This document shows positions 1-64,000 of a DNA stretch of 64,000 nt, piece by piece. Positions within the stretch are counted from its first letter, which is position 1. Each line of letters opens with the position of its first letter. This stretch comes from Haloarcula rubripromontorii (lineage in GTDB: Archaea > Halobacteriota > Halobacteria > Halobacteriales > Haloarculaceae), in assembly GCF_001280425.1 (NCBI RefSeq), contig NZ_LIUF01000001.1, positions 662,945 through 726,944 on the forward strand. The letters are read 5' to 3'. Both the position numbers and the translations under genes were made by a program. The notes under the pieces were generated by a model, which was given only the letters and a program-made list of their open reading frames with translations, was not told the origin of the DNA and ran no database searches.

Positions 1-1
1 A

Positions 2-22
2 CGGAGCGGGCCGGGCCGATGA
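2..22 (+). CDS. 3' end of an upstream gene, probably an ABC transporter ATPase (partial)
   Basis: Only the last six codons are inside the window. An open frame ends with TGA at 20-22, and this stop overlaps the ATG of the ABC-2 permease in an ATGA arrangement. ABC-2 permeases usually follow and couple to their ATPase gene, so an ATPase tail is the likely identity. This is inference from context; the six residues themselves say nothing. Confidence 0.4.
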   Translation, partial: RSGPGR

Positions 23-849
23 CCGCGAGCACCGACACGCACACGGACGGCAGTGAGGATGCCCGTGCCGGCATGCAGGCGGGCTATCTCGACCTCGCAC
101 GGGCGGTGCTGTACCGCGAATACCTCATTTTCGTTCGCTATCCGGCCAACGCCATCGGTGGCATCGTCATCTCGGTGTTTTTCTTCGGCCTGCTGTTTTA
201 CGGCGGCCGGATGCTCGCCGGGCAGGCGATAACAGACTCCATCGAGGGAATCATCGTCGGCTACTTCCTGTGGTCGCTTTCGGTCGGGGCCTACCAGTCG
301 ATTTCGAACGATATCGGCAGCGAAGCCCAGTGGGGCACCCTCGAACGGCACGTCATGACGCCGTTTGGCTTCGCGCCGGTCGCGTTCTGCAAGGGCGTCG
401 CAAAAGTCGTCCGGACGTTCATCACCTCGACAGTGGTGCTTGCAGTGATGCTTGCGATTACCGGAACGTCGCTCCAGTTGAACGTCCTCACCGTCGTCGT
501 CGTCGCGTCCCTTACCATCGCGTCGGTGCTGGGGCTGGGGTTCGCTGCCGGTGGCGTCGCGGTGCTGTACAAGCGCATCGGGAACTGGCTCAATCTGCTC
601 CAGTTCGGGTTCATCATCCTCATCTCCGCGCCCGTGTTTGAACTCGGCTGGACGCGAATGCTGCCGCTGGCTCACGGGAGTGCGCTCCTGCAGCGAGCGA
701 TGGTCGACGGGACCCGACTCTGGCAGTTCTCCGCCGTCGACTTGGCCCTTCTCGTCGGTGTCCCGGTCGGCTACGTCCTATTCGGATACGTCGTGTTTCA
801 GTACACGACCCGGCGGGCCAGACGGCTCGGCGTCCTCGGCGACTACTGA
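19..849 (+). CDS. ABC-2 type transporter permease
   Basis: Integral membrane subunit of an ABC exporter of the ABC-2 (NodJ/DrrB-like) class, which pairs with a cytoplasmic ATPase to move a lipid, drug or polysaccharide. The 276-residue length is normal for the family. About six hydrophobic segments are visible near residues 46-64, 77-95, 134-149, 156-183, 189-210 and 239-261, with a hydrophilic first 40 residues. Its ATG overlaps a stop codon at 20-22, so it is probably translationally coupled to an ATPase gene left of the window. The substrate cannot be told from the sequence. Family assignment is fairly sure; the transported compound is unknown. Confidence 0.8.
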   Translation: MTASTDTHTDGSEDARAGMQAGYLDLARAVLYREYLIFVRYPANAIGGIVISVFFFGLLFYGGRMLAGQAITDSIEGIIVGYFLWSLSVGAYQSISNDIGSEAQWGTLERHVMTPFGFAPVAFCKGVAKVVRTFITSTVVLAVMLAITGTSLQLNVLTVVVVASLTIASVLGLGFAAGGVAVLYKRIGNWLNLLQFGFIILISAPVFELGWTRMLPLAHGSALLQRAMVDGTRLWQFSAVDLALLVGVPVGYVLFGYVVFQYTTRRARRLGVLGDY

Positions 850-956
850 CCGAGGTAGACAGATGCTTTTACTTATGATGCCGGTAATGTGATACGTAAC
901 GCTGTCACTCGGACTGACCGCACAGCGTCAGGCAGTCCCCGCCCTGTACCCCACAA

Positions 957-2141
957 ATGGTCACTCGACACCTCACATCGGAACGACTGGTGCTCACCAT
1001 CGCGACGGTGGTCGTCATTGGTGTGCTTACTGTTGCGATCTGGTCGCTCGCATTCGCGAGTACCGGGACCGCCGATCAACCTCAGATCAGCGCGGACGTG
1101 CAACAACGCTACGAGGCGATAGACGGCGTCAATTCGACACAGACGACGACTATCAGCCGGAACGGAACGGTCGCGAGTCGGACGACCTACGACGCCGTAC
1201 TCCAGCCAGGGACACAGAAGAAACGGCTGGCAGTCGTCAGCAGTACTGTCGACCGATACGATCTCCGGGTGTCGAACGGGTCGGCGCTGTGGTTGTACGA
1301 CCAGCGCCGCGCGAGCGCCACGCGCATCTCTCTCAGCAGGACTGAGTCAGACCAAGGTGAACGGCTGCAGCGCCTGGTTGCGAATCTCAATACGTCCACG
1401 GCAGCCAACGCGACAAGCGAGCCACAGTCAGTTGAGCCGTTGCCCGTTGTCCCCCGCGGCGAGCAGCGCCCGACCGTGGCTGCCGGCTCGATGATGGTCG
1501 GCTACCGCGGTACTGAATCAATCGACGGGCGTGACGCGTACGTCATCCACGTGGCACCGAAAGACGACACAGCGGCCTACGAGCAGACGATCTGGGTAGA
1601 CACGGAGCGGTTCTTCCCGGTGAAAAAGCGCACCGCGTGGACAGCCGACGGTGAGCGCACAGTCGTGACGACGACGCATACGAACGTCACCTACGACACC
1701 GGTGTGTCAGCGGACGTGTTTACCCCTGACTTCCCGGACAACACGACTGTCACCGTCCCAGAGACACCGGACCAACAGACATACGAGTCGATCAGTGCGC
1801 TCGAAGCCGACACCGAGATCCGGGTTCCAAAGCCCGACATTCCGGCGGGCTACGAGCTGACCTACGCGACCCAGACGCAGGGGCGAATCCACAGCGTCGG
1901 TCTCCGCTACGCGAACCGAACCAGTCTGATCACTGTTGCCAAGTACGACCGGCCGGTTGTCGGAGAGAACGCCAGCAAGGGAGTGACAATCGACGGGCAA
2001 CCGGTACAGATTAGCTACGGGCTGACAACATCGGTGTCGTGGAACTGTGAGCGCTACCGGTACACGATTCGTGGTGAGGGGGTGGCCGCCGACCGACTCG
2101 TCACGGTCGGCCAGTCAATCGGCTGTCCCAGCAGTGGGTGA
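957..2141 (+). CDS. LolA-like / DUF4367-type membrane-anchored protein
   Basis: Predicted extracytoplasmic protein of 394 residues with one N-terminal membrane segment (about residues 12-33), followed by a Thr/Ser-rich beta-type domain. The middle resembles the LolA fold: an Asn-rich stretch, then a conserved-looking GYRGTESIDGRDAYVIHV region and an IWVDTERFFPVKK strand. The C-terminal 100 residues contain PDIPAGYELTY, which resembles DUF4367 domains that follow LolA-like domains in archaea. Haloarchaea have no outer membrane, so classical lipoprotein transport cannot be its role; it may bind lipid or a surface ligand. A box A (TTTTACTTA) lies near 868-876. No clear operon partner. Confidence 0.65.
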   Translation: MVTRHLTSERLVLTIATVVVIGVLTVAIWSLAFASTGTADQPQISADVQQRYEAIDGVNSTQTTTISRNGTVASRTTYDAVLQPGTQKKRLAVVSSTVDRYDLRVSNGSALWLYDQRRASATRISLSRTESDQGERLQRLVANLNTSTAANATSEPQSVEPLPVVPRGEQRPTVAAGSMMVGYRGTESIDGRDAYVIHVAPKDDTAAYEQTIWVDTERFFPVKKRTAWTADGERTVVTTTHTNVTYDTGVSADVFTPDFPDNTTVTVPETPDQQTYESISALEADTEIRVPKPDIPAGYELTYATQTQGRIHSVGLRYANRTSLITVAKYDRPVVGENASKGVTIDGQPVQISYGLTTSVSWNCERYRYTIRGEGVAADRLVTVGQSIGCPSSG

Positions 2142-2197
2142 AAGACCCACGCTGTCATATCAAGCCGCCGTTTTCTGGGTCAGAAGTTCGACTACAC

Positions 2198-2206
2198 GTT
2201 ATATTA
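2198..2206 (+). promoter_or_regulatory. Candidate box A in front of a non-coding segment
   Basis: The AT-rich GTTATATTA stands out in GC-rich surroundings. Transcription would start near 2230, where no good ORF begins, so it may drive a non-coding transcript or a long leader for the gene at 2505. Confidence 0.4.
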
Positions 2207-2472
2207 TGGAACCACGCCTCACTACAAGTGCAGCGGCCCTAACAACACCGTGCCACCAACGCCCTCCGGCGATAGCCGCTGTCTGTCCACCACACTGCCT
2301 AGGGTTCCCCGGGGTGCCACCCTGGGGAGGAATGTGGGCCACGCCGCCCGTGAACTGGTCCCCTCCCTCGCCCCACCTTCGCCCGAAGGAACTGCCCTGG
2401 TCGCGTCGGTCTCCGCTGACGCTGTGCCCTTCTCTGACGCGGCTGACTTCTGACTCGGAAACTGACGGGACC

Positions 2473-2480
2473 TTTTATTC
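2473..2480 (+). promoter_or_regulatory. Box A of the winged-helix regulator gene
   Basis: TTTTATTC is centred about 28 nt before the GTG at 2505. This spacing predicts a leaderless transcript and decides the start codon in favour of GTG 2505 over the in-frame TTG at 2493. Confidence 0.6.
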
Positions 2481-2504
2481 AGGGACGGGACGTTGGGCCA
2501 GTAC

Positions 2505-2876
2505 GTGAGTGAGGACCCGGCCGTGGGCGACATCCTCGACCTGCTCAGTGACGAGTATGCCCGGGACATCCTCGCAGCAACGAGTGTCAAACCCATGTCC
2601 GCGAAACAGCTCGCCGACCAGTGTGAGATGTCACAACCGACCGTGTACAGACGGGTCGAGTGGCTTCAGGAGTACGGCCTCATCGAGGAACAGACCCAGA
2701 TAGAGACGGGCGGCAACGACTACAGCGTCTTCGCTGCTACGCTCTCAGAGTTCTCACTGGCGCTTGCTGACGGTGACTTCGAAACCGAAATCGAGCGGAC
2801 CGAACCCCCGGCGTTCCCGGGACAGGACGAACAGGACACCGCAGATCGATTCACAAAAATGTGGGAGAATCTCTGA
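2505..2876 (+). CDS. Winged helix-turn-helix (ArsR-like) transcriptional regulator
   Basis: Small cytoplasmic DNA-binding protein of 123 residues. Residues about 10-75 form a winged-helix domain: a DILDLLSDEYARDIL helix, then KQLADQCEMSQPTVYRRVEWL as the helix-turn-helix, and a wing ending in IEEQTQI. The C-terminal half is acidic and probably serves dimerisation. No metal-binding Cys cluster is present, so it is not a metal sensor of the classic ArsR kind. The GTG at 2505 is chosen because the box A at 2473-2480 sits at leaderless distance. The next gene starts 1 nt after its stop, so the two are cotranscribed and probably act together. Confidence 0.8.
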   Translation: MSEDPAVGDILDLLSDEYARDILAATSVKPMSAKQLADQCEMSQPTVYRRVEWLQEYGLIEEQTQIETGGNDYSVFAATLSEFSLALADGDFETEIERTEPPAFPGQDEQDTADRFTKMWENL

Positions 2877-2877
2877 T

Positions 2878-3189
2878 ATGGTCGCCATCGAGACACTGAT
2901 GAACTGGCTCATCACCGCCCTTGCGTTTGGCTCGACAGTACTGGGTGGGTACGTCGGCTATCAGGCCTACCGGGGGTATCGACGGCACAACAGCCGCGCG
3001 ATGCAGTACCTCTCGGTCGGGCTGTTCTGCCTCACGGCGGTGGCCTTCGTCGTCGCGTTCGTCGGCTCAGTCTTCCTTCGCCAGGGCCTGCTTCCCAGCC
3101 AGTTCCAGCAGCCGCTGACGCTCGTCACTCGCGCCTTCCAGTTCGTTGGTGTGCTCTTTATCGCGTACTCGCTTCACTATCGGGAGTGA
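2878..3189 (+). CDS. Small membrane protein, haloarchaeal DUF7521-like
   Basis: A 103-residue protein with three hydrophobic segments, near residues 8-27, 42-64 and 77-97. Short polar loops (YRGYRRHNSRA after the first helix) give a positive-inside pattern. The ATG at 2878 lies 1 nt after the regulator's TGA, which rules out a longer in-frame start inside that gene. In haloarchaea a winged-helix regulator is often paired with such a three-helix protein, and the pair may act as a membrane-linked regulatory unit; this role is inference and no biochemical function is known to me. Confidence 0.7.
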   Translation: MVAIETLMNWLITALAFGSTVLGGYVGYQAYRGYRRHNSRAMQYLSVGLFCLTAVAFVVAFVGSVFLRQGLLPSQFQQPLTLVTRAFQFVGVLFIAYSLHYRE

Positions 3190-3255
3190 GGCTCCGAGTG
3201 GTCTGCCCGGTCTGACGACGAACATCTCAAGTCCGTCCGGTCAGAAGCTGTACTC

Positions 3256-3705
3256 ATGGCGCAAACGTCGGAGGAACGACCGACGGTCCGCATCGACGGG
3301 GCCGACCCACTACTGGTCCCCTGGGACGTGGCACCCGCACAGCTCCCGTTCGAGGTCATCCGTGGGCCGGTCGCGTTCGAGTGTGCCTCCGGCGACCGGA
3401 TCGAACGGAAGTACACCGGCGTCGCCGTGTTCGACCTGCTGGAGGCGGCGGCGATGCCGGGCGATACAACCCACGTCCAGTTCGAATCGGCGAACGGCGA
3501 TCTGGCGTGTATCCCACTCGTCGATCTTAACAGCGCAGTACTCGCGCTGGGCGACGGCCCCGGAACTGATCCGGAGCGACCGCGGTTCGTCTCGCCCCGC
3601 GTGCTCGGTCCGCGTACCGTGAAGAACGTCTGCCGGCTGCGGCCGCGTACGCTCGCTGCCGATGCCGACCGCGAGGCCTACGAGCGGCTGCCCCTGGACG
3701 AGTGA
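3256..3705 (+). CDS. Molybdopterin-dependent oxidoreductase domain-like protein
   Basis: A 149-residue protein similar to the central part of the sulfite-oxidase type molybdopterin domain. The marks are FECASGDRIERKYTGVAVFDLL (in which the Cys matches the cofactor Cys and TGV..DLL is typical), followed by a beta region with IPLVDLNSAVLALG. It is shorter than full enzymes (about 180-250 residues) and has neither a Tat signal nor a haem domain, so cofactor binding is uncertain and it may be a degenerate or regulatory member. It stands alone, with no molybdenum genes nearby. Its stop abuts the convergent zinc-finger gene. Confidence 0.6.
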   Translation: MAQTSEERPTVRIDGADPLLVPWDVAPAQLPFEVIRGPVAFECASGDRIERKYTGVAVFDLLEAAAMPGDTTHVQFESANGDLACIPLVDLNSAVLALGDGPGTDPERPRFVSPRVLGPRTVKNVCRLRPRTLAADADREAYERLPLDE

Positions 3706-3906
3706 CTACTCGAGCAGGCCGATGTCCTTCGCGAGTCGGTCGGCGAGTTCCTCCAGTACGTCGGGGTCGACTTCGGCGACTGGCTCACCGTCGTGGAGTT
3801 GCTCGTTGTGGCGTGCGACGGCGTCCTCGACGTCCTCGAACGAGACCGATGTCCGCGTCCCGCACTCCTCGCACACGACCGGGATTTCGGGCTGGTCGGC
3901 TGTCAT
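3706..3906 (-). CDS. Small C2H2-type zinc-finger protein
   Basis: A 66-residue acidic protein. Cys12, Cys15, His33 and His38 give C-x2-C-x17-H-x4-H, close to a classical C2H2 zinc finger, although the hydrophobic spacing differs from eukaryotic fingers. The C-terminal half (VLEELADRLAKDIGLLE) is helical. Zinc binding is inferred from this pattern. Partners or DNA targets are unknown. It ends immediately next to the convergent molybdopterin-domain gene. Confidence 0.65.
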   Translation of the reverse strand: MTADQPEIPVVCEECGTRTSVSFEDVEDAVARHNEQLHDGEPVAEVDPDVLEELADRLAKDIGLLE

Positions 3907-3970
3907 TGGCGGCAGTTCAGTTCCCTCCCCGATAAACGGACCGGAGCGGTCGCCAGAGACGCACCCACAC

Positions 3971-4477
3971 TCACTCCAGAACGCTTTTCGGCCGTTTGAG
4001 ATAGAACGCCTGCTCAGTGACGCGTTCGTACACGGTATACAGCGTCTCGACGGCGGCCGGGTCGGGGTCGAACCGCAGATGCGGGGCCATATGGTATGCC
4101 TTGCAACTGGTCAAGAAGAAGTACAGCGTCCGGTGGTGAGCCGGTGTCGCGTCCACAACACCCATTGACTGCTCGCCCAGGTCACCCGAAAAATCGTTGA
4201 GCAGGGCCGCAATATCATCGTGCAACTGCTCATCCGGTCGGGTGAGCGGCGCACCGAGTGTCTGCTGCAGGAATTCGCTGGTCGCCCGCAGGAACGGGTT
4301 CGAGTCCATACCCGTCGGGTCCACAGCACTGAACGCGTCGTACAGGTCAAGCAGCGCCGTCAGCTCGTCGGCGGTCAGCGCAATCGGTTTGACGGGGTCG
4401 CCCTGCGGGAGCGAGTAGTCCGGGAAGGAGTACGACCCCGGGTCCGGGACCTGCCCGAACACGTTATCGAGACTCAT
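3971..4477 (-). CDS. Conserved haloarchaeal hypothetical protein
   Basis: A 168-residue soluble acidic protein I cannot assign. It begins MSLDNVFGQVPDPGSYSFPD, then is mostly helical, with an LTADELTALLDLYDAF stretch and a TLYFFLTSCKAYHMAPHLRF segment. The reading frame is long, has haloarchaeal codon use, and the ATG is the first in frame after stops. No membrane segment, signal peptide or metal motif is seen. The adjacent genes are unrelated and do not suggest a role. Confidence 0.65.
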   Translation of the reverse strand: MSLDNVFGQVPDPGSYSFPDYSLPQGDPVKPIALTADELTALLDLYDAFSAVDPTGMDSNPFLRATSEFLQQTLGAPLTRPDEQLHDDIAALLNDFSGDLGEQSMGVVDATPAHHRTLYFFLTSCKAYHMAPHLRFDPDPAAVETLYTVYERVTEQAFYLKRPKSVLE

Positions 4478-4693
4478 GGTAGCAGTTCGGCCGGGAGACG
4501 CCTAACTGTTGGGTAGAGGGCGAGACACCAGAGCGGCCCCACCAGAACGCATATGCTATCGTGTGCAGACATCTGAGCCGATGCCCTCCACCAGTCGCAC
4601 GACTACTGCACAGCAACGGCTCGGCCCGGGAGCACTACGTGTGCCACGGTCAGTGTCAAACGAGCATTCGTGTCCAGCGAGGGCACGCGACTG

Positions 4694-5554
4694 ATGCCGA
4701 CGTTTACCGCCCGACTGGCCGACGGCTGGAAGAGAACAGGCGAGAACATGTCGCTCATCCTAGTTCCAATACTGCTTGGGGTCATGCAGACGGACAGTAT
4801 CCGGCAAATACTCGCCTACGACGGGGTTCACATCGGCGTCAAGTTCGGTGTCCCTGCGTCCGTTGTGACTATCTGGCAGTTCGTGAGTCTACCCGGCAGC
4901 GGTGTCACGGCAAATACTGGCCTCCCACTGTCGGCCGCGTTTGCGATGATAATCATACCGGGTGTGATATTGCTACGTGCCGGGCTGAGTGCGGGGTACT
5001 TCGGGACAATCGCCGCAGAACTCCTCGATCGTCACGAGGGCTTTGCGATGAGTGCGCTGACCTACTTTGTCCCGTTTCTGGTGATAACTGCCCTCCCGTA
5101 CGTTGTTCTCGTCCCACTGGCACTGGGGCTGTTTGGCTTCGGGAGCCTCGGTGACGAGGGCGCTGTACTCCTTTTGATTCCAGCGTTCATCGCCGCCGGG
5201 TACCTGTTCTGGGCCACGCCGTATTTGATTGTCCTGCGCCGGACTGGGCTGGTGGCAGCGGCCAGGGGATCGTACAAACTGGCCGTCGACGGTGGGGCGT
5301 ATCTCTCCTACACAATCGGCTACGTGGCGTTCGTTTTCTTCGCCTCAGTGATTACGACCGCTGTCGTGGTCAACGTTCCCGCGGTCGGCATCCCTTTCGG
5401 AATCCTGGCTGGGGGATTTGTAGGACTGACCCTCAACATCACGACGATGCGGTTCGTCGCTGACATCGACCCGGAATCGCCGTGCGCTGGCGAATGGCCG
5501 GCCCAGCACCGCAGCGATGGGGCTGCCGTTAGCAAGGAAGAAGCTGCACCTTAG
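4694..5554 (+). CDS. Multi-pass membrane protein (DUF7847-like)
   Basis: A membrane protein of about 286 residues with some six hydrophobic segments, resembling haloarchaeal proteins related to the glycerophosphodiester phosphodiesterase membrane domain. The cytoplasmic N terminus MPTFTARLADGWKRTGENMS is followed by helices with short loops, and a MRFVADIDPESP tail lies outside the membrane core. ATG 4694 is chosen; an in-frame GTG at 4670 would add eight residues. A possible box A (CATATGCTA) is at 4549-4557. The stop overlaps the stop of the convergent HAD gene by 3-4 nt. Function unknown. Confidence 0.65.
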   Translation: MPTFTARLADGWKRTGENMSLILVPILLGVMQTDSIRQILAYDGVHIGVKFGVPASVVTIWQFVSLPGSGVTANTGLPLSAAFAMIIIPGVILLRAGLSAGYFGTIAAELLDRHEGFAMSALTYFVPFLVITALPYVVLVPLALGLFGFGSLGDEGAVLLLIPAFIAAGYLFWATPYLIVLRRTGLVAAARGSYKLAVDGGAYLSYTIGYVAFVFFASVITTAVVVNVPAVGIPFGILAGGFVGLTLNITTMRFVADIDPESPCAGEWPAQHRSDGAAVSKEEAAP

Positions 5555-6807
5555 CCCCCCTGCTCGTCCAGTTGCTCGATGAGGCTGATCCCGTAGACAG
5601 TCCGCAGGACCGTGCTGGCGTCGCCGGCCTCGTACACCAGATCGTCGCGCGAACTGACGTGATCGAGTACGTCGGGCGAGGAATGTGCGGGGGCGGCGGC
5701 GATACCGGCGTCGTTGTCGTCGATCCAGCGCATCACCCGCAGGTCGCTCTTGCTGTCGCCCATCACGAGCGCGAACGGGTCGTCGATGCCGAGCACGTCG
5801 AAGGCCTCCTCGACGCCGGCGGACTTGTCCAGTTCGAGGCTCACGAGTTCGGCCGCATCGCCCTCGTAATAGCCGAGGTCGACGCGTTCGAGGACCTCGC
5901 GGAACGCCGCAGGCGCGTCGTCGATGTCGGCATCGGTCGACAGGTCGCCCGCCTCCAAGACGTCGAGAATCTCCGGGTCACGGCTGAAGTAGGCCCGTGC
6001 GTACGCTGCCGGGTCCGACACGTCAGCATCGACCTGCCCCGCGATAGCGTCCCCGACCAGCCCACAGAGGTACCGCAGGGACTCGTCGATGATTTCCACG
6101 GCGTTGTCGCTGCCGACCTCGGCGTTGGGCTTGAGCGTGACGTTGAACTCGTTGCCCTGGAGGTGACAGCGCTTGCCGACGGCCTCGGGAGCCTCAGAGA
6201 GGACACGGCGGCGGACCGACTCGAACACGTCCACGACCGTGCCGTCGAGGCGTTCATACAGGAGTCGCTTCGTGTCCGCGCCGTGTTTGGGCGTGAACAC
6301 GCCGTTGCCGGACTCGTAGACGATGCTCATCCCCCCGGAGGAGACGAGGTCGTTGCCAAGGCCCTGTATCATGAACCCCTTGACGTTCTCTAAGGTCTGG
6401 CCGGTGCAGACGACGATGGGGACGCCTGCTTCGTGGAACTGTGTCAGGAGGTACAGCGTGTCGCGTGGGATTTCGTTGTCGGTGTCGCCAGCCGACCGGA
6501 GCGTCTCGTCGACGTCCAGCACGAGGACGTTCACCGACCGGTCGTACTTCGAATAGAGGTCGAGCGCGGTGAAGGCCTCGTCGCGGGTCAGCCGGGCCGC
6601 GATTTCCGCGTAGGTCTCGCCGGTCCCGGAGAATTCCTCGGTGATGTCGGCCTTGAGATCGTCGAGGCGGTCACTGGCTGTCTCCCACTGTTCCAGCGCG
6701 ACGGTCGAACTGAGCGGGGGGAACAGGTCGACGAACTCCTGATAGCCCCGCAACGTTGTCGTGTCTACGCTCTTGTAGAGGCGGTATAGTTGGTCGTATT
6801 GTTCCAT
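5551..6807 (-). CDS. HAD-superfamily phosphatase
   Basis: Predicted Mg-dependent phosphohydrolase of about 418 residues. The HAD motifs are clear: motif I VLDVDETLR (nucleophile and acid Asp), motif II VVCTGQT, motif III Lys in ELDKSAG, motif IV LVMGDSKSDLRVM. A helical N-terminal extension of about 85 residues precedes motif I, and a long cap lies between motifs II and III, as in the Cof/phosphomannomutase-like IIB class. The substrate may be a sugar phosphate, but this is inference. A box A around 6847-6855 also fits an in-frame GTG start at 6819, so the N terminus could be four residues longer. Confidence 0.75.
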   Translation of the reverse strand: MEQYDQLYRLYKSVDTTTLRGYQEFVDLFPPLSSTVALEQWETASDRLDDLKADITEEFSGTGETYAEIAARLTRDEAFTALDLYSKYDRSVNVLVLDVDETLRSAGDTDNEIPRDTLYLLTQFHEAGVPIVVCTGQTLENVKGFMIQGLGNDLVSSGGMSIVYESGNGVFTPKHGADTKRLLYERLDGTVVDVFESVRRRVLSEAPEAVGKRCHLQGNEFNVTLKPNAEVGSDNAVEIIDESLRYLCGLVGDAIAGQVDADVSDPAAYARAYFSRDPEILDVLEAGDLSTDADIDDAPAAFREVLERVDLGYYEGDAAELVSLELDKSAGVEEAFDVLGIDDPFALVMGDSKSDLRVMRWIDDNDAGIAAAPAHSSPDVLDHVSSRDDLVYEAGDASTVLRTVYGISLIEQLDEQGG

Positions 6808-6959
6808 GTCGAGATCCACAGGATAGTGGCGACTGACGGCGAGCGTACTTTAGCTATCGGGTTTGCGATACCCACACATGACCAAATTGCGTGTTTGCGG
6901 GTCTCGGACACGGCAAAAAAGGGCTGGTTTGCCAACACCGCTGCCGAGGAGAACCCCTG

Positions 6960-7103
6960 CTATGCCTCGTCGCCGCCGTCGGTCAGCACCTCGGTGTCAG
7001 ATGCCTCCTCGTTGAGGAAGGACGGGAGTTCCTCCTCGTCCTCATCAGTTGCCTCGTCGTCCGCCGTCGCTTCGGTCCAGGAGCGTTCTGTGTGGTGGCA
7101 CAT
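6960..7103 (-). CDS. Small acidic micro-protein (47 aa)
   Basis: A 47-codon frame starting MCHHTERSWTEA and ending LTDGGDEA. About one third of the residues are Asp or Glu, and codons end mostly in G or C, as in real haloarchaeal genes. I recall similar short proteins beginning MCHH annotated in other haloarchaea, which supports it being a gene. Cys2, His3 and His4 could bind a metal, but no full site is visible. An AT-rich promoter-like GTTAACTATTTTC lies at 7138-7150. It is divergent from mutL. Function unknown. Confidence 0.6.
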   Translation of the reverse strand: MCHHTERSWTEATADDEATDEDEEELPSFLNEEASDTEVLTDGGDEA

Positions 7104-7237
7104 GGGTCGTCACCATCCGACGGTCAGGACTGGTTTGTGTTAACTATTTTCATGATTGGACTGATAGGCGCGGCGAAGGCAGACAGTATCAAGTCACTTC
7201 GCCCGTTAGCCGGTGACAATCACATGCGGAGGCACGT

Positions 7238-9391
<2,154 letters not shown>

Positions 9392-9435
9392 CGACGGACT
9401 CCGGTCTGATCCCCGCCACAGCAGTCGATACAGCC

Positions 9436-9444
9436 GATTAAACT
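9436..9444 (+). promoter_or_regulatory. Box A of the PfkB-family kinase gene
   Basis: GATTAAACT lies about 32 nt before the ATG at 9472, predicting a transcript with a very short leader. It shows that the kinase is not simply read through from mutL. Confidence 0.5.
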
Positions 9445-9471
9445 AAACCTTCGTCTCCCGATGCAAGCGGT

Positions 9472-10416
9472 ATGTCACTCGTAACGTTCGGCGAGACTGC
9501 TCTCAGATTTGCACCGCCAGACGGACAGCGGTTCGAAACGGCCCGCGAGGCGTCGATTCGCGTCGACGGGACAGCAAGCGGGGTTGCGGCGACGGCCGGC
9601 CGGCTCGGGGCCGACGCACGCTGGCTCTCGAAGGTCCCAGACACGCCGCTCGGGCGACGCGTCGTCGCGGAACTCCACGAATTCGGTCTGGAGACAGACA
9701 TTGTCTGGGCAGACCCGGACGCCGGACGGCAAGGGCTCACGTTCCACGAGGACGCCGACCCGCCCCGTGCCGAGCGGCTGCTACAGGACCGCGGCGACAC
9801 CGCGATGGCGACACTGACACCCGGCGAGTTGCCGATGGGCGAGATACAGAACGCAGACGTAGTGTTCACCACGGGCGCAACCCTCTCACTGTCCGACACA
9901 GCCGCCGACACGACGGGGGCGTTGCTCAGAGCGGCCGCAGGGATGCGAGCATTCGATCTCGATTTCCATCCCGGGCTATGGGACGCCGAGGATGCCCGCG
10001 ACGCACTTGCGGACTTGCTGCCGGCCGTCGATACCCTCTTTGCCGCCGAAGAGCAGGTGTCTGCGGTGTTTGACACGACGGGGAGTCCGCGCGAAGTCGT
10101 GCACACGCTCGCAACAGAGTACGATCTCACCCGGGTGATTCTCACACGGAGCGAGTACGGTGCGGTGGCCTACCACGACGGCGTCATTCACGAGCAGGAT
10201 GCCATCGAGACATCTGCGGTAGACGAATCAGGACAACACGAGGCCTTCATCGGCGCGACGCTCCAGCAACTGGCCGCCGGTGCTGACACGGACGAGGCGC
10301 TGCTCCACGGCGTCGCGGCGGCAGCACTCTCCCGAACACTGTCCGGGCCGTTGACGCCGCTCGAGCCGTCCGAAGTTGAGCGGGTCGTCGGTTCACAGCA
10401 GTCGAGACGGCCGTAG
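9472..10416 (+). CDS. PfkB-family carbohydrate kinase (KdgK-like), altered active site
   Basis: A 314-residue ribokinase-fold protein. The start MSLVTFGETALRF, the Gly-rich ASGVAATAGRLGADARWLSKV and the C-terminal DESGQHEAFIGATL block place it in the PfkB family. The usual GAGD anion hole and catalytic Asp read GQHE here. From memory, some haloarchaeal 2-keto-3-deoxygluconate kinases carry GQHD, so the Gln-His change may be lineage-wide, but Glu in place of the catalytic Asp is unusual. The DNA (GGA CAA CAC GAG) supports it with no frameshift. It could be a weak kinase or a sugar-binding protein. No sugar operon surrounds it. Confidence 0.75.
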   Translation: MSLVTFGETALRFAPPDGQRFETAREASIRVDGTASGVAATAGRLGADARWLSKVPDTPLGRRVVAELHEFGLETDIVWADPDAGRQGLTFHEDADPPRAERLLQDRGDTAMATLTPGELPMGEIQNADVVFTTGATLSLSDTAADTTGALLRAAAGMRAFDLDFHPGLWDAEDARDALADLLPAVDTLFAAEEQVSAVFDTTGSPREVVHTLATEYDLTRVILTRSEYGAVAYHDGVIHEQDAIETSAVDESGQHEAFIGATLQQLAAGADTDEALLHGVAAAALSRTLSGPLTPLEPSEVERVVGSQQSRRP

Positions 10417-10467
10417 GGAGTCCCTACCGGCAGTACTGATTTACGTCCACCCATTTATTAATCAGGT

Positions 10468-11709
10468 ATGCGCTGTCACCGTACCGTGTTACCAACTGTA
10501 TTGCTGGCACTGCTGGTCGGGGCCGGTGTGGTGGCGGGAACAGCTGCCGGACAGTCACAGGTGACCCTCACCGTCACCGTCGTCGACGGGGACGGCGACC
10601 CGCTCAGCGGTATCGACCTCTCGGCGACGTGGGACGACGGCGCGGGCGGGCCGGCCAACGAGACGACGCGGGCAAACGGGCAGGCACTTATCGATGTCCC
10701 CGAGGGGGCGGATGTCATGCTACAGATAGATGACGACGAGTACGTCAGAAACGTCCCTTACGTCGTCGAAGATGCCGAGGCGGAGTCCGTCGAAGTAGTA
10801 GTCTCGGAGTCGGCGACAGCCACAGTCAGCGCGGTGACGGCGGACGGCCAGCCGGCCGAGAACGCCCGCATCCGGCTGTATCGGGACGGGAACTACGTGG
10901 TCGACAGGAACGCGGGCAGCGACGGGGCCATCACGACACAGCCCGTCGAGGAAGGCGAATACAGCGTCATCGTCACCAAGCCGGGGTTCTACCGCAACCT
11001 GACGACCGTGCCAGTCTCCGGCGAGACGACGGCGACGGTCCGGATTAGCGAGGGGTCGGTCCTGCTGCAAGCCGAGGTCGTCGACGACCACTTCAACGAC
11101 TCCAGACCGATCCGGGACGCGACCGTTCGGGTCGAATCTGACAACGGATTCGATGGCACCGTGCCGACGCTCTCCGACGGGACGGCGTCGGTCAGCGTGC
11201 CGGTCAACGACCGCTACGACGTCACCGTGACGAAAGAGGGCTACGAGACGGTCGAGCGACGCGTCAGGGTGGCTGAAGACGAAACCTCAGTCGATGTGGA
11301 CATCCGGCGCACCCCGGAGATTACGCTCACGCCTGACAACAGGCAGGTCATCGTCGACGCGAACGTCCGGTTCACAGTCACCGACGAGTACGACGCACCA
11401 GTGGCGAACGCGACCGTAACCCGGAACGGGACCGAGGTCGGGGAGACGGACGCGGACGGGGAGATAACCGCGACCGTCCCGACGGCCGGTACCGTCACGT
11501 TCACCGCGACAGCCGGGGACCTCACCACGACGACGAACGTGACTGCGTTCAGGCCGGGCGAGGAGACGACGACGGGCGGGGCGGCCACGACGCCGGAACG
11601 GACGGCCACGGCGACCGAAACGTCGGACGGGAGCGGCCCGGGCTTTACCGTCGCCCTGACGCTCGTCGCGGTGCTCGTGGTGACCGCCCTCGCACACCGG
11701 CGACGCTAA
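10468..11709 (+). CDS. PGF-CTERM surface protein with Ig-like/carboxypeptidase-regulatory repeats
   Basis: Secreted cell-surface protein of 413 residues. An N-terminal signal peptide (about residues 5-28) is followed by several repeated beta-sandwich domains of the CarboxypepD_reg/PEGA kind, marked by ATVSAVTADGQPAENARIRL and the YSVIVTKPGFYRNLTTV type strands. After a Thr-rich linker the C terminus reads GPGFTVALTLVAV and ends in AHRRR. This PGF motif, membrane helix and basic tail form the archaeosortase A (ArtA) sorting signal, so the protein should be cleaved and lipid-anchored. The many NxT/NxS sites suggest N-glycosylation. Binding partner unknown. Confidence 0.8.
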   Translation: MRCHRTVLPTVLLALLVGAGVVAGTAAGQSQVTLTVTVVDGDGDPLSGIDLSATWDDGAGGPANETTRANGQALIDVPEGADVMLQIDDDEYVRNVPYVVEDAEAESVEVVVSESATATVSAVTADGQPAENARIRLYRDGNYVVDRNAGSDGAITTQPVEEGEYSVIVTKPGFYRNLTTVPVSGETTATVRISEGSVLLQAEVVDDHFNDSRPIRDATVRVESDNGFDGTVPTLSDGTASVSVPVNDRYDVTVTKEGYETVERRVRVAEDETSVDVDIRRTPEITLTPDNRQVIVDANVRFTVTDEYDAPVANATVTRNGTEVGETDADGEITATVPTAGTVTFTATAGDLTTTTNVTAFRPGEETTTGGAATTPERTATATETSDGSGPGFTVALTLVAVLVVTALAHRRR

Positions 11710-11747
11710 CGGGACGTTTTTCCCCGCGAAGGCCGCATACCCGTGCA

Positions 11748-12833
11748 ATGACTGTTCTCGAGTCCGTTCACGAGGCCCACGGAGCGACGTTCAGGGAGGT
11801 TGGTGGCCGGCGCGTTGTCGACAACTACGGGCGACCGGAGCGGACCCACCGCGCGGTTCGGAACGTCGTCGGAGCGATAGAGTACGGCTACGGTGTGATC
11901 GTCGTCACCGGCGAGGACCGCGTCGACTACGTCGACAACGCCGTCTCGAACCGCGTCCCGGACGAGGACGGCGCGGGCTGTTACGCGCTCTTGCTCGACC
12001 CCGACGGCCGCGTCGACACGGACATGTACGTGTACAACGCCGGCGAGCGCCTGCTCGTGTTCACGCCGCCACAGGAGGCCGACGATCTGGCCGCGGAGTG
12101 GGCGGACAAGACCTTCATTCAGGACGTCGAGTTCGAGGTAGCGACCGACGACTTCGCCGTCTTCGGCGTCCACGGGCCGAAAGCGACCGAGAAAATCGCC
12201 AGTGTCCTCCACCAGACCGGGACGCCCGAGGACGTACTGACCTTCGAGCGGGGCGAACTCGGCGACGCCGGCGTCTCCGTCGTCCGGACGGACAACCTCG
12301 CTGGCGAGGAGAGCTACGATGTGGTCTGTAGCGCCGACGACGCCGAACCCGTCTTCGACACGCTGGTCAACCGCGGACTCAACGCTGTCCCCTTCGGCTA
12401 CCGGACCTGGGAGACGCTCACACTGGAGGCCGGGACGCCGCTGTTCGACAGCGAAGTCAAGGGCGCGCTCCCGAACGACCTGGGCCTGCGCAACGCCCTT
12501 GACTTCGAGAAGGGGTGTTACGTCGGTCAGGAGGTCGTCTCCCGTATCGAGAACCGCGGTCACCCGACCCAGCGCCTGGTCGGTCTCGCCGTCGAGGCCG
12601 TGCCGGACCCCGGAGCGGCAGTGTTCGCCGGCGACGAGCACGTCGGCGACGTGACCCGCGCCGCGCAGAGTCCGATGCGGGAAGCCCCGATTGCGCTGGC
12701 AAATCTTAGCTGGGAGCGGCCCGAGGCATCGCTGACCGTCCGCGTCGACGGCGACCCGGTCGCCACACAGCAGGTCGAGCTACCCTTTATCGACGGGTCG
12801 GCACAGTCGGCACGGTTGCCGACCTACGAGTAG
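11748..12833 (+). CDS. ygfZ: YgfZ/GcvT-domain folate-binding protein (Fe-S cluster maintenance)
   Basis: A 361-residue protein of the YgfZ/GcvT (COG0354) family. YgfZ uses folate to help maintain certain Fe-S enzymes such as the tRNA methylthiotransferase MiaB in bacteria. The family signature K-G-C-Y-x-G-Q-E is present as EKGCYVGQEVVSRIENRGH near residue 255. The N-terminal GcvT-type fold (RAVRNVVGAIEYGYGVIVVTGEDRVDYVDN...) and a short C-terminal barrel follow the usual order. YgfZ is preferred to the glycine-cleavage T protein because of the Cys motif and because no gcvH or gcvP is nearby. Confidence 0.85.
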   Translation: MTVLESVHEAHGATFREVGGRRVVDNYGRPERTHRAVRNVVGAIEYGYGVIVVTGEDRVDYVDNAVSNRVPDEDGAGCYALLLDPDGRVDTDMYVYNAGERLLVFTPPQEADDLAAEWADKTFIQDVEFEVATDDFAVFGVHGPKATEKIASVLHQTGTPEDVLTFERGELGDAGVSVVRTDNLAGEESYDVVCSADDAEPVFDTLVNRGLNAVPFGYRTWETLTLEAGTPLFDSEVKGALPNDLGLRNALDFEKGCYVGQEVVSRIENRGHPTQRLVGLAVEAVPDPGAAVFAGDEHVGDVTRAAQSPMREAPIALANLSWERPEASLTVRVDGDPVATQQVELPFIDGSAQSARLPTYE

Positions 12834-12839
12834 CGAGGC

Positions 12840-13499
12840 TTACTCCAGTTCGATAGCGGCCCGCCCGCTGGTCGCGCTCCGAATCCGGTCCCGCAGGGCG
12901 CTGCCCTCTGCGGTTGGGACTCGAACGTCGAAGACGACTTCGGCTTCGTAGGCGGCCTCGAACTCGACGCCCGCCGATTCGAGCAGGCTCCGGACGCTGC
13001 CCGAATCGTCGTAGGCGACGGTCACGGTGAACCGCTCGTGGGGTACTTCCTCGACGACGCCCGCGTCGTCGACGCCTTCCTTCACCGCTCTGGAGTAGGC
13101 GCTGGCGAGGCCGCCCACGCCGAGGTTCGTCCCGCCGTAGTAGCGCGTGACGACGGCGACGACGTTCTCGACCTCGCGTTGCTGGAGGACGTTCAGCGCG
13201 GGGTCGCCGGCGCTGCCGCTCGGTTCACCGTCGTCGCTGGCGTACTCCCTGAACGGGTCCGACCGGACGCGATAGGCGGGGACGTTGTGGGTCGCGTCGG
13301 CGTACTCCTCGCCGACGGCGTCGACAAACGCTTCGGCCTCGTCGACGGTCGTCGCGGGGGCGACGTGGCCGATGAACTCCGAGCCCCGGACCTCGAAACG
13401 CGCCTCGCCGCGGTCCGGAACGGTCCGATAGCTGTCCGTCACAGACCGGAATACACCGGGCGGCGGAATAGCATTTGTCGTTGCGCCGTCCGTGGGCAC
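12840..13499 (-). CDS. YigZ/IMPACT family protein (UPF0029)
   Basis: A 219-residue protein with the two-domain YigZ layout. The N-terminal IMPACT domain has the signature DDGEPSGSAGDPALNVL (residues about 85-101) followed by VAVVTRYYGGTNLGVGGLASAYS. The C-terminal ferredoxin-like UPF0029 domain covers about residues 140-215. IMPACT proteins in eukaryotes modulate translation control through GCN1, while YigZ has an unclear role in prokaryotes. The start could lie slightly downstream because the first 20 residues are low-complexity. Convergent with ygfZ, with 6 nt between stops. Confidence 0.85.
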   Translation of the reverse strand: MPTDGATTNAIPPPGVFRSVTDSYRTVPDRGEARFEVRGSEFIGHVAPATTVDEAEAFVDAVGEEYADATHNVPAYRVRSDPFREYASDDGEPSGSAGDPALNVLQQREVENVVAVVTRYYGGTNLGVGGLASAYSRAVKEGVDDAGVVEEVPHERFTVTVAYDDSGSVRSLLESAGVEFEAAYEAEVVFDVRVPTAEGSALRDRIRSATSGRAAIELE

Positions 13500-13508
13500 G
13501 GCATCGGA

Positions 13509-13844
13509 TCAGTCCGTGCCGTCGCCGGCCTGTCGTGACCCCCAGACCCGCTTGTCCAGCAGTTTGACCTGCATCCCGTCCCGGACCTGCAGCTGACAGG
13601 AGAGTCGGGGGTAGCCAAACCGGTCGGCGAGGTCGTCGTGCCAGTGGTCGGCGTCGGGCGGTTCGGCGAGGCGGACGCCGCAGGTGGCACAGATGCCGCG
13701 GCCGCCGCAGTTGACCCGCTCGGCGTAGCGGCCATGTGGCGAGAGGTCGGCGTCGAGGAGTACGTCCCGGAGGACCGCGCCGGCTTCTGCGGTGAGTTCG
13801 TGGGTCTCGCCGGTTGGCGTCTCGACGGTGAGCGTCGCCGGCAT
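13509..13844 (-). CDS. Plant-type [2Fe-2S] ferredoxin
   Basis: A 111-residue electron carrier. The cluster ligands are visible as VNCGGRGICATCGVRL (C-x5-C-x2-C) and a distant Cys in YPRLSCQLQVRDGM, the standard plant-type pattern. It lacks the acidic insertion of the main halophilic ferredoxin, so it is probably a specialised paralogue. The ATG overlaps the TGA of the upstream ACT gene by one base, so translation is coupled, although a link between amino-acid sensing and this ferredoxin is not obvious. The partner enzyme is unknown. Confidence 0.85.
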   Translation of the reverse strand: MPATLTVETPTGETHELTAEAGAVLRDVLLDADLSPHGRYAERVNCGGRGICATCGVRLAEPPDADHWHDDLADRFGYPRLSCQLQVRDGMQVKLLDKRVWGSRQAGDGTD

Positions 13845-14347
13845 CAGGCCAGTTCGATAGTCCGGACGAACGCTAGCCGGCGGATTTCGTTGATGAGGTC
13901 ACCGGGCAGTTCCTCGTCGGTGATGACGTACAGTTTCGGCTCGTCGGTGAACTCGGGGTCTTCGCTGAGGACCTGCCGGATGGAAATGCCGCGGTTGGCG
14001 ATAGCCGACGTGACCGTCGACACGATGCCGGACTCGTCGGCGGCCCGGACAGTGACGGTCACCGCGTGCAGGTCCAGCACCGGTGCGAGGTCGAGCAGGC
14101 TCGGCACGGAGGAGATGTTGCGGAAGATGCGCCGCAGGTCGTCGTCGTCGAGAATCGCGTCCGTCGTGGCGTTGACGACACGACGGTCGACATCGGCCTC
14201 GCGGGCGATGCCCGTGTTCGGGATCTCGATGCCGCCCGAGACAACGCGGCCGTCCGCATTGACGGAGAACCCTCGTTCCAGCAGCAAACGGATGACATCC
14301 TGCTGGCCGGGAGAGTCCTCGAATTTCTGCATAATCTCGTCGAACAT
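13844..14347 (-). CDS. ACT-domain amino-acid-binding regulatory protein
   Basis: A 167-residue cytoplasmic protein. The C-terminal half is an ACT domain: VTVTVRAADESGIVSTVTSAIANRGISIRQVL is a typical first strand, helix and second strand. The N-terminal half begins MFDEIMQKFEDSPGQQDVIRLLLERGFSV and looks like a small DNA-binding or dimerisation unit, which suggests an Lrp-like or AHAS-regulatory type of role. The ATG at 14347 is preferred to the further upstream start because it gives a conserved-looking N terminus. It is first in a two-gene operon with the ferredoxin. The ligand is unknown. Confidence 0.8.
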   Translation of the reverse strand: MFDEIMQKFEDSPGQQDVIRLLLERGFSVNADGRVVSGGIEIPNTGIAREADVDRRVVNATTDAILDDDDLRRIFRNISSVPSLLDLAPVLDLHAVTVTVRAADESGIVSTVTSAIANRGISIRQVLSEDPEFTDEPKLYVITDEELPGDLINEIRRLAFVRTIELA

Positions 14348-14422
14348 ACGGAGTGGTGGACGCGGGGCCACTAATCGGTGCCGCCAGCAGTCGAAACAGC
14401 GACGGTTTCGCACCGCCGTCAA

Positions 14423-15010
14423 CTATAGCTCGCCTTTCGTACTCGCCACGTCGGACCGGCGCTCGTCGATTCGGGTTGCGTCGTCGAGCGCCCGTGCCAG
14501 CCCCTTGAACAGCGCCTCTATCTCGTGGTGAGCGTTCTCGCCCTCGACGCCACAGTGTAGCGTCAGCCCGGCGTTCATCGACAGCGAGCGACAGAAATGC
14601 CTGGCCATGTGGCTGGTCATCCCACCGACAGAATCCTGTGAGAACGCACCGTCGAACGCGAAGTACGGCCGGCCGGAGATGTCGACGACGACGCTCGCGA
14701 CGGCCTCATCGAGCGGGACCTTGCGGTCGGCGAACCGGCGGATACCGCGCTTGTCGTCCAGCGCTTCGGTGAACGCCTCGCCGAGCGTGATGGCCACGTC
14801 CTCGACGGTGTGGTGGTCGTCGATCTCCAGATCGCCGTCACACTGCACGGTCAGGTCGAACAATCCATGCGTCGAGAACGAATCAAGCATGTGGTCGAAG
14901 AAGCCGATGCCGGTGTCGATGGTGCTGTCCCCGTCGCCGTCGACATCGAGCGTGACCTCGATGTCCGTCTCGGCCGTGGTCCGCGTGACGGCTGCCGTCC
15001 GGTCAGTCAT
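14423..15010 (-). CDS. hisB: Imidazoleglycerol-phosphate dehydratase
   Basis: HisB removes water from imidazoleglycerol phosphate in histidine synthesis and needs manganese. The 195-residue length is standard for the single-function archaeal enzyme. Both metal-binding His clusters are visible: [13 protein letters not shown] near residue 40 and [14 protein letters not shown] near residue 70, with a third, [15 protein letters not shown], near residue 165. ATG 15010 is followed by a normal start. No other his gene lies in the window, in keeping with the scattered his genes of haloarchaea. Confidence 0.95.
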
Positions 15011-15078
15011 ACTTCACACGTATCAGGCCGCGTATTTGTGGATTGCGTCCAGCGGCGGACAGAAGCGCCGGGGCAGTC

Positions 15079-15840
15079 TCACTCGGCGTGCTCGTCAAGC
15101 AGCGCCAGCAGTCGGTCGGTCACCGCCGGCGCGTGCTCAACGAAACAGCAGTGGCGGCCCTCGACGGCCTCCCCAGTCCCACGGGGGAGATCCGCCGCCA
15201 GCGACTCCGCGGCCTCAGGTTCGACGACAGGGTCGTCTACCCCGTAGTACACTTCGGCGGGCTGGGTAATCTCGTACAGCGGCGGCGCGTCGAAGGCCGT
15301 CATTGCGTCGGCCTGCGCGTCGCGAGCCACGCCAGTAGCGTCCTCGTCGGCCCGCCAGTCCGCAATCCGTTCGAGCAAGTCCGGGTCGTGGTCACGGAAC
15401 GCCGGCGAGAACGCACCGTCAAGCGACGACGGGGCATCCAGCGCGAGCGAGTCGAGCGCGTCCCGGTCAATCGCATCGCCGGACCCGGCCGTACAGTACA
15501 GCGTCAGCGAGCGGGCGCGGCTGTACTGGTGGGCGTACTTGAGCGCGACCATCCCACCGAGGCCGGCCCCGACGAGGTGAGCGCTCCCGACGCCGTGGTC
15601 AGCCAGCACAGCTTCGAGGTCGGCGGCCAGCGTTCCGACGTCGTACGGTCCCGCGGGCGCGTCCGACCGACCGGTCCCGCGGAGGTCCCACACCACCGTC
15701 TCGTAGGGGCCGGCGACGGCGTCGTAGTGCCAGCCCCAGAGCCACGCCCCGTACCCCACGTCGTTGATAAACACGACGGTCGGGCCGTCGCCGTCGGCTT
15801 CATAATAGAGAGCCACGTCGCGGTTGCGTGCGGTCGACAT
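15079..15840 (-). CDS. Alpha/beta-hydrolase fold protein lacking the nucleophile Ser
   Basis: A 253-residue alpha/beta-hydrolase. The fold is clear: VVFINDVGYGAWLWGWHYD, YETVVWDLRGTGRSDAP and a C-terminal Asp (YYGVDDPVVEP) and His (EGRHCCFVEHAP). The nucleophile elbow, normally G-x-S-x-G, reads LVGAGLGGMVAL, so the expected Ser is Gly (codon GGC, one base from AGC). The enzyme is therefore either inactive, uses another mechanism, or serves as a binding protein. Homologues named 3-oxoadipate enol-lactonase or haloperoxidase would be misleading labels. It is a single gene between hisB and a divergent antiporter. Confidence 0.75.
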   Translation of the reverse strand: MSTARNRDVALYYEADGDGPTVVFINDVGYGAWLWGWHYDAVAGPYETVVWDLRGTGRSDAPAGPYDVGTLAADLEAVLADHGVGSAHLVGAGLGGMVALKYAHQYSRARSLTLYCTAGSGDAIDRDALDSLALDAPSSLDGAFSPAFRDHDPDLLERIADWRADEDATGVARDAQADAMTAFDAPPLYEITQPAEVYYGVDDPVVEPEAAESLAADLPRGTGEAVEGRHCCFVEHAPAVTDRLLALLDEHAE

Positions 15841-15922
15841 TGGCCGTCGATTCCCGCGCCGGCAGTGTGTCTCTTTCGGTGAATAGGTCTATACTGCTGG
15901 CTGTCGAAGGGCCGCCAGTCCA

Positions 15923-17785
15923 GTGTCCGGAGCAGCATCACTTATCGGCGCCGTCGTGTTGGTCGTGAGTCTCGGTGTCGCCGCACAGCTGGTCGCCGAC
16001 TGGCTCCAGATCCCGAGCGTCGCATTCCTGCTGGTCGCTGGCGTCCTCGTCGGCCCGCAGGCGCTCGACCTTGTCGACCCCGCGATATTCGGACAGGCCG
16101 GGCTACAGGCTATCGTCGGTCTCAGCGTCGGTATCATCGTCTTCGAAGGGGCGTTCCACCTCACTGTCGAACGCGTCCGCGAAGCGTCCAGAGAGGCGCT
16201 GGGACTGGTGACGGTCGGCGCATTCGTCTCGCTCGTCGGAACCGCCGTCGCTGTCAGGCTCGTGTTCGGGACGACGTGGCCGGTCGCCGTCCTCGTCGGG
16301 AGCCTGCTTATCGCCACCGGGCCGACGGTCATCACGCCGATTATGCAGGTGGTCCCTGTCAGGGACCGGGTCGCTGCGGCCCTAGAGACTGAAGGCATCA
16401 TCAACGATGTGACCGCCGCCATCCTCGCGGTGGCGACGTTCGAGTTCGTCATCGCCAGCCAGTCCTCGCCGCTGGTCGTCGTCGAGGCGTTCGTCGCCCG
16501 GCTGGCCGTCGGCCACGTCGTCGGCATCGCCGTCGGCGGCGGCATCACACTTCTGCTCCAGCGGTGGCACCTGTCCGCGGACAATGCCCTCCAGAACGCC
16601 CGGGTGGTGGTTCTGACCGCGGCGCTGCTGGCATACGCGCTGGGGAGTATGTGGCTTTCTGAGGCCGGTATCGCAGCCGCCGCCGTTGCCGGGATTGTAC
16701 TCGGGAATGCCGACATCCCCCACAAAGAGGAGATTGCCGAGTTCAAGGGCGGGATTACGCTGTTTGTCCTCTCGTTCGTGTTCATCGTGCTGGCGGCGCA
16801 GCTCTCACTCGGCGACCTGCGTACGCTCGGTGTTGGCGGGCTGATCGTCGTTATCGTCGTCGCTGCGCTCGTCCGTCCGCTCGGCGTGTTTCTGTCGACG
16901 CTGGGCGGCCGGCTGACCGTTCGCGAGCGGCTGTTCGTCGGTGCGATGGGACCGCGCGGTATCGTTCCGGCCAGCGTCGCCACGCTGTTTGCCATCGAAC
17001 TGCGGCCCGAGAACCCGGATGCCGCGACGGTTCTCGTCGGGACTGTCTTTCTCGTTATTTTCGCGACCGTCATGTTTCAAGGCGGGCTGGCCCGTCACTT
17101 CGCGCAAGCGCTTGACATCCTCCCCATGCAAACACTCATCGTCGGGAGCGGGCGTGTCGGTCGAGAACTGGCAGTCCGCTACGAATCACGCGGTGAGGAG
17201 GTCGTCCTCATCGACAGCGACGAGGGCACAGTCGAACGGACCCGAGCCGACGGCCACCGCGTCGTTCACGGGGATGCGACGAATGCGACCGTCCTCGAAG
17301 ACGCAGGGGCGAGCCGGGCGTCCGTCGTCGTCGCTGCGACTGCAGACGACGACGTGAACCTGCTCGTGGCACAGCTGGCGACGACGCGGTTCGACGTCGA
17401 CACCGTGGTCGCCAGAGCGAACCAGCCGGACAACGTCGAGGCCTTCGAGGACCTCGACGTCGAGACTATCTCAGCCGGCTTCGCCGTCGCTGACGCAATC
17501 GACGACGCGGTCGAGCGGCCGTCCCTCGCTCACTGGCTGTCGGACTCCGGGCGAACGGGGGACGTACTGGAAGTCGAACTCAGCAACGACTCGCTGGTCG
17601 ACCGGACGGTGGAAGAAACCGCAGAGTGGCTCCCGGACGGCTGTCTGGTTGCAATGGTGAGCCGTAACGGAACAGACAGAGTCCCAGACAGCGATTTCCG
17701 CCTCGCAAGCGGTGATCATCTGACGCTCGTTTGTGAGACCAACGAAGCGATGCAGGACGCCAGAAGACTGTGTCAGAGCGGATAG
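15923..17785 (+). CDS. Cation:proton antiporter (NhaP/Kef type) with TrkA-N domain
   Basis: A 620-residue membrane protein in two parts. Residues about 1-395 contain roughly 12 hydrophobic helices of the CPA antiporter fold, including the MGPRGIVPASVATLF segment typical of NhaP-like proteins. Residues about 400-530 form a TrkA-N (RCK) nucleotide-binding domain with the Rossmann start LIVGSGRVGRELAVRY and VLIDSDEGTVERTR, followed by a TrkA-C-like end. It should exchange Na+ or K+ for protons, gated by NAD(H) or another nucleotide, in salt and pH balance. The GTG start at 15923 is needed to include the first helix. Confidence 0.85.
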   Translation: MSGAASLIGAVVLVVSLGVAAQLVADWLQIPSVAFLLVAGVLVGPQALDLVDPAIFGQAGLQAIVGLSVGIIVFEGAFHLTVERVREASREALGLVTVGAFVSLVGTAVAVRLVFGTTWPVAVLVGSLLIATGPTVITPIMQVVPVRDRVAAALETEGIINDVTAAILAVATFEFVIASQSSPLVVVEAFVARLAVGHVVGIAVGGGITLLLQRWHLSADNALQNARVVVLTAALLAYALGSMWLSEAGIAAAAVAGIVLGNADIPHKEEIAEFKGGITLFVLSFVFIVLAAQLSLGDLRTLGVGGLIVVIVVAALVRPLGVFLSTLGGRLTVRERLFVGAMGPRGIVPASVATLFAIELRPENPDAATVLVGTVFLVIFATVMFQGGLARHFAQALDILPMQTLIVGSGRVGRELAVRYESRGEEVVLIDSDEGTVERTRADGHRVVHGDATNATVLEDAGASRASVVVAATADDDVNLLVAQLATTRFDVDTVVARANQPDNVEAFEDLDVETISAGFAVADAIDDAVERPSLAHWLSDSGRTGDVLEVELSNDSLVDRTVEETAEWLPDGCLVAMVSRNGTDRVPDSDFRLASGDHLTLVCETNEAMQDARRLCQSG

Positions 17786-17803
17786 CCGTGCGGCGCGTCC
17801 CGC

Positions 17804-17995
17804 TCAGCGCAGTTCATCGAGCGAGACGGCCGCTGCTCGGTCCGCAGTGACCCACTCGGTCACGGACTGCTGGCGGTCCGAGGGGAAGATAGTCAGCTCC
17901 GAGGGGTTCTCAGGGTCGTCGTACAGGCAGTCCAGTTCGAACTCCGGCGCTTCATTCAGGTCGGTGTCCGACGGGGGCGTCGTGGTAGCACTCAT
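17804..17995 (-). CDS. Small haloarchaeal DUF7511-like protein
   Basis: A 63-residue acidic protein, starting MSATTTPPSDTDLNEAPEF and containing a CLYDDPENPSELTIFPSDR stretch and a WVTADRAAAVSLDELR end. I recognise this short pattern from proteins labelled DUF7511 in haloarchaea; no function is known. It begins 3 nt after the stop of the zinc-ribbon gene at 17999-18142, so the two are one transcript on the minus strand. Confidence 0.65.
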   Translation of the reverse strand: MSATTTPPSDTDLNEAPEFELDCLYDDPENPSELTIFPSDRQQSVTEWVTADRAAAVSLDELR

Positions 17996-17998
17996 GAG

Positions 17999-18142
17999 TC
18001 AAGGAGTGTGAGTATCACTGCAGTTTTCACACAGTTCATCGGGAGCGCTGCCGTTAGCAGTCCCACACCGTCGACACGTCCGTTGGGACCGAACGTATTC
18101 GGTGTGAGACTGGATGTGTGAGATGTCACGTTTTCCGCTCAT
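17999..18142 (-). CDS. Small zinc-ribbon protein (47 aa)
   Basis: A 47-residue protein beginning MSGKRDISHIQSHTEYVRSQ. Two CxxC knuckles, CRRC and CENC, are separated by about 13 residues and should bind one zinc ion. The ATG at 18142 is preferred to longer starts because a clear box A (CTAAAAATA on the plus strand at 18165-18173) sits at leaderless distance. It is the first gene of a two-gene unit with the DUF7511-like protein. Haloarchaea have many such micro-proteins, some affecting biofilm, motility or stress; this one's role is unknown. Confidence 0.65.
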   Translation of the reverse strand: MSGKRDISHIQSHTEYVRSQRTCRRCGTANGSAPDELCENCSDTHTP

Positions 18143-18163
18143 ATCTGCTATAGATAGGCAGTT

Positions 18164-18174
18164 ACTAAAAATAC
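18164..18174 (-). promoter_or_regulatory. Box A for the micro-protein pair
   Basis: On the minus strand it reads TATTTTTAG, centred about 27 nt from the ATG at 18142. The surrounding 18143-18220 stretch is unusually AT-rich. Confidence 0.6.
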
Positions 18175-18331
18175 TTTTGGAAATCCACCCAGATATACCT
18201 AATATAACTAAATGTAATTGTACCCGTCTCGCGTATTCGAATCGTTCGGGCAGAACATCCGTCCGCAATCGGACAGCTGTCCGACGGACGGAGCGGGCGA
18301 CAAAACCGGCACCGGAAAAAACGAGAACGGG

Positions 18332-21115
18332 TCAGGCGTTCGCGACAGTTCGCAGGATGTCCGGCGCGTCGTCCAGCGCGTCGTCCAGCGCGTCCGCGTC
18401 GGGACCGCCACCCTGAGCGAAGTCCGGGGGGCCGCCGCCGCCGCCGCCGACGCGGCCGGCGAGTTCGCCGACGACCTCCCCGGCGTCGACATCGACGCCG
18501 TCGGGGACAGAGACGACGAACTGTGCGCCGTCGAGGCCCGATCCAAGCACCGCGATGTTGCCCTGCTCGACGACGGCGTTTGCCTGCGCTCGGAGTTCGT
18601 CCATGTCAGCGTCGATCCGCTGAACGACGGCAGTCGCCTCGCCCACGTCGACTTCCTCGCTGTCGCCGCCACCGCTGGCGCGGGCCTCCGCGAGCTGTTC
18701 TTTGAGCTGTTCGATTTCCTTGCCGCGGGCCTTCCACTCGTCGAAGAACCGCTCTGCGGTCTCCGGGACGGCATCGGGCGCGACGTCCAGCACGTCGGCG
18801 GCCTCGGTGAGCGCGTCCTCGGTGCGCTGGGTGGCCTCGATGGCGGCGTTGCCCGCCGCGAAGGTCAGCCGGATGACGCCGTCCTGAATTCGCTCGGTGT
18901 TCAGGAGCTTGACGGCCCCGATGTCGCCGGTGCGGGCGACGTGGGTGCCGCCACAGGCCTGCACGTCGTCGCCGACGGTGATGAGCCGGATCTGCTCGCC
19001 GGCCGGGATACCGCCCTGATAGAGGTCGAAGCCGTACCGTTCCTCGGCCTCGTTGCGGTCGGGCCACTCCTGTTTGACGGCGATATTATCCTGCACGATG
19101 TCGTTTGCGAGCCGCTCTATCTCCTTGACCTCCTCGCGGCTCACCGACTCGTAGTGGCGGATGTCGATACGGGCAGAGTCGGTCCCCTTCTGGGCCCCGG
19201 CCTGCCTGACGTGTTCGCCGAGCACTTGCCGGGCGCTGTGGATGACGATGTGGGTCGCCGTGTGGTGTTGCATCAGGCGCTGACGACGGGTGGCGTCGAC
19301 CTGCCCGCGGACGAACTCGCCCTTTCCGGGGTCGTCGTCGCAGGTATGGACGATGACGTCGCCGTACTGCTGGACATCGGTCACCTCGGCGGAGACGTCG
19401 TCGGTCGACAGTGTCCCCTCGTCCGGCGGTTGGCCGCCACCTTCCGGGTAGAACATCGTCTGGTCGAGCACCACGTCGTAGGTGTCGTCGTCGCGGTCGA
19501 ACACCTCAAGCACGACCGCCTCGAACTCGGTCCGCTGCTGGTCCTCGTAGTAGAGCCGGTCGGTCTCGGGCAGTTCTTCGAGTCGCTCCGCGTAGGGCGT
19601 CTCGGATTCCTCGGTCGCCGCGTCGCCGCCGCCGTGGCGCTGGGCGACGACCGCGTAGAAGTCATCGGGCACGTCGACCGCGACGCCCTTCTCGGCGGCG
19701 ATTTCCTCGACCATGTCCGGCTGGATGCCGTGGGAGTCGTACAGTTCGACCAGCTCTTCGGTCGGTATCGGCTCGCCCTTCTCGGCGTACTCCTCGGCCA
19801 GCTGCCGGACGCGCCGGCCACCGCGGTCCAGCGTCTCGCGGTACTTCTCGACCTCGGTGCGGACGATGTCGCGGATGGTGTCGCGGTTCTCGTAGTCGAG
19901 GCGCTCGGCCTGCATATCGACGAGTTCGTCCAGTGGCGCGTCGACGCCGACGCCGTCGACCAGCCGCTTCGTCCGGCGCAGCACCATCCGCGCGAGGTAG
20001 CCCGTCCCGACGTTCGAGGGGACGATGCCGTCGCCGAGCATATACGCGAGCGTCCGGCAGTGGTCGGCGATGGCGTAGATGTCCTCAAGCGGGGCCATCA
20101 GCTCGCGCAGTTCCTCGACGTCGACGCCGACCTCGGCGGCGATGGTGTCGCGCTCTGCCTCGATGTCCTCGGCCTCGTCGATGTCCATCCGGCCTGCGAG
20201 CTTCGCGGCCTCGTGGACGATACGCTCCTCCTCGTCGGTGAGTTTGATGCCGGCGTTGTCCTTGAGGAAGGCTATCATGTCGGGGTAGACCGCCTCGTAC
20301 ACCGTCGGTGTCCCCTGGCTCATCCAGGTCCACCGCTCCAGCCCGTAGCCGGTGTCGACGATGTAGGTGTCCATCGGCGAGTAGCGGTTGCCGTCTTTCA
20401 TCTCGTACTCGCCGTCGGGGTCCTGCTCCATCGACATGAACACGAGCGTGGCGAGTTCGGCCCCGCGGTAGATGACCTCGATGGCCGGGCCGGCGTTGCC
20501 GCCGCCGACCCATGGGTCCTCGATGTAGACGATTTCGTCCAGGTTCGCGCCCATCTCCTCGAACAGTTCGTCACAGAGCTGGACCGTTTCGTCTTTCCAG
20601 TACACCTCGCCCTCGTAGGCGTACTGCTCGGGGTCCTCAATGTCCTCGCGGGCGTTGAACGCGTGGTGGGCCATCATCTCGAAGGCCATCGTGTGCCGGC
20701 CCGTTTTCCCGACGTTGTCGATGTCCTGCATCCGGATGCAGGGCTGGCTGATACACAGCGGGTTCGCCGGCGGCGGCGTCGTCCCGGAGGTGACAAGCGG
20801 CTGGAAGTCGTAAATCGACGCCTGCGTCAACAGCACGTCGTCGCGCCAGCGGTTCGCCGCCACCGGGTACGGGTCGATGCGCTCGTGGTCGCGCTCCTCG
20901 AAGAAAGAGAGGAACGCCTCGCGCATCTCCGTCAGCGAGTGGGACTCGTCGAAGCCAGGGTTGTCGATGAAGTCGTACTCCGCACACGGCGGCTCGCCGC
21001 AGGTCTCACGCTCGATGCGGGACCAGAACATGTCGCCACAGGAGGCACACTCCTGGCGGTGGAAGCCCTCCTCCTCGAAGTAGTCGAGTTGGTAGGCCTC
21101 GTCGAGGTCGCTCAT
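18332..21115 (-). CDS. alaS: Alanyl-tRNA synthetase
   Basis: Charges tRNA-Ala with alanine. The 927-residue protein has the archaeal AlaRS layout: an N-terminal zinc region (CASCGDMF...), the class II core with [15 protein letters not shown] and a GLERWTWM motif, the editing domain with [17 protein letters not shown] and CGGTHV (the metal-binding editing Cys and His), and a C-terminal coiled coil and oligomerisation region with a Gly/Pro stretch (GGGGGPPDF). A box A-like GTTTTAGG on the minus strand at 21143-21150 precedes the ATG. Single-gene unit. Confidence 0.97.
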
Positions 21116-21180
21116 TGGTGTTCAGTTGGCCCACGTTCGCCTAAAACTGTTCCGAAGGGGCCGGCAGTGTCCCCAGTCTG

Positions 21181-21813
21181 TCAGAGCGTGACTGAGGATT
21201 CCCCGGATAAGGTCTTCGGCACGACTACTTCCTCGGTTGTCATCCCGCCCGCCGGCGAAGTAATACGTAGCGTCGCAGTCTCACCTTCGGGCAGCGGTTC
21301 GCCGAACGTGGTAGCACCATTGATTTCCTGACTCTCGCCGAGATCAAGAGAGATCGTGAATCGGTCCTCAACGTCGTTTAACACCGGCTGAGAGCCGTCG
21401 TTGTCTTGAACCGTCGAGACGACAAACCGGCCATCAGGTTCACCCTGTGCACCGCCGGCCGCGAGCTGGTAGTACGACCCGCTCGGACCGATCCACTGAA
21501 CGGTCGTCTTGTCCAGGTCCACGTTCCCCGCACCCGGTGCCCGCTTGACCGTGATGTTCACCACGCCGACCTCACTGTTGCTGGTGAAGTGGTCACCGGT
21601 CATGCCGACGACCTGGATGCGGTTGGTCGTCGAGTCGCTGGACTGCTGGCCCGTCGCCTGCGCGGAACTCTGCAGGAACCCGGCAGTGTTGATGAGTACG
21701 CCAGCGGCGATTGCCGCGACCAGCACCATCGCGATAAACACGATCAGGGTGCCGATCCCGACCTGTCCGCGGTCCTCGCCCGTCCCCTCCGTAGATGGTC
21801 GTAAACGTTGCAT
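21181..21813 (-). CDS. Archaellin (archaeal flagellin)
   Basis: Structural subunit of the archaellum. The 210-residue protein has a class III (prepilin-like) signal peptide with the cleavage motif [18 protein letters not shown] near residue 18, followed by the conserved hydrophobic helix ending [13 protein letters not shown] and a beta-rich outer domain. The preprotein is expected to be cut by the peptidase PibD/FlaK. No other arl/fla or che genes lie nearby, so this is a separate archaellin locus; in Haloarcula such distant archaellin genes are known. Several NxT/NxS sites could be glycosylated. Confidence 0.85.
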
Positions 21814-21842
21814 TTCAGTTGTTGATACTCTTATGTAGCTTT

Positions 21843-21852
21843 CATAATAAAC
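21843..21852 (-). promoter_or_regulatory. Box A of the archaellin gene
   Basis: GTTTATTATG on the minus strand lies about 34 nt before the ATG at 21813, giving a leader of a few nucleotides. The flanking 21814-21880 region is AT-rich. Confidence 0.55.
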
Positions 21853-21905
21853 TTCACCGACCAGTTATCAGGTGTGAAAAATTGGAGACTCTCGGTACGA
21901 GACCC

Positions 21906-22883
21906 TTACTCGCCCTGCGCAAGCGAGGCCAGCATCGCTTCGAGTTGGACGCGCTCGTTCGCGCCGCGGGTGATCCGATAATCAGTTTCGCCGATGCGTT
22001 CGAGTACCCGGACGGCTGCGTCGTCGTCGATGTCGAACTCCCAGATAGAGCGGTGCAGTTGGTCGATGATGTCGCCGCCCGCGATACCCTCCTCTGTCAG
22101 TAGTCTATCAAGGGTTGCCCGCGAGGCAGTGAAGTCGCCGTCCAGCGCCGACTGGACCATCTCCCGGATCTCCTCGGGCCGGGCCGTCGAGGTGATGGCG
22201 TACACCGCCGACTCGTCGACCGTGTCGCCGCTGACCGAGGCGGCCTGCAGGCCGTTGATGGCCTTGCGCATGTCCCCGTCGGCGGCGTAGACGAGCGCGT
22301 CGAGTCCGTCTTCGGTCAGTTCGATGTCCTCTTGGGCGGCGATATTTCGGATTTCCTCAGCCACGGCGTCATCGGCCAGCGGCGAGAAGCGGAAGACGGC
22401 ACATCGCGACTGAATTGGGTCGATGATCTGGCTGGAGTAGTTACACGAGAGAATGAAGCGAACGTTGTTCGAGAACTGCTCCATCGTCCGGCGCAGCGCC
22501 GACTGGGCGTCGCTTGTCAGGGCGTCGGCCTCGTCGAGAAAAATGATACGGTACTCGACGCCGCCGAAGCTCGTCCGGGCGAAGTTCTTGATGCGGTCCC
22601 GGACCACGTCGATACCGCGCTCGTCGGAGGCGTTCAGTTCGAGGAAGTGCTCGCGCCAGTCGTCGCCGTACAGCTCACGGGCGATAGCCGTCGCACACGT
22701 CGTCTTGCCCGTCCCTGCCGGCCCGGAAAACAGCATGTGGCTCAGGTCGTTACGCGAGACGTAGCTCTTGAGCCGCCCAACGATGTTCTCGTGGCCCATC
22801 ACGTCGTCGAGCGTCTGCGGGCGGTACTTCTCGATCCAGACCTCCTCGCGTCCCGCCCGCGACTCGGACTCGGCCTCACTCAT
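21906..22883 (-). CDS. rfcS: Replication factor C small subunit
   Basis: AAA+ clamp loader subunit that helps place PCNA on primed DNA. At 325 residues it matches archaeal RfcS. The Walker [17 protein letters not shown], Walker [12 protein letters not shown], sensor 1 [14 protein letters not shown] and the SRC arginine-finger motif (QSRCAVFRF) are all present, followed by the lid and the helical collar. No intein is inserted, although inteins are common in this gene in haloarchaea. An upstream minus-strand GAGTTAAG near 22909-22916 is a possible box A. Confidence 0.96.
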
Positions 22884-23069
22884 GGGCGAATCGAGGCGTG
22901 GCCCGGTCTTAACTCTTACAAACTAAGCCCTGCCGAGTGAACGACCGCCTCCGCGAGAGTTCTCGCGCTTTCGTGGAAGCGAAAGAGCGCCGTGCGCTTA
23001 TTGTGGTCGGCAATCTCGAAGGTAGCGAGAGTCGACAGTCTCAGGTGTGTCGGCCAAGTACGGCCGGGC

Positions 23070-23270
23070 ATGCACGTCACCGTCGAGATTGCCGGCGAAG
23101 ACACCCACGAACTTGAGGTGGACGCGGACGCGACATACGGCGACCTGCTCGCACCGGTCGACCTGAACCCCCACGAGGTGTCGGTTCTCGTCGACGGCGA
23201 ACACGTGCCGACTGACCAGCCCGTCACGGCCGACCACGTTCGGGTCGTGCGTCTCATCAAAGGCGGATAA
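23070..23270 (+). CDS. samp2: Ubiquitin-like small archaeal modifier protein SAMP2
   Basis: A 66-residue beta-grasp protein ending in LIKGG. The di-glycine terminus is used both for attachment to lysines of target proteins (sampylation) and for sulfur transfer in tRNA thiolation, after activation by UbaA. The N terminus MHVTVEIAGEDTHELEVD and the PHEVSVLVDGEHVPTD region match Haloferax SAMP2 as I remember it. The ATG at 23070 gives the known family length. It is followed 29 nt later by a GNAT acetyltransferase gene in the same direction. UbaA is not in the window. Confidence 0.9.
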   Translation: MHVTVEIAGEDTHELEVDADATYGDLLAPVDLNPHEVSVLVDGEHVPTDQPVTADHVRVVRLIKGG

Positions 23271-23299
23271 GGCGTTGAACAGTAGCTTCCAGCACAGCG

Positions 23300-23683
23300 A
23301 TGCACGTCCGTACAGCACACCCCGACGAAGTGCCCGCCGTGATGAACGTCCTCGACGGGGCAGTCCTCTCAATCGCCGTGGAAACCGTGCGAGCGGGTGC
23401 TGAAGACGGCGGGACACTCGTCGCAACGTCCGGTGACAGCGAGACGGATGGGCGCGTTCTCGGCGCACTCGTAGTTGATGGGACCCATATCGAAGCCATT
23501 GCCGTCCGGCGGCGTCGGCGCGGACAGGGTATCGGAACGGCGCTCGTCGAGGCAGCGCTCGACCGGCGGGGCCGGGTTACCGCCGAGTTCGACGCGGACG
23601 TGCGACCGTTCTACGAGCAACTCGAGTTCGACATAGAGCCTCTCGACAGCGAATCCGACCGATTTCGCGGGGTCCGCGAGTAG
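23300..23683 (+). CDS. GNAT-family N-acetyltransferase
   Basis: A 127-residue GCN5-related acetyltransferase. The acetyl-CoA pyrophosphate loop is visible as AVRRRRRGQGIGTALVEAAL (R/Q-x-x-G-x-G/A) near residue 70, followed by the usual FYEQLEFDIE end. The substrate could be a small molecule or a protein lysine. It sits directly behind SAMP2 on the same strand with 29 nt between, so a common transcript is likely. A functional link between lysine acetylation and sampylation is attractive but is inference. Confidence 0.8.
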   Translation: MHVRTAHPDEVPAVMNVLDGAVLSIAVETVRAGAEDGGTLVATSGDSETDGRVLGALVVDGTHIEAIAVRRRRRGQGIGTALVEAALDRRGRVTAEFDADVRPFYEQLEFDIEPLDSESDRFRGVRE

Positions 23684-23694
23684 CCCCGTCGGAA

Positions 23695-24147
23695 TCAGTT
23701 CTGCCGGCCTGTCAGTTCTTCAATAGCCAGTTCGTACAGCGTCACGTCCATCTCGTCGGTCGGCTCGTCGAACACCCGAATGGGCGCGTAGCGCTCGTTT
23801 ATTTCGACGGCCTCGTAGGCTGGGTCGCCGTCGGGAATGGCCGTTATCGGTCCCCGGGCGACAATGCTCCAGCCGGTCCACGACTCCGCGTCCGGCGTCG
23901 CCGCCGTCTCGGTAACGACATACGTCGCCGTTTCAGTGGCGTCGAGGTACGCCGACTTCTCGCTCTCGCTCGTCTCGCCCAGACGGAAGTACAGCGATCC
24001 GCCCTCGTAATGGTGAAACACCGGGAAGGCGTACGCGTCGTCGCCGTCTGCCAGCGCGAGCACGCCGCTCTCGCTCGCGGTGAGACGGTCGCGGACGGCG
24101 TCGTCGGGCATCCCCTTTGTGTAGGCGAACGCGATATCGGTGTCCAT
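23695..24147 (-). CDS. Pyridoxamine 5'-phosphate oxidase-like FMN-binding protein
   Basis: A split-barrel flavin-binding protein of about 150 residues. The N-terminal helix (DDAVRDRLTASESGVLALADGDDAYAFPVF) and the strand with GGSLYFRLGETSESEKSAYLDA resemble the haloarchaeal PNPOx-like group that binds FMN, F420 or haem. The true reaction is unknown; it is too short and lacks the substrate residues of real PdxH. ATG 24147 is preferred over 24162. Next on this strand upstream is a phosphohexomutase, with 24 nt between. Confidence 0.75.
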   Translation of the reverse strand: MDTDIAFAYTKGMPDDAVRDRLTASESGVLALADGDDAYAFPVFHHYEGGSLYFRLGETSESEKSAYLDATETATYVVTETAATPDAESWTGWSIVARGPITAIPDGDPAYEAVEINERYAPIRVFDEPTDEMDVTLYELAIEELTGRQN

Positions 24148-24171
24148 AGGCCGACGACGCACGCTGTGGGC

Positions 24172-25569
24172 TTAAACGAGGGGTTCGACCAGCTCCCGAC
24201 CGGCATCGAGCAGTTCGTCGACGCGGGCGTCGCTGCCGGCCTCAGCGTAGACACGGAGCTTCGGCTCTGTGCCCGAGGGCCGGACTAGCACCCACGTCCC
24301 GTCTTCGAGCCGAATCTTGAACCCGTCGACAGTGTTGATACCGTCGACAGCGGCCCCTGCCAGCGCGTCTGGAAGTGCGGTTTCGAGGTCGTCGAGGACG
24401 GCCTCCTTCCGGTCGTCGGGGCAGTCAACGCTGATGCGGTCCTGGTGGATTTCGCCGTGTTCGTCCAGCAGTCGGTCGACACGAGCGTCAAGTGGTTCCT
24501 CGCGCTCGGCGGCAGCGGCGACCAGCGCCACCAGCACGCCGTCCTTGTTCCGCAGGTGGTCCGGCAGGCCGAAACCGCCCGATTCCTCGCCGCCGAACAG
24601 CGCGTCGTGGTCGGCCATCGCCTCGGCGACCCACTTGAAGCCGACAGCGACCTCGTGGACGGCCTGCCCGTGGGCCTCGGCGACGCGATCGACGATGCTC
24701 GACGTGGAGACCGTCCGGACCACGTCGCCGGCGGCGTCTTCGAGCAGGAAGTCGTACATCGCGGCGAAGAACAGATTGGGGTCGAGGTAGCCCCGCTCCG
24801 GCGTGACGACGCCGATGCGGTCGGCGTCGCCGTCGTTGATAATCCCCAGTGCGGCGTCGCCGTCACAGACGTGTTCGACGAGTCCCTCGGCGTTCTCCGC
24901 CGACGGTTCGGGTGAGCCACCGCCGAACTCGGGGTCTTGCTCGCAGTTGAGCCGGGTCACGTCAGCGCCGGCAGCTTCGAGCAGGGCGTCGGTAACGCCG
25001 CGGCCGCTGCCGTACAGCGCGTCGTAGGCGACCGGCAGGCCGTCGAGGTCGGTGTCGACGTAGTCCAGCGCGTGCTCGTGGAACGGAGTGATGAGGTCGT
25101 CCTCCGTTCGCTCACCCCACTCGGCTTCGGGGAGCGGGTCGAGGACGGCGAGGTTCTCCTCGAAGGCAGCCGTCCAGTCGGGCAGCGCCGGCGAGCCGTC
25201 GCCGGGGATGAACTTCACGCCGTTGTACTCCGGCGGGTTGTGGCTGGCCGTGATCTGAAGTGCCCCGGCCAGATCGCGGTCTTTCACCGTCCAGGCAAGG
25301 ATTGGTGTCGGCGTGTCTCGGTCCGGCAAGAGCACGTCGAACCCGTTGGCGCGCAGGACGTGTGCGAGTTCGTCGGCGAACCCGGGCGAGGTCTCGCGGG
25401 CGTCGTATCCGATGGCGACGGTCCCGGTCTCCCCGCGCTCGGCGAGCGTCGTGGCGACGGCCTGGCCGACCATCCGGACCCGCGGCTCCGTGAACACGTC
25501 CAGCGTCGCCCGCCAGCCGTCCGTCCCGAAGGCGATTGCACCTGCGTCGGCATCCGCGTCGTTGTCCAT
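24172..25569 (-). CDS. Phosphoglucomutase/phosphomannomutase family enzyme
   Basis: Alpha-D-phosphohexomutase of 465 residues, interconverting C1 and C6 phosphates of a hexose. The phosphoserine loop ITASHNPPEYNGVKF, the metal loop DGDADRIGVV, the sugar-binding GGEESGGFGLP and the phosphate-binding VRPSGTEPKLRVYAEA are all complete, so it should be active. The ATG at 25569 (MDNDADADAGAIAFGTDGWRA) is used, as the longer frame has no conserved character. A second mutase of the same superfamily lies at 28571-29887; GEESGG and the sequence suggest glucose or mannose specificity here, but assays would decide. Confidence 0.9.
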   Translation of the reverse strand: MDNDADADAGAIAFGTDGWRATLDVFTEPRVRMVGQAVATTLAERGETGTVAIGYDARETSPGFADELAHVLRANGFDVLLPDRDTPTPILAWTVKDRDLAGALQITASHNPPEYNGVKFIPGDGSPALPDWTAAFEENLAVLDPLPEAEWGERTEDDLITPFHEHALDYVDTDLDGLPVAYDALYGSGRGVTDALLEAAGADVTRLNCEQDPEFGGGSPEPSAENAEGLVEHVCDGDAALGIINDGDADRIGVVTPERGYLDPNLFFAAMYDFLLEDAAGDVVRTVSTSSIVDRVAEAHGQAVHEVAVGFKWVAEAMADHDALFGGEESGGFGLPDHLRNKDGVLVALVAAAAEREEPLDARVDRLLDEHGEIHQDRISVDCPDDRKEAVLDDLETALPDALAGAAVDGINTVDGFKIRLEDGTWVLVRPSGTEPKLRVYAEAGSDARVDELLDAGRELVEPLV

Positions 25570-25752
25570 AGCCCGCGGTTCTCGGCCCCCCGACAAAAAG
25601 TCACGCCTCATCGGCGAGCTGTCACGTTGCGGTCCCGGGCGGACGGGTTCAGGTACCAGCACCCGGGACGGTCGAGCGAACCGAGGACGGCTTCGAGTAC
25701 GGCACCCGGGACGGCGACGCCGGTCGACGAGTCGAACCGTCGTGGCGGCCGC

Positions 25753-26037
25753 TCAGATATCGAAGTCCGCTTCGGCGTCGCTGGATTCGACGAGTCGTTC
25801 CTTCTCCGCTCTGGAGTACTGCTTGATCTCGTATTCACGGCTCATTGCGTCGGACTGTGAGTCAAACGACTCGACGTGGATCAGTTCGACCGGCGTTCGG
25901 CCGCGCGTGTACTTCGCGCCGTCGCCGGCGTCGTGCTCGCGGACGCGGCGTTCCACATCGGTCGTGTAGCCGGTGTAAAACGTGTTGTCGCTACAACGGA
26001 GGACGTACACGTGGTAAGGGCTCCGCGCGGTAGTCAT
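25753..26037 (-). CDS. GIY-YIG nuclease superfamily protein (YhbQ-like)
   Basis: A 94-residue single-domain GIY-YIG protein. The motif reads HVYVLRCSDNTFYTGYTTDVERRVREH, with YVL and YTG as the GIY and YIG tyrosines and the catalytic Arg following. The Glu in REYEIKQYSRAEKERLV fits the metal-binding position. Such stand-alone proteins are suspected structure-specific nucleases, with no clear pathway. The ATG at 26037 follows directly after the motif-proximal start. Upstream on the same strand is a DUF7563 protein gene. Confidence 0.85.
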   Translation of the reverse strand: MTTARSPYHVYVLRCSDNTFYTGYTTDVERRVREHDAGDGAKYTRGRTPVELIHVESFDSQSDAMSREYEIKQYSRAEKERLVESSDAEADFDI

Positions 26038-26064
26038 CGCACGATGCTGGTGGCCCAGTGGGCC

Positions 26065-26214
26065 TCACACTTGTTGGGCGCGCTCTCTCGATACCTCGGC
26101 AATGCCAGCGTTTGCCGAGCAGTTGGGACACGCCCGGATGTGTCCGCGTTCATCCGCGAACACTCGGGCGAACTGGTCTGAGACGTGCGCGCCGCAATGA
26201 TCACATTCAGGCAT
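26065..26214 (-). CDS. DUF7563-type zinc micro-protein (49 aa)
   Basis: A 49-residue protein, MPECDHCGAHVSDQFARVFAD at its start, with a second knuckle RACPNCSANAG. The two CxxC pairs should hold one zinc ion. It is a paralogue of the gene at 29994-30152: both begin MPEC..CG and share YARVF/FARVF. A leaderless promoter is predicted from CGTATACGC at 26242-26250. It lies 27 nt before the GIY-YIG gene on the same strand and could share its transcript. Function unknown. Confidence 0.75.
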   Translation of the reverse strand: MPECDHCGAHVSDQFARVFADERGHIRACPNCSANAGIAEVSRERAQQV

Positions 26215-26241
26215 CGTGTTCGTCGGCGACACCACCGCCGA

Positions 26242-26250
26242 CGTATACGC
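26242..26250 (-). promoter_or_regulatory. Probable box A of the DUF7563 gene
   Basis: CGTATACGC, palindromic, lies about 30 nt upstream of the ATG at 26214 on the minus strand. Confidence 0.4.
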
Positions 26251-26277
26251 GTACGCGCGTTACTCTCATAGCTCTTT

Positions 26278-26293
26278 ACCCAAATACTTGGGT
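26278..26293. repeat. Inverted repeat ACCCAA-N4-TTGGGT
   Basis: Perfect 6-nt arms around ATAC, about 65-80 nt upstream of the DUF7563 start and about 25 nt past the larB stop. It may be an operator or a transcript-end hairpin of larB. Confidence 0.45.
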
Positions 26294-26316
26294 ATGCCCG
26301 CGGTCGGAGAGGGTTG

Positions 26317-27081
26317 CTAGTCCCGTGCATCGTCGAGCTGTCTGGCGATTAGGCCGGCTTGCGTGCCGGCGGTGAAGCCGGCGTCGATGTTCACGACGGA
26401 GAGGGCGGTACAGGACTGGAGCAACCCAGAAAGAGCCGCCTCACCCTCGCCGCCGTGGCCGTAGCCGGTCGAGACAGGTAAACCGATGATTGGCACGTCG
26501 ACGAGACCGGCGACAACCGTCGGAAGCGCACCTTCGCGGCCCGCCGCGATGATGAGAACATCCTGGTCTCGGAGGCCATCGACCGCGTCTATCGTCCGAG
26601 CAAGGCTCGCAACGCCGACATCGTCGATACGGGTCACGGTGGCCCCCATCTCCTCGGCGATGAGCGCGGCCTCACCGGCCGGCACAGCGTCAGACGTCCC
26701 GGCAGTGACGATACCCACTGACGCGTCCAGCGACGGGCGTTCGAACGCCGGCGTTGTCGCCACCAGCCAGTTCGAGCGGTCGTCCCAGCGAACTGTCGCG
26801 TCCGGGGCGGTCTCGTCCAGTCGCTCCCGGACGGTCGTTGCAGTTGCTGCGTCGAGCCGCGTCACGATAGCCCGCTCCGTCGTCTCGATGGCTGTCGCCG
26901 CCAGCTCCGCCACTTCCGTCGGCGTTTTCCCGTCCGCGAGGACAGCTTCGGGGACGCCGGCACGGTTCTCCCGGGCGGCGTCGAACCGACCGGCCCCACT
27001 GGTCGCGTAGCCCGCAAGCGCCGCCTCGGCTTCTGCCGGGGAGAGGTCGCCCGCCGCAACCGAATCGAGTATCTCGCGCAT
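26317..27081 (-). CDS. larB: Nickel pincer cofactor biosynthesis protein LarB
   Basis: LarB carboxylates and hydrolyses nicotinic acid adenine dinucleotide in the first step of nickel pincer cofactor synthesis. The 254-residue protein has a PurE-like C-terminal domain: VGIVTAGTSDAVPAGEAALIAEEMG, VLIIAAGREGALPTVVAGL and a PIIGLPVSTGYGHGGEGEAAL loop, which is typical of LarB. The N-terminal helical part (MREILDSVAAGDLSPAEAEAAL) is also standard. LarC, LarE and LarA are not in the window. An in-frame start at 27090 would add three residues. Confidence 0.88.
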   Translation of the reverse strand: MREILDSVAAGDLSPAEAEAALAGYATSGAGRFDAARENRAGVPEAVLADGKTPTEVAELAATAIETTERAIVTRLDAATATTVRERLDETAPDATVRWDDRSNWLVATTPAFERPSLDASVGIVTAGTSDAVPAGEAALIAEEMGATVTRIDDVGVASLARTIDAVDGLRDQDVLIIAAGREGALPTVVAGLVDVPIIGLPVSTGYGHGGEGEAALSGLLQSCTALSVVNIDAGFTAGTQAGLIARQLDDARD

Positions 27082-27335
27082 AGGACCCATTCGGGGATAC
27101 GACCACTCCTATCCGTCGGTCCAGGTCGGCGTCTCGGCACAATCAGGGTCGAACCTGTGGGAGCGCGCGTGAGCGACGCTCGGCCGGCGTAACGCGACAA
27201 TAGCCGTCTGGAGCAGGTCAAAAGGCGTATTCTGACGGAGTTAGTCGGACACAATTGTGGATTTATAAGGGGTTATGTGTCGTATAATGCCTCAAACTGC
27301 CGGTAATAGGGTCGAGAGCGAACTAATTGGAGAAA

Positions 27336-27344
27336 GTATATAAG
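27336..27344 (+). promoter_or_regulatory. Strong box A of the DUF1931 gene
   Basis: GTATATAAG preceded by the purine-rich GGAGAAA (BRE-like). It lies about 30 nt before the ATG at 27370. A second AT box, GATTTATAAGG, is at 27259-27269. The match suggests high expression. Confidence 0.7.
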
Positions 27345-27369
27345 TAACCCCCGTCGATACCTCGTCTGT

Positions 27370-27537
27370 ATGGCAGACCTAATCGTCAAAGCCGCCGTTA
27401 AGGAAGAGCTCAACGACATGAACGTAGCGTCCGACTTCTACGACGCACTCGACGAGGAAGTCGAAGAGCTGCTTCAGGACGCAGCCCGACGAGCCGACGA
27501 GAACGACCGGAAGACGGTCCAGCCGCGCGACCTGTAA
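27370..27537 (+). CDS. DUF1931 histone-fold protein (55 aa)
   Basis: A 55-residue protein starting MADLIVKAAVKEELNDMNVA and ending DRKTVQPRDL, which matches the DUF1931 family of small histone-fold proteins. The middle helix has FYDALDEEVEELLQDAARRA, and the RKTVQPRD end corresponds to the loop and last helix of archaeal histones. It should form dimers; DNA binding is doubtful as the surface is acidic. The strong promoter and following poly-T run suggest an abundant short mRNA. Confidence 0.85.
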   Translation: MADLIVKAAVKEELNDMNVASDFYDALDEEVEELLQDAARRADENDRKTVQPRDL

Positions 27538-27556
27538 GGTCGTTTCAAGCAGCGTA

Positions 27557-27563
27557 TTTTTTT
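27557..27563 (+). terminator. Poly-T terminator after the DUF1931 gene
   Basis: Seven consecutive T residues begin 20 nt after the TAA. Archaeal RNA polymerase stops at such T runs without needing a hairpin, so this probably ends the short DUF1931 mRNA ahead of the convergent rpiA. Confidence 0.6.
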
Positions 27564-27585
27564 GCGACCAGCTGACCAGCGGCAG

Positions 27586-28272
27586 CTACTCCGAGAGCGG
27601 TCGGACGGTGACGCCGTCAGTGGTGCCAACGTGAATCTCATCAGCCATATCGACGAACAGTCCGTGCTCGACAACACCGGGGAGCGCGGCGAGGTCGCCG
27701 GCGAGCGCGGCAGGGTCGTCGACAGCTCCGAAGTCACAGTCGAGCACGAGGTTCCCGTTATCGGTGACGACGGGGCCGTCCTTACGTTCTGCACGTCGAA
27801 GCGACGGGTCACCGCCCAGGTCTGCAACCGCCGTGGCGACCGTCGAGCGAGCCATCGGAAGCACTTCCACGGGAACGGGATGTGAGAGCACGTCCGCCTC
27901 CTTCGTCGGATCGGCGACGACGAGAAAGCGGTCAGCGCTCGCATCAACTATCTTCTCCCGGGCGTGCGCTGCGCCGCCACCTTTGATGAGGTTGCCGCCG
28001 GCCACCTCGTCGGCCCCGTCGATGGCGAGGTCGACCGATACGTCGTCGAGGTCCGCCAGTGGGATGCCACAGTCCCGGGCCAGCTGGCGGGACTGGAACG
28101 ACGTGGGGACGCCCGCGACGTCGAGTCCGGCGTCGACCGCCCGCCCGATGGCGCGGATGGCGTGGGCCGCCGTCGACCCGGTCCCCAGCCCGACCACCAT
28201 GCCGTCCTCGACCGCTTCGGCCGCCGATTCGCCCGCTGCTCGTTTCGCCGCGTCGGAGCCGCCCTGTTTCAT
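27586..28272 (-). CDS. rpiA: Ribose-5-phosphate isomerase A
   Basis: Interconverts ribose 5-phosphate and ribulose 5-phosphate. At 228 residues it has the family length. Motifs visible are VGLGTGSTAAHAI (phosphate loop), VDLAIDGADEV (catalytic Asp), LIKGGGAAHAREKIVD (the Lys and catalytic Glu) and the C-terminal GVVEHGLFVDMADEIHVGT. ATG 28272 (MKQGGSDAAKRAAG) fits the family start. It is divergent from the small zinc gene at 28331. In haloarchaea it supports nucleotide precursor synthesis. Confidence 0.95.
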   Translation of the reverse strand: MKQGGSDAAKRAAGESAAEAVEDGMVVGLGTGSTAAHAIRAIGRAVDAGLDVAGVPTSFQSRQLARDCGIPLADLDDVSVDLAIDGADEVAGGNLIKGGGAAHAREKIVDASADRFLVVADPTKEADVLSHPVPVEVLPMARSTVATAVADLGGDPSLRRAERKDGPVVTDNGNLVLDCDFGAVDDPAALAGDLAALPGVVEHGLFVDMADEIHVGTTDGVTVRPLSE

Positions 28273-28330
28273 GTGCGGTGGGTCGACAGACGCGGACAAA
28301 ACGTTTGTTCTCCCGACTCCAAGCGCCCGC

Positions 28331-28507
28331 ATGGCCGACTGCACGTACTGTGGCTGTCGGGTCGAGGCCCACGACCCTGTCTACGTCAGCGAGTCTCCCG
28401 AGGGAGAGCCGACGGGCCGATTTTGCAACTACGGCTGTCTGGCGGCCCACATCGACGCGGCAGACCTGACGACCGGCACGGTCTGCGAGTGGTCACCGGG
28501 GCAGTAG
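28331..28507 (+). CDS. Small TRASH/MYM-like zinc protein (58 aa)
   Basis: A 58-residue Cys-rich protein. Cys4, Cys7 and Cys9 lie in MADCTYCGCRV, and a second group reads RFCNYGCLAAHI, with a lone Cys near residue 52. The FC..GC..AH block is like the second half of a TRASH or MYM-type zinc finger, which may bind zinc or sense metal. The ATG at 28331 has 58 nt to the divergent rpiA. The next gene downstream is the second phosphohexomutase, 63 nt away on the same strand. Function unknown. Confidence 0.7.
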   Translation: MADCTYCGCRVEAHDPVYVSESPEGEPTGRFCNYGCLAAHIDAADLTTGTVCEWSPGQ

Positions 28508-28570
28508 CGGCCCGCGACGGCCGTCCGATGCCGGATGGATTTTAGGGGCGGCCCGACCCAGAGAGCAGTA

Positions 28571-29887
28571 ATGACACAGTTCGGAACGAGCGGCATTCGC
28601 GGCCCCGTCGGCGAGACGGTGACGGCCGAGTTGGCGCTGTCGGTGGGACGGGCGCTCGGCGTCGACTGCGAGCGGGTGGTCGTGGGCCGTGACCCGCGGG
28701 CGAGCGGCGAGTACCTGCAGGCGGCACTCGTGGCCGGCCTCCGAGAGAGCGGCGTCGACGCGGTCGACCTCGGCACCGCGGCGACGCCAACCATCGGCCG
28801 AGCGGTGGCCTGGCAGGACGCCGACGCCGGCGTCGCGGTGACAGCGAGTCACAACCCGCCGGAAGACAACGGAATCAAGCTCTGGCAACCCAGCGGCCAG
28901 GCGTTCGATGCAGACCTGCGAGCGACCATCGAACGGCGGCTAGACGAGAACGCGTTTGCGCCGGCAACGTGGGACGAGAGCGGCGACCACGAGTCGTGGG
29001 ACGCCGGCCAGCGCCACGTCGACGCGCTGGTCGCCGAAGTCGGCGAGCAAGATCTCGACAGTCACGTCGTCGTCGACCTCGGTAACGGTGCGGGCCGGGT
29101 CAGCGTCGACGCTCTCACAGAGCTTGGCTGTGCCGTCGAGACGCTCAACGGCCAGCCGGACGGCGCGTTCCCCGGTCGCCCCTCGGAGCCGAAAGCCGAA
29201 CACTGTGAGTCGCTGACGACGCTGGTGGCCGAGTCCGACGCAGATCTCGGTATCGCCCACGACGGTGACGCTGACCGGATGCGGGCGGTGGCGGCCGACG
29301 GGACCTTCCTTTCGGGCGACGTGTTGCTGGCCGTGTTCGCCCGTACCGCGGCGTCACCGGGCGAGCGGGTCGCCGTGCCGGTCGATACGAGTCTCGCCGT
29401 AGAGGACCACCTCAGCGATATCGACGTCTCCGTCGAGTACACCCCGGTCGGAGACGTGTACGTCGCCGAGGCTGCAAGTGCTGAGGGGGTCGCCTTCGGC
29501 GGCGAGCCAAGCGGTGCGTGGATCTGGCCTGAGCGAACGCTGTGTCCGGACGGTCCGCTGGCGGCCTGTACCGCCGCCGCACTGGACAGCGAACGCCCGC
29601 TGGGCGACCGCGCCGTCGACGTGCCGGAGTACCCCATCCGCCGGGACAGCGTCGAAACTGACGAGAAAGAAGCGGTGATGGACCGCGTTCGTGAGACAGT
29701 GACCGAGACCTACGACGACGTGACGACGCTCGACGGCGTCCGCGTCGACCTCGGCGACGCGTGGTTCCTCCTGCGGGCCAGCGGTACACAGCCGCTCGTT
29801 CGGATTACCGCCGAAGCCCGTAACCCGGACCGTGCTGATGCGGTGTTCGAGGAGGCACGCACACGCCTCACGGACGCGCTGGTATAG
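28571..29887 (+). CDS. glmM: Phosphohexomutase, probably phosphoglucosamine mutase
   Basis: A 438-residue enzyme of the alpha-D-phosphohexomutase superfamily. Conserved loops: MTQFGTSGIRGPVGE (start), VTASHNPPEDNGIKLW with the phosphoserine, AHDGDADRMRAV as the metal site, FGGEPSGAWIWP as the sugar loop and LLRASGTQPLVRITAEA as the phosphate site. The GEPSG sugar loop and GTSGIRG start favour phosphoglucosamine mutase, needed for UDP-GlcNAc, over phosphomannomutase. This specificity is inference from the archaeal family pattern. ATG 28571 is followed by a normal leader-free start. Confidence 0.85.
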   Translation: MTQFGTSGIRGPVGETVTAELALSVGRALGVDCERVVVGRDPRASGEYLQAALVAGLRESGVDAVDLGTAATPTIGRAVAWQDADAGVAVTASHNPPEDNGIKLWQPSGQAFDADLRATIERRLDENAFAPATWDESGDHESWDAGQRHVDALVAEVGEQDLDSHVVVDLGNGAGRVSVDALTELGCAVETLNGQPDGAFPGRPSEPKAEHCESLTTLVAESDADLGIAHDGDADRMRAVAADGTFLSGDVLLAVFARTAASPGERVAVPVDTSLAVEDHLSDIDVSVEYTPVGDVYVAEAASAEGVAFGGEPSGAWIWPERTLCPDGPLAACTAAALDSERPLGDRAVDVPEYPIRRDSVETDEKEAVMDRVRETVTETYDDVTTLDGVRVDLGDAWFLLRASGTQPLVRITAEARNPDRADAVFEEARTRLTDALV

Positions 29888-29993
29888 AAGGTGAGACGAA
29901 AAGATCCGAAAACAGCAGTTGGTAGCGAGTGCAGCCGGCGAGGAAAACGTCCCCGCAACCGTCAGGTCACAGGGCGGCAGTTCCTGACCGGTT

Positions 29994-30152
29994 CTATCCG
30001 CGACGTGTGGACCGGGCCTCACGGACGTCTGCCCCGTCGCGAATCTTGTCTTCGCACTGCGGACAGACCCTGGGCTTTTCGACCCCGTTCGGCGTGAACA
30101 CACGCGCGTAGTCAGCCGTTACAAAATTACCGCAGTTCTGGCATTCCGGCAT
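29994..30152 (-). CDS. DUF7563-type zinc micro-protein (52 aa)
   Basis: A 52-residue protein beginning MPECQNCGNFVTADYARVF and carrying a second knuckle VCPQCEDK. Two CxxC pairs should bind one zinc ion. It resembles the 49-residue paralogue at 26065-26214. The C-terminal tail (REARSTRRG) is basic, unlike most proteins here, so contact with nucleic acid is possible. Box A CAATTAAGA on the minus strand lies near 30178-30186. I recognise the family as DUF7563, of unknown function. Confidence 0.75.
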   Translation of the reverse strand: MPECQNCGNFVTADYARVFTPNGVEKPRVCPQCEDKIRDGADVREARSTRRG

Positions 30153-30154
30153 AC

Positions 30155-30171
30155 AACCCTGTATGTGGGTT
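30155..30171. repeat. Inverted repeat AACCC-N7-GGGTT upstream of a DUF7563 gene
   Basis: Five-nt arms right at the start of the gene at 30152. A similar ACCCAA/TTGGGT palindrome precedes the other DUF7563 paralogue, which could mean shared regulation or chance. Confidence 0.35.
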
Positions 30172-30358
30172 ATACCCTCTTAATTGTTATTGGTTTGGTA
30201 AGAGTTCGCATACGGGGCGTTGGCGTCGCTACCGGGGGAAAACACCGTTTCGTTCGAAAGAAGGGAACGTCAGCAGAGAGCGCAATGGGGGCGCTAGTGT
30301 CGATTGGCTGTTACAACGACATCCAAGGAGCGGTGGATTTGGGGCGGAGTGTGGGCGG

Positions 30359-30943
30359 TTAGTCCTCGAAGGAACTCGTGATGGTGCCGTCCTCGGAGAG
30401 TTCGATGACGCCGTCGAAGAGGTCCCGGAACGCCGCGACCGTCTCCTCGTCGTGAACCTCGTCGGCGAGGTGGAACATCCCGACAGCGTCGTACTCGTCT
30501 AGCAGGTCGAGGATGTCCTCAACGGCTGACAGCGCGCCCGCCTCGTCGGCGTAGTAGATGAGTTCCGTCAGCGAGTCGAAGGTCACGCGGAGTTTCCCGT
30601 CGTGGTCCTGCAGGAACGTCTCGGTCTCCGAGACGATGCCGGACAGGTCATCCGGCGCGGAGACGTACCGAACGCCCTCGGAGCGGCGGCGGGTGTAGCC
30701 CCGTTCGACCGACAGCGTATCGAGGATAGTCGCCTTCGACTCGTCGACCTCGTAGTACTCCAGTTTCTGCTTGACCTCCCGGGCGGTGGTCCGGGTCGAG
30801 ATGACGAGCATCGAGTCCGTGTCGGTCGCAAGGAAGTCCGTGTCCAGTCGGTCCGTCTCGCCGGTACTCGGGTGCAGGAGCAGTATCCCTGTGCCACCCG
30901 GAACAGTCTCCGGCGCGTTGTCGATAGCCAGCGTATACTCCAT
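30359..30943 (-). CDS. RecA/KaiC-like haloarchaeal protein (DUF7090-like)
   Basis: A 194-residue soluble protein with a RecA-type fold but no Walker A loop: the position is GGTGILLLHPSTGETDRLDTDF. A strand with MLVISTRTTAREVKQKLEYY and a Walker B-like region, LRVTFDSLTELIYYADEAG, resemble the DUF7090/KaiC-related proteins of haloarchaea. It may have lost ATP binding and act as a regulator. ATG 30943 (MEYTLAIDNAPETV) is chosen because it begins the recognisable domain. The next gene on this strand lies 46 nt upstream. Confidence 0.7.
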   Translation of the reverse strand: MEYTLAIDNAPETVPGGTGILLLHPSTGETDRLDTDFLATDTDSMLVISTRTTAREVKQKLEYYEVDESKATILDTLSVERGYTRRRSEGVRYVSAPDDLSGIVSETETFLQDHDGKLRVTFDSLTELIYYADEAGALSAVEDILDLLDEYDAVGMFHLADEVHDEETVAAFRDLFDGVIELSEDGTITSSFED

Positions 30944-30989
30944 ATGCACATCAACGAGAGTGGAACCCAATTAAGTGTGCGGGTCACGG

Positions 30990-31427
30990 TCAGAATACGC
31001 TGTCCGCCGTCGCAGCCCCGACGACGCTGAAGATAGCACCGACGGTGATGGCTTTCAGCGTCGTCAGGGTGACGGCCATCGGCGTCGGGTCCGGCAGAAT
31101 CCCACCGTTGACCAGGAACGTGTCCGGCGCAGTAAACGCCACCGCAAGAATTGCGACGGAGCCAAACGCCACAATCATCAGCGAGACGAACCGGACCGGG
31201 ATGCCGGCCACCTCCGCCTCAGTGTCCACGTCACGGTCGGCGTCGGCCTTGTACAGCGCCCCGTAACCGATAGCGAACACGATACCGACGACGAGTACCG
31301 CGTGATACCAGGACATATTCTCGGCCAGCACCCACACTTCCTCGGTCACGACGAACGGTCCCGCGAGCAGGAACCCGCCGACGAGTTGCTGGGCGGTGTC
31401 CGCGACCCGGTATCGGCGTCGGCCCAT
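30990..31427 (-). CDS. DUF2391 membrane protein
   Basis: A 145-residue membrane protein with about four hydrophobic segments: LVGGFLLAGPFVVTEEVWVL, AVLVVGIVFAIGYGALY, VSLMIVAFGSVAILAVAF and KAITVGAIFSVVGAATA. The WVLAENMSWYHA loop is typical of the DUF2391 (TIGR02587-related) family. The function is unknown. ATG 31427 (MGRRRYRVADTAQQ) is preferred because the arginines fit a cytoplasmic N terminus. Upstream is a 262-nt intergenic region with ORB-like motifs. Confidence 0.75.
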   Translation of the reverse strand: MGRRRYRVADTAQQLVGGFLLAGPFVVTEEVWVLAENMSWYHAVLVVGIVFAIGYGALYKADADRDVDTEAEVAGIPVRFVSLMIVAFGSVAILAVAFTAPDTFLVNGGILPDPTPMAVTLTTLKAITVGAIFSVVGAATADSVF

Positions 31428-31526
31428 ACCGGGTTGCTGTCCCGTCAACACGAAAGTCTCCCGGTCCGCGACTGTCCAAAGGACCGACACCCGGCCGTCG
31501 CGGGGTGGGTCACAGCTGACGGTCTC

Positions 31527-31584
31527 GTTTCAATTGGAAGAGAAATACGCCACCGTCTCCGGGTTTCCAAGTGAAGCAGGGGGG
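31527..31584 (+). other. Two ORB-like elements in an intergenic region
   Basis: GTTTCAATTGGAAG at 31527-31540 and GTTTCCAAGTGAAGCAGGGG (then GG) at 31563-31584 are in the same orientation, 36 nt apart. The second, with its G-run, resembles the haloarchaeal origin recognition box (a TTTCC..GGAAA-type dyad followed by a G-run), with mismatches. No orc1/cdc6 gene lies within the window, so an active origin is not supported; a stray Orc1 site or chance is more likely. Confidence 0.3.
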
Positions 31585-31689
31585 TGGAGTAGCTGTGAGG
31601 GGGCGGAAAATCGCGACATCATCGGCTGATTCAGGCAGCGAATAAAAACGTTTCGTCCACGACCGACGGGTCGAGCGGGCGGCGACGGC

Positions 31690-32367
31690 TTACGTCGTCC
31701 GGAAGGCCCGGTCACCGGCGTCGCCGAGCCCCGGGACGATGAACCCGTCCTCGTCGAGTTCATCGTCGATAGCGACGCTGATGATGTCGGCGTCCGGCTG
31801 GGCCTCCGAGACGCGGACGATTCCCTCGGGCGCGGAGACTGCGGCCAGAACGAGCAGGTTCTCCGGCTCCGTCTTCTCCGAGGTGATGTAGTCCAGTACC
31901 GTGGCCATCGTCGACCCGGTCGCAAGCATCGGGTCCGCGATGATGACGGTGTCGTCTTCGGTGATTTCGGGCAGTTTGACGTACTCGACGGAGATTGGGA
32001 ACTCGCCGTCGTCGTTCATCCCGGCTTCCTCGTCACGGCTGGCTGAGATAACGCCCTGTCTGGCGCGGGGGAAGGCTTTGAGCAGTCCCTCGACGAACGG
32101 CGTCGCCGCGCGGAGGACGTTGACGATAACCACGTCGTCGAGTCCTTTGACGCGTTCGCCCATCGTCGTGGTCAGCGGCGTCTGGACTTCCGTGTATTCG
32201 GTCTCCATCCGACCGTCGATGATCTCGTAGCCACAGATACGGCCGAGGCGGACCAGTCCCTTCCGGAACGCGACCTGTTCGGTCTCGACGTTTCGTATCC
32301 GAGTCAGTTCGTCTCGCGCCAGCGCGTGCGTGACGACAGAGGCGTCGCCGCGCTGTTCGATTGGCAT
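31690..32367 (-). CDS. upp: Uracil phosphoribosyltransferase
   Basis: Salvages uracil to UMP using PRPP. The 225-residue length is normal. The PRPP loop reads [20 protein letters not shown], and the uracil-binding region near the C terminus has [25 protein letters not shown]. The [16 protein letters not shown] region and SVEYVKLPE are also family-typical. The first residue [21 protein letters not shown] matches archaeal Upp. The single gene is convergent or isolated, with no pyrimidine permease next to it. Confidence 0.96.
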
Positions 32368-32480
32368 ATCGTGCCCGTTGACCCCCGATGGGTTAAACGG
32401 TTCTCACTCACACTTCCGGCTGTAACTATTGTAAGATGTTCGCGGTGTCGAAGTTCGGTACAGACTGACAGCCAACAGTA

Positions 32481-35192
32481 TCAGGCCGGCTCGGGCGTGC
32501 CCGCCTGCGTCGCGGGGTCGCCGCCGCGCTGGCGGTTCTTGGCCATGAGGAAGAGGAACAACGCGAGGCCGACGCCGCGGAGTACGATGTCGAGCAACAC
32601 CGTCATCTCGCCACCGGCGATGCCGACCAGGCCGAGGATGTCGTACGCTCCCGACACCGCGAGGCCGGGGGCCATCAGAAGCAGCGAACTGAACGCGAAC
32701 GCCCCGCGTTCGCCACGGGAGACCGGTGCGTACGCGAACCCGATGACTGTCGCGGCCAGCGCGACAACGCCGAGGAAGACGCCGATCACGGGTATCAGTA
32801 TCTCGGGAATCGCGTAGCCGACATCGAGGAAGTCCGCAGCCCCGACGACCCGGTATTTGTCCCCGACATCAAGACTGGCGGCGTCAGGGTTGCGCCGGAG
32901 CAGGATGATGCCCGGCGTGACGATAAACGCGAACGGGACGATTGCCTTGTTGAGCGACAGCGAGAACGCCTCGATACCGGTTTCGAAGGCGTCGGACTTC
33001 GCAACGCCGGAGGCGGCGTAGGCGGCCACCGCGACCGGCGGCGTGATGTCGGCGATGACGCCGAAATAGAGGATGAACAGGTGCGCCGCAAGCAGCGGGA
33101 CGCCGAACTCGGTCAGCGCCGGTGCGAGCAGGGAGACGAGGATGATGTAGGTCACCGTCGTCGGCATCCCCATCCCGAGGATAATCGAGGAGAACGCGGT
33201 GACGAGCAACAGCAGGACCAGCGAGCCGCCGGCGACGGCCGTGATGAGCGAGACAAGGTTCGGGCCGAGACCGGAGACGCTGATGACACCCGGAATGATG
33301 CCGGCGGCGGCGACGGCGATGACGACCGGGACCGCGGTTCTGGCCCCGCTCTCCATCGACTTCCCGACGAAGACACCGAGCCTGTACAGCCCGTTCGAGG
33401 CCAGGTCCGGGCGGCCAACGGCGTCAGCGGTCGTTTCGGCGGTGTCATCGACGGCATTGTCGAACGACAGCAGCGGCGAGTCGAGTCGCGGTTTGGTGAC
33501 AAGCGTGAGAACGCCGGAGAGGATTGTCAGCGTCCCGAGTTCGCCGACTGTGGCCGAGAACGCGGCCATAACCGACTGGCTCCCGGTTCCGTCGCCGGCC
33601 AGCGTCCCTATGACGCCGGCCCCGAACAGGAACTGCGACAGCAGCGTCGCGCCGAACAGCACGCCGAGAATCGCTCCGAGTCTGGCACGCGTCTCGTCGC
33701 CGTAGGCCGCGACGAGCGTGATGAGCGCCCCGATTGCGATGAGCGTAAACCACGCCGAGCGGGCGACAGATAGCCGCTCGATGATGAGGTAGTACAGCAG
33801 CAGTCCGAGCGGGACGAGGTAGAACCAGCCGCTACGGAAATGGCTCCGAAGGTCGACCAGTTCGGAGGAGTCGAGGCCGCCGATGTTCTCCTTGACCGCC
33901 TCGAAGTGGACCATCACCCAGACGCCGAAGAAGAAGACGATGGCGGGGATCGTCGCGACGACGATGACATCGGCGAACGGCGTCGCTGTGTACTGGACGA
34001 TGAGGAATGCGGCGGCCCCCATCACCGGCGGGAGGATCTGACCGCCCGAGGAGGCAGACGCCTCGACACCGCCGGAGAACTCCGGCGAGTAGCCCGACCG
34101 CTTCATCAGCGGGATGGTGAACGCGCCGGTCGTCACCGTGTTCGCAATGGAGGACCCGGAGATGGTTCCCATAAAGCCGCTTGCGAGAATGGACGCCTTC
34201 GCCGGGCCACCCTTCCGAGTGCCCGTCGCGCCGTACGCGAGGTCGATGAACCACTGCCCCGCGCCGGACATCTCCAGAAACGCGCCAAAGAGGATGAAGA
34301 TGTAGATGAACTGCACGGAGACGGTGACCGGAATTCCGAACACCCCGTTTTCCGTGTTGTACCAGAGGTTCTGGATGATAGAGGGCCAGGACAGTTCCGG
34401 GATGGAGAGTACGCCGACGTAGGCGGCGTCCTGTGGAATGAGGACGCCGAACCGAGCGTAAACGATGAACACGGCGACGATGACCATCAGCCAGAGGCTG
34501 ATGGCCCGGCGGGTCGCTTCGAGGACGAGCAAGACACCGACCACGCCCAGCACGAACGCGTAGGAGGTGTCAGCGAGCGGCCCGAGCAGGCCCGCTATCG
34601 GCTCCAAGAAGGTGAATACGTCTTGGATGGGACGGCCACGCTCAAGGCCAAGTGCGCGCATGCGCTGTATCTCATCGAAGTCAGTGATGAAATACGCAGC
34701 CGATAGCGCCGACAGGGCCATGAAGACGAAATCCGAGGGCGTCACACGGTCCATCTCGGCGTCGAGGAACGCCCAGGCAAGGGCGCTCCCGATAGCGTGA
34801 ACGACGCGAGACAGCGGATGCTCCGGGCCGAGTTTCTCCTCGACTAGCGATCCGAGCGCGATACAGCGCCGGGAGAGCGGCCCATCGCCGGTGCTGCCGG
34901 GATACAGCAAGAACGTCAGAATGAGGCCGAAGGAGACGTGGACAGCGTTGATCTGGAGCAGTTGCAGTGACGCGAACACGACGTCACCGACGCCGGGAAG
35001 CGAAATCGAGAGGACGAACCCTTTCGCCGCGAGCCACATCTGAAACACCGAAAACGAGATGCCGATGAGCGCGACGAGGACAACCGCCCAGCCAGTGAGC
35101 GAGCGTTTCCGCTCGATCTCCTGCAGTACTTCATCGACTTCCTCGTCCGATACGGCCTCCCCGCCGTCGTCAGATCGTGTGTTGTCAGTCAT
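32481..35192 (-). CDS. TRAP transporter fused permease (DctQM-like, TAXI type)
   Basis: A 903-residue membrane protein that combines the small and large TRAP membrane subunits. The N-terminal region (about residues 30-200) has several helices, and the C-terminal DctM-like domain has a FMGTISGSSIANTVTTGAFTI motif and VEASASSGGQILPPVMGAAAF, typical of TAXI-type fused permeases. It should take up an organic acid, glutamate-like or related compound using an ion gradient. Its start overlaps the DUF1850 gene by 4 nt, and the binding protein gene lies just upstream, forming a three-gene unit. The substrate is unknown. Confidence 0.9.
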   Translation of the reverse strand: MTDNTRSDDGGEAVSDEEVDEVLQEIERKRSLTGWAVVLVALIGISFSVFQMWLAAKGFVLSISLPGVGDVVFASLQLLQINAVHVSFGLILTFLLYPGSTGDGPLSRRCIALGSLVEEKLGPEHPLSRVVHAIGSALAWAFLDAEMDRVTPSDFVFMALSALSAAYFITDFDEIQRMRALGLERGRPIQDVFTFLEPIAGLLGPLADTSYAFVLGVVGVLLVLEATRRAISLWLMVIVAVFIVYARFGVLIPQDAAYVGVLSIPELSWPSIIQNLWYNTENGVFGIPVTVSVQFIYIFILFGAFLEMSGAGQWFIDLAYGATGTRKGGPAKASILASGFMGTISGSSIANTVTTGAFTIPLMKRSGYSPEFSGGVEASASSGGQILPPVMGAAAFLIVQYTATPFADVIVVATIPAIVFFFGVWVMVHFEAVKENIGGLDSSELVDLRSHFRSGWFYLVPLGLLLYYLIIERLSVARSAWFTLIAIGALITLVAAYGDETRARLGAILGVLFGATLLSQFLFGAGVIGTLAGDGTGSQSVMAAFSATVGELGTLTILSGVLTLVTKPRLDSPLLSFDNAVDDTAETTADAVGRPDLASNGLYRLGVFVGKSMESGARTAVPVVIAVAAAGIIPGVISVSGLGPNLVSLITAVAGGSLVLLLLVTAFSSIILGMGMPTTVTYIILVSLLAPALTEFGVPLLAAHLFILYFGVIADITPPVAVAAYAASGVAKSDAFETGIEAFSLSLNKAIVPFAFIVTPGIILLRRNPDAASLDVGDKYRVVGAADFLDVGYAIPEILIPVIGVFLGVVALAATVIGFAYAPVSRGERGAFAFSSLLLMAPGLAVSGAYDILGLVGIAGGEMTVLLDIVLRGVGLALFLFLMAKNRQRGGDPATQAGTPEPA

Positions 35193-35677
35193 GTGTTGAG
35201 CCGGTCTGTCGCGGCACCGAACGACGAGCGCTGGGCCACATAGAGGTGGACCGAGTGGCCGTTGGTGCGGGCTACCAAGTCGTAGGTTTCGCCTCCGACG
35301 TGAAGGTTATGTCCTGCAACATCACCGGGAGAGACTGTCACACGCGTGTAGTTCCCCGGCGGGTCAAAAACATACATTCCGTCTTGCCGCGTGACGTTGG
35401 CCCCGCTCGGGAGTCCCCAGCCGAACGATTCGAACTCCATGCGGGTCATCTCAAGATGGTCGCCACGGACTGTGTACTCGTCGTAGACGCGCGTTTTTTC
35501 GACGCTGTGCATGTACTCCAGCGCCACCGTCGTTCCGTCCTCGACCGGGACCGTCAGATACTGCTCACCGGTCTCAGTGTCTTCGACGACTAGTGCACGC
35601 CCGCCGGGAAGCGCCGCTACAGTCCCGATGAGGAGGAGGGCAACGAGCACCGTGATTGCAACATATCGTCGTCTCAT
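35189..35677 (-). CDS. DUF1850 protein of a TAXI-TRAP operon
   Basis: A 162-residue protein with one N-terminal membrane segment (about residues 6-27) and an extracytoplasmic beta domain. DUF1850 features such as VALEYMHSVEKTRVYDEYTV and MEFESFGWGLPSG are seen. In many bacteria and archaea DUF1850 genes sit between a TAXI binding protein and a fused TRAP permease, as here, so it is presumably an accessory for assembly or substrate delivery. The 4-nt overlap with the permease gene shows translational coupling. Confidence 0.85.
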   Translation of the reverse strand: MRRRYVAITVLVALLLIGTVAALPGGRALVVEDTETGEQYLTVPVEDGTTVALEYMHSVEKTRVYDEYTVRGDHLEMTRMEFESFGWGLPSGANVTRQDGMYVFDPPGNYTRVTVSPGDVAGHNLHVGGETYDLVARTNGHSVHLYVAQRSSFGAATDRLNT

Positions 35678-35738
35678 TCCGGTTGCTGGATAGTCGAAGA
35701 CGGGTAGTAAACAATACGGATGGTGTCAGTCAGCGGCG

Positions 35739-36785
35739 TTACGCGTCGAAGTAGGCCGCTGCGCCAGGGTGGAGTTCGATGGACATCCCGTCCTGTGCGG
35801 AGTCCTTGCTGATGAAGTCCGTCTTGATGGACAGGTCGTCGACGTTGTCGAAGATGGCGGCAGTGACGCTCTCGACCGTCTGTTCGGGCTGTTCAGCGTT
35901 CGTTGCGATCATCGCCTGGACGGCGATTGTTTCGACAGCCTCGTCGACGCCGGTGTAGGTGCCGGCAGGGATAGTGTCGTTAGCGAACCACGATGCGTCT
36001 TCCTTGGCCGCGTCGCGGTTGTCGCCGGAGATCGGGACAATGACGAGGTCGTTGGTGTTCGCGAGGTCCTCGATAGCGCCGACCGGCCAGCCGCCGACGA
36101 CGAACGCGGCGTCGATGTCGCCGTTCCGGAGCTGGTCGGCGGCCTGGGAGAACGAGGCGTTCTGCTCGGTGAAATCGGAGATGCCAACGGACTCCAGAAT
36201 CTGGAGGGCGTTGACCTGGGTCCCGCTCCCGAGGTCGCCGGTGTTGATCGTCGCCCCTTCGAGGTCGGAGAGCTGCGTAATGCCCGTGTCCGCGAGAGTG
36301 ACGACCGTGATTGTCTCGGGGTACAGTGTCGCAACGCCCTGAAGATTCTCGACGGCGTTGTCCTGGAACGCATCGATCCCAGTGCCGTTTTTCGCGAACG
36401 ACGCGATGTCGTTCTGAATGAGCGCGAAGTCAGCGTCACCGCTAGCGAGGCTGCCGACGTTCTCGACGCTCGCACCGGTCGACTGGACGTTCAGCGTGAA
36501 GTCCGTGTTCTCCTCGACGACCGTCTTGAACTCGTTCGAGAGCGGGAAGTAGGTCCCACCGGTGCCGCCGGCATGCCAGGAGAGGCGGGTCTCCATGTCG
36601 CCGCCGTCGCCGCCGTCACCGTCTGTCTCGGTCATGCCGCCGTCGCCGCCGTCGCCTTCGGTCTCGGTCATGCCGCCGTCGCCACCGTCGCCGCCATCGC
36701 CGCCACCGCCACAGCCAGCGAGTGCCGCGACGCCTGCAACGCCTGCTGTCTTGAGGAACCGCCTACGCGTGGAGTTGTTAGTCAT
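35739..36785 (-). CDS. TAXI-family TRAP transporter solute-binding lipoprotein
   Basis: Extracellular binding protein of 348 residues. The N terminus STRRRFLKTAGVAGVAALAGC has a twin-arginine motif and a lipobox, so it should be Tat-exported and lipid-anchored. A Gly/Asp-rich linker with repeated GDGGMTET units spans about residues 24-60. The mature domain has TAXI features: ATGGTYFPLSNEFKTVV-like start (GGTGGTYFPLSNEF), SVENVGSLASGDADFALIQND and STGYPINTGDLGSGTQVN-type region (INTGDLGSGTQVNAL). It heads the transporter operon with DUF1850 and the permease. ATG 36785 gives the standard signal peptide. Confidence 0.92.
   Translation of the reverse strand: MTNNSTRRRFLKTAGVAGVAALAGCGGGGDGGDGGDGGMTETEGDGGDGGMTETDGDGGDGGDMETRLSWHAGGTGGTYFPLSNEFKTVVEENTDFTLNVQSTGASVENVGSLASGDADFALIQNDIASFAKNGTGIDAFQDNAVENLQGVATLYPETITVVTLADTGITQLSDLEGATINTGDLGSGTQVNALQILESVGISDFTEQNASFSQAADQLRNGDIDAAFVVGGWPVGAIEDLANTNDLVIVPISGDNRDAAKEDASWFANDTIPAGTYTGVDEAVETIAVQAMIATNAEQPEQTVESVTAAIFDNVDDLSIKTDFISKDSAQDGMSIELHPGAAAYFDA
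36598..36714 (-). repeat. Tandem Gly-Asp/Met-Thr-Glu-Thr repeat in the TAXI binding protein linker
   Basis: The linker between lipobox Cys and mature domain consists of imperfect repeats of GDGGDGGMTET-type units, seen in DNA as repeated CCGCCGTCGCC and CGGTCTCGGTCAT blocks. Likely a flexible tether, and prone to length change by slippage. Confidence 0.7.
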
Positions 36786-36986
36786 ACGTATGTCTACGTT
36801 GCACGGGGTATTCAAGAATGTTAGCTAGTATACAGTCGTTATTTGACTATATTGTGCGATAGCGTGTGACAGTGTTATTCGCTGGACGGGAGGCGGCTGA
36901 GAAAAGACGGCCAGTCGAGATATCCCATCTCACAGTAATTTCAGCGTTAATTATGTTTCAACAGATACCTGCCACGTCAGGAGCCG

Positions 36987-37679
36987 TTACGCGGACGTCT
37001 CGATGCCGAGTTCGTCGAGCAGCGTGCGGGCGGCTTCCGCCGAGGACGGCGGGCCACGAGCCGTGATGAGGTCACCGTCGACGGTGATGCTGGTGTCGGC
37101 GTCGAGTTCGGCGTCCCAGTCCGCGCCAGCCGCCTTCACCTCGTCTTCGACCCAGTACGGGAGCTTCCGGCCGTCGGGGAGCAGGTCGTTCTCGTCGACG
37201 ATGCCCTCCTCCCAGGCGTTCGGGAAGCCGGTGACCGAACGGCCGTCGACGAGGAACTCGCCGTCGCTGTCGCGAGTAAAGGCCAGAATCCCGACCGTGT
37301 GACAGACGACGAGGGCCTTCCCGTCGTCGCCGGCGACGCTCTCGCGAAGCAGTTCACGGGCGTGCGTGTCTTGGGTGATATCCCACTCAGCGCCGTGACC
37401 ACCGGGGAACACAACAGTGTCGTAGTCGTCGGCATCGGCCTGTGCCAGCGGAATCGGGTTGTTCAGGCGCTCGTCAGTCTCGTGGACCTCACGAACGTGT
37501 TCCGAGAGGTCTTCGCCGACTTCGTCGGGGTCGACGGAGCGTTCGTCAAGTACCGGCGGCTCGCCGGTCGGTGTCGCCACCGTGATATCCAGACCGGCGT
37601 CTGAGAGGGTCGTCAGTGGCTCGATACATTCTTCGCCCCAGTACCCGTATTCGCTTACGACGAATAGTGCGGATGACAT
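36987..37679 (-). CDS. DJ-1/PfpI-family protein (Hsp31/glyoxalase III-like)
   Basis: A 230-residue class I glutamine amidotransferase-like protein. The start SSALFVVSEYGYWGEECIEPL and the loop VVFPGGHGAEWDI are followed by the nucleophile elbow ALVVCHTVGILAF, with Cys in the usual position and a nearby His. The GFPNAWEEGIVDENDLLP region fits the Hsp31-like group that acts as a chaperone, deglycase or glyoxalase. Which activity it has is not decidable here. The ATG at 37679 is preferred to 37700. Single gene. Confidence 0.82.
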   Translation of the reverse strand: MSSALFVVSEYGYWGEECIEPLTTLSDAGLDITVATPTGEPPVLDERSVDPDEVGEDLSEHVREVHETDERLNNPIPLAQADADDYDTVVFPGGHGAEWDITQDTHARELLRESVAGDDGKALVVCHTVGILAFTRDSDGEFLVDGRSVTGFPNAWEEGIVDENDLLPDGRKLPYWVEDEVKAAGADWDAELDADTSITVDGDLITARGPPSSAEAARTLLDELGIETSA

Positions 37680-37837
37680 CAGACTCCTATTCGCGTGCAA
37701 TCCTTATAAGCGGCCGTTCGGTGTTGAGCGAAGCGAGCAGGCAGGTCGCTTCGCAGGTCTCTGGACGCACCGCGTTGTTGTCGAAGGGCGGCAATGACCG
37801 CGCCGGGCGAATATCGACCACACCGTTACAGCGGAAA

Positions 37838-37846
37838 CGTTTAACC
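37838..37846 (+). promoter_or_regulatory. Box A of the DUF5828 gene
   Basis: CGTTTAACC with a GGAAA (BRE-like) just before it. It predicts transcription from about 37868, leaving a leader of some 60 nt before ATG 37930. A GTG at 37867 could alternatively give a leaderless longer form. Confidence 0.5.
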
Positions 37847-37929
37847 CCACTGAGCAGCAATTCGGTGTGTATAGATGGACAGCCCATTACAGCAGGTTCC
37901 GCGGCTGTCATAGACCGATCTATTATACC

Positions 37930-38628
37930 ATGGCAGACATCGAAGAGAGCGTTTCAGGATTCAAGACGAAAGGTGGCTGGGTCGACATCGTCGAACACGG
38001 CGAGCGCATCACGCAAGCGCTGAAAGACATCGCTTCGAGCGAAGCCGTCGACGAAGACGCCCTCAGTGAGTTCGACGAGTGGCGACCGAAGAGCCACGAG
38101 CGACTTGACGAGGACGTCAACGAGAAAACCGCTGACCAGGCGAGTGTCGACGAGGGCAAGGGCGAACAGGCCGGCAAGGGACCGGACGAAGACCTCCAGA
38201 CCGCCGGCGAGAAGCTCAGCGAGTCCTACGAGAACCTCGACGAACCGAACGAGGCGATGGAGCGCTGGAGCGAGTCCGTCGACTACGTGGCCCGCGCGGC
38301 CGACTCGGCCAGCCGGAAGGCCCTGCGGAAGGTGGAAGACACCGTCTACCGCAACGTGATGACACAGATCGCGCCATACTATTTCGACAACGACCTCATC
38401 AGCGCGAACCTTCGCCGCGTCGGCGACGAGGACCGCCCAGAGTACGTCTTCGAGGTCAACGTCAACGACGACGATCTGAAGATGCGCGTCTCGAACAAGC
38501 TCGCCGACTTCGAGCAGGCCGTCGACCGCTGGCACGTCGACACAGAGAAAGTCACCGAGGCTGTCGAGGCCGCGGAGGGCGTGGATGCGACGGAGCCGGG
38601 CGAGGAGACCGATGCGAAGACGAACTAA
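37930..38628 (+). CDS. DUF5828 family protein
   Basis: A 232-residue acidic, mostly helical soluble protein, starting MADIEESVSGFKTKGGWVDI. It has a charged low-complexity stretch around residues 60-95 and a folded C-terminal part containing VYRNVMTQIAPYYFDNDLIS and RPEYVFEVNVNDDDLKMRVS. I recognise it as the haloarchaeal DUF5828 family, of unknown function. The ATG at 37930 is typical of the family; an in-frame GTG at 37867 would add 21 residues without clear character. It appears to be monocistronic. Confidence 0.75.
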   Translation: MADIEESVSGFKTKGGWVDIVEHGERITQALKDIASSEAVDEDALSEFDEWRPKSHERLDEDVNEKTADQASVDEGKGEQAGKGPDEDLQTAGEKLSESYENLDEPNEAMERWSESVDYVARAADSASRKALRKVEDTVYRNVMTQIAPYYFDNDLISANLRRVGDEDRPEYVFEVNVNDDDLKMRVSNKLADFEQAVDRWHVDTEKVTEAVEAAEGVDATEPGEETDAKTN

Positions 38629-38707
38629 GCTCGCCGCCATGCGAGCGGCAGTGATTTTGCGTCCGGGAGACAGGACGGGCAAGGCGCGAGCGTAGCCGCA
38701 CAGGCGC

Positions 38708-38989
38708 TTAGATAGCGTCGTCGGGGTCGTGGGCCTCGGCCATCCGCGTCGCTTCGGCCGCGTACTGCGCCTGCAGGTCCGGGTCGTCGACGGACCCGAG
38801 GTTGTCCGGGTCGGCGTCGACGGCGGCCGTGGTCTCCCGGACATCCGAAAAGGAAGTCAGCGCGCGCTCCTTGCGGAAGTACTGCTCGCCGTCGGGCGTC
38901 GCGTACGTGAGGATGATGAGGTTCTGCTCGTCGTCGGAGTAGGTTCGTTCGACCAGCCAGACGCGGACCGTCTTGTCAGTGGCGGACAT
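38708..38989 (-). CDS. Conserved haloarchaeal hypothetical protein (93 aa)
   Basis: A small soluble protein starting MSATDKTVRVWLVERTYSDD, with two strands (VRVWLVERTY, NLIILTYATPDG) followed by EQYFRKERALTSF and an acidic helical tail. Codon use is typical, so it should be a real gene. I do not recognise a domain and see no metal site or membrane helix. The start at 38989 is used rather than 39004. It is divergent from the phosphate transporter at 39117. Confidence 0.65.
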   Translation of the reverse strand: MSATDKTVRVWLVERTYSDDEQNLIILTYATPDGEQYFRKERALTSFSDVRETTAAVDADPDNLGSVDDPDLQAQYAAEATRMAEAHDPDDAI

Positions 38990-39116
38990 ACGGGACCGAA
39001 CCACGCGCTGGCACCTGAACGTTTGGCCGTCCCGCCTGCGTCAGCGTCGGTAGTCACGGTCGTGACGGGTGCGCGAACGGTAGGCTCATTGCAGGCCGGG
39101 GCAAACGCCGTCACAG

Positions 39117-40316
39117 ATGGTCGCGACGAGTACGATTGTGACGCTTGTTATCGCGTCAGCCGCAAGTCTGTTCATGGCCTGGGCCATCGGTGCTGGGTCG
39201 TCCGGGTCCACGCCGTTCGCGCCGGCCGTCGGCGCGAACGCGATTTCAGTGATGCGGGCCGGGTTTTTCGTGGGCATCCTCGGGCTGGCCGGCGCAGTCC
39301 TGCAGGGGGCCAACGTCACAGAAGCCGTCGGGAGCGAACTCGTGCTGTTCCCGAGTGGCGGCGGCCTGTCGGCTATCGCCGCTATCGTCGCGCTGCTGAC
39401 CGCGGCAGTACTGGTCGCCGTCGGCATCTTCACCGGCTATCCCATCGCGACAGCGTTTACCGTCACCGGCGCGGTTGTCGGCGTCGGGCTGGCGATAGGG
39501 GGCCAGCCGGCGACGGCCAAGTACGTCGAAATCGTCTCGCTGTGGGTCCTGACGCCTTTCGTCGGCGGCGGTATCGCCTTCGGGACGGCGTGGTCGCTCC
39601 GGCACGAGGCCACCACCGAGGAGCGGCTCGTCCCGCTGCTGGCCGGGCTGGTCGGTGTGATTCTGGCGAACATCGAGTTTGTCCTCCTCGCGCCGGGTAG
39701 CGAGCAGACGTCGGTAGCCCGCGCCGTCGCACGGGCGGCCGGCACGCCGATACTGCCGTCGATGGTCGTCGTAACGCTCCTTATCGGCGTGCTCGCAGGG
39801 GGTCTGCTGTACCTCGACATCCGGGCGGATGCCGCCGCCGGACAGCGCCACTTCCTGCTGGTGATGGGTGGTCTCGTAGCCTTCTCCGCTGGCGGAAGCC
39901 AGGTCGGGCTGGCGCTGGGGCCGTTGGTGCCCCTGCTCGGCGATGGGCCGACGGCGGCTATCCCCATCACCGGCGTCCTGCTGTTCGGCGGCCTCGGCCT
40001 CCTCGTCGGCTCGTGGACGGGCGCGCCACGGATGATAAAGGCGCTGGCACAGGACTACTCTTCGCTCGGGCCACGGCGCTCTATCGGCGCGTTGATTCCG
40101 AGCTTCATCATCGCGCAGGCGGCCGTCTTCTTCGGCATTCCCGTGTCGTTCAACGAGATAATTGTCTCCGCTATCGTCGGCTCCGGCGCGGCCGCCGGCG
40201 GCGGCGAAGTCAGTCGGGAGAAGATGGGCAAGACGGTGCTGGCCTGGGTCGGGTCGCTGGCGCTGGCGTTCGCGCTGAGCTACGGGCTCTTCTGGATCAT
40301 CGACACGGCGCTGTGA
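39117..40316 (+). CDS. pit: Inorganic phosphate transporter, PiT family
   Basis: A 399-residue secondary transporter with about 10-11 membrane helices that takes up phosphate with protons or sodium. The PiT signature appears twice in inverted repeats, as AWAIGAGSSGSTPFAPAVGA (residue about 20-40) and GIPVSFNEIIVSAIVGSGAA (about 343-362). The usual first-repeat form is GANDVANA-like; here GAGSSGSTPFAPAVGAN fits archaeal members. No PhoU gene lies next to it. The ATG at 39117 directly precedes the first helix. Confidence 0.88.
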   Translation: MVATSTIVTLVIASAASLFMAWAIGAGSSGSTPFAPAVGANAISVMRAGFFVGILGLAGAVLQGANVTEAVGSELVLFPSGGGLSAIAAIVALLTAAVLVAVGIFTGYPIATAFTVTGAVVGVGLAIGGQPATAKYVEIVSLWVLTPFVGGGIAFGTAWSLRHEATTEERLVPLLAGLVGVILANIEFVLLAPGSEQTSVARAVARAAGTPILPSMVVVTLLIGVLAGGLLYLDIRADAAAGQRHFLLVMGGLVAFSAGGSQVGLALGPLVPLLGDGPTAAIPITGVLLFGGLGLLVGSWTGAPRMIKALAQDYSSLGPRRSIGALIPSFIIAQAAVFFGIPVSFNEIIVSAIVGSGAAAGGGEVSREKMGKTVLAWVGSLALAFALSYGLFWIIDTAL

Positions 40317-40321
40317 GCCGG

Positions 40322-40537
40322 TCAGCGGCCCCAGACGTAGCGACTCACAGCTTCGTTGATGCGGGTCGAGAGCCGCCCCATCCAGGCCTCGGGCGAGACG
40401 CGCTCGATGTCCCGCTGGTCGACCTCAATTCGGTCGTCACCGAAGGGGTCGTGAGGTTTCTCCCCCTCGGTTTCGTCGACAGCGTCAACGACGACGGTCA
40501 TTGAGCAGCGACCGCAGGCTTCGGTATCTTTACCCAT
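40322..40537 (-). CDS. Small haloarchaeal protein with one CxxC (71 aa)
   Basis: A 71-residue protein starting MGKDTEACGRCSMTVVVDAV. Cys8 and Cys11 form a single CxxC that could bind metal with another copy or serve as a redox pair. The rest is acidic and helical, with WMGRLSTRINEAVSRYVWGR at the C terminus. It converges with the phosphate transporter. I do not recognise its family. Confidence 0.55.
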   Translation of the reverse strand: MGKDTEACGRCSMTVVVDAVDETEGEKPHDPFGDDRIEVDQRDIERVSPEAWMGRLSTRINEAVSRYVWGR

Positions 40538-40685
40538 GATTGTTAGTGAGTAATTGAAACGCCAGCATCAAAAACCTGCCGCGGCGGTCGTGTGCGGCCC
40601 GTGAGCGACCGTCGACTGACCGACGGGCTTAAGACGCCGACACGGCATCGGCATGGTATGAGCTACCGCGGCATGGGATCGGTTC

Positions 40686-40694
40686 GAATTAAAC
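40686..40694 (+). promoter_or_regulatory. Box A of the 40714 gene
   Basis: GAATTAAAC is centred about 24-28 nt before ATG 40714, predicting a leaderless transcript. Confidence 0.55.
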
Positions 40695-40713
40695 GCCCAC
40701 GCGACTCGGCACG

Positions 40714-41397
40714 ATGAGCGAGAAATCCGAATCCGGGTCGGTCGACGAACCGCCGGAGTACGGTGCGGACGACTGGGAAGACCCCATCACCGGTGCGGTC
40801 CCGAAGTCGGAGCTGCCCGACGAAATCGTCGAGGAGGTCCCACACTGGACGGACGATCCGTATTTCGACCGGGTGAGCGACCGCCTGATGTACAACTACA
40901 CGCTGGAGCGAGACCACCGGCTCCGGGGCGAGCGCTGGGACCTCTACGGCGAGATGCGGGTCCTCAATCAGAAGCAGTTCTTCCACCCGGCGCTGTCCTA
41001 CGGCGACCACGAGTCCGAAGAGTACGTCTACGCCCGCCGCGTCGACCGGCCCACGGTCGGCGAGCTGAAGCGCCTGGTCGAACTGGGCCACGACCTGGCC
41101 GACGAGCGCGTGAACGCCAACGAGGAGCACTACCGAACCGACTTCACGTTCGTCCTCGTCGCCGACGAACTGCCCGAAGAAGTCCGGGCGTTCGTCGAGG
41201 GGCAGCGCGAGCGCACGCTGTTGAAGTTCGGCTATTACGGCCACTACGAGGTGAATCTGGGCGTCGTCGTTCCGGACGAGCAGGTGGCCGTCGCCGGCGA
41301 GGCCGCCGACGTGCTTGAGGCCTTCATCCTCTGGGAGGACGTGACCCAGCCCGAGGAAGGGGTGCTGTCGCGGATCGCCAAGCGGTTTTGGCAATGA
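40714..41397 (+). CDS. Conserved haloarchaeal hypothetical protein (227 aa)
   Basis: Soluble 227-residue protein, acidic at the N terminus (MSEKSESGSVDEPPEYGADD) and then rich in aromatic and charged residues: VPHWTDDPYFDRVSDRLMYN, LRGERWDLYGEMRVLNQKQF and LLKFGYYGHYEVNLGVVVPD. I do not recognise the family, although the sequence looks well conserved in character. Its stop overlaps the ATG of the next gene in an ATGA arrangement, so both are likely cotranslated, which suggests a link to a lipoprotein. Confidence 0.7.
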   Translation: MSEKSESGSVDEPPEYGADDWEDPITGAVPKSELPDEIVEEVPHWTDDPYFDRVSDRLMYNYTLERDHRLRGERWDLYGEMRVLNQKQFFHPALSYGDHESEEYVYARRVDRPTVGELKRLVELGHDLADERVNANEEHYRTDFTFVLVADELPEEVRAFVEGQRERTLLKFGYYGHYEVNLGVVVPDEQVAVAGEAADVLEAFILWEDVTQPEEGVLSRIAKRFWQ

Positions 41398-41990
41398 TGC
41401 CGACCCGGCGGGGCTTCGTCGTCGCCTGTACGGCCGCGCTGACCGGCTGTAGTGTCCTGCCCGAAGAGAGCGAGCCGATAGAGGCCAGCGCGGCCGCGCC
41501 GGCGGTACTCCCTGAATCCAGCGGCTACTCACTCGTTGTCGAGGACAGCTCCACCGTCGAAACGACGGTGACCGTCGACTTCTCCGGCGACGTGCAGTTG
41601 ACCTCGCGCCAGGACGTGGTCGCGACGGTGTTCCGGCGCGTCTACGAATCGCCGAGCGGGGCGCTGTTTGGCCTCCTGACCGCCCCGGCCGTGCGGGTCG
41701 TCGACCAGCCTGAAGTCGTCCGTGACCCGCTGACGGCGGTCGAGGACGCCCGCGTCGTCTCGCTTGCGACCGACGCCGAGGTCGACGCCGTTTCGGAGTG
41801 GGCCGAACGCGGGTCGGCGACGCTTCTCGGGACCGAAACGACGCGGATGACAGCGACGGCGATGGTCGACGGCAGCGAGCGGACGCTCGTTCGGGCCCGG
41901 GTCCGTGCCGATGAAGACGCGGTGACCGGGATAGCAACTGCCCCAGATGGCAATGGGGCACCGTTCGGCGCGGTCACGCGGAGCGCGTAG
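41394..41990 (+). CDS. DUF6517-like putative lipoprotein
   Basis: A 198-residue exported protein. The N terminus MMPTRRGFVVACTAALTGCSVLPE has a twin-arginine-like start (TRRGF) and a lipobox (LTGC), so it should be a Tat lipoprotein. The mature domain begins after an Ala/Pro/Glu linker and has beta-rich stretches such as SGYSLVVEDSSTVETTVTVD and LTSRQDVVATVFRRVYESPS, which I recognise as haloarchaeal DUF6517. Its start overlaps the previous gene's stop. Role unknown. Confidence 0.75.
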   Translation: MMPTRRGFVVACTAALTGCSVLPEESEPIEASAAAPAVLPESSGYSLVVEDSSTVETTVTVDFSGDVQLTSRQDVVATVFRRVYESPSGALFGLLTAPAVRVVDQPEVVRDPLTAVEDARVVSLATDAEVDAVSEWAERGSATLLGTETTRMTATAMVDGSERTLVRARVRADEDAVTGIATAPDGNGAPFGAVTRSA

Positions 41991-42032
41991 CTGTCGCTGT
42001 CAGTGCAAGAAAACGGAAAAGCAGTCGCCGTG

Positions 42033-43928
42033 TCAGTCGTCGCCCGGCTCAACCGCGCCGGCGCGACCACGGTCACGGACCGTACTGATGTTGTCGTAGC
42101 CTTTCTTGACCAGCGCCAGCGCGAGACCGATGAGGACCAGCGCCAGCACCATCTGAACGGTCGAGGAGGCGATCGCCGCAGTGCCCTCGGCACCGCCCTG
42201 GATGAGGTTCTGGTAGAGGTTGCTGTAGAACGCCAGCCAGGACAGCCCCAGGATGGTGATAGTCGTCATAATCGCCATCGGCACGCCCGTGGAGTACAGC
42301 TGCTTGCTGTCGTCCCAGTTGGCGAGCCAGACGGTCGCAGTGAGCAGCGCCAGCGCGGCCAGCAGCTGGTTCGCGCCGCCGAACAGGGCCCACAGGGTGA
42401 GCCACTCGCCGGAGATGACCATCAGATAGGCCGGGATGGCCTGGACGAGCGGATTCGTGTAGCGGCCACGACCGATCTCGCCGAGGGTCGAACGGATGCC
42501 GCCGCCGACGTTGAAGCCGGAAGCCGTCTCGCCCGCCCGAAGCCCGACGATTTCCTCCATCATGTAGCGACCGAGTCGGACGGCCGTGTCAGTCGAGGTC
42601 AGCAGGAAGCTCACCAGCACGAGCGCCATGAACGGCGCGCCGAAGCTCTGTGGGACGCCGAGGCTGGTGAAGATGATGCCGCCACCCGTCGCAAAGTTCG
42701 GCAGCGCAGCACCGATGCCACCGGCGGGGTCGGCGAAGCCGGCCACGGCGAGCGTCGACAGCGCGACGGCGGCCAGCAGCCCCTCGCCGAGCATCCCGCC
42801 GTAGCCGATGAGGCGGGCGTCGGTCTCCTTGTTCAACTGCTTGGCTGTCGTCCCGGAGGACACCAGCGAGTGGAAACCACTGATGGTCCCGCAGGCGATG
42901 GTGATGAACAGCAGCGGGAACAGCGGCGCGAGGCCCGCGCCCTCGACACCCCAGAAGCCGTTGAACGCGCCCATCGAGTCCGCGATGACCAGCGAGCCGC
43001 TCTCGGTAGCAGCCGTGCCGAAGATCGTGCCGACGATGACGGCTACCAGCGAGCCGCCGACGCCGGCGTACAGCAGGAACGACGACAGGTAGTCACGCGG
43101 CTGGAGCAGCACCCACACCGGGAGCGCGCTCGCGATGCCCGCGTACACCATGATTATCGGCACCCACGCCGCACGGTTGGGGTTCATCGCCGTCGCAGAG
43201 GAGCCGGGTATCCACTGCCCGCTGCCGAGGTTCAGCACGTCCGCGAGAACGAGCGTGCCTGCGGGGTAGCTCGCGTCACCGACAGCCGGGAACAGCGCGA
43301 ACGGGTACTGGATGCCCGCGTACACGCCGGCGAACACCAGGGCCACGAACACGACGGTCCCGGGAAGGAACGGCCCGTTCAGCTGGTAGAGGTACACCCC
43401 CAGCAGGAACGCCAGCGCGATGTAGACGAAGCTCGCGGTGGTCACCTGCGGGAACGCGTCGAACACGATGGCGACCACCAGCGCGAACACCGCGACGACG
43501 AGGATGATGGTGAGGAAGGCGAACCACAGCAGCATGTTCTTGCCTCCCTCCCCGATGTACTCACCGATGATGTAGCCGATGGACTTCCCCTCGTGTCTGA
43601 GTGAGCCAGACAGCGAGACGAAGTCGTGGACGCTGCCCATCAGCGGGTTGCCGATAGCAATCCACAGAAGTGCGGGAACCCACCCCCACACGGCGCCTGC
43701 TGTAATCGGTCCCACAATCGGTGCCCCACCCGCAATACTGGAGTAGTGGTGGCCGAGCAACACCGGCTTCTTCGACGGGACGTACTCCTGCCCGTCCTCG
43801 TATTTGTGCGCCGGTGTCTCGTTGTCGTCGTCGAGTTCGAGGAACCGTGCGAGGTACTTCGAATACCCCAGATACCCCACGCTGAACGTCAGCAGTACTG
43901 CCAGAACGATCCAGATTACCTGTGTCAT
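42033..43928 (-). CDS. cstA: Carbon starvation protein CstA family peptide/pyruvate transporter
   Basis: A 631-residue membrane protein with around 16 helices. CstA proteins import peptides or, in E. coli BtsT, pyruvate. CstA traits include YLGYSKYLARFLELDDDNETP, LLGHHYSSIAGGAPIVGPIT (GHHFxSIAGAxPIVGP type) and GFHSLVSSGTTAKQLNKETD, SGEWLTLWALFGGANQLLAAL. An AT-rich leader with ATTATATATT at 43971-43980 and further AT boxes precedes the ATG at 43928, suggesting a well-regulated promoter. No CstA-linked small subunit is seen. Confidence 0.93.
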   Translation of the reverse strand: MTQVIWIVLAVLLTFSVGYLGYSKYLARFLELDDDNETPAHKYEDGQEYVPSKKPVLLGHHYSSIAGGAPIVGPITAGAVWGWVPALLWIAIGNPLMGSVHDFVSLSGSLRHEGKSIGYIIGEYIGEGGKNMLLWFAFLTIILVVAVFALVVAIVFDAFPQVTTASFVYIALAFLLGVYLYQLNGPFLPGTVVFVALVFAGVYAGIQYPFALFPAVGDASYPAGTLVLADVLNLGSGQWIPGSSATAMNPNRAAWVPIIMVYAGIASALPVWVLLQPRDYLSSFLLYAGVGGSLVAVIVGTIFGTAATESGSLVIADSMGAFNGFWGVEGAGLAPLFPLLFITIACGTISGFHSLVSSGTTAKQLNKETDARLIGYGGMLGEGLLAAVALSTLAVAGFADPAGGIGAALPNFATGGGIIFTSLGVPQSFGAPFMALVLVSFLLTSTDTAVRLGRYMMEEIVGLRAGETASGFNVGGGIRSTLGEIGRGRYTNPLVQAIPAYLMVISGEWLTLWALFGGANQLLAALALLTATVWLANWDDSKQLYSTGVPMAIMTTITILGLSWLAFYSNLYQNLIQGGAEGTAAIASSTVQMVLALVLIGLALALVKKGYDNISTVRDRGRAGAVEPGDD

Positions 43929-43970
43929 GTGTATGCATGAATGGTAACCAACATCAAGCTATTAATAGTT

Positions 43971-43980
43971 ATTATATATT
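43971..43980 (-). promoter_or_regulatory. Probable box A of cstA
   Basis: AATATATAAT on the minus strand, about 45-50 nt before the ATG. Another AT box at 43961-43970 would fit a shorter leader, so the exact start is uncertain. Confidence 0.45.
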
Positions 43981-44100
43981 TCTTATACTTCTCAAGTCCA
44001 TCAGAATCCGCTCGGCCGCACTATATCAACCCGTAGACAAAACCTGTATCCGATTACTTATCGGTCATGCGCAGCCCGCACACGAGCGGCGGCCGATCGC

Positions 44101-45075
44101 TCAGACGAACGTCGGCGCTTCGGCGTTCGTCTCGACGTCGAGTTCGGCGGCGACGTCTTCGAGCAGGTCGCCTTTCACCTCCGCCGTGCGGGTCGTAATT
44201 TCCGCGACCAGCGGCGGGGCGAGCGTCTCGCGGACCTCGCGGAGCCGCTCGTTCTCGGTGGCGACGCGGTCCCGGAGATACCGGGCCCCGCGGCCGTTCT
44301 CGTCGGGGTCCGGCTCGGGCGTGAGCTTGTTCGCGACGAGGCCCCGGACCGAGAGGTCCCGCTCCCGCATCTCGTCGATGGCGCGTCGCGTCTCGTTGAC
44401 CGAGAGTTGGTCAGGGTTGAGCACGAGGAAGAAGGCGGCGTCGGCCTGGAGCGCGCCGCCGGCGAACTCGAAGAACTCCTTGCGGTCCTGCAGGCGGGCC
44501 AGCACCGGGTCCCCGTCCATCACGCGCCGGGGCTCGTTGTTTCCGATGGCGGCCTTCTCGAAGAGGTCGATGCTCTTCTCGCGTTTGTGCATCAGGCGGT
44601 CTATCCACCCTTCGAGGAACTCCGGCAGGCCGAGCAAGCGGAGCGTGCTACCGGTCGGCGAGGTGTCGAAGACCACCCGGTCGTACGGGTCGGCGTTGCG
44701 CATCACGTCGACGAAGCGGTCGAACAGCGCCGACTCGTAGGCTCCGGGGGTCTGGTGGGCCATCTCCAGCTGCTGGTTTATCTCGTTGACCATCGCCGCC
44801 GACACCTGCTCCGAGAGGTCGTTGCGGATGCTGTCGAGGTGGCGCTGGCTCTCGGTCTCGGGGTCTATCTCCATCGCGTCGAGGCCGTCGATACCCTCGA
44901 CGGGTTCCGGATCGTCGCTGAACGACTGGTCGAACACGTCGGTGACGGAGTGAGCCGGGTCCGTCGAGACCACCAGCGTGTCCAGCCCCGCCCGCGCGGA
45001 CTTGACGCCGTAGGCACAGGAGACGGTGGTCTTGCCGACCCCGCCCTTGCCGCCGAAGAAGACGAACGGCTCCAT
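44101..45075 (-). CDS. ArsA/Get3-family ATPase
   Basis: A 324-residue SIMIBI ATPase. The deviant P-loop FFGGKGGVGKTTVSCAYG with the extra signature Lys, switch I VSTDPAHSVTDVFDQ and switch II DTSPTGSTLRLLGLPEFL are typical of ArsA/Get3. The A-loop region LVANKLTPEPD is present. Family members drive arsenite pumps or deliver tail-anchored proteins; with no ars genes around and a single ATPase domain, the latter or another targeting role is more likely. ATG 45075 is overlapped by the TGA of the 98-residue gene upstream, so the two are coupled. Confidence 0.88.
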   Translation of the reverse strand: MEPFVFFGGKGGVGKTTVSCAYGVKSARAGLDTLVVSTDPAHSVTDVFDQSFSDDPEPVEGIDGLDAMEIDPETESQRHLDSIRNDLSEQVSAAMVNEINQQLEMAHQTPGAYESALFDRFVDVMRNADPYDRVVFDTSPTGSTLRLLGLPEFLEGWIDRLMHKREKSIDLFEKAAIGNNEPRRVMDGDPVLARLQDRKEFFEFAGGALQADAAFFLVLNPDQLSVNETRRAIDEMRERDLSVRGLVANKLTPEPDPDENGRGARYLRDRVATENERLREVRETLAPPLVAEITTRTAEVKGDLLEDVAAELDVETNAEAPTFV

Positions 45076-45371
45076 CAGAAGTGGTACTGCTGGCCCTTGC
45101 GTTCGATGTACGACCCGCGGTCCCACAGCCGCCGCTCCCAGGCCTCGAAGGTATCTTCGAGGTAGGGCAGCAGTTCGGCGGTGTAGTACGACACCGGCGA
45201 CGGGATGCCGAAGGCGTCGGGGAAACAGGCCAACATAAACGCGTCCTCGATGTCTTCGGCCTCCTTCTCGATTTTTTCGTAGGCCGGGTGCGTTATCATG
45301 CCGTGGTACAGTCCGCGCGCCCACTCCCGCAACGTCCGGCGAAAGCGCTCAATTCGGTCGGCCAGTTCCAT
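45075..45371 (-). CDS. Small protein coupled to the ArsA/Get3 ATPase
   Basis: A 98-residue soluble protein, helical at the start (MELADRIERFRRTLREWARG) and containing YEKIEKEAEDIEDAFMLACF and SYYTAELLPYLEDTFEAWER. No membrane helix or metal site is evident. Its TGA overlaps the ATPase start by one base, so both proteins should be made in fixed ratio. I do not recognise the family; a role as adaptor or client-binding partner of the ATPase is inference from this arrangement. A box A, GCTTTTACT on the minus strand at 45399-45407, fits a leaderless start. Confidence 0.7.
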   Translation of the reverse strand: MELADRIERFRRTLREWARGLYHGMITHPAYEKIEKEAEDIEDAFMLACFPDAFGIPSPVSYYTAELLPYLEDTFEAWERRLWDRGSYIERKGQQYHF

Positions 45372-45398
45372 CGTGGGTCATGTGTGCGAGAGGCACAG

Positions 45399-45407
45399 AG
45401 TAAAAGC
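45399..45407 (-). promoter_or_regulatory. Box A for the partner-ATPase operon
   Basis: GCTTTTACT on the minus strand, about 32 nt upstream of ATG 45371, predicting a leader of about 5 nt. Confidence 0.5.
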
Positions 45408-45516
45408 TGTCGCAGTTACCCGTCGATAGTGCCAACGCGCCGGAGCGGGACAGCGGTCGTGTTCGGCCACCGGAAACGAGGCGCGACTTGAAGGGAGCCG
45501 GCCCACAACGGAGGGT

Positions 45517-46791
45517 ATGCACGACACCATTCCCGTCACGATTCTCTCGGGGAGCCTCGGGGCCGGGAAGACGACGCTGCTGAACCACCTGCTGACAGAA
45601 GCCGGCGACCGCGATATCGCCGTCCTCGTCAACGACATGGGGACGGTCAACGTCGACGCCGAACTCATCGCGGAGGGGTCAGAACTGGACGTGGACGACG
45701 GCGTCGCGGAGCTGTCGAACGGCTGTATCTGCTGTGAACTGCAGGACGACCTCGAAACCGCGGTCGTCCGGCTGGCGAACGACCGGGACTTCGACGCGCT
45801 CGTCGTCGAGTCCTCCGGCATCTCCGAGCCGGCTCCTGTGGCGCGGCTGTTTACCACCGAGTCGCGAGTGGCCGCACTCTACCGGGTCGACACGCTCGTG
45901 ACGGTGCTGGACACCAGGCTGTTCCTCGACGCCTTCGCCGGCGAGACGCCCGAGCGCCGAGGGGCCGTAGAGGCGAGCGCCGACGAGGACGGCGACGACG
46001 CGGCGGCCGCCGACGCCGACCGCCCGCTCTCGGATTTGATGGTCGAACAGGTCGAACTCTCGAACGTCGTCCTGTTGAACAAGGCGGACCTCTGTTCCGA
46101 CGCGGAACTCGACGAGGCCGAGGAGCTGGTGCGGGCGCTCCAGCCCGACGCCGAGACGGTCCGCACGACCTTCTCACAGGTCGACCCCGACCGGCTGTTC
46201 GACCGCGGGCTGTTCGACCAGCACGAAATCAACGACCTGCCGGGCTGGAAGCGAGCGCTGGCCGAGGCCGGGCACAGCCACGGCGGGGACGGCCACGATG
46301 GCGAGGGCGATGTGGACGACACCGGCCACCACGACCACCACCACCCCGAGGATGTGTACGGCGTCACCTCCTTCACCTACCGCCGCCGCCGGCCGTTCCA
46401 CCCCGAGCGGCTCGCCGAGGCGCTGCGGGACCTGCCGGCGAGCGTCGTCCGCTCGAAGGGGACCGTCTGGCTGGCGGGCACCGACTGCCGCGTCGTCGTC
46501 GGGCAGGCCGGCCCGTCGATACGGGCGGAGGCCCAGGGGCCCTGGATTGCGAGCCTCCCCGAAGTCGAGCAGGACATGTACCGCTCGAACCGGCCGAACC
46601 TAGACTGGCACGACGAGCACGGCGACCGCCGGACGGAACTGGTGTTCATCGGGACGGAGTACGACGAGGACGCCATCCGGGCGGCGCTCGACGACGCGCT
46701 GGTCACGGACGAGGAGTGGACGGACGGCGGGTCGCCGACGGGTCCGTTCCCGTCGGAACAGGGTGAGGAGACGGTGATTCGGAGCCCCTAG
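45517..46791 (+). CDS. CobW/COG0523-family metal-chaperone GTPase
   Basis: A 424-residue G3E GTPase that loads metals such as zinc, nickel or cobalt into proteins. The N-terminal Walker A ILSGSLGAGKTTLLNHLL, the metal-binding NGCICCELQDD (CxCC), the VVESSGISEPAP and the NKADLC guanine motif are all present. A His/Asp-rich loop, GHSHGGDGHDGEGD and HHDHHHPED, lies before the C-terminal CobW_C domain (VTSFTYRRRRPFHPERL), a typical metal-storage segment. The metal cannot be told. Its stop overlaps that of the convergent zinc-ribbon gene. Confidence 0.92.
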   Translation: MHDTIPVTILSGSLGAGKTTLLNHLLTEAGDRDIAVLVNDMGTVNVDAELIAEGSELDVDDGVAELSNGCICCELQDDLETAVVRLANDRDFDALVVESSGISEPAPVARLFTTESRVAALYRVDTLVTVLDTRLFLDAFAGETPERRGAVEASADEDGDDAAAADADRPLSDLMVEQVELSNVVLLNKADLCSDAELDEAEELVRALQPDAETVRTTFSQVDPDRLFDRGLFDQHEINDLPGWKRALAEAGHSHGGDGHDGEGDVDDTGHHDHHHPEDVYGVTSFTYRRRRPFHPERLAEALRDLPASVVRSKGTVWLAGTDCRVVVGQAGPSIRAEAQGPWIASLPEVEQDMYRSNRPNLDWHDEHGDRRTELVFIGTEYDEDAIRAALDDALVTDEEWTDGGSPTGPFPSEQGEETVIRSP

Positions 46792-46994
46792 CAGGCACAG
46801 TCGCGGCCGGCCGCGCGCTCGAAGCGCATCTCCTCGCCGCAGTCCGGACAGACCGCCTCGCCCTCCAGGTCGACGTCTCTGATGCGAACGCCGCAGTCGT
46901 CACACCAGTACGCGCCCTTCGAGCCGTCGTCGGGGCGGGACTTCGTCTCCGACTCTGACGTGAGTGCGTCCTTGACGCTGTCGAGGATGCTCAT
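46788..46994 (-). CDS. Zinc-ribbon micro-protein, DUF7128-like (68 aa)
   Basis: A 68-residue protein with a four-Cys zinc ribbon: WCDDCGVRIRD and VCPDCGEEMRFE (CxxC and CxxC separated by about 14 residues), and a C-terminal RDCAC. The N-terminal 27 residues (MSILDSVKDALTSESETKS) are flexible. I recognise it as like DUF7128 of haloarchaea. Its tail overlaps the CobW gene's end, and the shared zinc theme may be coincidence. Function unknown. Confidence 0.75.
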   Translation of the reverse strand: MSILDSVKDALTSESETKSRPDDGSKGAYWCDDCGVRIRDVDLEGEAVCPDCGEEMRFERAAGRDCAC

Positions 46995-47094
46995 GGTCGT
47001 ATATGTAGGTTGTAGCTACTAAACGTGCCGTGGTTGTGCGCAGTCGTCTCACGGACAGCGACGAACGGGCCGGCGGGTGGCGCTGGCGGCCGGT

Positions 47095-47508
47095 TCAGCC
47101 CCCGGGCACGTCGGCCGCCAGTTCGTCAAGGGCCCGCTCCAGTTCGTTGCCGCGCTTCCAGGCGGCGATGCGGTCGGCGAAGGGAAGGGGCAGGTTCAGC
47201 GAGACGGTCGAACGCATCGTGAGACGGGAGCCGTTCTCCTCCGGCGTGACCGTGAGTTCGGTCTCCAGGTGGTCGAACGGGCCGACCTCACCCTCTACAG
47301 TGTACCGGAGCCCGTCGTCCCTTGATTCGAAGCGAAGCGGGACCGACATCCCCGGGCCGGCCGCGGTGACCACTGTCCCCGTGTCGGTCTCCTCGACGGC
47401 CGACACCGTGAACGTCCCCTCCGCCGCGACGACTGCCTCCGGGGAGAGGGTCCGGTGGACAGCCGGCGGCCGCGCCATCACGAACCGAGAGCGTTCGACC
47501 TCGCGCAT
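47095..47508 (-). CDS. SRPBCC-fold (START/CoxG-like) protein
   Basis: A 137-residue protein of the SRPBCC ligand-binding fold. It begins MREVERSRFVMARPPAVHRT, then has VVAAEGTFTVSAVEETDTGT and a beta region with YTVEGEVGPFDHLETELTVT, and ends in a long helix (PFADRIAAWKRGNELERALD). The fold forms a hydrophobic pocket for a lipid or other small ligand. ATG 47508 fits the family start. The membrane protein gene at 47539-47853 lies directly upstream on the same strand, 30 nt away, so they may be cotranscribed. Confidence 0.75.
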   Translation of the reverse strand: MREVERSRFVMARPPAVHRTLSPEAVVAAEGTFTVSAVEETDTGTVVTAAGPGMSVPLRFESRDDGLRYTVEGEVGPFDHLETELTVTPEENGSRLTMRSTVSLNLPLPFADRIAAWKRGNELERALDELAADVPGG

Positions 47509-47538
47509 ACCAGTCCACATGCGCACCGGGGTGGTAAA

Positions 47539-47853
47539 TCACAGGGCCAGCGGGACGGAGACGGCGAGCAACAGGACGGCGACGGCGACGCCGATGTAGA
47601 GCAGGCGCTGAAACCGGAGTTCCGGGGCTATCCGTACCCAGGGCGGCGGCGCGGTCCACACGAGCCGGTGGTACGCGACGGCGGCGACGACGACGGTCCC
47701 GGCTGTCGCAACCGCCAGCCCGGCCCACACCGGGAGCCCGTAGGCGAGGCCGTACAGCGGGCCGACCGAAAACAGCAGCAACACCGCCATCGCGGTGCAG
47801 ACGAGAAACGGGACCGGGTCGACCGGGTCCCCGTCGCGGTTACGAGCGGGCAT
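47539..47853 (-). CDS. Small membrane protein (104 aa)
   Basis: A 104-residue protein with three or four hydrophobic helices: VPFLVCTAMAVLLLFSVGPL, LPVWAGLAVATAGTVVVAAV and RLLYIGVAVAVLLLAVSVPL. The N terminus MPARNRDGDPVDP is cytoplasmic. No family is recognised. It sits 30 nt upstream of the SRPBCC gene on the same strand and diverges from the gene at 47913. Confidence 0.65.
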   Translation of the reverse strand: MPARNRDGDPVDPVPFLVCTAMAVLLLFSVGPLYGLAYGLPVWAGLAVATAGTVVVAAVAYHRLVWTAPPPWVRIAPELRFQRLLYIGVAVAVLLLAVSVPLAL

Positions 47854-47912
47854 ACGCTACGTTGGGACCGCCTGCCAAAGAGCTAAGGGGCGTCCCGTCC
47901 GTCTTCGTGGGC

Positions 47913-48125
47913 ATGAGCGACGCGAACGGGTTCGAGGAAGGGGCGAGCGGGTCACAGGGCGACCCGCGGGTACTCATCGCGATGAACGTCGTGCTCTCGA
48001 CGGCGTTTGCGGCCACTATCGTCTGGGGGTTGAGCGTCATCGGCGCGGCGCAACTGACGGCCATCAACGTCGCGACCGGCGCGATACTGCTGTTCGCGCT
48101 GACCTACGCCATCACAGTCCAGTAA
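47913..48125 (+). CDS. Small membrane protein (70 aa), DUF8107-like
   Basis: A 70-residue protein with an N-terminal polar stretch MSDANGFEEGASGSQGDPRV and two hydrophobic helices (LIAMNVVLSTAFAATIVWGL and LTAINVATGAILLFALTYAI). The ATG at 47913 is preferred over one at 47862 because the latter's first residues have no conserved look. Divergent from the 104-residue membrane protein. Function unknown. Confidence 0.65.
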   Translation: MSDANGFEEGASGSQGDPRVLIAMNVVLSTAFAATIVWGLSVIGAAQLTAINVATGAILLFALTYAITVQ

Positions 48126-48153
48126 CAGCCGGCGAAGCGACCGCGAGCGCGGC

Positions 48154-48525
48154 TCACTCCTGCTCGTAGGGATGGACGTCGTCCACCGCAGGCGCGCCGA
48201 CGACGAGTGTCCGTACGGGCTCAGTCGCCGATTCAGGGTTGTGCGCCCGCTGGGGACTGTCCGGTTCAACGACAAAGGCTTCGTCTTCGTCGACCTCGTA
48301 TGTCCCTTCGGGCGTCTCGACGGCGAGCGTTCCCGAGAGGACGTAAAACAGTTCCTCCTGGTCGTCGTGGTAGTGGTACGCGAGCGGGATGTCCTCGCCG
48401 GGGGCGACCTCGTAACGATTTACCGCGGCGTTTTCCAAGCCGGCCGCGTCGCTGAGAGAACGCTGGACGCTGGGTCGGTCCGGTGTCGGTTCGATGTCGT
48501 CGACCGCGAGATGATGATATCCCAT
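48154..48525 (-). CDS. Cupin-domain protein
   Basis: A 123-residue single cupin. The two cupin motifs are visible: the first as PLAYHYHDDQEELFYVLSGT and the second as EDEAFVVEPDSPQRAHNPES, with His and Glu ligands for a metal. The N terminus (MGYHHLAVDDIEPTPDRPSV) is typical of a haloarchaeal cupin group. The reaction is unknown; sugar isomerase or dioxygenase activity is possible. It lies between a small membrane gene and a CNNM transporter. Confidence 0.85.
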   Translation of the reverse strand: MGYHHLAVDDIEPTPDRPSVQRSLSDAAGLENAAVNRYEVAPGEDIPLAYHYHDDQEELFYVLSGTLAVETPEGTYEVDEDEAFVVEPDSPQRAHNPESATEPVRTLVVGAPAVDDVHPYEQE

Positions 48526-48575
48526 GTCATCCCTATCGATGTCGACCGACGTAAAACGACTGCTACCGCGAGGTC

Positions 48576-49961
48576 TCAGTCCGAGGCTTCCTCGGCGTCG
48601 ACCGGCTCCGTCGCGTCGGTTTCGAGGCGGACGACGCGAGCTTTCATGATGCGCGTGTTCTCGACCTGTTCGACGCGGATCTCGACGCCATCGTAGGTGA
48701 TGGTCTCGCCCTCCTCGACCAGTCGGCCCGCCCGGTTGAAGATGAAGCCGGCGATGGTCTCGAACTCCTCGCCCTCCGGGAGGTCTAAGTCCAGCGCCTC
48801 GTTGACCTCCTCGATGTTGACCTCGCCTTTGACCGTCACGGTGTCGTCGTCGACGTACTCGATTGGCTCTTCCTCCTCGCCTTCGAGTATCTCGCCGACG
48901 ATCTCTTCGGTCAGGTCCTCCATCGTCACCAGTCCCTCGGTTGTCCCGAACTCGTCGATGACGATGACCATGTGCAGGCGCTCGGCCCGCATCTCGGTCA
49001 GCAGGTCGTCGACGTTCTTCGATTCGGGGACGTGCAGCGTCGGCTCGATGAGGTCCTCGAGTTCCATGTCGCGGGCCAGCGCCTCGCCGTAGTTGAGGTC
49101 CCGAACGAGGTCACGGATGTGGATGACGCCGATGACGTTGTCCAGACTTCCCTCGTAGACGGGGATGCGGGCGTGGCCGCTCTGGATACAGGTCTCCAGC
49201 GCTTCCTCGACGGAGGCCTCCTTGGCGACGGCGGTCATGTCCAATCGCGGCGTCATCACCTCTTTGGCGATGGTATCGTTGAACCGGAGCGTGCGCTGGA
49301 GCATCTCCCGTTCGTCCTCGTCGAGGACGCCCTCGCGCTCACCCGTCTCGATGATGTCCTGTATCTCTTCGCGGGTGACATAGGAGGTCTCGATTGCGGA
49401 GCGGCCCCCAGTGATTTTGTTGACGACGCGAGTGAGGTAGTCGAACAACAGAATGAGCGGGAGCAGCACCTTCTCGGCGGCCTTGAGCGGCTTGGAGATG
49501 CGCAGCGCCCACGATTCTGTGTTCTCGACCGCGTAGCTCTTTGGCGCGCTCTCGCCGAACAGCAGCACGATAGCGGTGATACCGAACGTCGCGACCGCGA
49601 CAGCTTGCCCCTGAGAGAGATAGAGTGCCAGCAGCCCGGTCGCGATGGAAGACATCGCGATGTTGACGAGGTTGTTCCCGACGAGAATCGTCACGAGCAG
49701 GCGGTGCGGGTCCGCCTTGAGTTGCTTGAGCGTCCTCGCGCCCGGGACGCCGTCCTCAACGAGGGCCTCTGTCCGGTGTGCGGGCAGCGAGAACATAGCG
49801 ATCTCCGAAGACGAGAAGAACGCCGACAAGATGATGAGGAAGACGATAACGGCGGTGCCACCGACTAGCACCACGGTTTGGGGTATCGTGACGCCGGCGT
49901 ATTCGATAGCCTGCAACATCGCTGTAGACAGCTCAAACGGCGCAGGTGGATCCAGGGCCAT
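48576..49961 (-). CDS. CNNM/CorC-family membrane protein with CBS domains
   Basis: A 461-residue protein of the hemolysin C/CorC/CNNM type, implicated in Mg2+ or Co2+ efflux. The order is an N-terminal DUF21 membrane domain of about four helices (AVIVFLIILSAFFSSSEIAMF, LVTILVGNNLVNIAMSSIAT), a CBS pair (MTPRLDMTAVAKEASVEEAL and LIEPTLHVPESKNVDDLLTE with GHARIPVYEG and MHMVIVIDEFGTTEGLVT-like strands) and a C-terminal CorC_HlyC domain. The start at 49961 is supported by a box A near 49988-49995 for a leaderless mRNA. Single gene. Confidence 0.9.
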   Translation of the reverse strand: MALDPPAPFELSTAMLQAIEYAGVTIPQTVVLVGGTAVIVFLIILSAFFSSSEIAMFSLPAHRTEALVEDGVPGARTLKQLKADPHRLLVTILVGNNLVNIAMSSIATGLLALYLSQGQAVAVATFGITAIVLLFGESAPKSYAVENTESWALRISKPLKAAEKVLLPLILLFDYLTRVVNKITGGRSAIETSYVTREEIQDIIETGEREGVLDEDEREMLQRTLRFNDTIAKEVMTPRLDMTAVAKEASVEEALETCIQSGHARIPVYEGSLDNVIGVIHIRDLVRDLNYGEALARDMELEDLIEPTLHVPESKNVDDLLTEMRAERLHMVIVIDEFGTTEGLVTMEDLTEEIVGEILEGEEEEPIEYVDDDTVTVKGEVNIEEVNEALDLDLPEGEEFETIAGFIFNRAGRLVEEGETITYDGVEIRVEQVENTRIMKARVVRLETDATEPVDAEEASD

Positions 49962-49987
49962 CAACGGTCGAAGTTGTAATGGGCAGG

Positions 49988-49995
49988 GATTAAGG
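49988..49995 (-). promoter_or_regulatory. Box A of the CNNM/CorC gene
   Basis: CCTTAATC on the minus strand lies about 30 nt upstream of ATG 49961. It argues against the longer in-frame start at 50003, which would be within this box's upstream region. Confidence 0.55.
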
Positions 49996-50059
49996 CTTGT
50001 CATGAAGGGGTCGCCAGCGAAGCCCTTACCCGGCTTTCACGCGTACCGTCCCACAGAGT

Positions 50060-50338
50060 ATGACCGAGTCCGACATCACACTGTACCGGTTGCAGGCGTG
50101 CCCGTTCTGCGAGCGCGTCGTCCGGAAGCTGCACGAATACGGTCTCGACTACCAGTCGCGGTTCGTCGAGCCGATGCACTCCGACCGTGACGTAGTCAAG
50201 CGGCTGTCCGGCAAGCGGACCGTGCCCGCTATCGTCGACGAGAACACCGGGGTCACGATGTCCGAGAGCGCGAACATCGTGGCGTATCTGGAGCGAACAT
50301 ACGGCGAGGGCGAGGAGACCGCGGGAGGTGTGGCCTGA
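50060..50338 (+). CDS. Glutaredoxin / GST N-terminal-like thiol protein
   Basis: A 92-residue thioredoxin-fold protein. The redox motif is LQACPFCERVVRKLHEYGL (CPFC), and the cis-Pro region reads GKRTVPAIVDENTGVTMSES, which also resembles a GST N-terminal domain. It probably reduces disulfides using bacillithiol-like gamma-glutamylcysteine or another thiol of haloarchaea. The TGA overlaps the ATG of the redoxin-like gene, so the two should be cotranslated and may work in one redox step. Confidence 0.85.
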   Translation: MTESDITLYRLQACPFCERVVRKLHEYGLDYQSRFVEPMHSDRDVVKRLSGKRTVPAIVDENTGVTMSESANIVAYLERTYGEGEETAGGVA

Positions 50339-50847
50339 TGGACCTCGACTTCGACGTCGTCGACCTCGACCCGGTCGACCACCCCGAAGCAGGCGACACC
50401 GCGCCGGATTTCACACGCCCGCTCGTCAACGACGAGTTCTGGGAAGACGAATCGCTCGCGTCGGTGTGTGCCGACAGCGACCGGGTCGTGCTCGTGTTCC
50501 ACGCGATGGACGGGGCGTTCCCGGCGACGTACATCTGGAACGAGATCCGCGACCGCGCGTGGCACGAGCAGGCCACCGTCGTCGGCGTCTCCATCTCGAC
50601 GCCCTACGAGCACAAGCAGTTGCTCGAAGAGCGGGAAATAGAGGGGGACTACCGGCTGTTCTCGGACCCAGCAAACGGCGTCGCACAGCAGTACGGTATC
50701 GACATGGACCTCGACGGAATGGCCGGTATCGAGGAGCCGCGCCCGTCCGTGTTCGTCCTCGATAGCGACCGGACCGTCGAGTACGCGTGGGTGGCCGAGA
50801 ACTGGCCCGACTTCCCGGACTACGACGACGTCGAAGCCCAGCTCTGA
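50338..50847 (+). CDS. Redoxin-domain protein without peroxidatic Cys
   Basis: A 169-residue AhpC/TSA-like fold: PDFTRPLVNDEFWEDESLAS, VVLVFHAMDGAFPATYIWNE and RPSVFVLDSDRTVEYAWVAE. In peroxiredoxins the sequence after VVLVF is like P-x-x-x-T-x-x-C. Here the matching place is PATYIW, and no Cys occurs nearby, so the usual peroxidase chemistry is missing. It is coupled to the glutaredoxin-like gene by a one-base overlap. It might bind a partner or bring substrates to the CPFC protein, which is inference. Followed closely by the Sua5 gene (2 nt). Confidence 0.78.
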   Translation: MDLDFDVVDLDPVDHPEAGDTAPDFTRPLVNDEFWEDESLASVCADSDRVVLVFHAMDGAFPATYIWNEIRDRAWHEQATVVGVSISTPYEHKQLLEEREIEGDYRLFSDPANGVAQQYGIDMDLDGMAGIEEPRPSVFVLDSDRTVEYAWVAENWPDFPDYDDVEAQL

Positions 50848-50849
50848 CG

Positions 50850-51434
50850 ATGACGACAGTCGACGACGCCGCGGCAGCGGTTCGCGACGGAGAGCTTGTC
50901 ATCTATCCCACAGAGACAGTGTACGGTCTCGGCGCAGACGCCCTCGACGCTGCTGCTGTCGAACGGCTGTTCGAGGCGAAGGGCCGCGAGCGCGACAAGC
51001 CGGTGTCGATGGCCGTCCCCGACATCGAGTCCGCACGCGAGTACACCGACCTGAGTGAGCGTGAGCTGGCGTTCATGCGCGAGTTCCTCCCCGGCCCGGT
51101 CACTGTCGTGGTCGAACGCCGCGACACGGTTCCGGACGTGCTGGTCGCCGGCCGGGACCGCGTCGGGGTCCGCATCCCCGACCACGACCTCGCGCTCGAA
51201 CTCCTCGCCGAAACCGGGCCACTCACGGCAACGAGCGCCAATATTTCCGGGACCCCGAGCGCCCGCACCGTCGGCGACCTCGACGCTATCCGCGAGCGTG
51301 CTGCCGTCGTACTCGACGCCGGCGAGACCGACGGCGGGACCGGGTCGACGGTCGTAAACGTCGACAGCGGGACGATTCATCGCCGCGGCGCACGCGCCGA
51401 CGCTGTCGAGTCGTGGCTCGATGACCGGGTGTGA
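50850..51434 (+). CDS. Threonylcarbamoyl-AMP synthase (Sua5/YrdC family)
   Basis: First enzyme of t6A tRNA modification: it makes threonylcarbamoyl-AMP from threonine, bicarbonate and ATP. This 194-residue YrdC-type protein has IYPTETVYGLGADALD near its start, LFEAKGRERDKPVSMAV (KxRxxxKP) and TATSANISGTPS. The Sua5-specific C-terminal domain is absent, as in the short YrdC/YciO members. ATG 50850 follows the redoxin stop by 2 nt, forming a three-gene unit with the redox proteins. A second, full Sua5 may exist elsewhere. Confidence 0.9.
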   Translation: MTTVDDAAAAVRDGELVIYPTETVYGLGADALDAAAVERLFEAKGRERDKPVSMAVPDIESAREYTDLSERELAFMREFLPGPVTVVVERRDTVPDVLVAGRDRVGVRIPDHDLALELLAETGPLTATSANISGTPSARTVGDLDAIRERAAVVLDAGETDGGTGSTVVNVDSGTIHRRGARADAVESWLDDRV

Positions 51435-51464
51435 CACGCCGCGGTATCGAAGCGACGACTCGTC

Positions 51465-52127
51465 TTATCGTAGCATCGACCGTAGCGACCGCGTCTTCAC
51501 CCCGCAGTCGTCGCTGAACTCACAGGGCTCGCATTTGGCGTCGTTTCGCACCCGCCCCGGCGGGCCGTCGATGCTGTCGGCAGTTCTGATTGCCCGGCGG
51601 TAGACCCCGGCTCGCCGCGCGTTCACCTCGATGCGTCGAATCACGCCGTACGCCGGATACTCCGCGTAGGCGGTGTCGATGTCGCGTTCGCGCTCCCAGG
51701 CGAGCGCCTTCGCGGCGGCGACAAGCCGCACGGTCTGTGGCTCCCAGACACCGTCTTCGGGCGGCCGACCGGCGAACACGAGCGACGGCGCGGGGCCGTC
51801 CTGCCCAGTGACGACCTTGTGTGCGATCCCGCGGGCGTCCTTCCCTTCGAGATACGCGTCGGTCGCTGTCGGGGCAACCAGCGCGTCCCAGTCAGCCAAC
51901 CGCTCTCGAAGCCCTCGAAGCCGGTCGCGATACTCGTCCGGTCCCACTTCGATGGGGGCTGCCAGCAGGGTAGCATCGTCAGTTAGCAGCCGCTCGTACT
52001 CCCGGGCGAGCCGGCGGATTGACTCGATTTCGTCGGGAATCTCGCTCGCGCCGTCGCGGCGGCGGTAGTAGAGCTTCCGTGGGCAGTAGGCGGCCGTTTC
52101 CAGTTCCCTGAACGTGTGGGTCGGCAT
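51465..52127 (-). CDS. Cas4-like Fe-S protein, nuclease site degenerate
   Basis: A 220-residue protein with the Cas4/RecB layout. The N-terminal Cys lies in LETAAYCPRKLYYRRRDGAS and the other three in KCEPCEFSDDCGVK near the C terminus, the usual four cysteines for a 4Fe-4S cluster. The nuclease D...ExK residues are not evident: the GIAHKV and LVFAGRP segments sit where GxxDxV and xxDxKxG would be. No cas1, cas2 or CRISPR array is in the window. So it may be a structural Fe-S DNA-binding protein. The start at 52127 is chosen because MPTHTFRELETAAYC is Cas4-like. Confidence 0.75.
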   Translation of the reverse strand: MPTHTFRELETAAYCPRKLYYRRRDGASEIPDEIESIRRLAREYERLLTDDATLLAAPIEVGPDEYRDRLRGLRERLADWDALVAPTATDAYLEGKDARGIAHKVVTGQDGPAPSLVFAGRPPEDGVWEPQTVRLVAAAKALAWERERDIDTAYAEYPAYGVIRRIEVNARRAGVYRRAIRTADSIDGPPGRVRNDAKCEPCEFSDDCGVKTRSLRSMLR

Positions 52128-52243
52128 GGGGGTGCGTGGTCGTGTGCTCCCACAAGAAGGTTCGGCGCACCGCTGGGCGTTCAAACAGCGGCACAGTGAG
52201 GCAGCCTACCGCAACAGGAGCACCTACAGAAGATAGCAGCGGG

Positions 52244-52864
52244 TCACATCGACACGTCAGCGCCGGAATCGAGTGAATCGATGTCCTCGGTGGCCTCGTC
52301 GAGGCCGTCCTCGCGGAGGGCGGCGGCGTGCTGTGTCGACAGCCCGGCGTCGGTCAGCACGTCCTCGAACTCGCTCTGGAACCGGTGAGAGACACGGCGG
52401 GCGGCGTCCTGTGCGGCAACGACGCGCCGGTAGTGGGCGGCCCGGGACTCGTCGATATCGAACTCGGCCGCGAGTTCGGCGACCGAGGGGTCGTCGTCGG
52501 CGACGCGACGGCGGAACGCGGGCAGGTCAAACGGTGCCTCTGTGTCCTCCTCGCGGAGGAGATGCAGGTCCAGTCGTGCCGCGACCACGTCGGACTCGTC
52601 CGCGCCGATCTCGGCCGCGATAGTCGCGTCGTCGCTCCCCTCGTAGAACAGTCGGACCACTGTCACCAGGGCCTCGTCGGCGAGTTCGGTTCGGAACTCG
52701 TACTGCTCGCGCATCCGCGCGATGACGTCACCGAGTCGGTCCGCGACACCGGCCTCGTCAGTATCGGCCAGGGACCCTCTCGACGCTTCCTGAGACTCCG
52801 TCACAGCCCCCTCGTCGGAGACGTCCATGAAGATGTCACGGAGTTCTTCGGTCTTCTCGTCCAT
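52244..52864 (-). CDS. Conditioned medium-induced protein 4-like (Cmi4) regulator
   Basis: A 206-residue acidic soluble protein, beginning MDEKTEELRDIFMDVSDEGA. It has repeated helix-turn-helix-like segments: VTVVRLFYEGSDDATIAAEI with DESDVVAARLDLHLLREEDT, and LAAEFDIDESRAAHYRRVVA. I recognise the overall pattern as the haloarchaeal protein annotated conditioned medium-induced protein 4, possibly a cell-density-linked factor; this name is from memory. A box A at 52891-52899 predicts a leaderless start at ATG 52864. The neighbouring Fe-S oxidoreductase gene is divergent. Confidence 0.75.
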   Translation of the reverse strand: MDEKTEELRDIFMDVSDEGAVTESQEASRGSLADTDEAGVADRLGDVIARMREQYEFRTELADEALVTVVRLFYEGSDDATIAAEIGADESDVVAARLDLHLLREEDTEAPFDLPAFRRRVADDDPSVAELAAEFDIDESRAAHYRRVVAAQDAARRVSHRFQSEFEDVLTDAGLSTQHAAALREDGLDEATEDIDSLDSGADVSM

Positions 52865-52890
52865 CGAACATGAAACTACTTCTCGGGAGT

Positions 52891-52899
52891 CATATATCT
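52891..52899 (-). promoter_or_regulatory. Box A of the Cmi4-like gene
   Basis: AGATATATG on the minus strand, about 30 nt before ATG 52864, fits a leaderless mRNA and excludes the longer start at 52912, which would lie upstream of it. Confidence 0.6.
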
Positions 52900-52976
52900 G
52901 TCGGATGTGCAACGTGACGTGAGGAAACTTTCAACAGGTCTCTAATTCTCGCAGGACTGCGACGGGGTCGTGGCAA

Positions 52977-52985
52977 GATTTAAGC
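52977..52985 (+). promoter_or_regulatory. Box A of the membrane Fe-S oxidoreductase gene
   Basis: GATTTAAGC lies about 28 nt before ATG 53009. This fixes that ATG as the start over 52970. Confidence 0.65.
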
Positions 52986-53008
52986 GGACACAAATCGGGT
53001 GTTACCGT

Positions 53009-55099
53009 ATGTCATCAATAATCCAAACAACCACGCGCCCGACGTTCTGGCGTATCGGCGACGTGGGGAAAGCGCTGTTCTACTATCTGGCAGCGCTCGC
53101 CATCATCGTCTTTCTGTACGGTGTGTACAATCGCGTCACCCGCTATGCGCAGGGCAGCGAGGACCCCTTCGAGCGACTGGATGACCTGCCCCAGCGGACG
53201 GTTGCAGCGGCGCAGTTGGCGCTGTCAAATCGGAAGCAGCTGGACCGCGACACCGTCGCTGGCGTGATGCACGCGTTCATCGTCTGGGGCTTTCTGACGC
53301 TACTCATCGGGACGACAATTCTGGGTATCGACATGGACCTCTACCGGCCGCTGACCGGTGAGTCCTTCTTTGTCGGCCAGTTCTATCTCTCTTATTCGTT
53401 CGTCATGGATGCCATGGGGCTACTGTTCGTCGTCGGCGTCGGCGTCGCGCTGTGGCGGCGTTACGGCCGCAAGCTCGACCGCCTCCACGACCGCCACACG
53501 TCCCGCGAGGACGACCTGTTTCTCGGCGCGCTGTTCGTGCTTGGCGTCGGCGGCTACCTCACTGAGGGTGTCCGGATTCTCGGGACCTCGACCGTTCGAG
53601 ATGTCTCCTTCGAGACGGTGAGCTTCGTCGGCTGGTCGGTCAAGGAAGTACTCGTCATGGCCGGGATGACACCGGAGATGGCAGCGGGCGCGTACCCCTT
53701 TGTCTGGTGGAGCCACTCCCTCGTCGCGCTGTGGTTCGTCGCCTGGATCCCCTACGCGAAGCCGTTCCACATGCTCTCGTCGTTTGCCAACCTCGTCGCG
53801 CGCGACGAGAAGGCCGGGGTGCGACTGCCCGGCGTGCCGAGCGACGCGAGTCCAGACGAAATCGGCCCCAGCGACATCGACGACTTCTCCTGGAAGCAGT
53901 TGCTCGACCACGACGCCTGCACCAAATGTGGGCGATGTTCCTCGGTCTGTCCGGCCAAGGCGTCCGGTCGGCCGCTGGACCCGCGCAACGTCATCCTCGA
54001 CCTGAAACGCTACCGTGAGGAGCGCGACGCCGGTGGTGAGGACGTACCCATCGTCGCCGACGGCGGCACCTCGGTCATCGACGCCCACACGATGGAGTCC
54101 TGCATGTCCTGTATGGCCTGCATGGACGCCTGTCCGGTCGACATCGAGCACGTCACCCAGTTCACCGAGATGAACCGCCGGCTGACCGAGGCCGGCGAGA
54201 TGGACGAACACGTACAGGACGCGATGATGAACGTGTTCCAGCACGGCAACACCTTCGGCGACCCCGAGCGCGCCCGGCCGGACTGGACCGAGGACCTCGA
54301 CTTCGAGGTGCCAGACGCTCGCGACGAACCGGTGGAGTACCTCTGGTACGTCGGCGATTACCCCAGCTACGACGAGCGCAACCAGAAAATAGCACGCGCG
54401 CTGGCCCGCGTCTTCGAGGCGGCCGGCGTCGACTACGGCATCCTCTACGAGGCCGAACAGACCGACGGCAACGACGTGCGCCGCGTCGGCGAGGAGGGCC
54501 TCTACGAGATGCTCGTCGAAGACAACGCCGAGGCGATGCTGGACTGTGAGTTCGAGTCTATCGTCACGACGGACCCCCACGCCTACAACACATTCATGAA
54601 CGAGTACCCCGAGTTCGAGGCCTGTGAGTGGGGCGAGGACGACGTGTTCCACTACACGCAGGTCGTCGCAGACCTCGCCAGTGCTGGCGCGCTCGACCTT
54701 TCCGGGACCGAACTCGACTACACCGTCACCTACCACGACCCCTGCCACCTCGGGCGGTACAACGGCGAGTTCGAAGCGCCGCGGGACCTCATCCGCGCAA
54801 CCGGGGCCGATCTCCACGAGATGCCCCGCAACAGGGACGACTCCTTCTGCTGTGGCGGCGGTGGCGGCGGCCTCTGGATGGACCTCGAAGAAGAAAGCAA
54901 ACCCAGCGAGGAACGCCTGCGCGAGGCCCTCGAAGACACCGAGGCGGGCGCGGCCGTCGAGAAGTTCGTCGTCGCCTGCCCGATGTGCATGACGATGTAC
55001 GAGGACGGGCGCAAAACCGGCGGCTACGAGGACGACATCGAGATCGTCGGCGTGACAGAACTGCTGGCGGAGGCCGTCGACACTGGCACCCGAGCATAG
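53009..55099 (+). CDS. Membrane-bound iron-sulfur oxidoreductase (HdrD-like, Nar gamma-like N-terminus)
   Basis: A 696-residue electron-transfer protein. Residues about 20-260 form five or so helices of a nitrate-reductase gamma-like haem b domain. Two 4Fe-4S motifs follow, CTKCGRCSSVCPAKASG and CMSCMACMDACPVDIEHV. The C-terminal half is HdrD/GlpC-like: one CCG-type domain carries DPCHLGRYN, CCGGGGGG and CPMCMTMYEDG, while the first lacks clear CCG cysteines. It could shuttle electrons between menaquinone and a soluble carrier or lactate/acyl-CoA enzymes. Start set by the box A at 52977. Confidence 0.88.
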   Translation: MSSIIQTTTRPTFWRIGDVGKALFYYLAALAIIVFLYGVYNRVTRYAQGSEDPFERLDDLPQRTVAAAQLALSNRKQLDRDTVAGVMHAFIVWGFLTLLIGTTILGIDMDLYRPLTGESFFVGQFYLSYSFVMDAMGLLFVVGVGVALWRRYGRKLDRLHDRHTSREDDLFLGALFVLGVGGYLTEGVRILGTSTVRDVSFETVSFVGWSVKEVLVMAGMTPEMAAGAYPFVWWSHSLVALWFVAWIPYAKPFHMLSSFANLVARDEKAGVRLPGVPSDASPDEIGPSDIDDFSWKQLLDHDACTKCGRCSSVCPAKASGRPLDPRNVILDLKRYREERDAGGEDVPIVADGGTSVIDAHTMESCMSCMACMDACPVDIEHVTQFTEMNRRLTEAGEMDEHVQDAMMNVFQHGNTFGDPERARPDWTEDLDFEVPDARDEPVEYLWYVGDYPSYDERNQKIARALARVFEAAGVDYGILYEAEQTDGNDVRRVGEEGLYEMLVEDNAEAMLDCEFESIVTTDPHAYNTFMNEYPEFEACEWGEDDVFHYTQVVADLASAGALDLSGTELDYTVTYHDPCHLGRYNGEFEAPRDLIRATGADLHEMPRNRDDSFCCGGGGGGLWMDLEEESKPSEERLREALEDTEAGAAVEKFVVACPMCMTMYEDGRKTGGYEDDIEIVGVTELLAEAVDTGTRA

Positions 55100-55121
55100 C
55101 TATCCGGTCGGAGTACGCGGT

Positions 55122-55871
55122 TCACAGCCGCTCACAGACCTGTTTCCCGCTCACGACCTCGGGGATTATTACCTCGTCCGCTCCGACGCGGCGGGCCACG
55201 GTCTCGTCCTGCTGGTCGCCGGCCCGAACGATGAGCTGGACAGTGGGCGCGAGCTGGCTGGCCAGCACCGCAATCTGAATATTTGCGTTCGTGTCATCGA
55301 TTGCACCGATGACGGTGTCGGCTCGCTTGACGCCCGCATCTGTCAGTGCGTCCTCGCGGCTCGCGTCAGCCTCCAGCGCGAGATGGCCGTCATCAAGCGC
55401 CTGTTCGTACTGTTCCGCCTGCTGTTCGATGACGACCACTCGGGTGTCCGTATCGCCGATCTGTGCCGCAACGGTCTGTCCGAACGTCCCGTATCCACAG
55501 ACGACGACGTGGTCGTTCAGATCCTCGATTCGCTGTGCGATTTGCATACGTGTGAGTTCCGTCTGAACCTGGCCGCCGAAGGCCGCCGACAGCGCTGTCT
55601 CGCCAGTCCACAGCCCGGCGACGACGAGACCAGTCAGTACGACGATGGCGTAGCCTTTGACCAGCCTCGCAGGCCCGTCGTGGCTCTGAAAGTGGAGTTC
55701 GATGCTCGTGGGGTCGAGCAGCCAGAACAGTGCGTTGACGACGCCGACGCCGCCCAGCGTGACGAAACCGACCACGCCGGCGACGACCAGCCCGACGAAC
55801 GCGAGAACCGGTTTCGAGAGTTGCCGAAGCAACGACCGGTCCGTGTCTGTACTGCTGTCGCTGCGTTCCAT
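55122..55871 (-). CDS. Channel-like membrane protein with TrkA-N domain, no K+ filter
   Basis: A 249-residue protein with two N-terminal helices, PVLAFVGLVVAGVVGFVTLGG and GYAIVVLTGLVVAGLWTGET, then a TrkA-N Rossmann domain (HVVVCGYGTFGQTVAAQIGD and VVVIEQQAEQYEQAL). The arrangement resembles a prokaryotic K+ channel with an RCK domain, but the pore loop between helices reads LLDPTSIELHFQSHDG, with no TVGYG filter. It may therefore be a nucleotide-sensing membrane regulator or a channel of other selectivity. ATG 55871 is used. Similar proteins in haloarchaea are often labelled NAD-binding. Confidence 0.8.
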   Translation of the reverse strand: MERSDSSTDTDRSLLRQLSKPVLAFVGLVVAGVVGFVTLGGVGVVNALFWLLDPTSIELHFQSHDGPARLVKGYAIVVLTGLVVAGLWTGETALSAAFGGQVQTELTRMQIAQRIEDLNDHVVVCGYGTFGQTVAAQIGDTDTRVVVIEQQAEQYEQALDDGHLALEADASREDALTDAGVKRADTVIGAIDDTNANIQIAVLASQLAPTVQLIVRAGDQQDETVARRVGADEVIIPEVVSGKQVCERL

Positions 55872-55939
55872 TGCTGTAGCTATCGAAGGTCGCGACACAG
55901 CGCCGCCGAAACCGGCGCTGCCGTGGTTCGCCGCCGAGT

Positions 55940-56077
55940 TCAGTCTGTCAGTGTCTCGGCGGGGGGTGTGCGTGGCTCCTCGACGGGTGCGGCGTCGCCG
56001 CGGTCCGTACTCGGCGCACGGCTCCGGTCCGGGTAGACCCGTTTGACACAATCAGCACAATTGGTGACAAGTACCAT
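55940..56077 (-). CDS. Small CxxC protein (45 aa), possible gene
   Basis: A 45-codon frame, MVLVTNCADCVKRVYPDRSR at the start, then an acidic Pro-rich tail ending ETLTD. It has one CxxC, GC-rich third positions and a box A (GCATATGTA on the plus strand, 56099-56107) at leaderless distance. These together support expression. No homologue comes to mind, and length is too short for certainty. Confidence 0.45.
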   Translation of the reverse strand: MVLVTNCADCVKRVYPDRSRAPSTDRGDAAPVEEPRTPPAETLTD

Positions 56078-56098
56078 ACACCGTGGTCAGGAGAGCTT

Positions 56099-56107
56099 GC
56101 ATATGTA
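56099..56107 (-). promoter_or_regulatory. Box A of the 45-aa gene
   Basis: TACATATGC on the minus strand is about 26 nt upstream of ATG 56077. Confidence 0.45.
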
Positions 56108-56223
56108 TGTTGCCGGAATATGGCTAGACGAAAACTAATGACATAATATACCATTAATATGTGTTCAGATTCGGGACTGGCGGTCGGGTCAGCTACCCAC
56201 TCTATCGCTACTTGCCAGCCAAA

Positions 56224-56232
56224 CGCTTAACG
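56224..56232 (+). promoter_or_regulatory. Box A of the CinA-like gene
   Basis: CGCTTAACG is centred about 29 nt before ATG 56257, so the mRNA is probably leaderless. Confidence 0.55.
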
Positions 56233-56256
56233 CCGCCAGACACCCACAGCGAGATA

Positions 56257-56994
56257 ATGGAGGTCGCACTGGTCACTGTCGGTGACGAACTGCTCGCTGG
56301 CGACACGGAGAACACGAACGCGTCGTGGCTGGGCCGCCAGCTCACGGCTGCCGGCGCGAGCGTCACCCGAGTCCTGACTGTGCCCGACAACGAGGCGGTC
56401 ATCGCCGAGGCTGTGGCGCGATATCACGACGGCTTCGACGCGGTCATCGTCACCGGCGGCATCGGCGGGACACCCGACGACGTGACGAAGGCGGGCGTGG
56501 CACGGGCGTTCGGCCGCGTACTCGTCGTTCCCGACGACGTGCGGGCACACCTCGAAGCGAAGGCCGAGCGCTTCGCCGAGGACAACCCCGAGATGGTGGA
56601 CCGCTACGACATGGACCTCGACCTCGACGCGTGGGCGGCAGTCCCCGAGGGCGGCCAGCCGCTGCTGACCGACGAGAGCTTCGCCGCTGGCTGTGTCATC
56701 GACGGCGTGTACGTGTTCCCGGGTATCCCCGAGGAACTGAAGGCGATGTACGAGACCGTTGCCGACGAGTTCGACGGCGACCGGACGACGGAGACGATTC
56801 ACACGCCCGCGCCCGAGGGCGCGTTGGTCGGCCGTGTTACCGAAGCCCGCGAACAGTTCGACGTGGCCGTCGGGAGCTATCCGCGCAAAGACGACGCGCC
56901 GGGACGGGTGAAAGTCACGGGCGACGACCCGGCGGCCGTCGCCGACGCGGCGGCGTGGCTCCGCGAGCGAATCGAGACTGCCGACGGCGGGTGA
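56257..56994 (+). CDS. CinA-like molybdopterin-binding domain protein
   Basis: A 245-residue protein of the MoCF/CinA N-terminal (COG1058) family. The start MEVALVTVGDELLAGDTENT and the NTNASWLGRQLTAAGASVTR, VIVTGGIGGTPDDVTKAGVA blocks are diagnostic. In CinA this domain binds or hydrolyses ADP-ribose or related NAD by-products; the C-terminal deamidase domain of CinA is missing here, as usual for archaea. The start at 56257 is chosen by its box A at 56224-56232. It converges with the gene at 57001-57702. Confidence 0.9.
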   Translation: MEVALVTVGDELLAGDTENTNASWLGRQLTAAGASVTRVLTVPDNEAVIAEAVARYHDGFDAVIVTGGIGGTPDDVTKAGVARAFGRVLVVPDDVRAHLEAKAERFAEDNPEMVDRYDMDLDLDAWAAVPEGGQPLLTDESFAAGCVIDGVYVFPGIPEELKAMYETVADEFDGDRTTETIHTPAPEGALVGRVTEAREQFDVAVGSYPRKDDAPGRVKVTGDDPAAVADAAAWLRERIETADGG

Positions 56995-57000
56995 GCGGGC

Positions 57001-57702
57001 CTACATCCCGCCGCCCGCACCGCCACAGCCTGCGGCCCCGCCGGCACCTGCAGCCCCGCCGGCCGCAGCGCCAGCGCACGCGGCAGCCGCGCCCGCGCTC
57101 GCCCCGGCACAGTGGGCCGCAATGGCCGCCTGCCCGCCGCTGTACGCGCCCGTCCCCATCGATTCGGCGTCGAAGGGCGTCCAGTCGACCGGCGGGATTT
57201 CGTCGTCGCCGTTATCCGCCTCGGTGACGGCCGCTCGGAGGGCATCGAGGTCGAATCCGGGGTCGGTCAGGTATCGCTCGACGAGCGGGGGGTGGACCGC
57301 GATGCGGCAGTAGATGACCGCGTCCTCCTCTTCGTGGGCGTACGCGAACTGGAGGTCGTAGTGGCGGACGTGGCAGTCGGCGAACGGCTCCCGCACCGCC
57401 TCCAGCGCCCGGCCGACAAACGACCAGACGGCGTCGCGGTCCGGTTCGCCGGCGTCCTCGAACAGGAAGGTAACCACGGGGACGAGGATGTCGTCGCCGT
57501 CGTCGTGGACGTTGACCTTGTTGACCTCGGCGAGGTCCGGGTCCTCAGCGAGTTCCTCGGGCAGCGGGTCGAAGGCGGCGTCGATGGCGTCGTTGGCGGC
57601 CTCGCGCTCCTCGCGGTAGTCTGGTGTCAGGTCCGCGAATCCGAGGCCGTCGAGGAAGTCGTGCATCTGTTCGGTCAGCGAGTCACTGTCCTCAGAGGGC
57701 AT
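57001..57702 (-). CDS. Haloarchaeal hypothetical protein with Gly/Ala/Cys-rich tail
   Basis: A 233-residue soluble protein. The first 190 residues look like a normal acidic domain: [40 protein letters not shown] and [20 protein letters not shown]. The last 40 are low-complexity Gly and Ala with three Cys, for example [15 protein letters not shown] and GCGGAGGGM. The tail might bind metal or aggregate. The family is not recognised. ATG 57702 follows a normal start. Convergent with the CinA-like gene. Confidence 0.7.
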
Positions 57703-57842
57703 CGGTCAGGTGTGACGGCGGCGTCGGCATAAATCTCGTGTCCGGCCGGGAGCGTGTCACACGGCCCCCGCGTCCCGTCGCCGAGGGCGCAGTCGCCGCC
57801 GCAAGCGGTGGGTTCATGCCGCGGACGGCCGGAGAGCCCGGT

Positions 57843-58823
57843 ATGAACCTGACACAGCGCCCGCGCCGCCTGCGGACCGACGGCGTGCGCCCGCTGGTGC
57901 GCGAGACGGACCTCTCGGCATCTGACCTCATCGCCCCAGTGTTCGTCGACGCGACGACTGACGAACGGGTCCCTATCGAGACGATGCCGGGCCACGAACG
58001 GGTCCCTATCGATGATGCGGTCGACCGCGTCGAGGAGGTCCGCGAGACCGGCGTCGAAGCCGTGATGCTGTTCGGCGTCCCGGAGTCGAAAGACGAACGC
58101 GGGAGCCGCGCCTGGGCCGAGGACGGCGTCGTGCAGGAGGCGACCCGCCAGATTACAAGCGAAACCGACGCCTACGTCATCACCGACGTATGCCTCTGTG
58201 AGTACACCGACCACGGCCATTGCGGCGTCCTCGAAGACGCCGCCGCCGAGGACCCCCGGCTGACGGTGCGCAACGACGAGACGCTTGACCTGCTTGGGAA
58301 AATCGCCGCGAGCCACGCCGCGGCCGGGGCCGACATGGTCGCGCCGTCGGGCATGATCGACGGCATGGTCGGCGCAATCCGGGAGGCGCTGGACGCCCAA
58401 GGCGACACCGACGTTCCCATCATGAGCTACGCCGCGAAGTACGAGTCGGCCTTCTACGGGCCGTTCCGTGACGCCGCCGACGGCGCGCCGGCCTTCGGCG
58501 ACCGGCGGCACTACCAGATGGACCCCGCGAACGCACGCGAGGCCCGGCGCGAGGTCGCCCTCGACGTCGAGCAGGGCGCGGACGTGCTGATGGTCAAGCC
58601 CGCGCTGCCGTATCTGGACATCGTCAAGGAGGTCCGAGACTCCTACGACCACCCCGTCGCCGCCTACAACGTCTCCGGCGAGTACGCGATGTTACACGCC
58701 GCCGCCGAGAAGGGCTGGCTCGACCTCGAAGCGGTCGCCTACGAGTCGCTGCTATCCATCAAACGCGCCGGCGCGGACCTGATTCTCACCTACTTCGCTG
58801 AGGACCTCGCAGACGAACTCTAG
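57843..58823 (+). CDS. hemB: Delta-aminolevulinic acid dehydratase (porphobilinogen synthase)
   Basis: Joins two aminolevulinate molecules to porphobilinogen in haem and cobamide synthesis. At 326 residues it has the family length. The zinc ligands appear in [20 protein letters not shown], and the two Schiff-base lysines in [18 protein letters not shown] and [21 protein letters not shown] 57843 begins [20 protein letters not shown], matching other archaeal HemB. The upstream 57703-57842 region has no other gene. Other hem genes are not in the window. Confidence 0.97.
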
Positions 58824-58888
58824 CTCGGTTGCTTTCCGCCTGTCCGACCCCACCCGTGCGAGACCCACGACAAGCCACAGGTCCCCAA

Positions 58889-58897
58889 CCTATTCAT
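58889..58897 (+). promoter_or_regulatory. Box A of the DUF4129-DUF58 operon
   Basis: CCTATTCAT is centred about 27 nt before ATG 58920, predicting a leaderless four-gene mRNA. Confidence 0.55.
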
Positions 58898-58919
58898 GCG
58901 ACAGGAGCGGAGTGGCTGT

Positions 58920-59615
58920 ATGCAGCGACAGTCCCTCCTCGTGGCGGTTGTCGCCGCGATTGCGCTGCTGTCGTTCAGCGTCGGGGCCGCGAGCCTCGAC
59001 GCTGCCACCGGGTCCGATCAGGCGGAGATGACCCGGGACGACAGCGAGATCGACAACCCCGACGGACAGGGCCTCAGCGACCCACCGGGTAGCATCGACC
59101 CGCCCGAAAGCGATGGCGGTGCCCGCGCACTGTTGCCGAGTGTCCCCGCCCCAGCAGTCGGGGCGCTCGCCGTCGGCCTCGCGGTCGGACTCGCGGTGCT
59201 CTGGCGGCTCGCTAGCCAGAGCCGGACAATTGATGAGGCGGGCGGCGAGACGCCGGCTGTCGCAACGACGGAGTCCGCGAGAAGCCCCGCACATAGCGCG
59301 GCTGAAATCGAGGTCCCGCTCACCAACGACGTGTACCGCGCGTGGGCCGCACTCGAGAACGCCGTCGCCCCGGACCGCAGTTCTTCGACGCCACAGGACA
59401 TTGAGACAGCAGCAACGGGAGCCGGTGCCGACCCCGACGCCGTCGCCTCGCTCCGGTCGGTGTTCGAGCGGGTTCGCTACGGCCGGGACCAGCCGGATGG
59501 GGATCTGGAATCGCAGGCCCGCGAGGCGCTGGAACGGGCGACCGACGACACGGACAATATCGCGGCGAATCCCGACGACATCGGCGACGAGTCCGGAGCG
59601 GGGGCCGAGCCGTGA
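58920..59615 (+). CDS. DUF4129-domain exported/membrane protein
   Basis: A 231-residue protein with a signal-like helix (LLVAVVAAIALLSFSVGAAS) and a second helix near residue 78 (PAVGALAVGLAVGLAVLWRL), so it is probably a type I-like membrane protein. The C-terminal part, DVYRAWAALENAVAPDRSSS to RSVFERVRYGRDQP, is DUF4129, found at the C terminus of transglutaminase-like proteins near DUF58 and MoxR genes. Here there is no transglutaminase domain. Its stop overlaps the next ATG by 4 nt. First gene of the operon. Confidence 0.8.
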   Translation: MQRQSLLVAVVAAIALLSFSVGAASLDAATGSDQAEMTRDDSEIDNPDGQGLSDPPGSIDPPESDGGARALLPSVPAPAVGALAVGLAVGLAVLWRLASQSRTIDEAGGETPAVATTESARSPAHSAAEIEVPLTNDVYRAWAALENAVAPDRSSSTPQDIETAATGAGADPDAVASLRSVFERVRYGRDQPDGDLESQAREALERATDDTDNIAANPDDIGDESGAGAEP

Positions 59616-60139
59616 CGCTGCGCCGGGTCCCGCTCGCGCTCGGCCTCGTCGCGACGGCCATCGGCATCGGTCTCGCCGCTCTCGGCGCGCCGCTGTTGCC
59701 CGCCGGCGCTGTCTCGGACCTCCCGATCCTCGCTGCGGCCGTTTTCGCTGGCGGTGTCGCACTGCTGGCGCTCCTCGTTCGCTCCCTCGACAGCGAACGC
59801 GGGATGGCGCTGCCGGACACTGACAGCCAGTACGTCACAGTCCCCGGCGACGATATTGACGAGGCACTTGGTTCTGGGGCCGGACAAGAAGCCATCCGGC
59901 AGCGCGTCGAGGGAGTCGCAGTCACCGTCCTCCAGCGCGACGGGCTCTCGCCCGACGAGGCAACGGCTGCGCTCCGGTCTGGCGCGTGGACGGACAGGGA
60001 GCCGGCCCGGGAGTTGTTCGACGGCACGCCAATTTCACTCCGTGCGCGGCTGTCCGGGTGGCTCTCGGGTATCCGCCCGTTCCAGCGGCGTGTCGCCTAC
60101 GCGACGGCCGAACTCCGGCGGCGGGACGAGGAGCAATGA
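59612..60139 (+). CDS. DUF7269 membrane protein
   Basis: A 175-residue protein with two hydrophobic helices at the N terminus (LALGLVATAIGIGLAALGAP and DLPILAAAVFAGGVALLALL) and a C-terminal soluble part with YVTVPGDDIDEALGSGAGQE and a helical IRQRVEGVAVTVLQRDGLSP. I recognise it as the haloarchaeal DUF7269 family, found beside DUF58. The start is GTG at 59612, within the preceding stop. The function is presumably in a shared envelope complex. Confidence 0.75.
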   Translation: MTLRRVPLALGLVATAIGIGLAALGAPLLPAGAVSDLPILAAAVFAGGVALLALLVRSLDSERGMALPDTDSQYVTVPGDDIDEALGSGAGQEAIRQRVEGVAVTVLQRDGLSPDEATAALRSGAWTDREPARELFDGTPISLRARLSGWLSGIRPFQRRVAYATAELRRRDEEQ

Positions 60140-61392
60140 GCGAGACGCAACGGACCGGACGCTGGTTCGGGCTGGCCGGGGCCGCACTGGTCGCTGTCGG
60201 TGTCGGGCTGGTGGGACAGGTCCCTGCGCTCGTGTTGCTGGGCGGGCTCGGCGTCACGCTGAGCGCGTACGACCGCGTCGCCGTCCCGCCTGCCGCGGAC
60301 GTGTCGATACAGCGGTCCATCACACCGACTGAGCCGGCGCTGGGTGAGCGGGTGACCGTCGCGCTCACGGTCCGCAACGACGGGTCGCGGACGATTCCGG
60401 ACCTCCGGCTCGCCGACGGCGTCCCGGATTCTGTCCGCGTTGTCGAAGGGTCGGCGTCGCTGGGGGCGGCGCTGCGCCCCGGCGCGTCGACGACGATCAC
60501 CTACGAGATTACCGGCGGAACCGACCGCTGCGTGTTCGACCCGGCAACGGTCGTCGTCAGGGACGTTGTCGGCGTCGTCGCCCGGCGAACGTCCGTCACG
60601 GCCGAACCCGACACCGTCACGTGGGAACAGCCGACCAGTTCGGCGCTGTTGCCGCTGGTCCCCGCAGTGGCCCGCCGGCCCGGGACGGTGCCCGTCGACG
60701 AGGGCGGCGAAGGAGTCTCCTTCTACGCAGTCAGGGAGCACCGCTCGAACGACCCCCTTTCGCGCGTCGACTGGAACCAGTACGCCCGCACCGGCGACCT
60801 GCGGACCGTCGAGTTCCGCCGCGAACAGTCGGCGACGGTCGTGGTCGTCGTCGACGCCAGGTCGGCCGCCGCGCTGGCCCCGCGGCCGGACGCCGAGACG
60901 GCTATCGAGCGGTCGACGATGGCCGCCGTCGCCCTCGTCGAGGGGCTCCCGGAGGACGGCCACGAGGTCGGCGTCGCGGCGTACTCACCACATGGCGCGT
61001 GGCTCGCACCGGGCACGAGCGCTGCCCACCAGCAACAGGCCCGGACCCTGCTCAGGACCGACCGCGCGTTCGCCGCGACATCGGTCACCCGAACACCGGA
61101 TACGACGAAGCTCATCGCGCAGTTGCCGACAGCGGCGAACGTCGTCTTCCTCGGCCCACTATGTGACGACGACAGCGAGGCGCTAGTCCGCCGACTCGCC
61201 GCCAGCGGTCACCCGGTGACGGTCCTGAGCCCCGACCCGACCGCGACGGATACCGCGGGCCACCGGCTAGCCCGACTCGAACGCCGCGAACGGCTCCGAC
61301 GGTTGCGAGCGGCCGGAATTTCAGTCCACGACTGGCCCGCAGGCGAACCGCTGGCACAGGTCACTGAACGGGCCTGGCGAGGTGGCCGATGA
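60136..61392 (+). CDS. DUF58 domain membrane protein
   Basis: A 418-residue protein. Two N-terminal helices (GLAGAALVAVGVGLVGQVPA and LLGGLGVTLSA) are followed by a beta-rich extracellular-type domain (SIQRSITPTEPALGERVTVA, LTVRNDGSRTIPDLRLADGV) and the DUF58 core with GVSFYAVREHRSNDPLSRVD (REYxxGD..R.I-like), then a VWA-like part (TVVVVVDARSAAALAPRP). DUF58 proteins act with MoxR ATPases in protein maturation. No MoxR gene is in view. It overlaps both neighbours by 4 nt, so all are translationally coupled. Confidence 0.85.
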   Translation: MSETQRTGRWFGLAGAALVAVGVGLVGQVPALVLLGGLGVTLSAYDRVAVPPAADVSIQRSITPTEPALGERVTVALTVRNDGSRTIPDLRLADGVPDSVRVVEGSASLGAALRPGASTTITYEITGGTDRCVFDPATVVVRDVVGVVARRTSVTAEPDTVTWEQPTSSALLPLVPAVARRPGTVPVDEGGEGVSFYAVREHRSNDPLSRVDWNQYARTGDLRTVEFRREQSATVVVVVDARSAAALAPRPDAETAIERSTMAAVALVEGLPEDGHEVGVAAYSPHGAWLAPGTSAAHQQQARTLLRTDRAFAATSVTRTPDTTKLIAQLPTAANVVFLGPLCDDDSEALVRRLAASGHPVTVLSPDPTATDTAGHRLARLERRERLRRLRAAGISVHDWPAGEPLAQVTERAWRGGR

Positions 61393-61871
61393 CGTACCGA
61401 ACTGGCGTCGTCTGTGGGGGTGCAGCACTGGCGGCGGGAGTTGTGACGCTATTCGTCGCCGGCATCACTGCGGTCTCGACCGCTGCTGCCCTCGTTGGCG
61501 CGGTGCTGCTCGCCGGCGGACAGCTGATTCAGTCTGGGCGGCTGATCGACCTCGCCAGCGCGTCGCTGTTCCTTGCATTGTTGGCGGCCGCCCTGCAGGG
61601 AGCAACGACGACGACGGTGCTGGTCGCAGGCGGCGCGACGGTGCTGGCCTGGACGTTCGCACACGCGGCAATCGACCTCTATGCAGACCTCGGGACAGCC
61701 CCCGGGACGCCCGTCGAACTCACCCACGTCGCGGGAACGACAGGGGTTGTCGGGGGGAGCGTCGTGGTGACGACGCTGCTCTTTCAGCTCGACGTGCCGC
61801 CGCTGTCGCCGCTGGCGCTGGCAAGCGTCGTGCTGGGCGCAATCGCACTGACCGCGGCGCTCAGGCGATGA
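61389..61871 (+). CDS. DUF7519 membrane protein
   Basis: A 160-residue membrane protein with about five helices, including LAAGVVTLFVAGITAVSTAA, LASASLFLALLAAALQGATT and GVVGGSVVVTTLLFQLDVPP. I recognise it as the DUF7519 family of haloarchaea, the usual last gene in this cluster. The ATG at 61389 overlaps the DUF58 stop by 4 nt. It may be the membrane base of the predicted complex; this is inference. Confidence 0.75.
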   Translation: MTYRTGVVCGGAALAAGVVTLFVAGITAVSTAAALVGAVLLAGGQLIQSGRLIDLASASLFLALLAAALQGATTTTVLVAGGATVLAWTFAHAAIDLYADLGTAPGTPVELTHVAGTTGVVGGSVVVTTLLFQLDVPPLSPLALASVVLGAIALTAALRR

Positions 61872-62009
61872 CCGGTCGAGCAGTGTGTACGGATGACTGA
61901 GAGCGCGCGCAAGCAAAAACGGCCTATTTGGCCCCCTGTGGCCGGAACTGGGCTCGACAAACGTCCAAAATTCCAGTATACATATACGGACTTTCTTTAC
62001 GGAGAACAA

Positions 62010-62019
62010 CCTTATATCC
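62010..62019 (+). promoter_or_regulatory. Candidate upstream promoter of the amt region
   Basis: CCTTATATCC resembles a box A and shares the core AACCTTAT with the second box at 62090, which hints at a repeated regulatory element. It could drive a longer leader of amt. Confidence 0.35.
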
Positions 62020-62089
62020 ATAATATCATACCATAATCTGGACGGTCGTCTACCACATCCCCTCTAATTTCCGCATTCATAAAGGCAAA

Positions 62090-62098
62090 CCTTATGTA
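62090..62098 (+). promoter_or_regulatory. Box A of the leader ORF and amt
   Basis: CCTTATGTA is centred about 28 nt upstream of GTG 62122, so transcription would start at or just before the leader ORF. Confidence 0.5.
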
Positions 62099-62121
62099 GT
62101 GTTGTTACCAGAGCCTTTCTC

Positions 62122-62208
62122 GTGAAAGAGTTGAAGAAGTTGAGCCAGAATGGGGGAAAGTTGGACATGCAGACGGCAGTCGATAACAAAACGAAACAGG
62201 TGAACTAG
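62122..62208 (+). CDS. Predicted 28-residue leader peptide before amt
   Basis: An open frame of GTG plus 27 further codons, starting VKELKKLSQNGGKL (Met in reality) and ending DNKTKQVN with TAG at 62206-62208, 2 nt before the amt ATG. Its promoter box at 62090-62098 is at leaderless distance. The peptide is basic and Lys/Gln/Asn-rich, unlike most haloarchaeal proteins, which makes a normal protein less likely but does not rule out a leader that is translated. It might couple translation of amt to nitrogen state; this is inference. Confidence 0.4.
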   Translation: MKELKKLSQNGGKLDMQTAVDNKTKQVN

Positions 62209-62210
62209 AA

Positions 62211-63539
62211 ATGAGCTACACTGCACTACAGGTCGACCCGAACGTGCTCGCAGAAGGTGTCAACCTTCTGTGGGTCCTTACAGTATCGTTCCTGATCTTC
62301 TTCATGCACGCAGGCTTCGCCATGCTTGAGGCGGGCCAAGTGCGCTCGAAGAACGTCGCGAACCAGCTAACGAAGAATCTCCTGACCTGGTCGGTCGGCG
62401 TCGTCGTGTTCTTCCTCATCGGATCCGGCATCTCGTCACTCGTCGGGTCCGGGTCCTTCGCGCCGGCGTTCGGGGCTGAGGCCGCGAACGACTACGTCGG
62501 GTGGCTGTTCGGTGCTGTCTTCGCGATGACGGCGGCAACCATCGTCTCCGGGGCAGTGGCCGGCCGAGCCAAGCTCCGTGCGTACATCACGTACACGTTC
62601 CTGCTGGCCGCAGTCATCTATCCCGTCGTGACCGGGCTCACGTGGGCCGGATCCCACATCAGCCTCGGCGGCGTGGTGTTCAAGGACTTCGCCGGCGGGA
62701 TGATCGTCCACGGCATGGGCGGCATCGCCGGCCTCACGGCCGCCTACGTACTCGGTCCGCGCATGGGCCGGTACAACGAGGACGGCTCCGCGAACGTCAT
62801 TCCGGGCCACTCGATGACCTTCGCCGTGCTGGGGACGCTCATCCTCGCCTTCGGCTGGTACGGGTTCAACGTCGGGACTGCAGCGAGTGTCTTCGTCGTT
62901 GAAGACGGCGCACTCGCGCTCGGTGCCTTCGCAACGGTTGGCCGCGTCGCGATGACGACGACCGTCGCGATGGCGATGGGCGCAATCGGTGCCGCACTGG
63001 TCGCGTGGCTGAAGACCGGCAAGGTCGACACGCTGTACGTCGCAAACGGGCTGCTCGCCGGACTGGTCGGTATCACGGCAATCCCCGACACCACGACCTG
63101 GTGGGGTGCCCTCATCGTCGGCGTCCTCGCTGGCGGTCAGCTTCCGATTGTGTTCAGCTTCATGGAAAACCGCATGAAGATTGACGACGTGTGCGCTGTG
63201 TTCCCGGTCCACGGCAGTGCCGGTGTGCTGGGCACGATTATGTACCCACTTGTCGCAACCTCCGGCACCGTTGGCTCTATCGGTAGCGCCCTCGCCGTGC
63301 AGGTGGTTGGTGTCGCCGTCATCGCCGGCTGGACGATTGTGACCACCGGCCTCATCTGGTACGGCCTCAAGGCGGCCGGCCAGGCACGCGTTACGCCCGA
63401 ACACGAGCAGGAAGGGCTGGACGTCAGCGAGCACGGCGTCGAGACCTACCCCGAGTTCGGTGGCGGCGAAAGTGTTGTCGCCGATGGTGGTAAAGTGAGT
63501 CCGAGCGTGCGTACTGACGGAGGTTCCAAAGATGACTGA
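62211..63539 (+). CDS. amt: Ammonium transporter
   Basis: A 442-residue Amt/MEP/Rh channel with about 11 helices. Family marks: [40 protein letters not shown] and [20 protein letters not shown], which contain the two pore histidines, plus the [14 protein letters not shown] stretch. It passes ammonium inward at low nitrogen and is blocked by GlnK. The last 60 residues ([20 protein letters not shown]) form an acidic cytoplasmic tail that can meet GlnK. The glnK ATG lies 8 nt before its stop, so the pair is coupled. Confidence 0.95.
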
Positions 63540-63897
63540 CGAAACTGACGACTCCGAAATCAAGATGGTAGTCGCAATGGTTCGACCAGACAAACTCGGC
63601 GACGTAAAGAAGGCACTCGCCGAGGTCGGCGCGCCCTCGCTGACAGTGACGAACGTCTCCGGCCGCGGCTCACAGCCCGCCAAGAAGGGCCAGTGGCGCG
63701 GCGAGGAGTACGTCGTCGACCTCCACCAGAAGGTCAAAGTCGAGACAGTGGTCGCAGACATCCCCGCAGAGGATGTCGTCGACGCTATCGCCGACGGTGC
63801 CCACACTGGCGAGAAAGGTGACGGCAAGATATTCGTCCTCCCCGTGGACAACGCCTATCAGGTCCGAACCGGCAAAGAAGGCCCAGAGGCAGTCTGA
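63532..63897 (+). CDS. glnK: Nitrogen regulatory protein P-II (GlnK)
   Basis: A 121-residue P-II protein that senses 2-oxoglutarate and ATP/ADP and docks on Amt. The N terminus [30 protein letters not shown] is followed by a T-loop with [20 protein letters not shown], whose Tyr in GEEY is at the usual modification position, and the C-loop [20 protein letters not shown]. The acidic N-terminal addition is haloarchaeal. It overlaps amt by 8 nt and is followed 9 nt later by an Lrp-like gene. Confidence 0.95.
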
Positions 63898-63906
63898 GCG
63901 GACGAA

Positions 63907-64000
63907 ATGGTCGATGATACCGACAGACAGGTAGTGAACGCACTGCTTCAGGACGGCCGTGCGAGCGCCCGTGATGTCGCCGCCGCAACCGGTATCGCGG
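63907..64000 (+). CDS. Lrp/AsnC-family regulator, N-terminus (cut by the window end)
   Basis: An open frame from ATG 63907 to the end, MVDDTDRQVVNALLQDGRAS followed by ARDVAAATGIA. This is the helix-turn-helix start of an Lrp/AsnC regulator, whose second half lies outside the window. It begins 9 nt after glnK and is probably in the same transcript, suggesting it controls nitrogen or amino-acid genes. Only 31 residues are visible. Confidence 0.8.
   Translation, partial: MVDDTDRQVVNALLQDGRASARDVAAATGIA

Follow-up and report, generated by a model that had tools for sequence, protein, structure and literature searches.

The locus lies on the minus strand of a 64,000-nucleotide stretch of Haloarcula rubripromontorii DNA (hereafter, the window), where an open reading frame for a 98-amino-acid small protein (positions 45075-45371) is followed by a gene for a 324-amino-acid single-domain ATPase of the ArsA/Get3 fold (44101-45075). 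The two genes are joined by a TGATG stop/start overlap (45073-45077, minus strand), in which base 45075 is common to the TGA of the small gene (45075-45077) and the ATG of the ATPase gene (45073-45075). The unit is larger than these two genes (44101-45371). The next minus-strand gene after the ATPase, across a gap of 172 bases, encodes a CstA transporter (42033-43928; PF02554, 6.6e-129), which family match, proximity and co-occurrence identify as the third member. No arsenic genes turned up among the neighbouring genes that were tested in the interval from 38.7 to 50.0 kb; apart from CstA, these neighbours comprise a CobW/ZigA-like GTPase, PHO4, DUF6517, a cyclase/START-type protein, a cupin and a CNNM/CBS protein, together with three open reading frames without a Pfam family. 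The divergent upstream neighbour on the opposite strand (45517-46791) is a CobW-family GTPase resembling the zinc chaperone ZigA (331 bits against a cut-off of 600), and the cupin and the CNNM/CBS/CorC-type membrane protein lie near the operon at 48154-50003.

Nearly the full length of the ATPase is covered by one domain, which matches ArsA_ATPase in Pfam (9.8e-65) and TIGR00345 GET3_arsA_TRC40 in NCBIfam (1.8e-67). The enzyme carries the nucleotide motifs GGKGGVGKTT (Walker A, residues 8-17; 45025-45054, minus strand), STDPAH and DTSPTG (a DTAP-type motif, residues 137-142; 44650-44667, minus strand), and residues 8-16 of the Walker motif are invariant in both alignments made (A5 and A6). The AlphaFold2 model (pLDDT 87.7) is closest to the archaeal TRC40 structure 3zq6 (Z 28.6, rmsd 2.7, 271 residues), with Get3 and ArsA structures next. 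An earlier sequence-only reading of this DNA had described a one-base gene overlap, a single ATPase domain with complete motifs and a neighbourhood free of arsenic genes, and all three descriptions hold, the last within the neighbours tested.

That reading had also called the small protein unrecognised, which is accurate as far as Pfam goes, where no family reached its cut-off and only weak sub-cut-off matches to cytochrome b559 and GvpG appeared, but not for NCBIfam, where it matches NF041419 'cory-CC-star' (3.2e-15, 55.9 bits, under the 80-bit cut-off). On the strength of this homology, which spans residues 21-82, the small protein can be placed as a distant relative of the cory-CC-star proteins of bacteria, and like them it adjoins an ArsA-type ATPase; the archaeal members differ in scoring under 80 bits and in ending with (Q)YHF or other residues instead of CC. 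The window copy and 57 bacterial relatives share thirteen invariant residues (D43, F45, G55, P57, P59, T64, E66, L67, P69, F75, W78, R81 and S87). Conservation is high within the haloarchaea as well: at ten loci from eight families, identity to the window is 59-85 percent for the small protein and 61-81 percent for the ATPase, the small protein being at least as conserved as the ATPase in most of them.

The AlphaFold2 model of the small protein predicts helices at residues 3-27, 29-49 and 61-85 with a modest mean pLDDT of 70, and the tail (88-98) is modelled below 50. Foldseek returned no fold match (best E 9.4), which says little at that pLDDT, and no related solved structure scored better than E 0.24. 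The tail nevertheless ends in a recurrent motif, given that the C-terminal QYHF of the window copy (45078-45089, minus strand) is shared by 47 of 53 distinct haloarchaeal copies, an HF end by 52 and a CC end by none, in a set of loci that favours relatives close to the window. In bacteria, all 80 copies collected end in CC, as did the search query itself. These conserved adaptor tails, CC in bacteria and (Q)YHF in haloarchaea, were noticed in the course of this analysis; conservation at the extreme end of a probably floppy segment suggests docking.

The arrangement itself has been known since 2010, when Castillo and Saier reported operons in which an ArsA homologue accompanies CstA, CstX and, in some cases, CstY (PMC2963123). 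The available part of that paper places haloarchaea (Haloarcula marismortui, Haloquadratum, Natronomonas and Halorubrum) in its cluster 17, reports congruent trees, and proposes that CstX links ArsA to CstA and that ArsA energises CstA (PMC2963123). The window resembles those operons in combining a one-domain ArsA (about 330 amino acids there), a CstX of about 90 amino acids and a clustered CstA with no ars genes; at 324 amino acids the ATPase falls within the one-domain size of about 300-340 that characterises these ArsA homologues, and CstA is in the same gene cluster. By analogy of operon position, size and taxa, rather than by sequence comparison, the small protein would be the published CstX, and we use that name below. 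One feature differs, as the published CstX is given a single transmembrane segment (PMC2963123, in the part available), whereas in the window copy the peak mean hydropathy over 19 residues is only 1.0 (with 0.9 to 1.3 for three relatives), a low value for a transmembrane segment. In the literature searched, CstX appears together with CstA in PMC2963123 only, the name 'cory-CC-star' was not found, and neither was experimental work on the CstA-linked ATPase.

The same paper lists, in cluster 17, an odd 426-amino-acid ArsA of Haloarcula marismortui whose N-terminal extension resembles nothing known (PMC2963123, in the part available). In the window, the reading frame of the ATPase continues uninterrupted upstream, through the small gene (44101-45324, 407 amino acids from the first GTG), so that the published extension probably reflects a misplaced start.

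We compared the distribution of the three genes over 242 haloarchaeal genomes. The small protein is matched in 186, the ATPase (E <= 1e-60) in 186 and CstA in 187; the small-protein and ATPase sets are identical, every one of these 186 genomes also has a CstA match, and the CstA set adds a single genome, G128, which has CstA (L091:4500-6350) and neither partner (Fisher 4e-54 for shared presence and absence, phylogeny ignored). In at least nine genera some species carry the complete trio while others carry no member of it, a pattern that suggests the genes were lost or gained together more than once. Where both places are listed, the small gene and the ATPase gene start no more than 1.2 kb apart in all 142 genomes, and the distance from the small gene to CstA is at most 8 kb in 117 of 119, the two exceptions (G005 and G202) having their listed CstA at a distance on the same contig. 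The pairing of small protein and ATPase is thus far beyond chance, and the pair almost certainly belongs to a CstA unit. Since the two almost always travel with cstA, they look like an ATP-using accessory part of CstA.

This distribution bears directly on the function that the sequence-only reading had suggested, namely general targeting of tail-anchored proteins by the ATPase, in which the small protein would be an archaeal GET partner. The ArsA/Get3 fold, the complete nucleotide motifs and the conserved small partner all agree with it. However, the ATPase is unmatched (E <= 1e-60) in 56 of the 242 haloarchaea, 55 of which also lack a CstA match. The Get3 CxxC is likewise missing from all 148 distinct CstX-linked ATPases (63 haloarchaeal, 7 other archaeal and 79 bacterial, one sequence falling in two groups), 147 of which extend at least 270 residues beyond the start of the Walker motif and are therefore long enough to reach the CxxC place. 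The same genome encodes two other Get3-like proteins (L004:1459-2388 and L005:1297-2388) that both have the CxxC, starting 249 and 285 residues beyond the Walker motif start. In a sample of 69 haloarchaea, 67 have a match to one of these paralogues; 19 of the sampled genomes are without the CstA set, and 18 of those have the match. With its CxxC missing and such a paralogue broadly present even in genomes without the CstA set, the CstA-linked ATPase is not an obvious housekeeping Get3; by sequence, the paralogues are the better archaeal Get3 candidates. Both paralogues have Met-rich stretches, and the one at L005 also has a Gly-rich insert.

The ATPase shares fold and nucleotide motifs with Get3/TRC40 but differs from it in the absent CxxC, in a distribution that tracks CstA, in bacteria as in haloarchaea, and in its dedicated small neighbour. 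The earlier suggestion is supported in that the ATPase has the small protein as its dedicated partner; the targeting role is not supported, with CstA as the third partner, and we regard it as highly improbable.

Outside the haloarchaea the association persists with some variation. A search for NF041419 over 294 genomes of the phylum gave matches in 45, none above the 80-bit cut-off; nine of the matches came from genomes that do not belong to the haloarchaeal class, and several of these were weak. Six of the non-haloarchaeal loci (L069-L073 and L075) have cstA, the small protein and the ATPase in a row, in most cases with further small genes after the trio. At L069, which is from a non-halophilic archaeon, the operon continues (5164-6095) with an iron-sulphur-assembly-type PF01883 gene, open reading frames of like size are present at L070-L072, and a protein of about 190-220 amino acids without a Pfam family occupies the CstY position. 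A seventh locus (L077) has the small protein and the ATPase with a CstA open reading frame within the same stretch, and at two loci with weak small-protein matches (L074 and L076) the ATPase was not found by tblastn.

In bacteria, cstA, cory-CC-star and an 'ArsA family ATPase' are annotated together on Cytobacillus, Pseudochrobactrum and Paracoccus plasmids, and the haloarchaeal genes are homologous to those of such bacterial CstA-CstX-ArsA loci. Scanning named genomes gave 331 relatives, of which the 80 best were kept. The ATPase adjoins cory-CC-star in all 80 of these loci, and CstA is also in the locus in 42. Start-to-stop distances at 78 of the 80 bacterial loci were set aside, as taking the nearest start biases them toward overlap. 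The sequence-only reading had itself named a pair that is not conserved, or a small protein found mainly with other partners, as grounds for abandoning it; conservation over the haloarchaea was one check it proposed, and the adjacency in 142 of 142 haloarchaeal genomes and in the 80 bacterial loci kept runs the other way on both counts.

The remaining 38 of the 80 bacterial pairs, all labelled proteobacterial, are not beside cstA, in contrast to the published statement, as given in the available part of PMC2963123, that CstX never occurs in an operon without cstA. Among the 31 such genomes tested, 25 have CstA elsewhere, of the short type in 24 and only of the E. coli-like type in one (G483); CstA is absent from the other six, which are five metagenome-assembled genomes and one assembly of an uncultured isolate. 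A closer view comes from the order to which one of these genomes, G488, belongs. There, 18 of 76 genomes have a PF02554 match (six of the short type, six long and E. coli-like, six weak and partial), and CstX is present in four of the 76, all among the six with a short CstA and none among those with a long one (Fisher 1.2e-5).

A tree of CstA sequences was built from 92 rows, leaving out seven out-of-frame shadow open reading frames, one poor row and the short, YbdD-linked, 396-amino-acid sequence of L214. The YbdD-linked rows (four, one of them cut by a contig end) split from the CstX-linked ones (support 100). Bacterial CstAs from genomes that carry CstX elsewhere, 19 in number, nest inside the CstX-linked bacterial rows (support 99). 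Only these two placements are used, because support is weak at the deepest forks and the tree has long branches that meet.

An SNF (LeuT-type) transporter gene, found by tblastn with Pfam run on two loci, lies upstream of the pair, usually with ratA, in 32 of the 38 loci without CstA (e.g. L128:2756-5249), and we considered it as a second partner. A close relative occurs in eight of the 76 genomes of the G488 order, six of them without CstX and CstA, and is missing from two of the four CstX genomes. With the SNF relative occurring without the pair and the pair without SNF, this neighbourhood looks incidental.

What the pair might do for CstA can be approached from the E. coli protein, a proton-driven pyruvate transporter whose uptake depends on the proton gradient, according to the part of the source available (PMC7730263), and for which a small partner, YbdD, is reported in the available part of another source as required for pyruvate uptake (PMC5847655). 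YbdD (PF04328) resembles CstX in being a small protein encoded beside cstA and in its C-terminal RCC, comparable to the CC of bacterial CstX; it differs in going with another CstA branch and in lacking, in E. coli, an annotated ATPase gene as neighbour. Homology between the two was considered and rejected (one YbdD sequence compared by hhalign, with probabilities of 3.2 and 0.1 percent), and the common CC end may be convergence. YbdD scores 70 bits against NF033934 KCU-star, under the 85-bit cut-off; going by the family name, its selenoprotein kin would end in CU. The YbdD family gave no match in the 16 haloarchaeal genomes tested, including those of the window and G128. Six of 14 control genomes have CstA with no NF041419 match, and taken together with the dependence of E. 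coli CstA on the proton gradient this suggests that CstA proteins as a class do not need the pair.

Arsenite pumps provide the other comparison. As in ArsA/ArsB, an ArsA-family ATPase is encoded beside a membrane transporter; ArsB may also operate as a secondary carrier. The ArsA of the arsenite pump has two domains and belongs to an ars operon, while the ATPase here has one domain and no ars genes among its tested neighbours. According to section 3.12 of PMC2963123, a source available in part, conservation of the three arsenite-related cysteines does not extend to single-domain ArsA homologues.

Taken together, we hypothesize that the pair is an accessory ATPase with its adaptor, CstX, that gates or energises the CstA transporter by a putative mechanism, a reading to which we give somewhat better than an even chance. 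By this mechanism, the helical CstX would dock the ATPase on the cytoplasmic side of CstA, possibly as a dimer by analogy with Get3, and the free C-terminal tail of CstX, (Q)YHF in haloarchaea and CC in bacteria, would form part of the contact. Binding and hydrolysis of ATP might then gate CstA or energise the uptake of pyruvate or a similar substrate, much as ArsA would do for ArsB; the substrate of CstA is a nutrient, probably pyruvate. No natural CstX-ATPase fusion turned up in a motif search of the loci, and phmmer (0.01) found no solved CstA structure. Against this reading stand the single haloarchaeon with CstA alone, the 38 of 80 bacterial pairs not beside cstA, the six of 31 genomes without CstA and a fold nearest to Get3/TRC40.

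The ATPase could work on transport as such or, instead, on the production or regulation of CstA, and we lean only barely, if at all, toward transport. As the fold is as Get3-like as it is ArsA-like, a biogenesis role limited to CstA has to be weighed, by which the ATPase and CstX would shield, insert or assemble CstA in a Get3-like manner and take no part in transport after folding. The closeness to archaeal TRC40/Get3 (Z 28.6), the overlap of the two genes and the fact that CstX and the ATPase are never found without CstA in the 242 haloarchaea would all fit such a dedicated factor. The missing CxxC speaks against it, though according to the available part of PMC10248533 some Get3 proteins are also without it. 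So may the composition of the 30 residues past the helix that precedes the Get3 hydrophobic insert, which in a crude count hold on average 1.83 Met and Phe residues in 63 haloarchaeal ATPases and 2.05 in 78 bacterial ones, against 4 and 5 in the paralogues. Moreover, CstA is a many-helix protein and not a tail-anchored client, and the CstAs of six control genomes occur with no NF041419 match. We consider biogenesis possible but unlikely.

A third view is that the ATPase and CstX act as a sensor, reporting nucleotide or carbon state and throttling CstA without powering it. It agrees with the proton-gradient dependence of uptake by E. coli CstA (PMC7730263, in the part available) and with regulation already operating on the gene in Haloferax volcanii, where, according to the available part of PMC6104027, cstA mRNA and translation are controlled by a ribosome-bound RNA. 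On the other side, neither the ATPase nor CstX has an extra sensor domain in Pfam or NCBIfam, and the nucleotide motifs are complete and invariant, neither of these being a strong point. In our judgement such a regulator is distinctly improbable.

Returning to the accessory ATPase with its CstX adaptor, we put forward a more general form of it as a speculation that we think rather unlikely to hold: a soluble ATPase of the Get3 fold might convert an ion-driven secondary carrier related to CstA into an importer that is driven or gated by ATP, by way of an adaptor whose last C-terminal residues would insert into a partner. Bacterial CstX (CC), haloarchaeal CstX ((Q)YHF) and the unrelated YbdD (CC, or CU) would then be interchangeable tail-docking solutions for CstA transporters.

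If the ATPase does act on transport, it would be a natural ArsA-type ATPase that drives or gates carbon uptake with no involvement of arsenic, and the haloarchaea would be a convenient testing ground for a proposal that has stood since 2010. Our main interest is in the proposed step by which CstA would be gated or powered through CstX, and in the conserved tails. A widespread ArsA/Get3-like gene is here set apart from both roles that its family names carry, arsenic efflux and general tail-anchored targeting, and setting it apart from them helps the reading of genome annotations.
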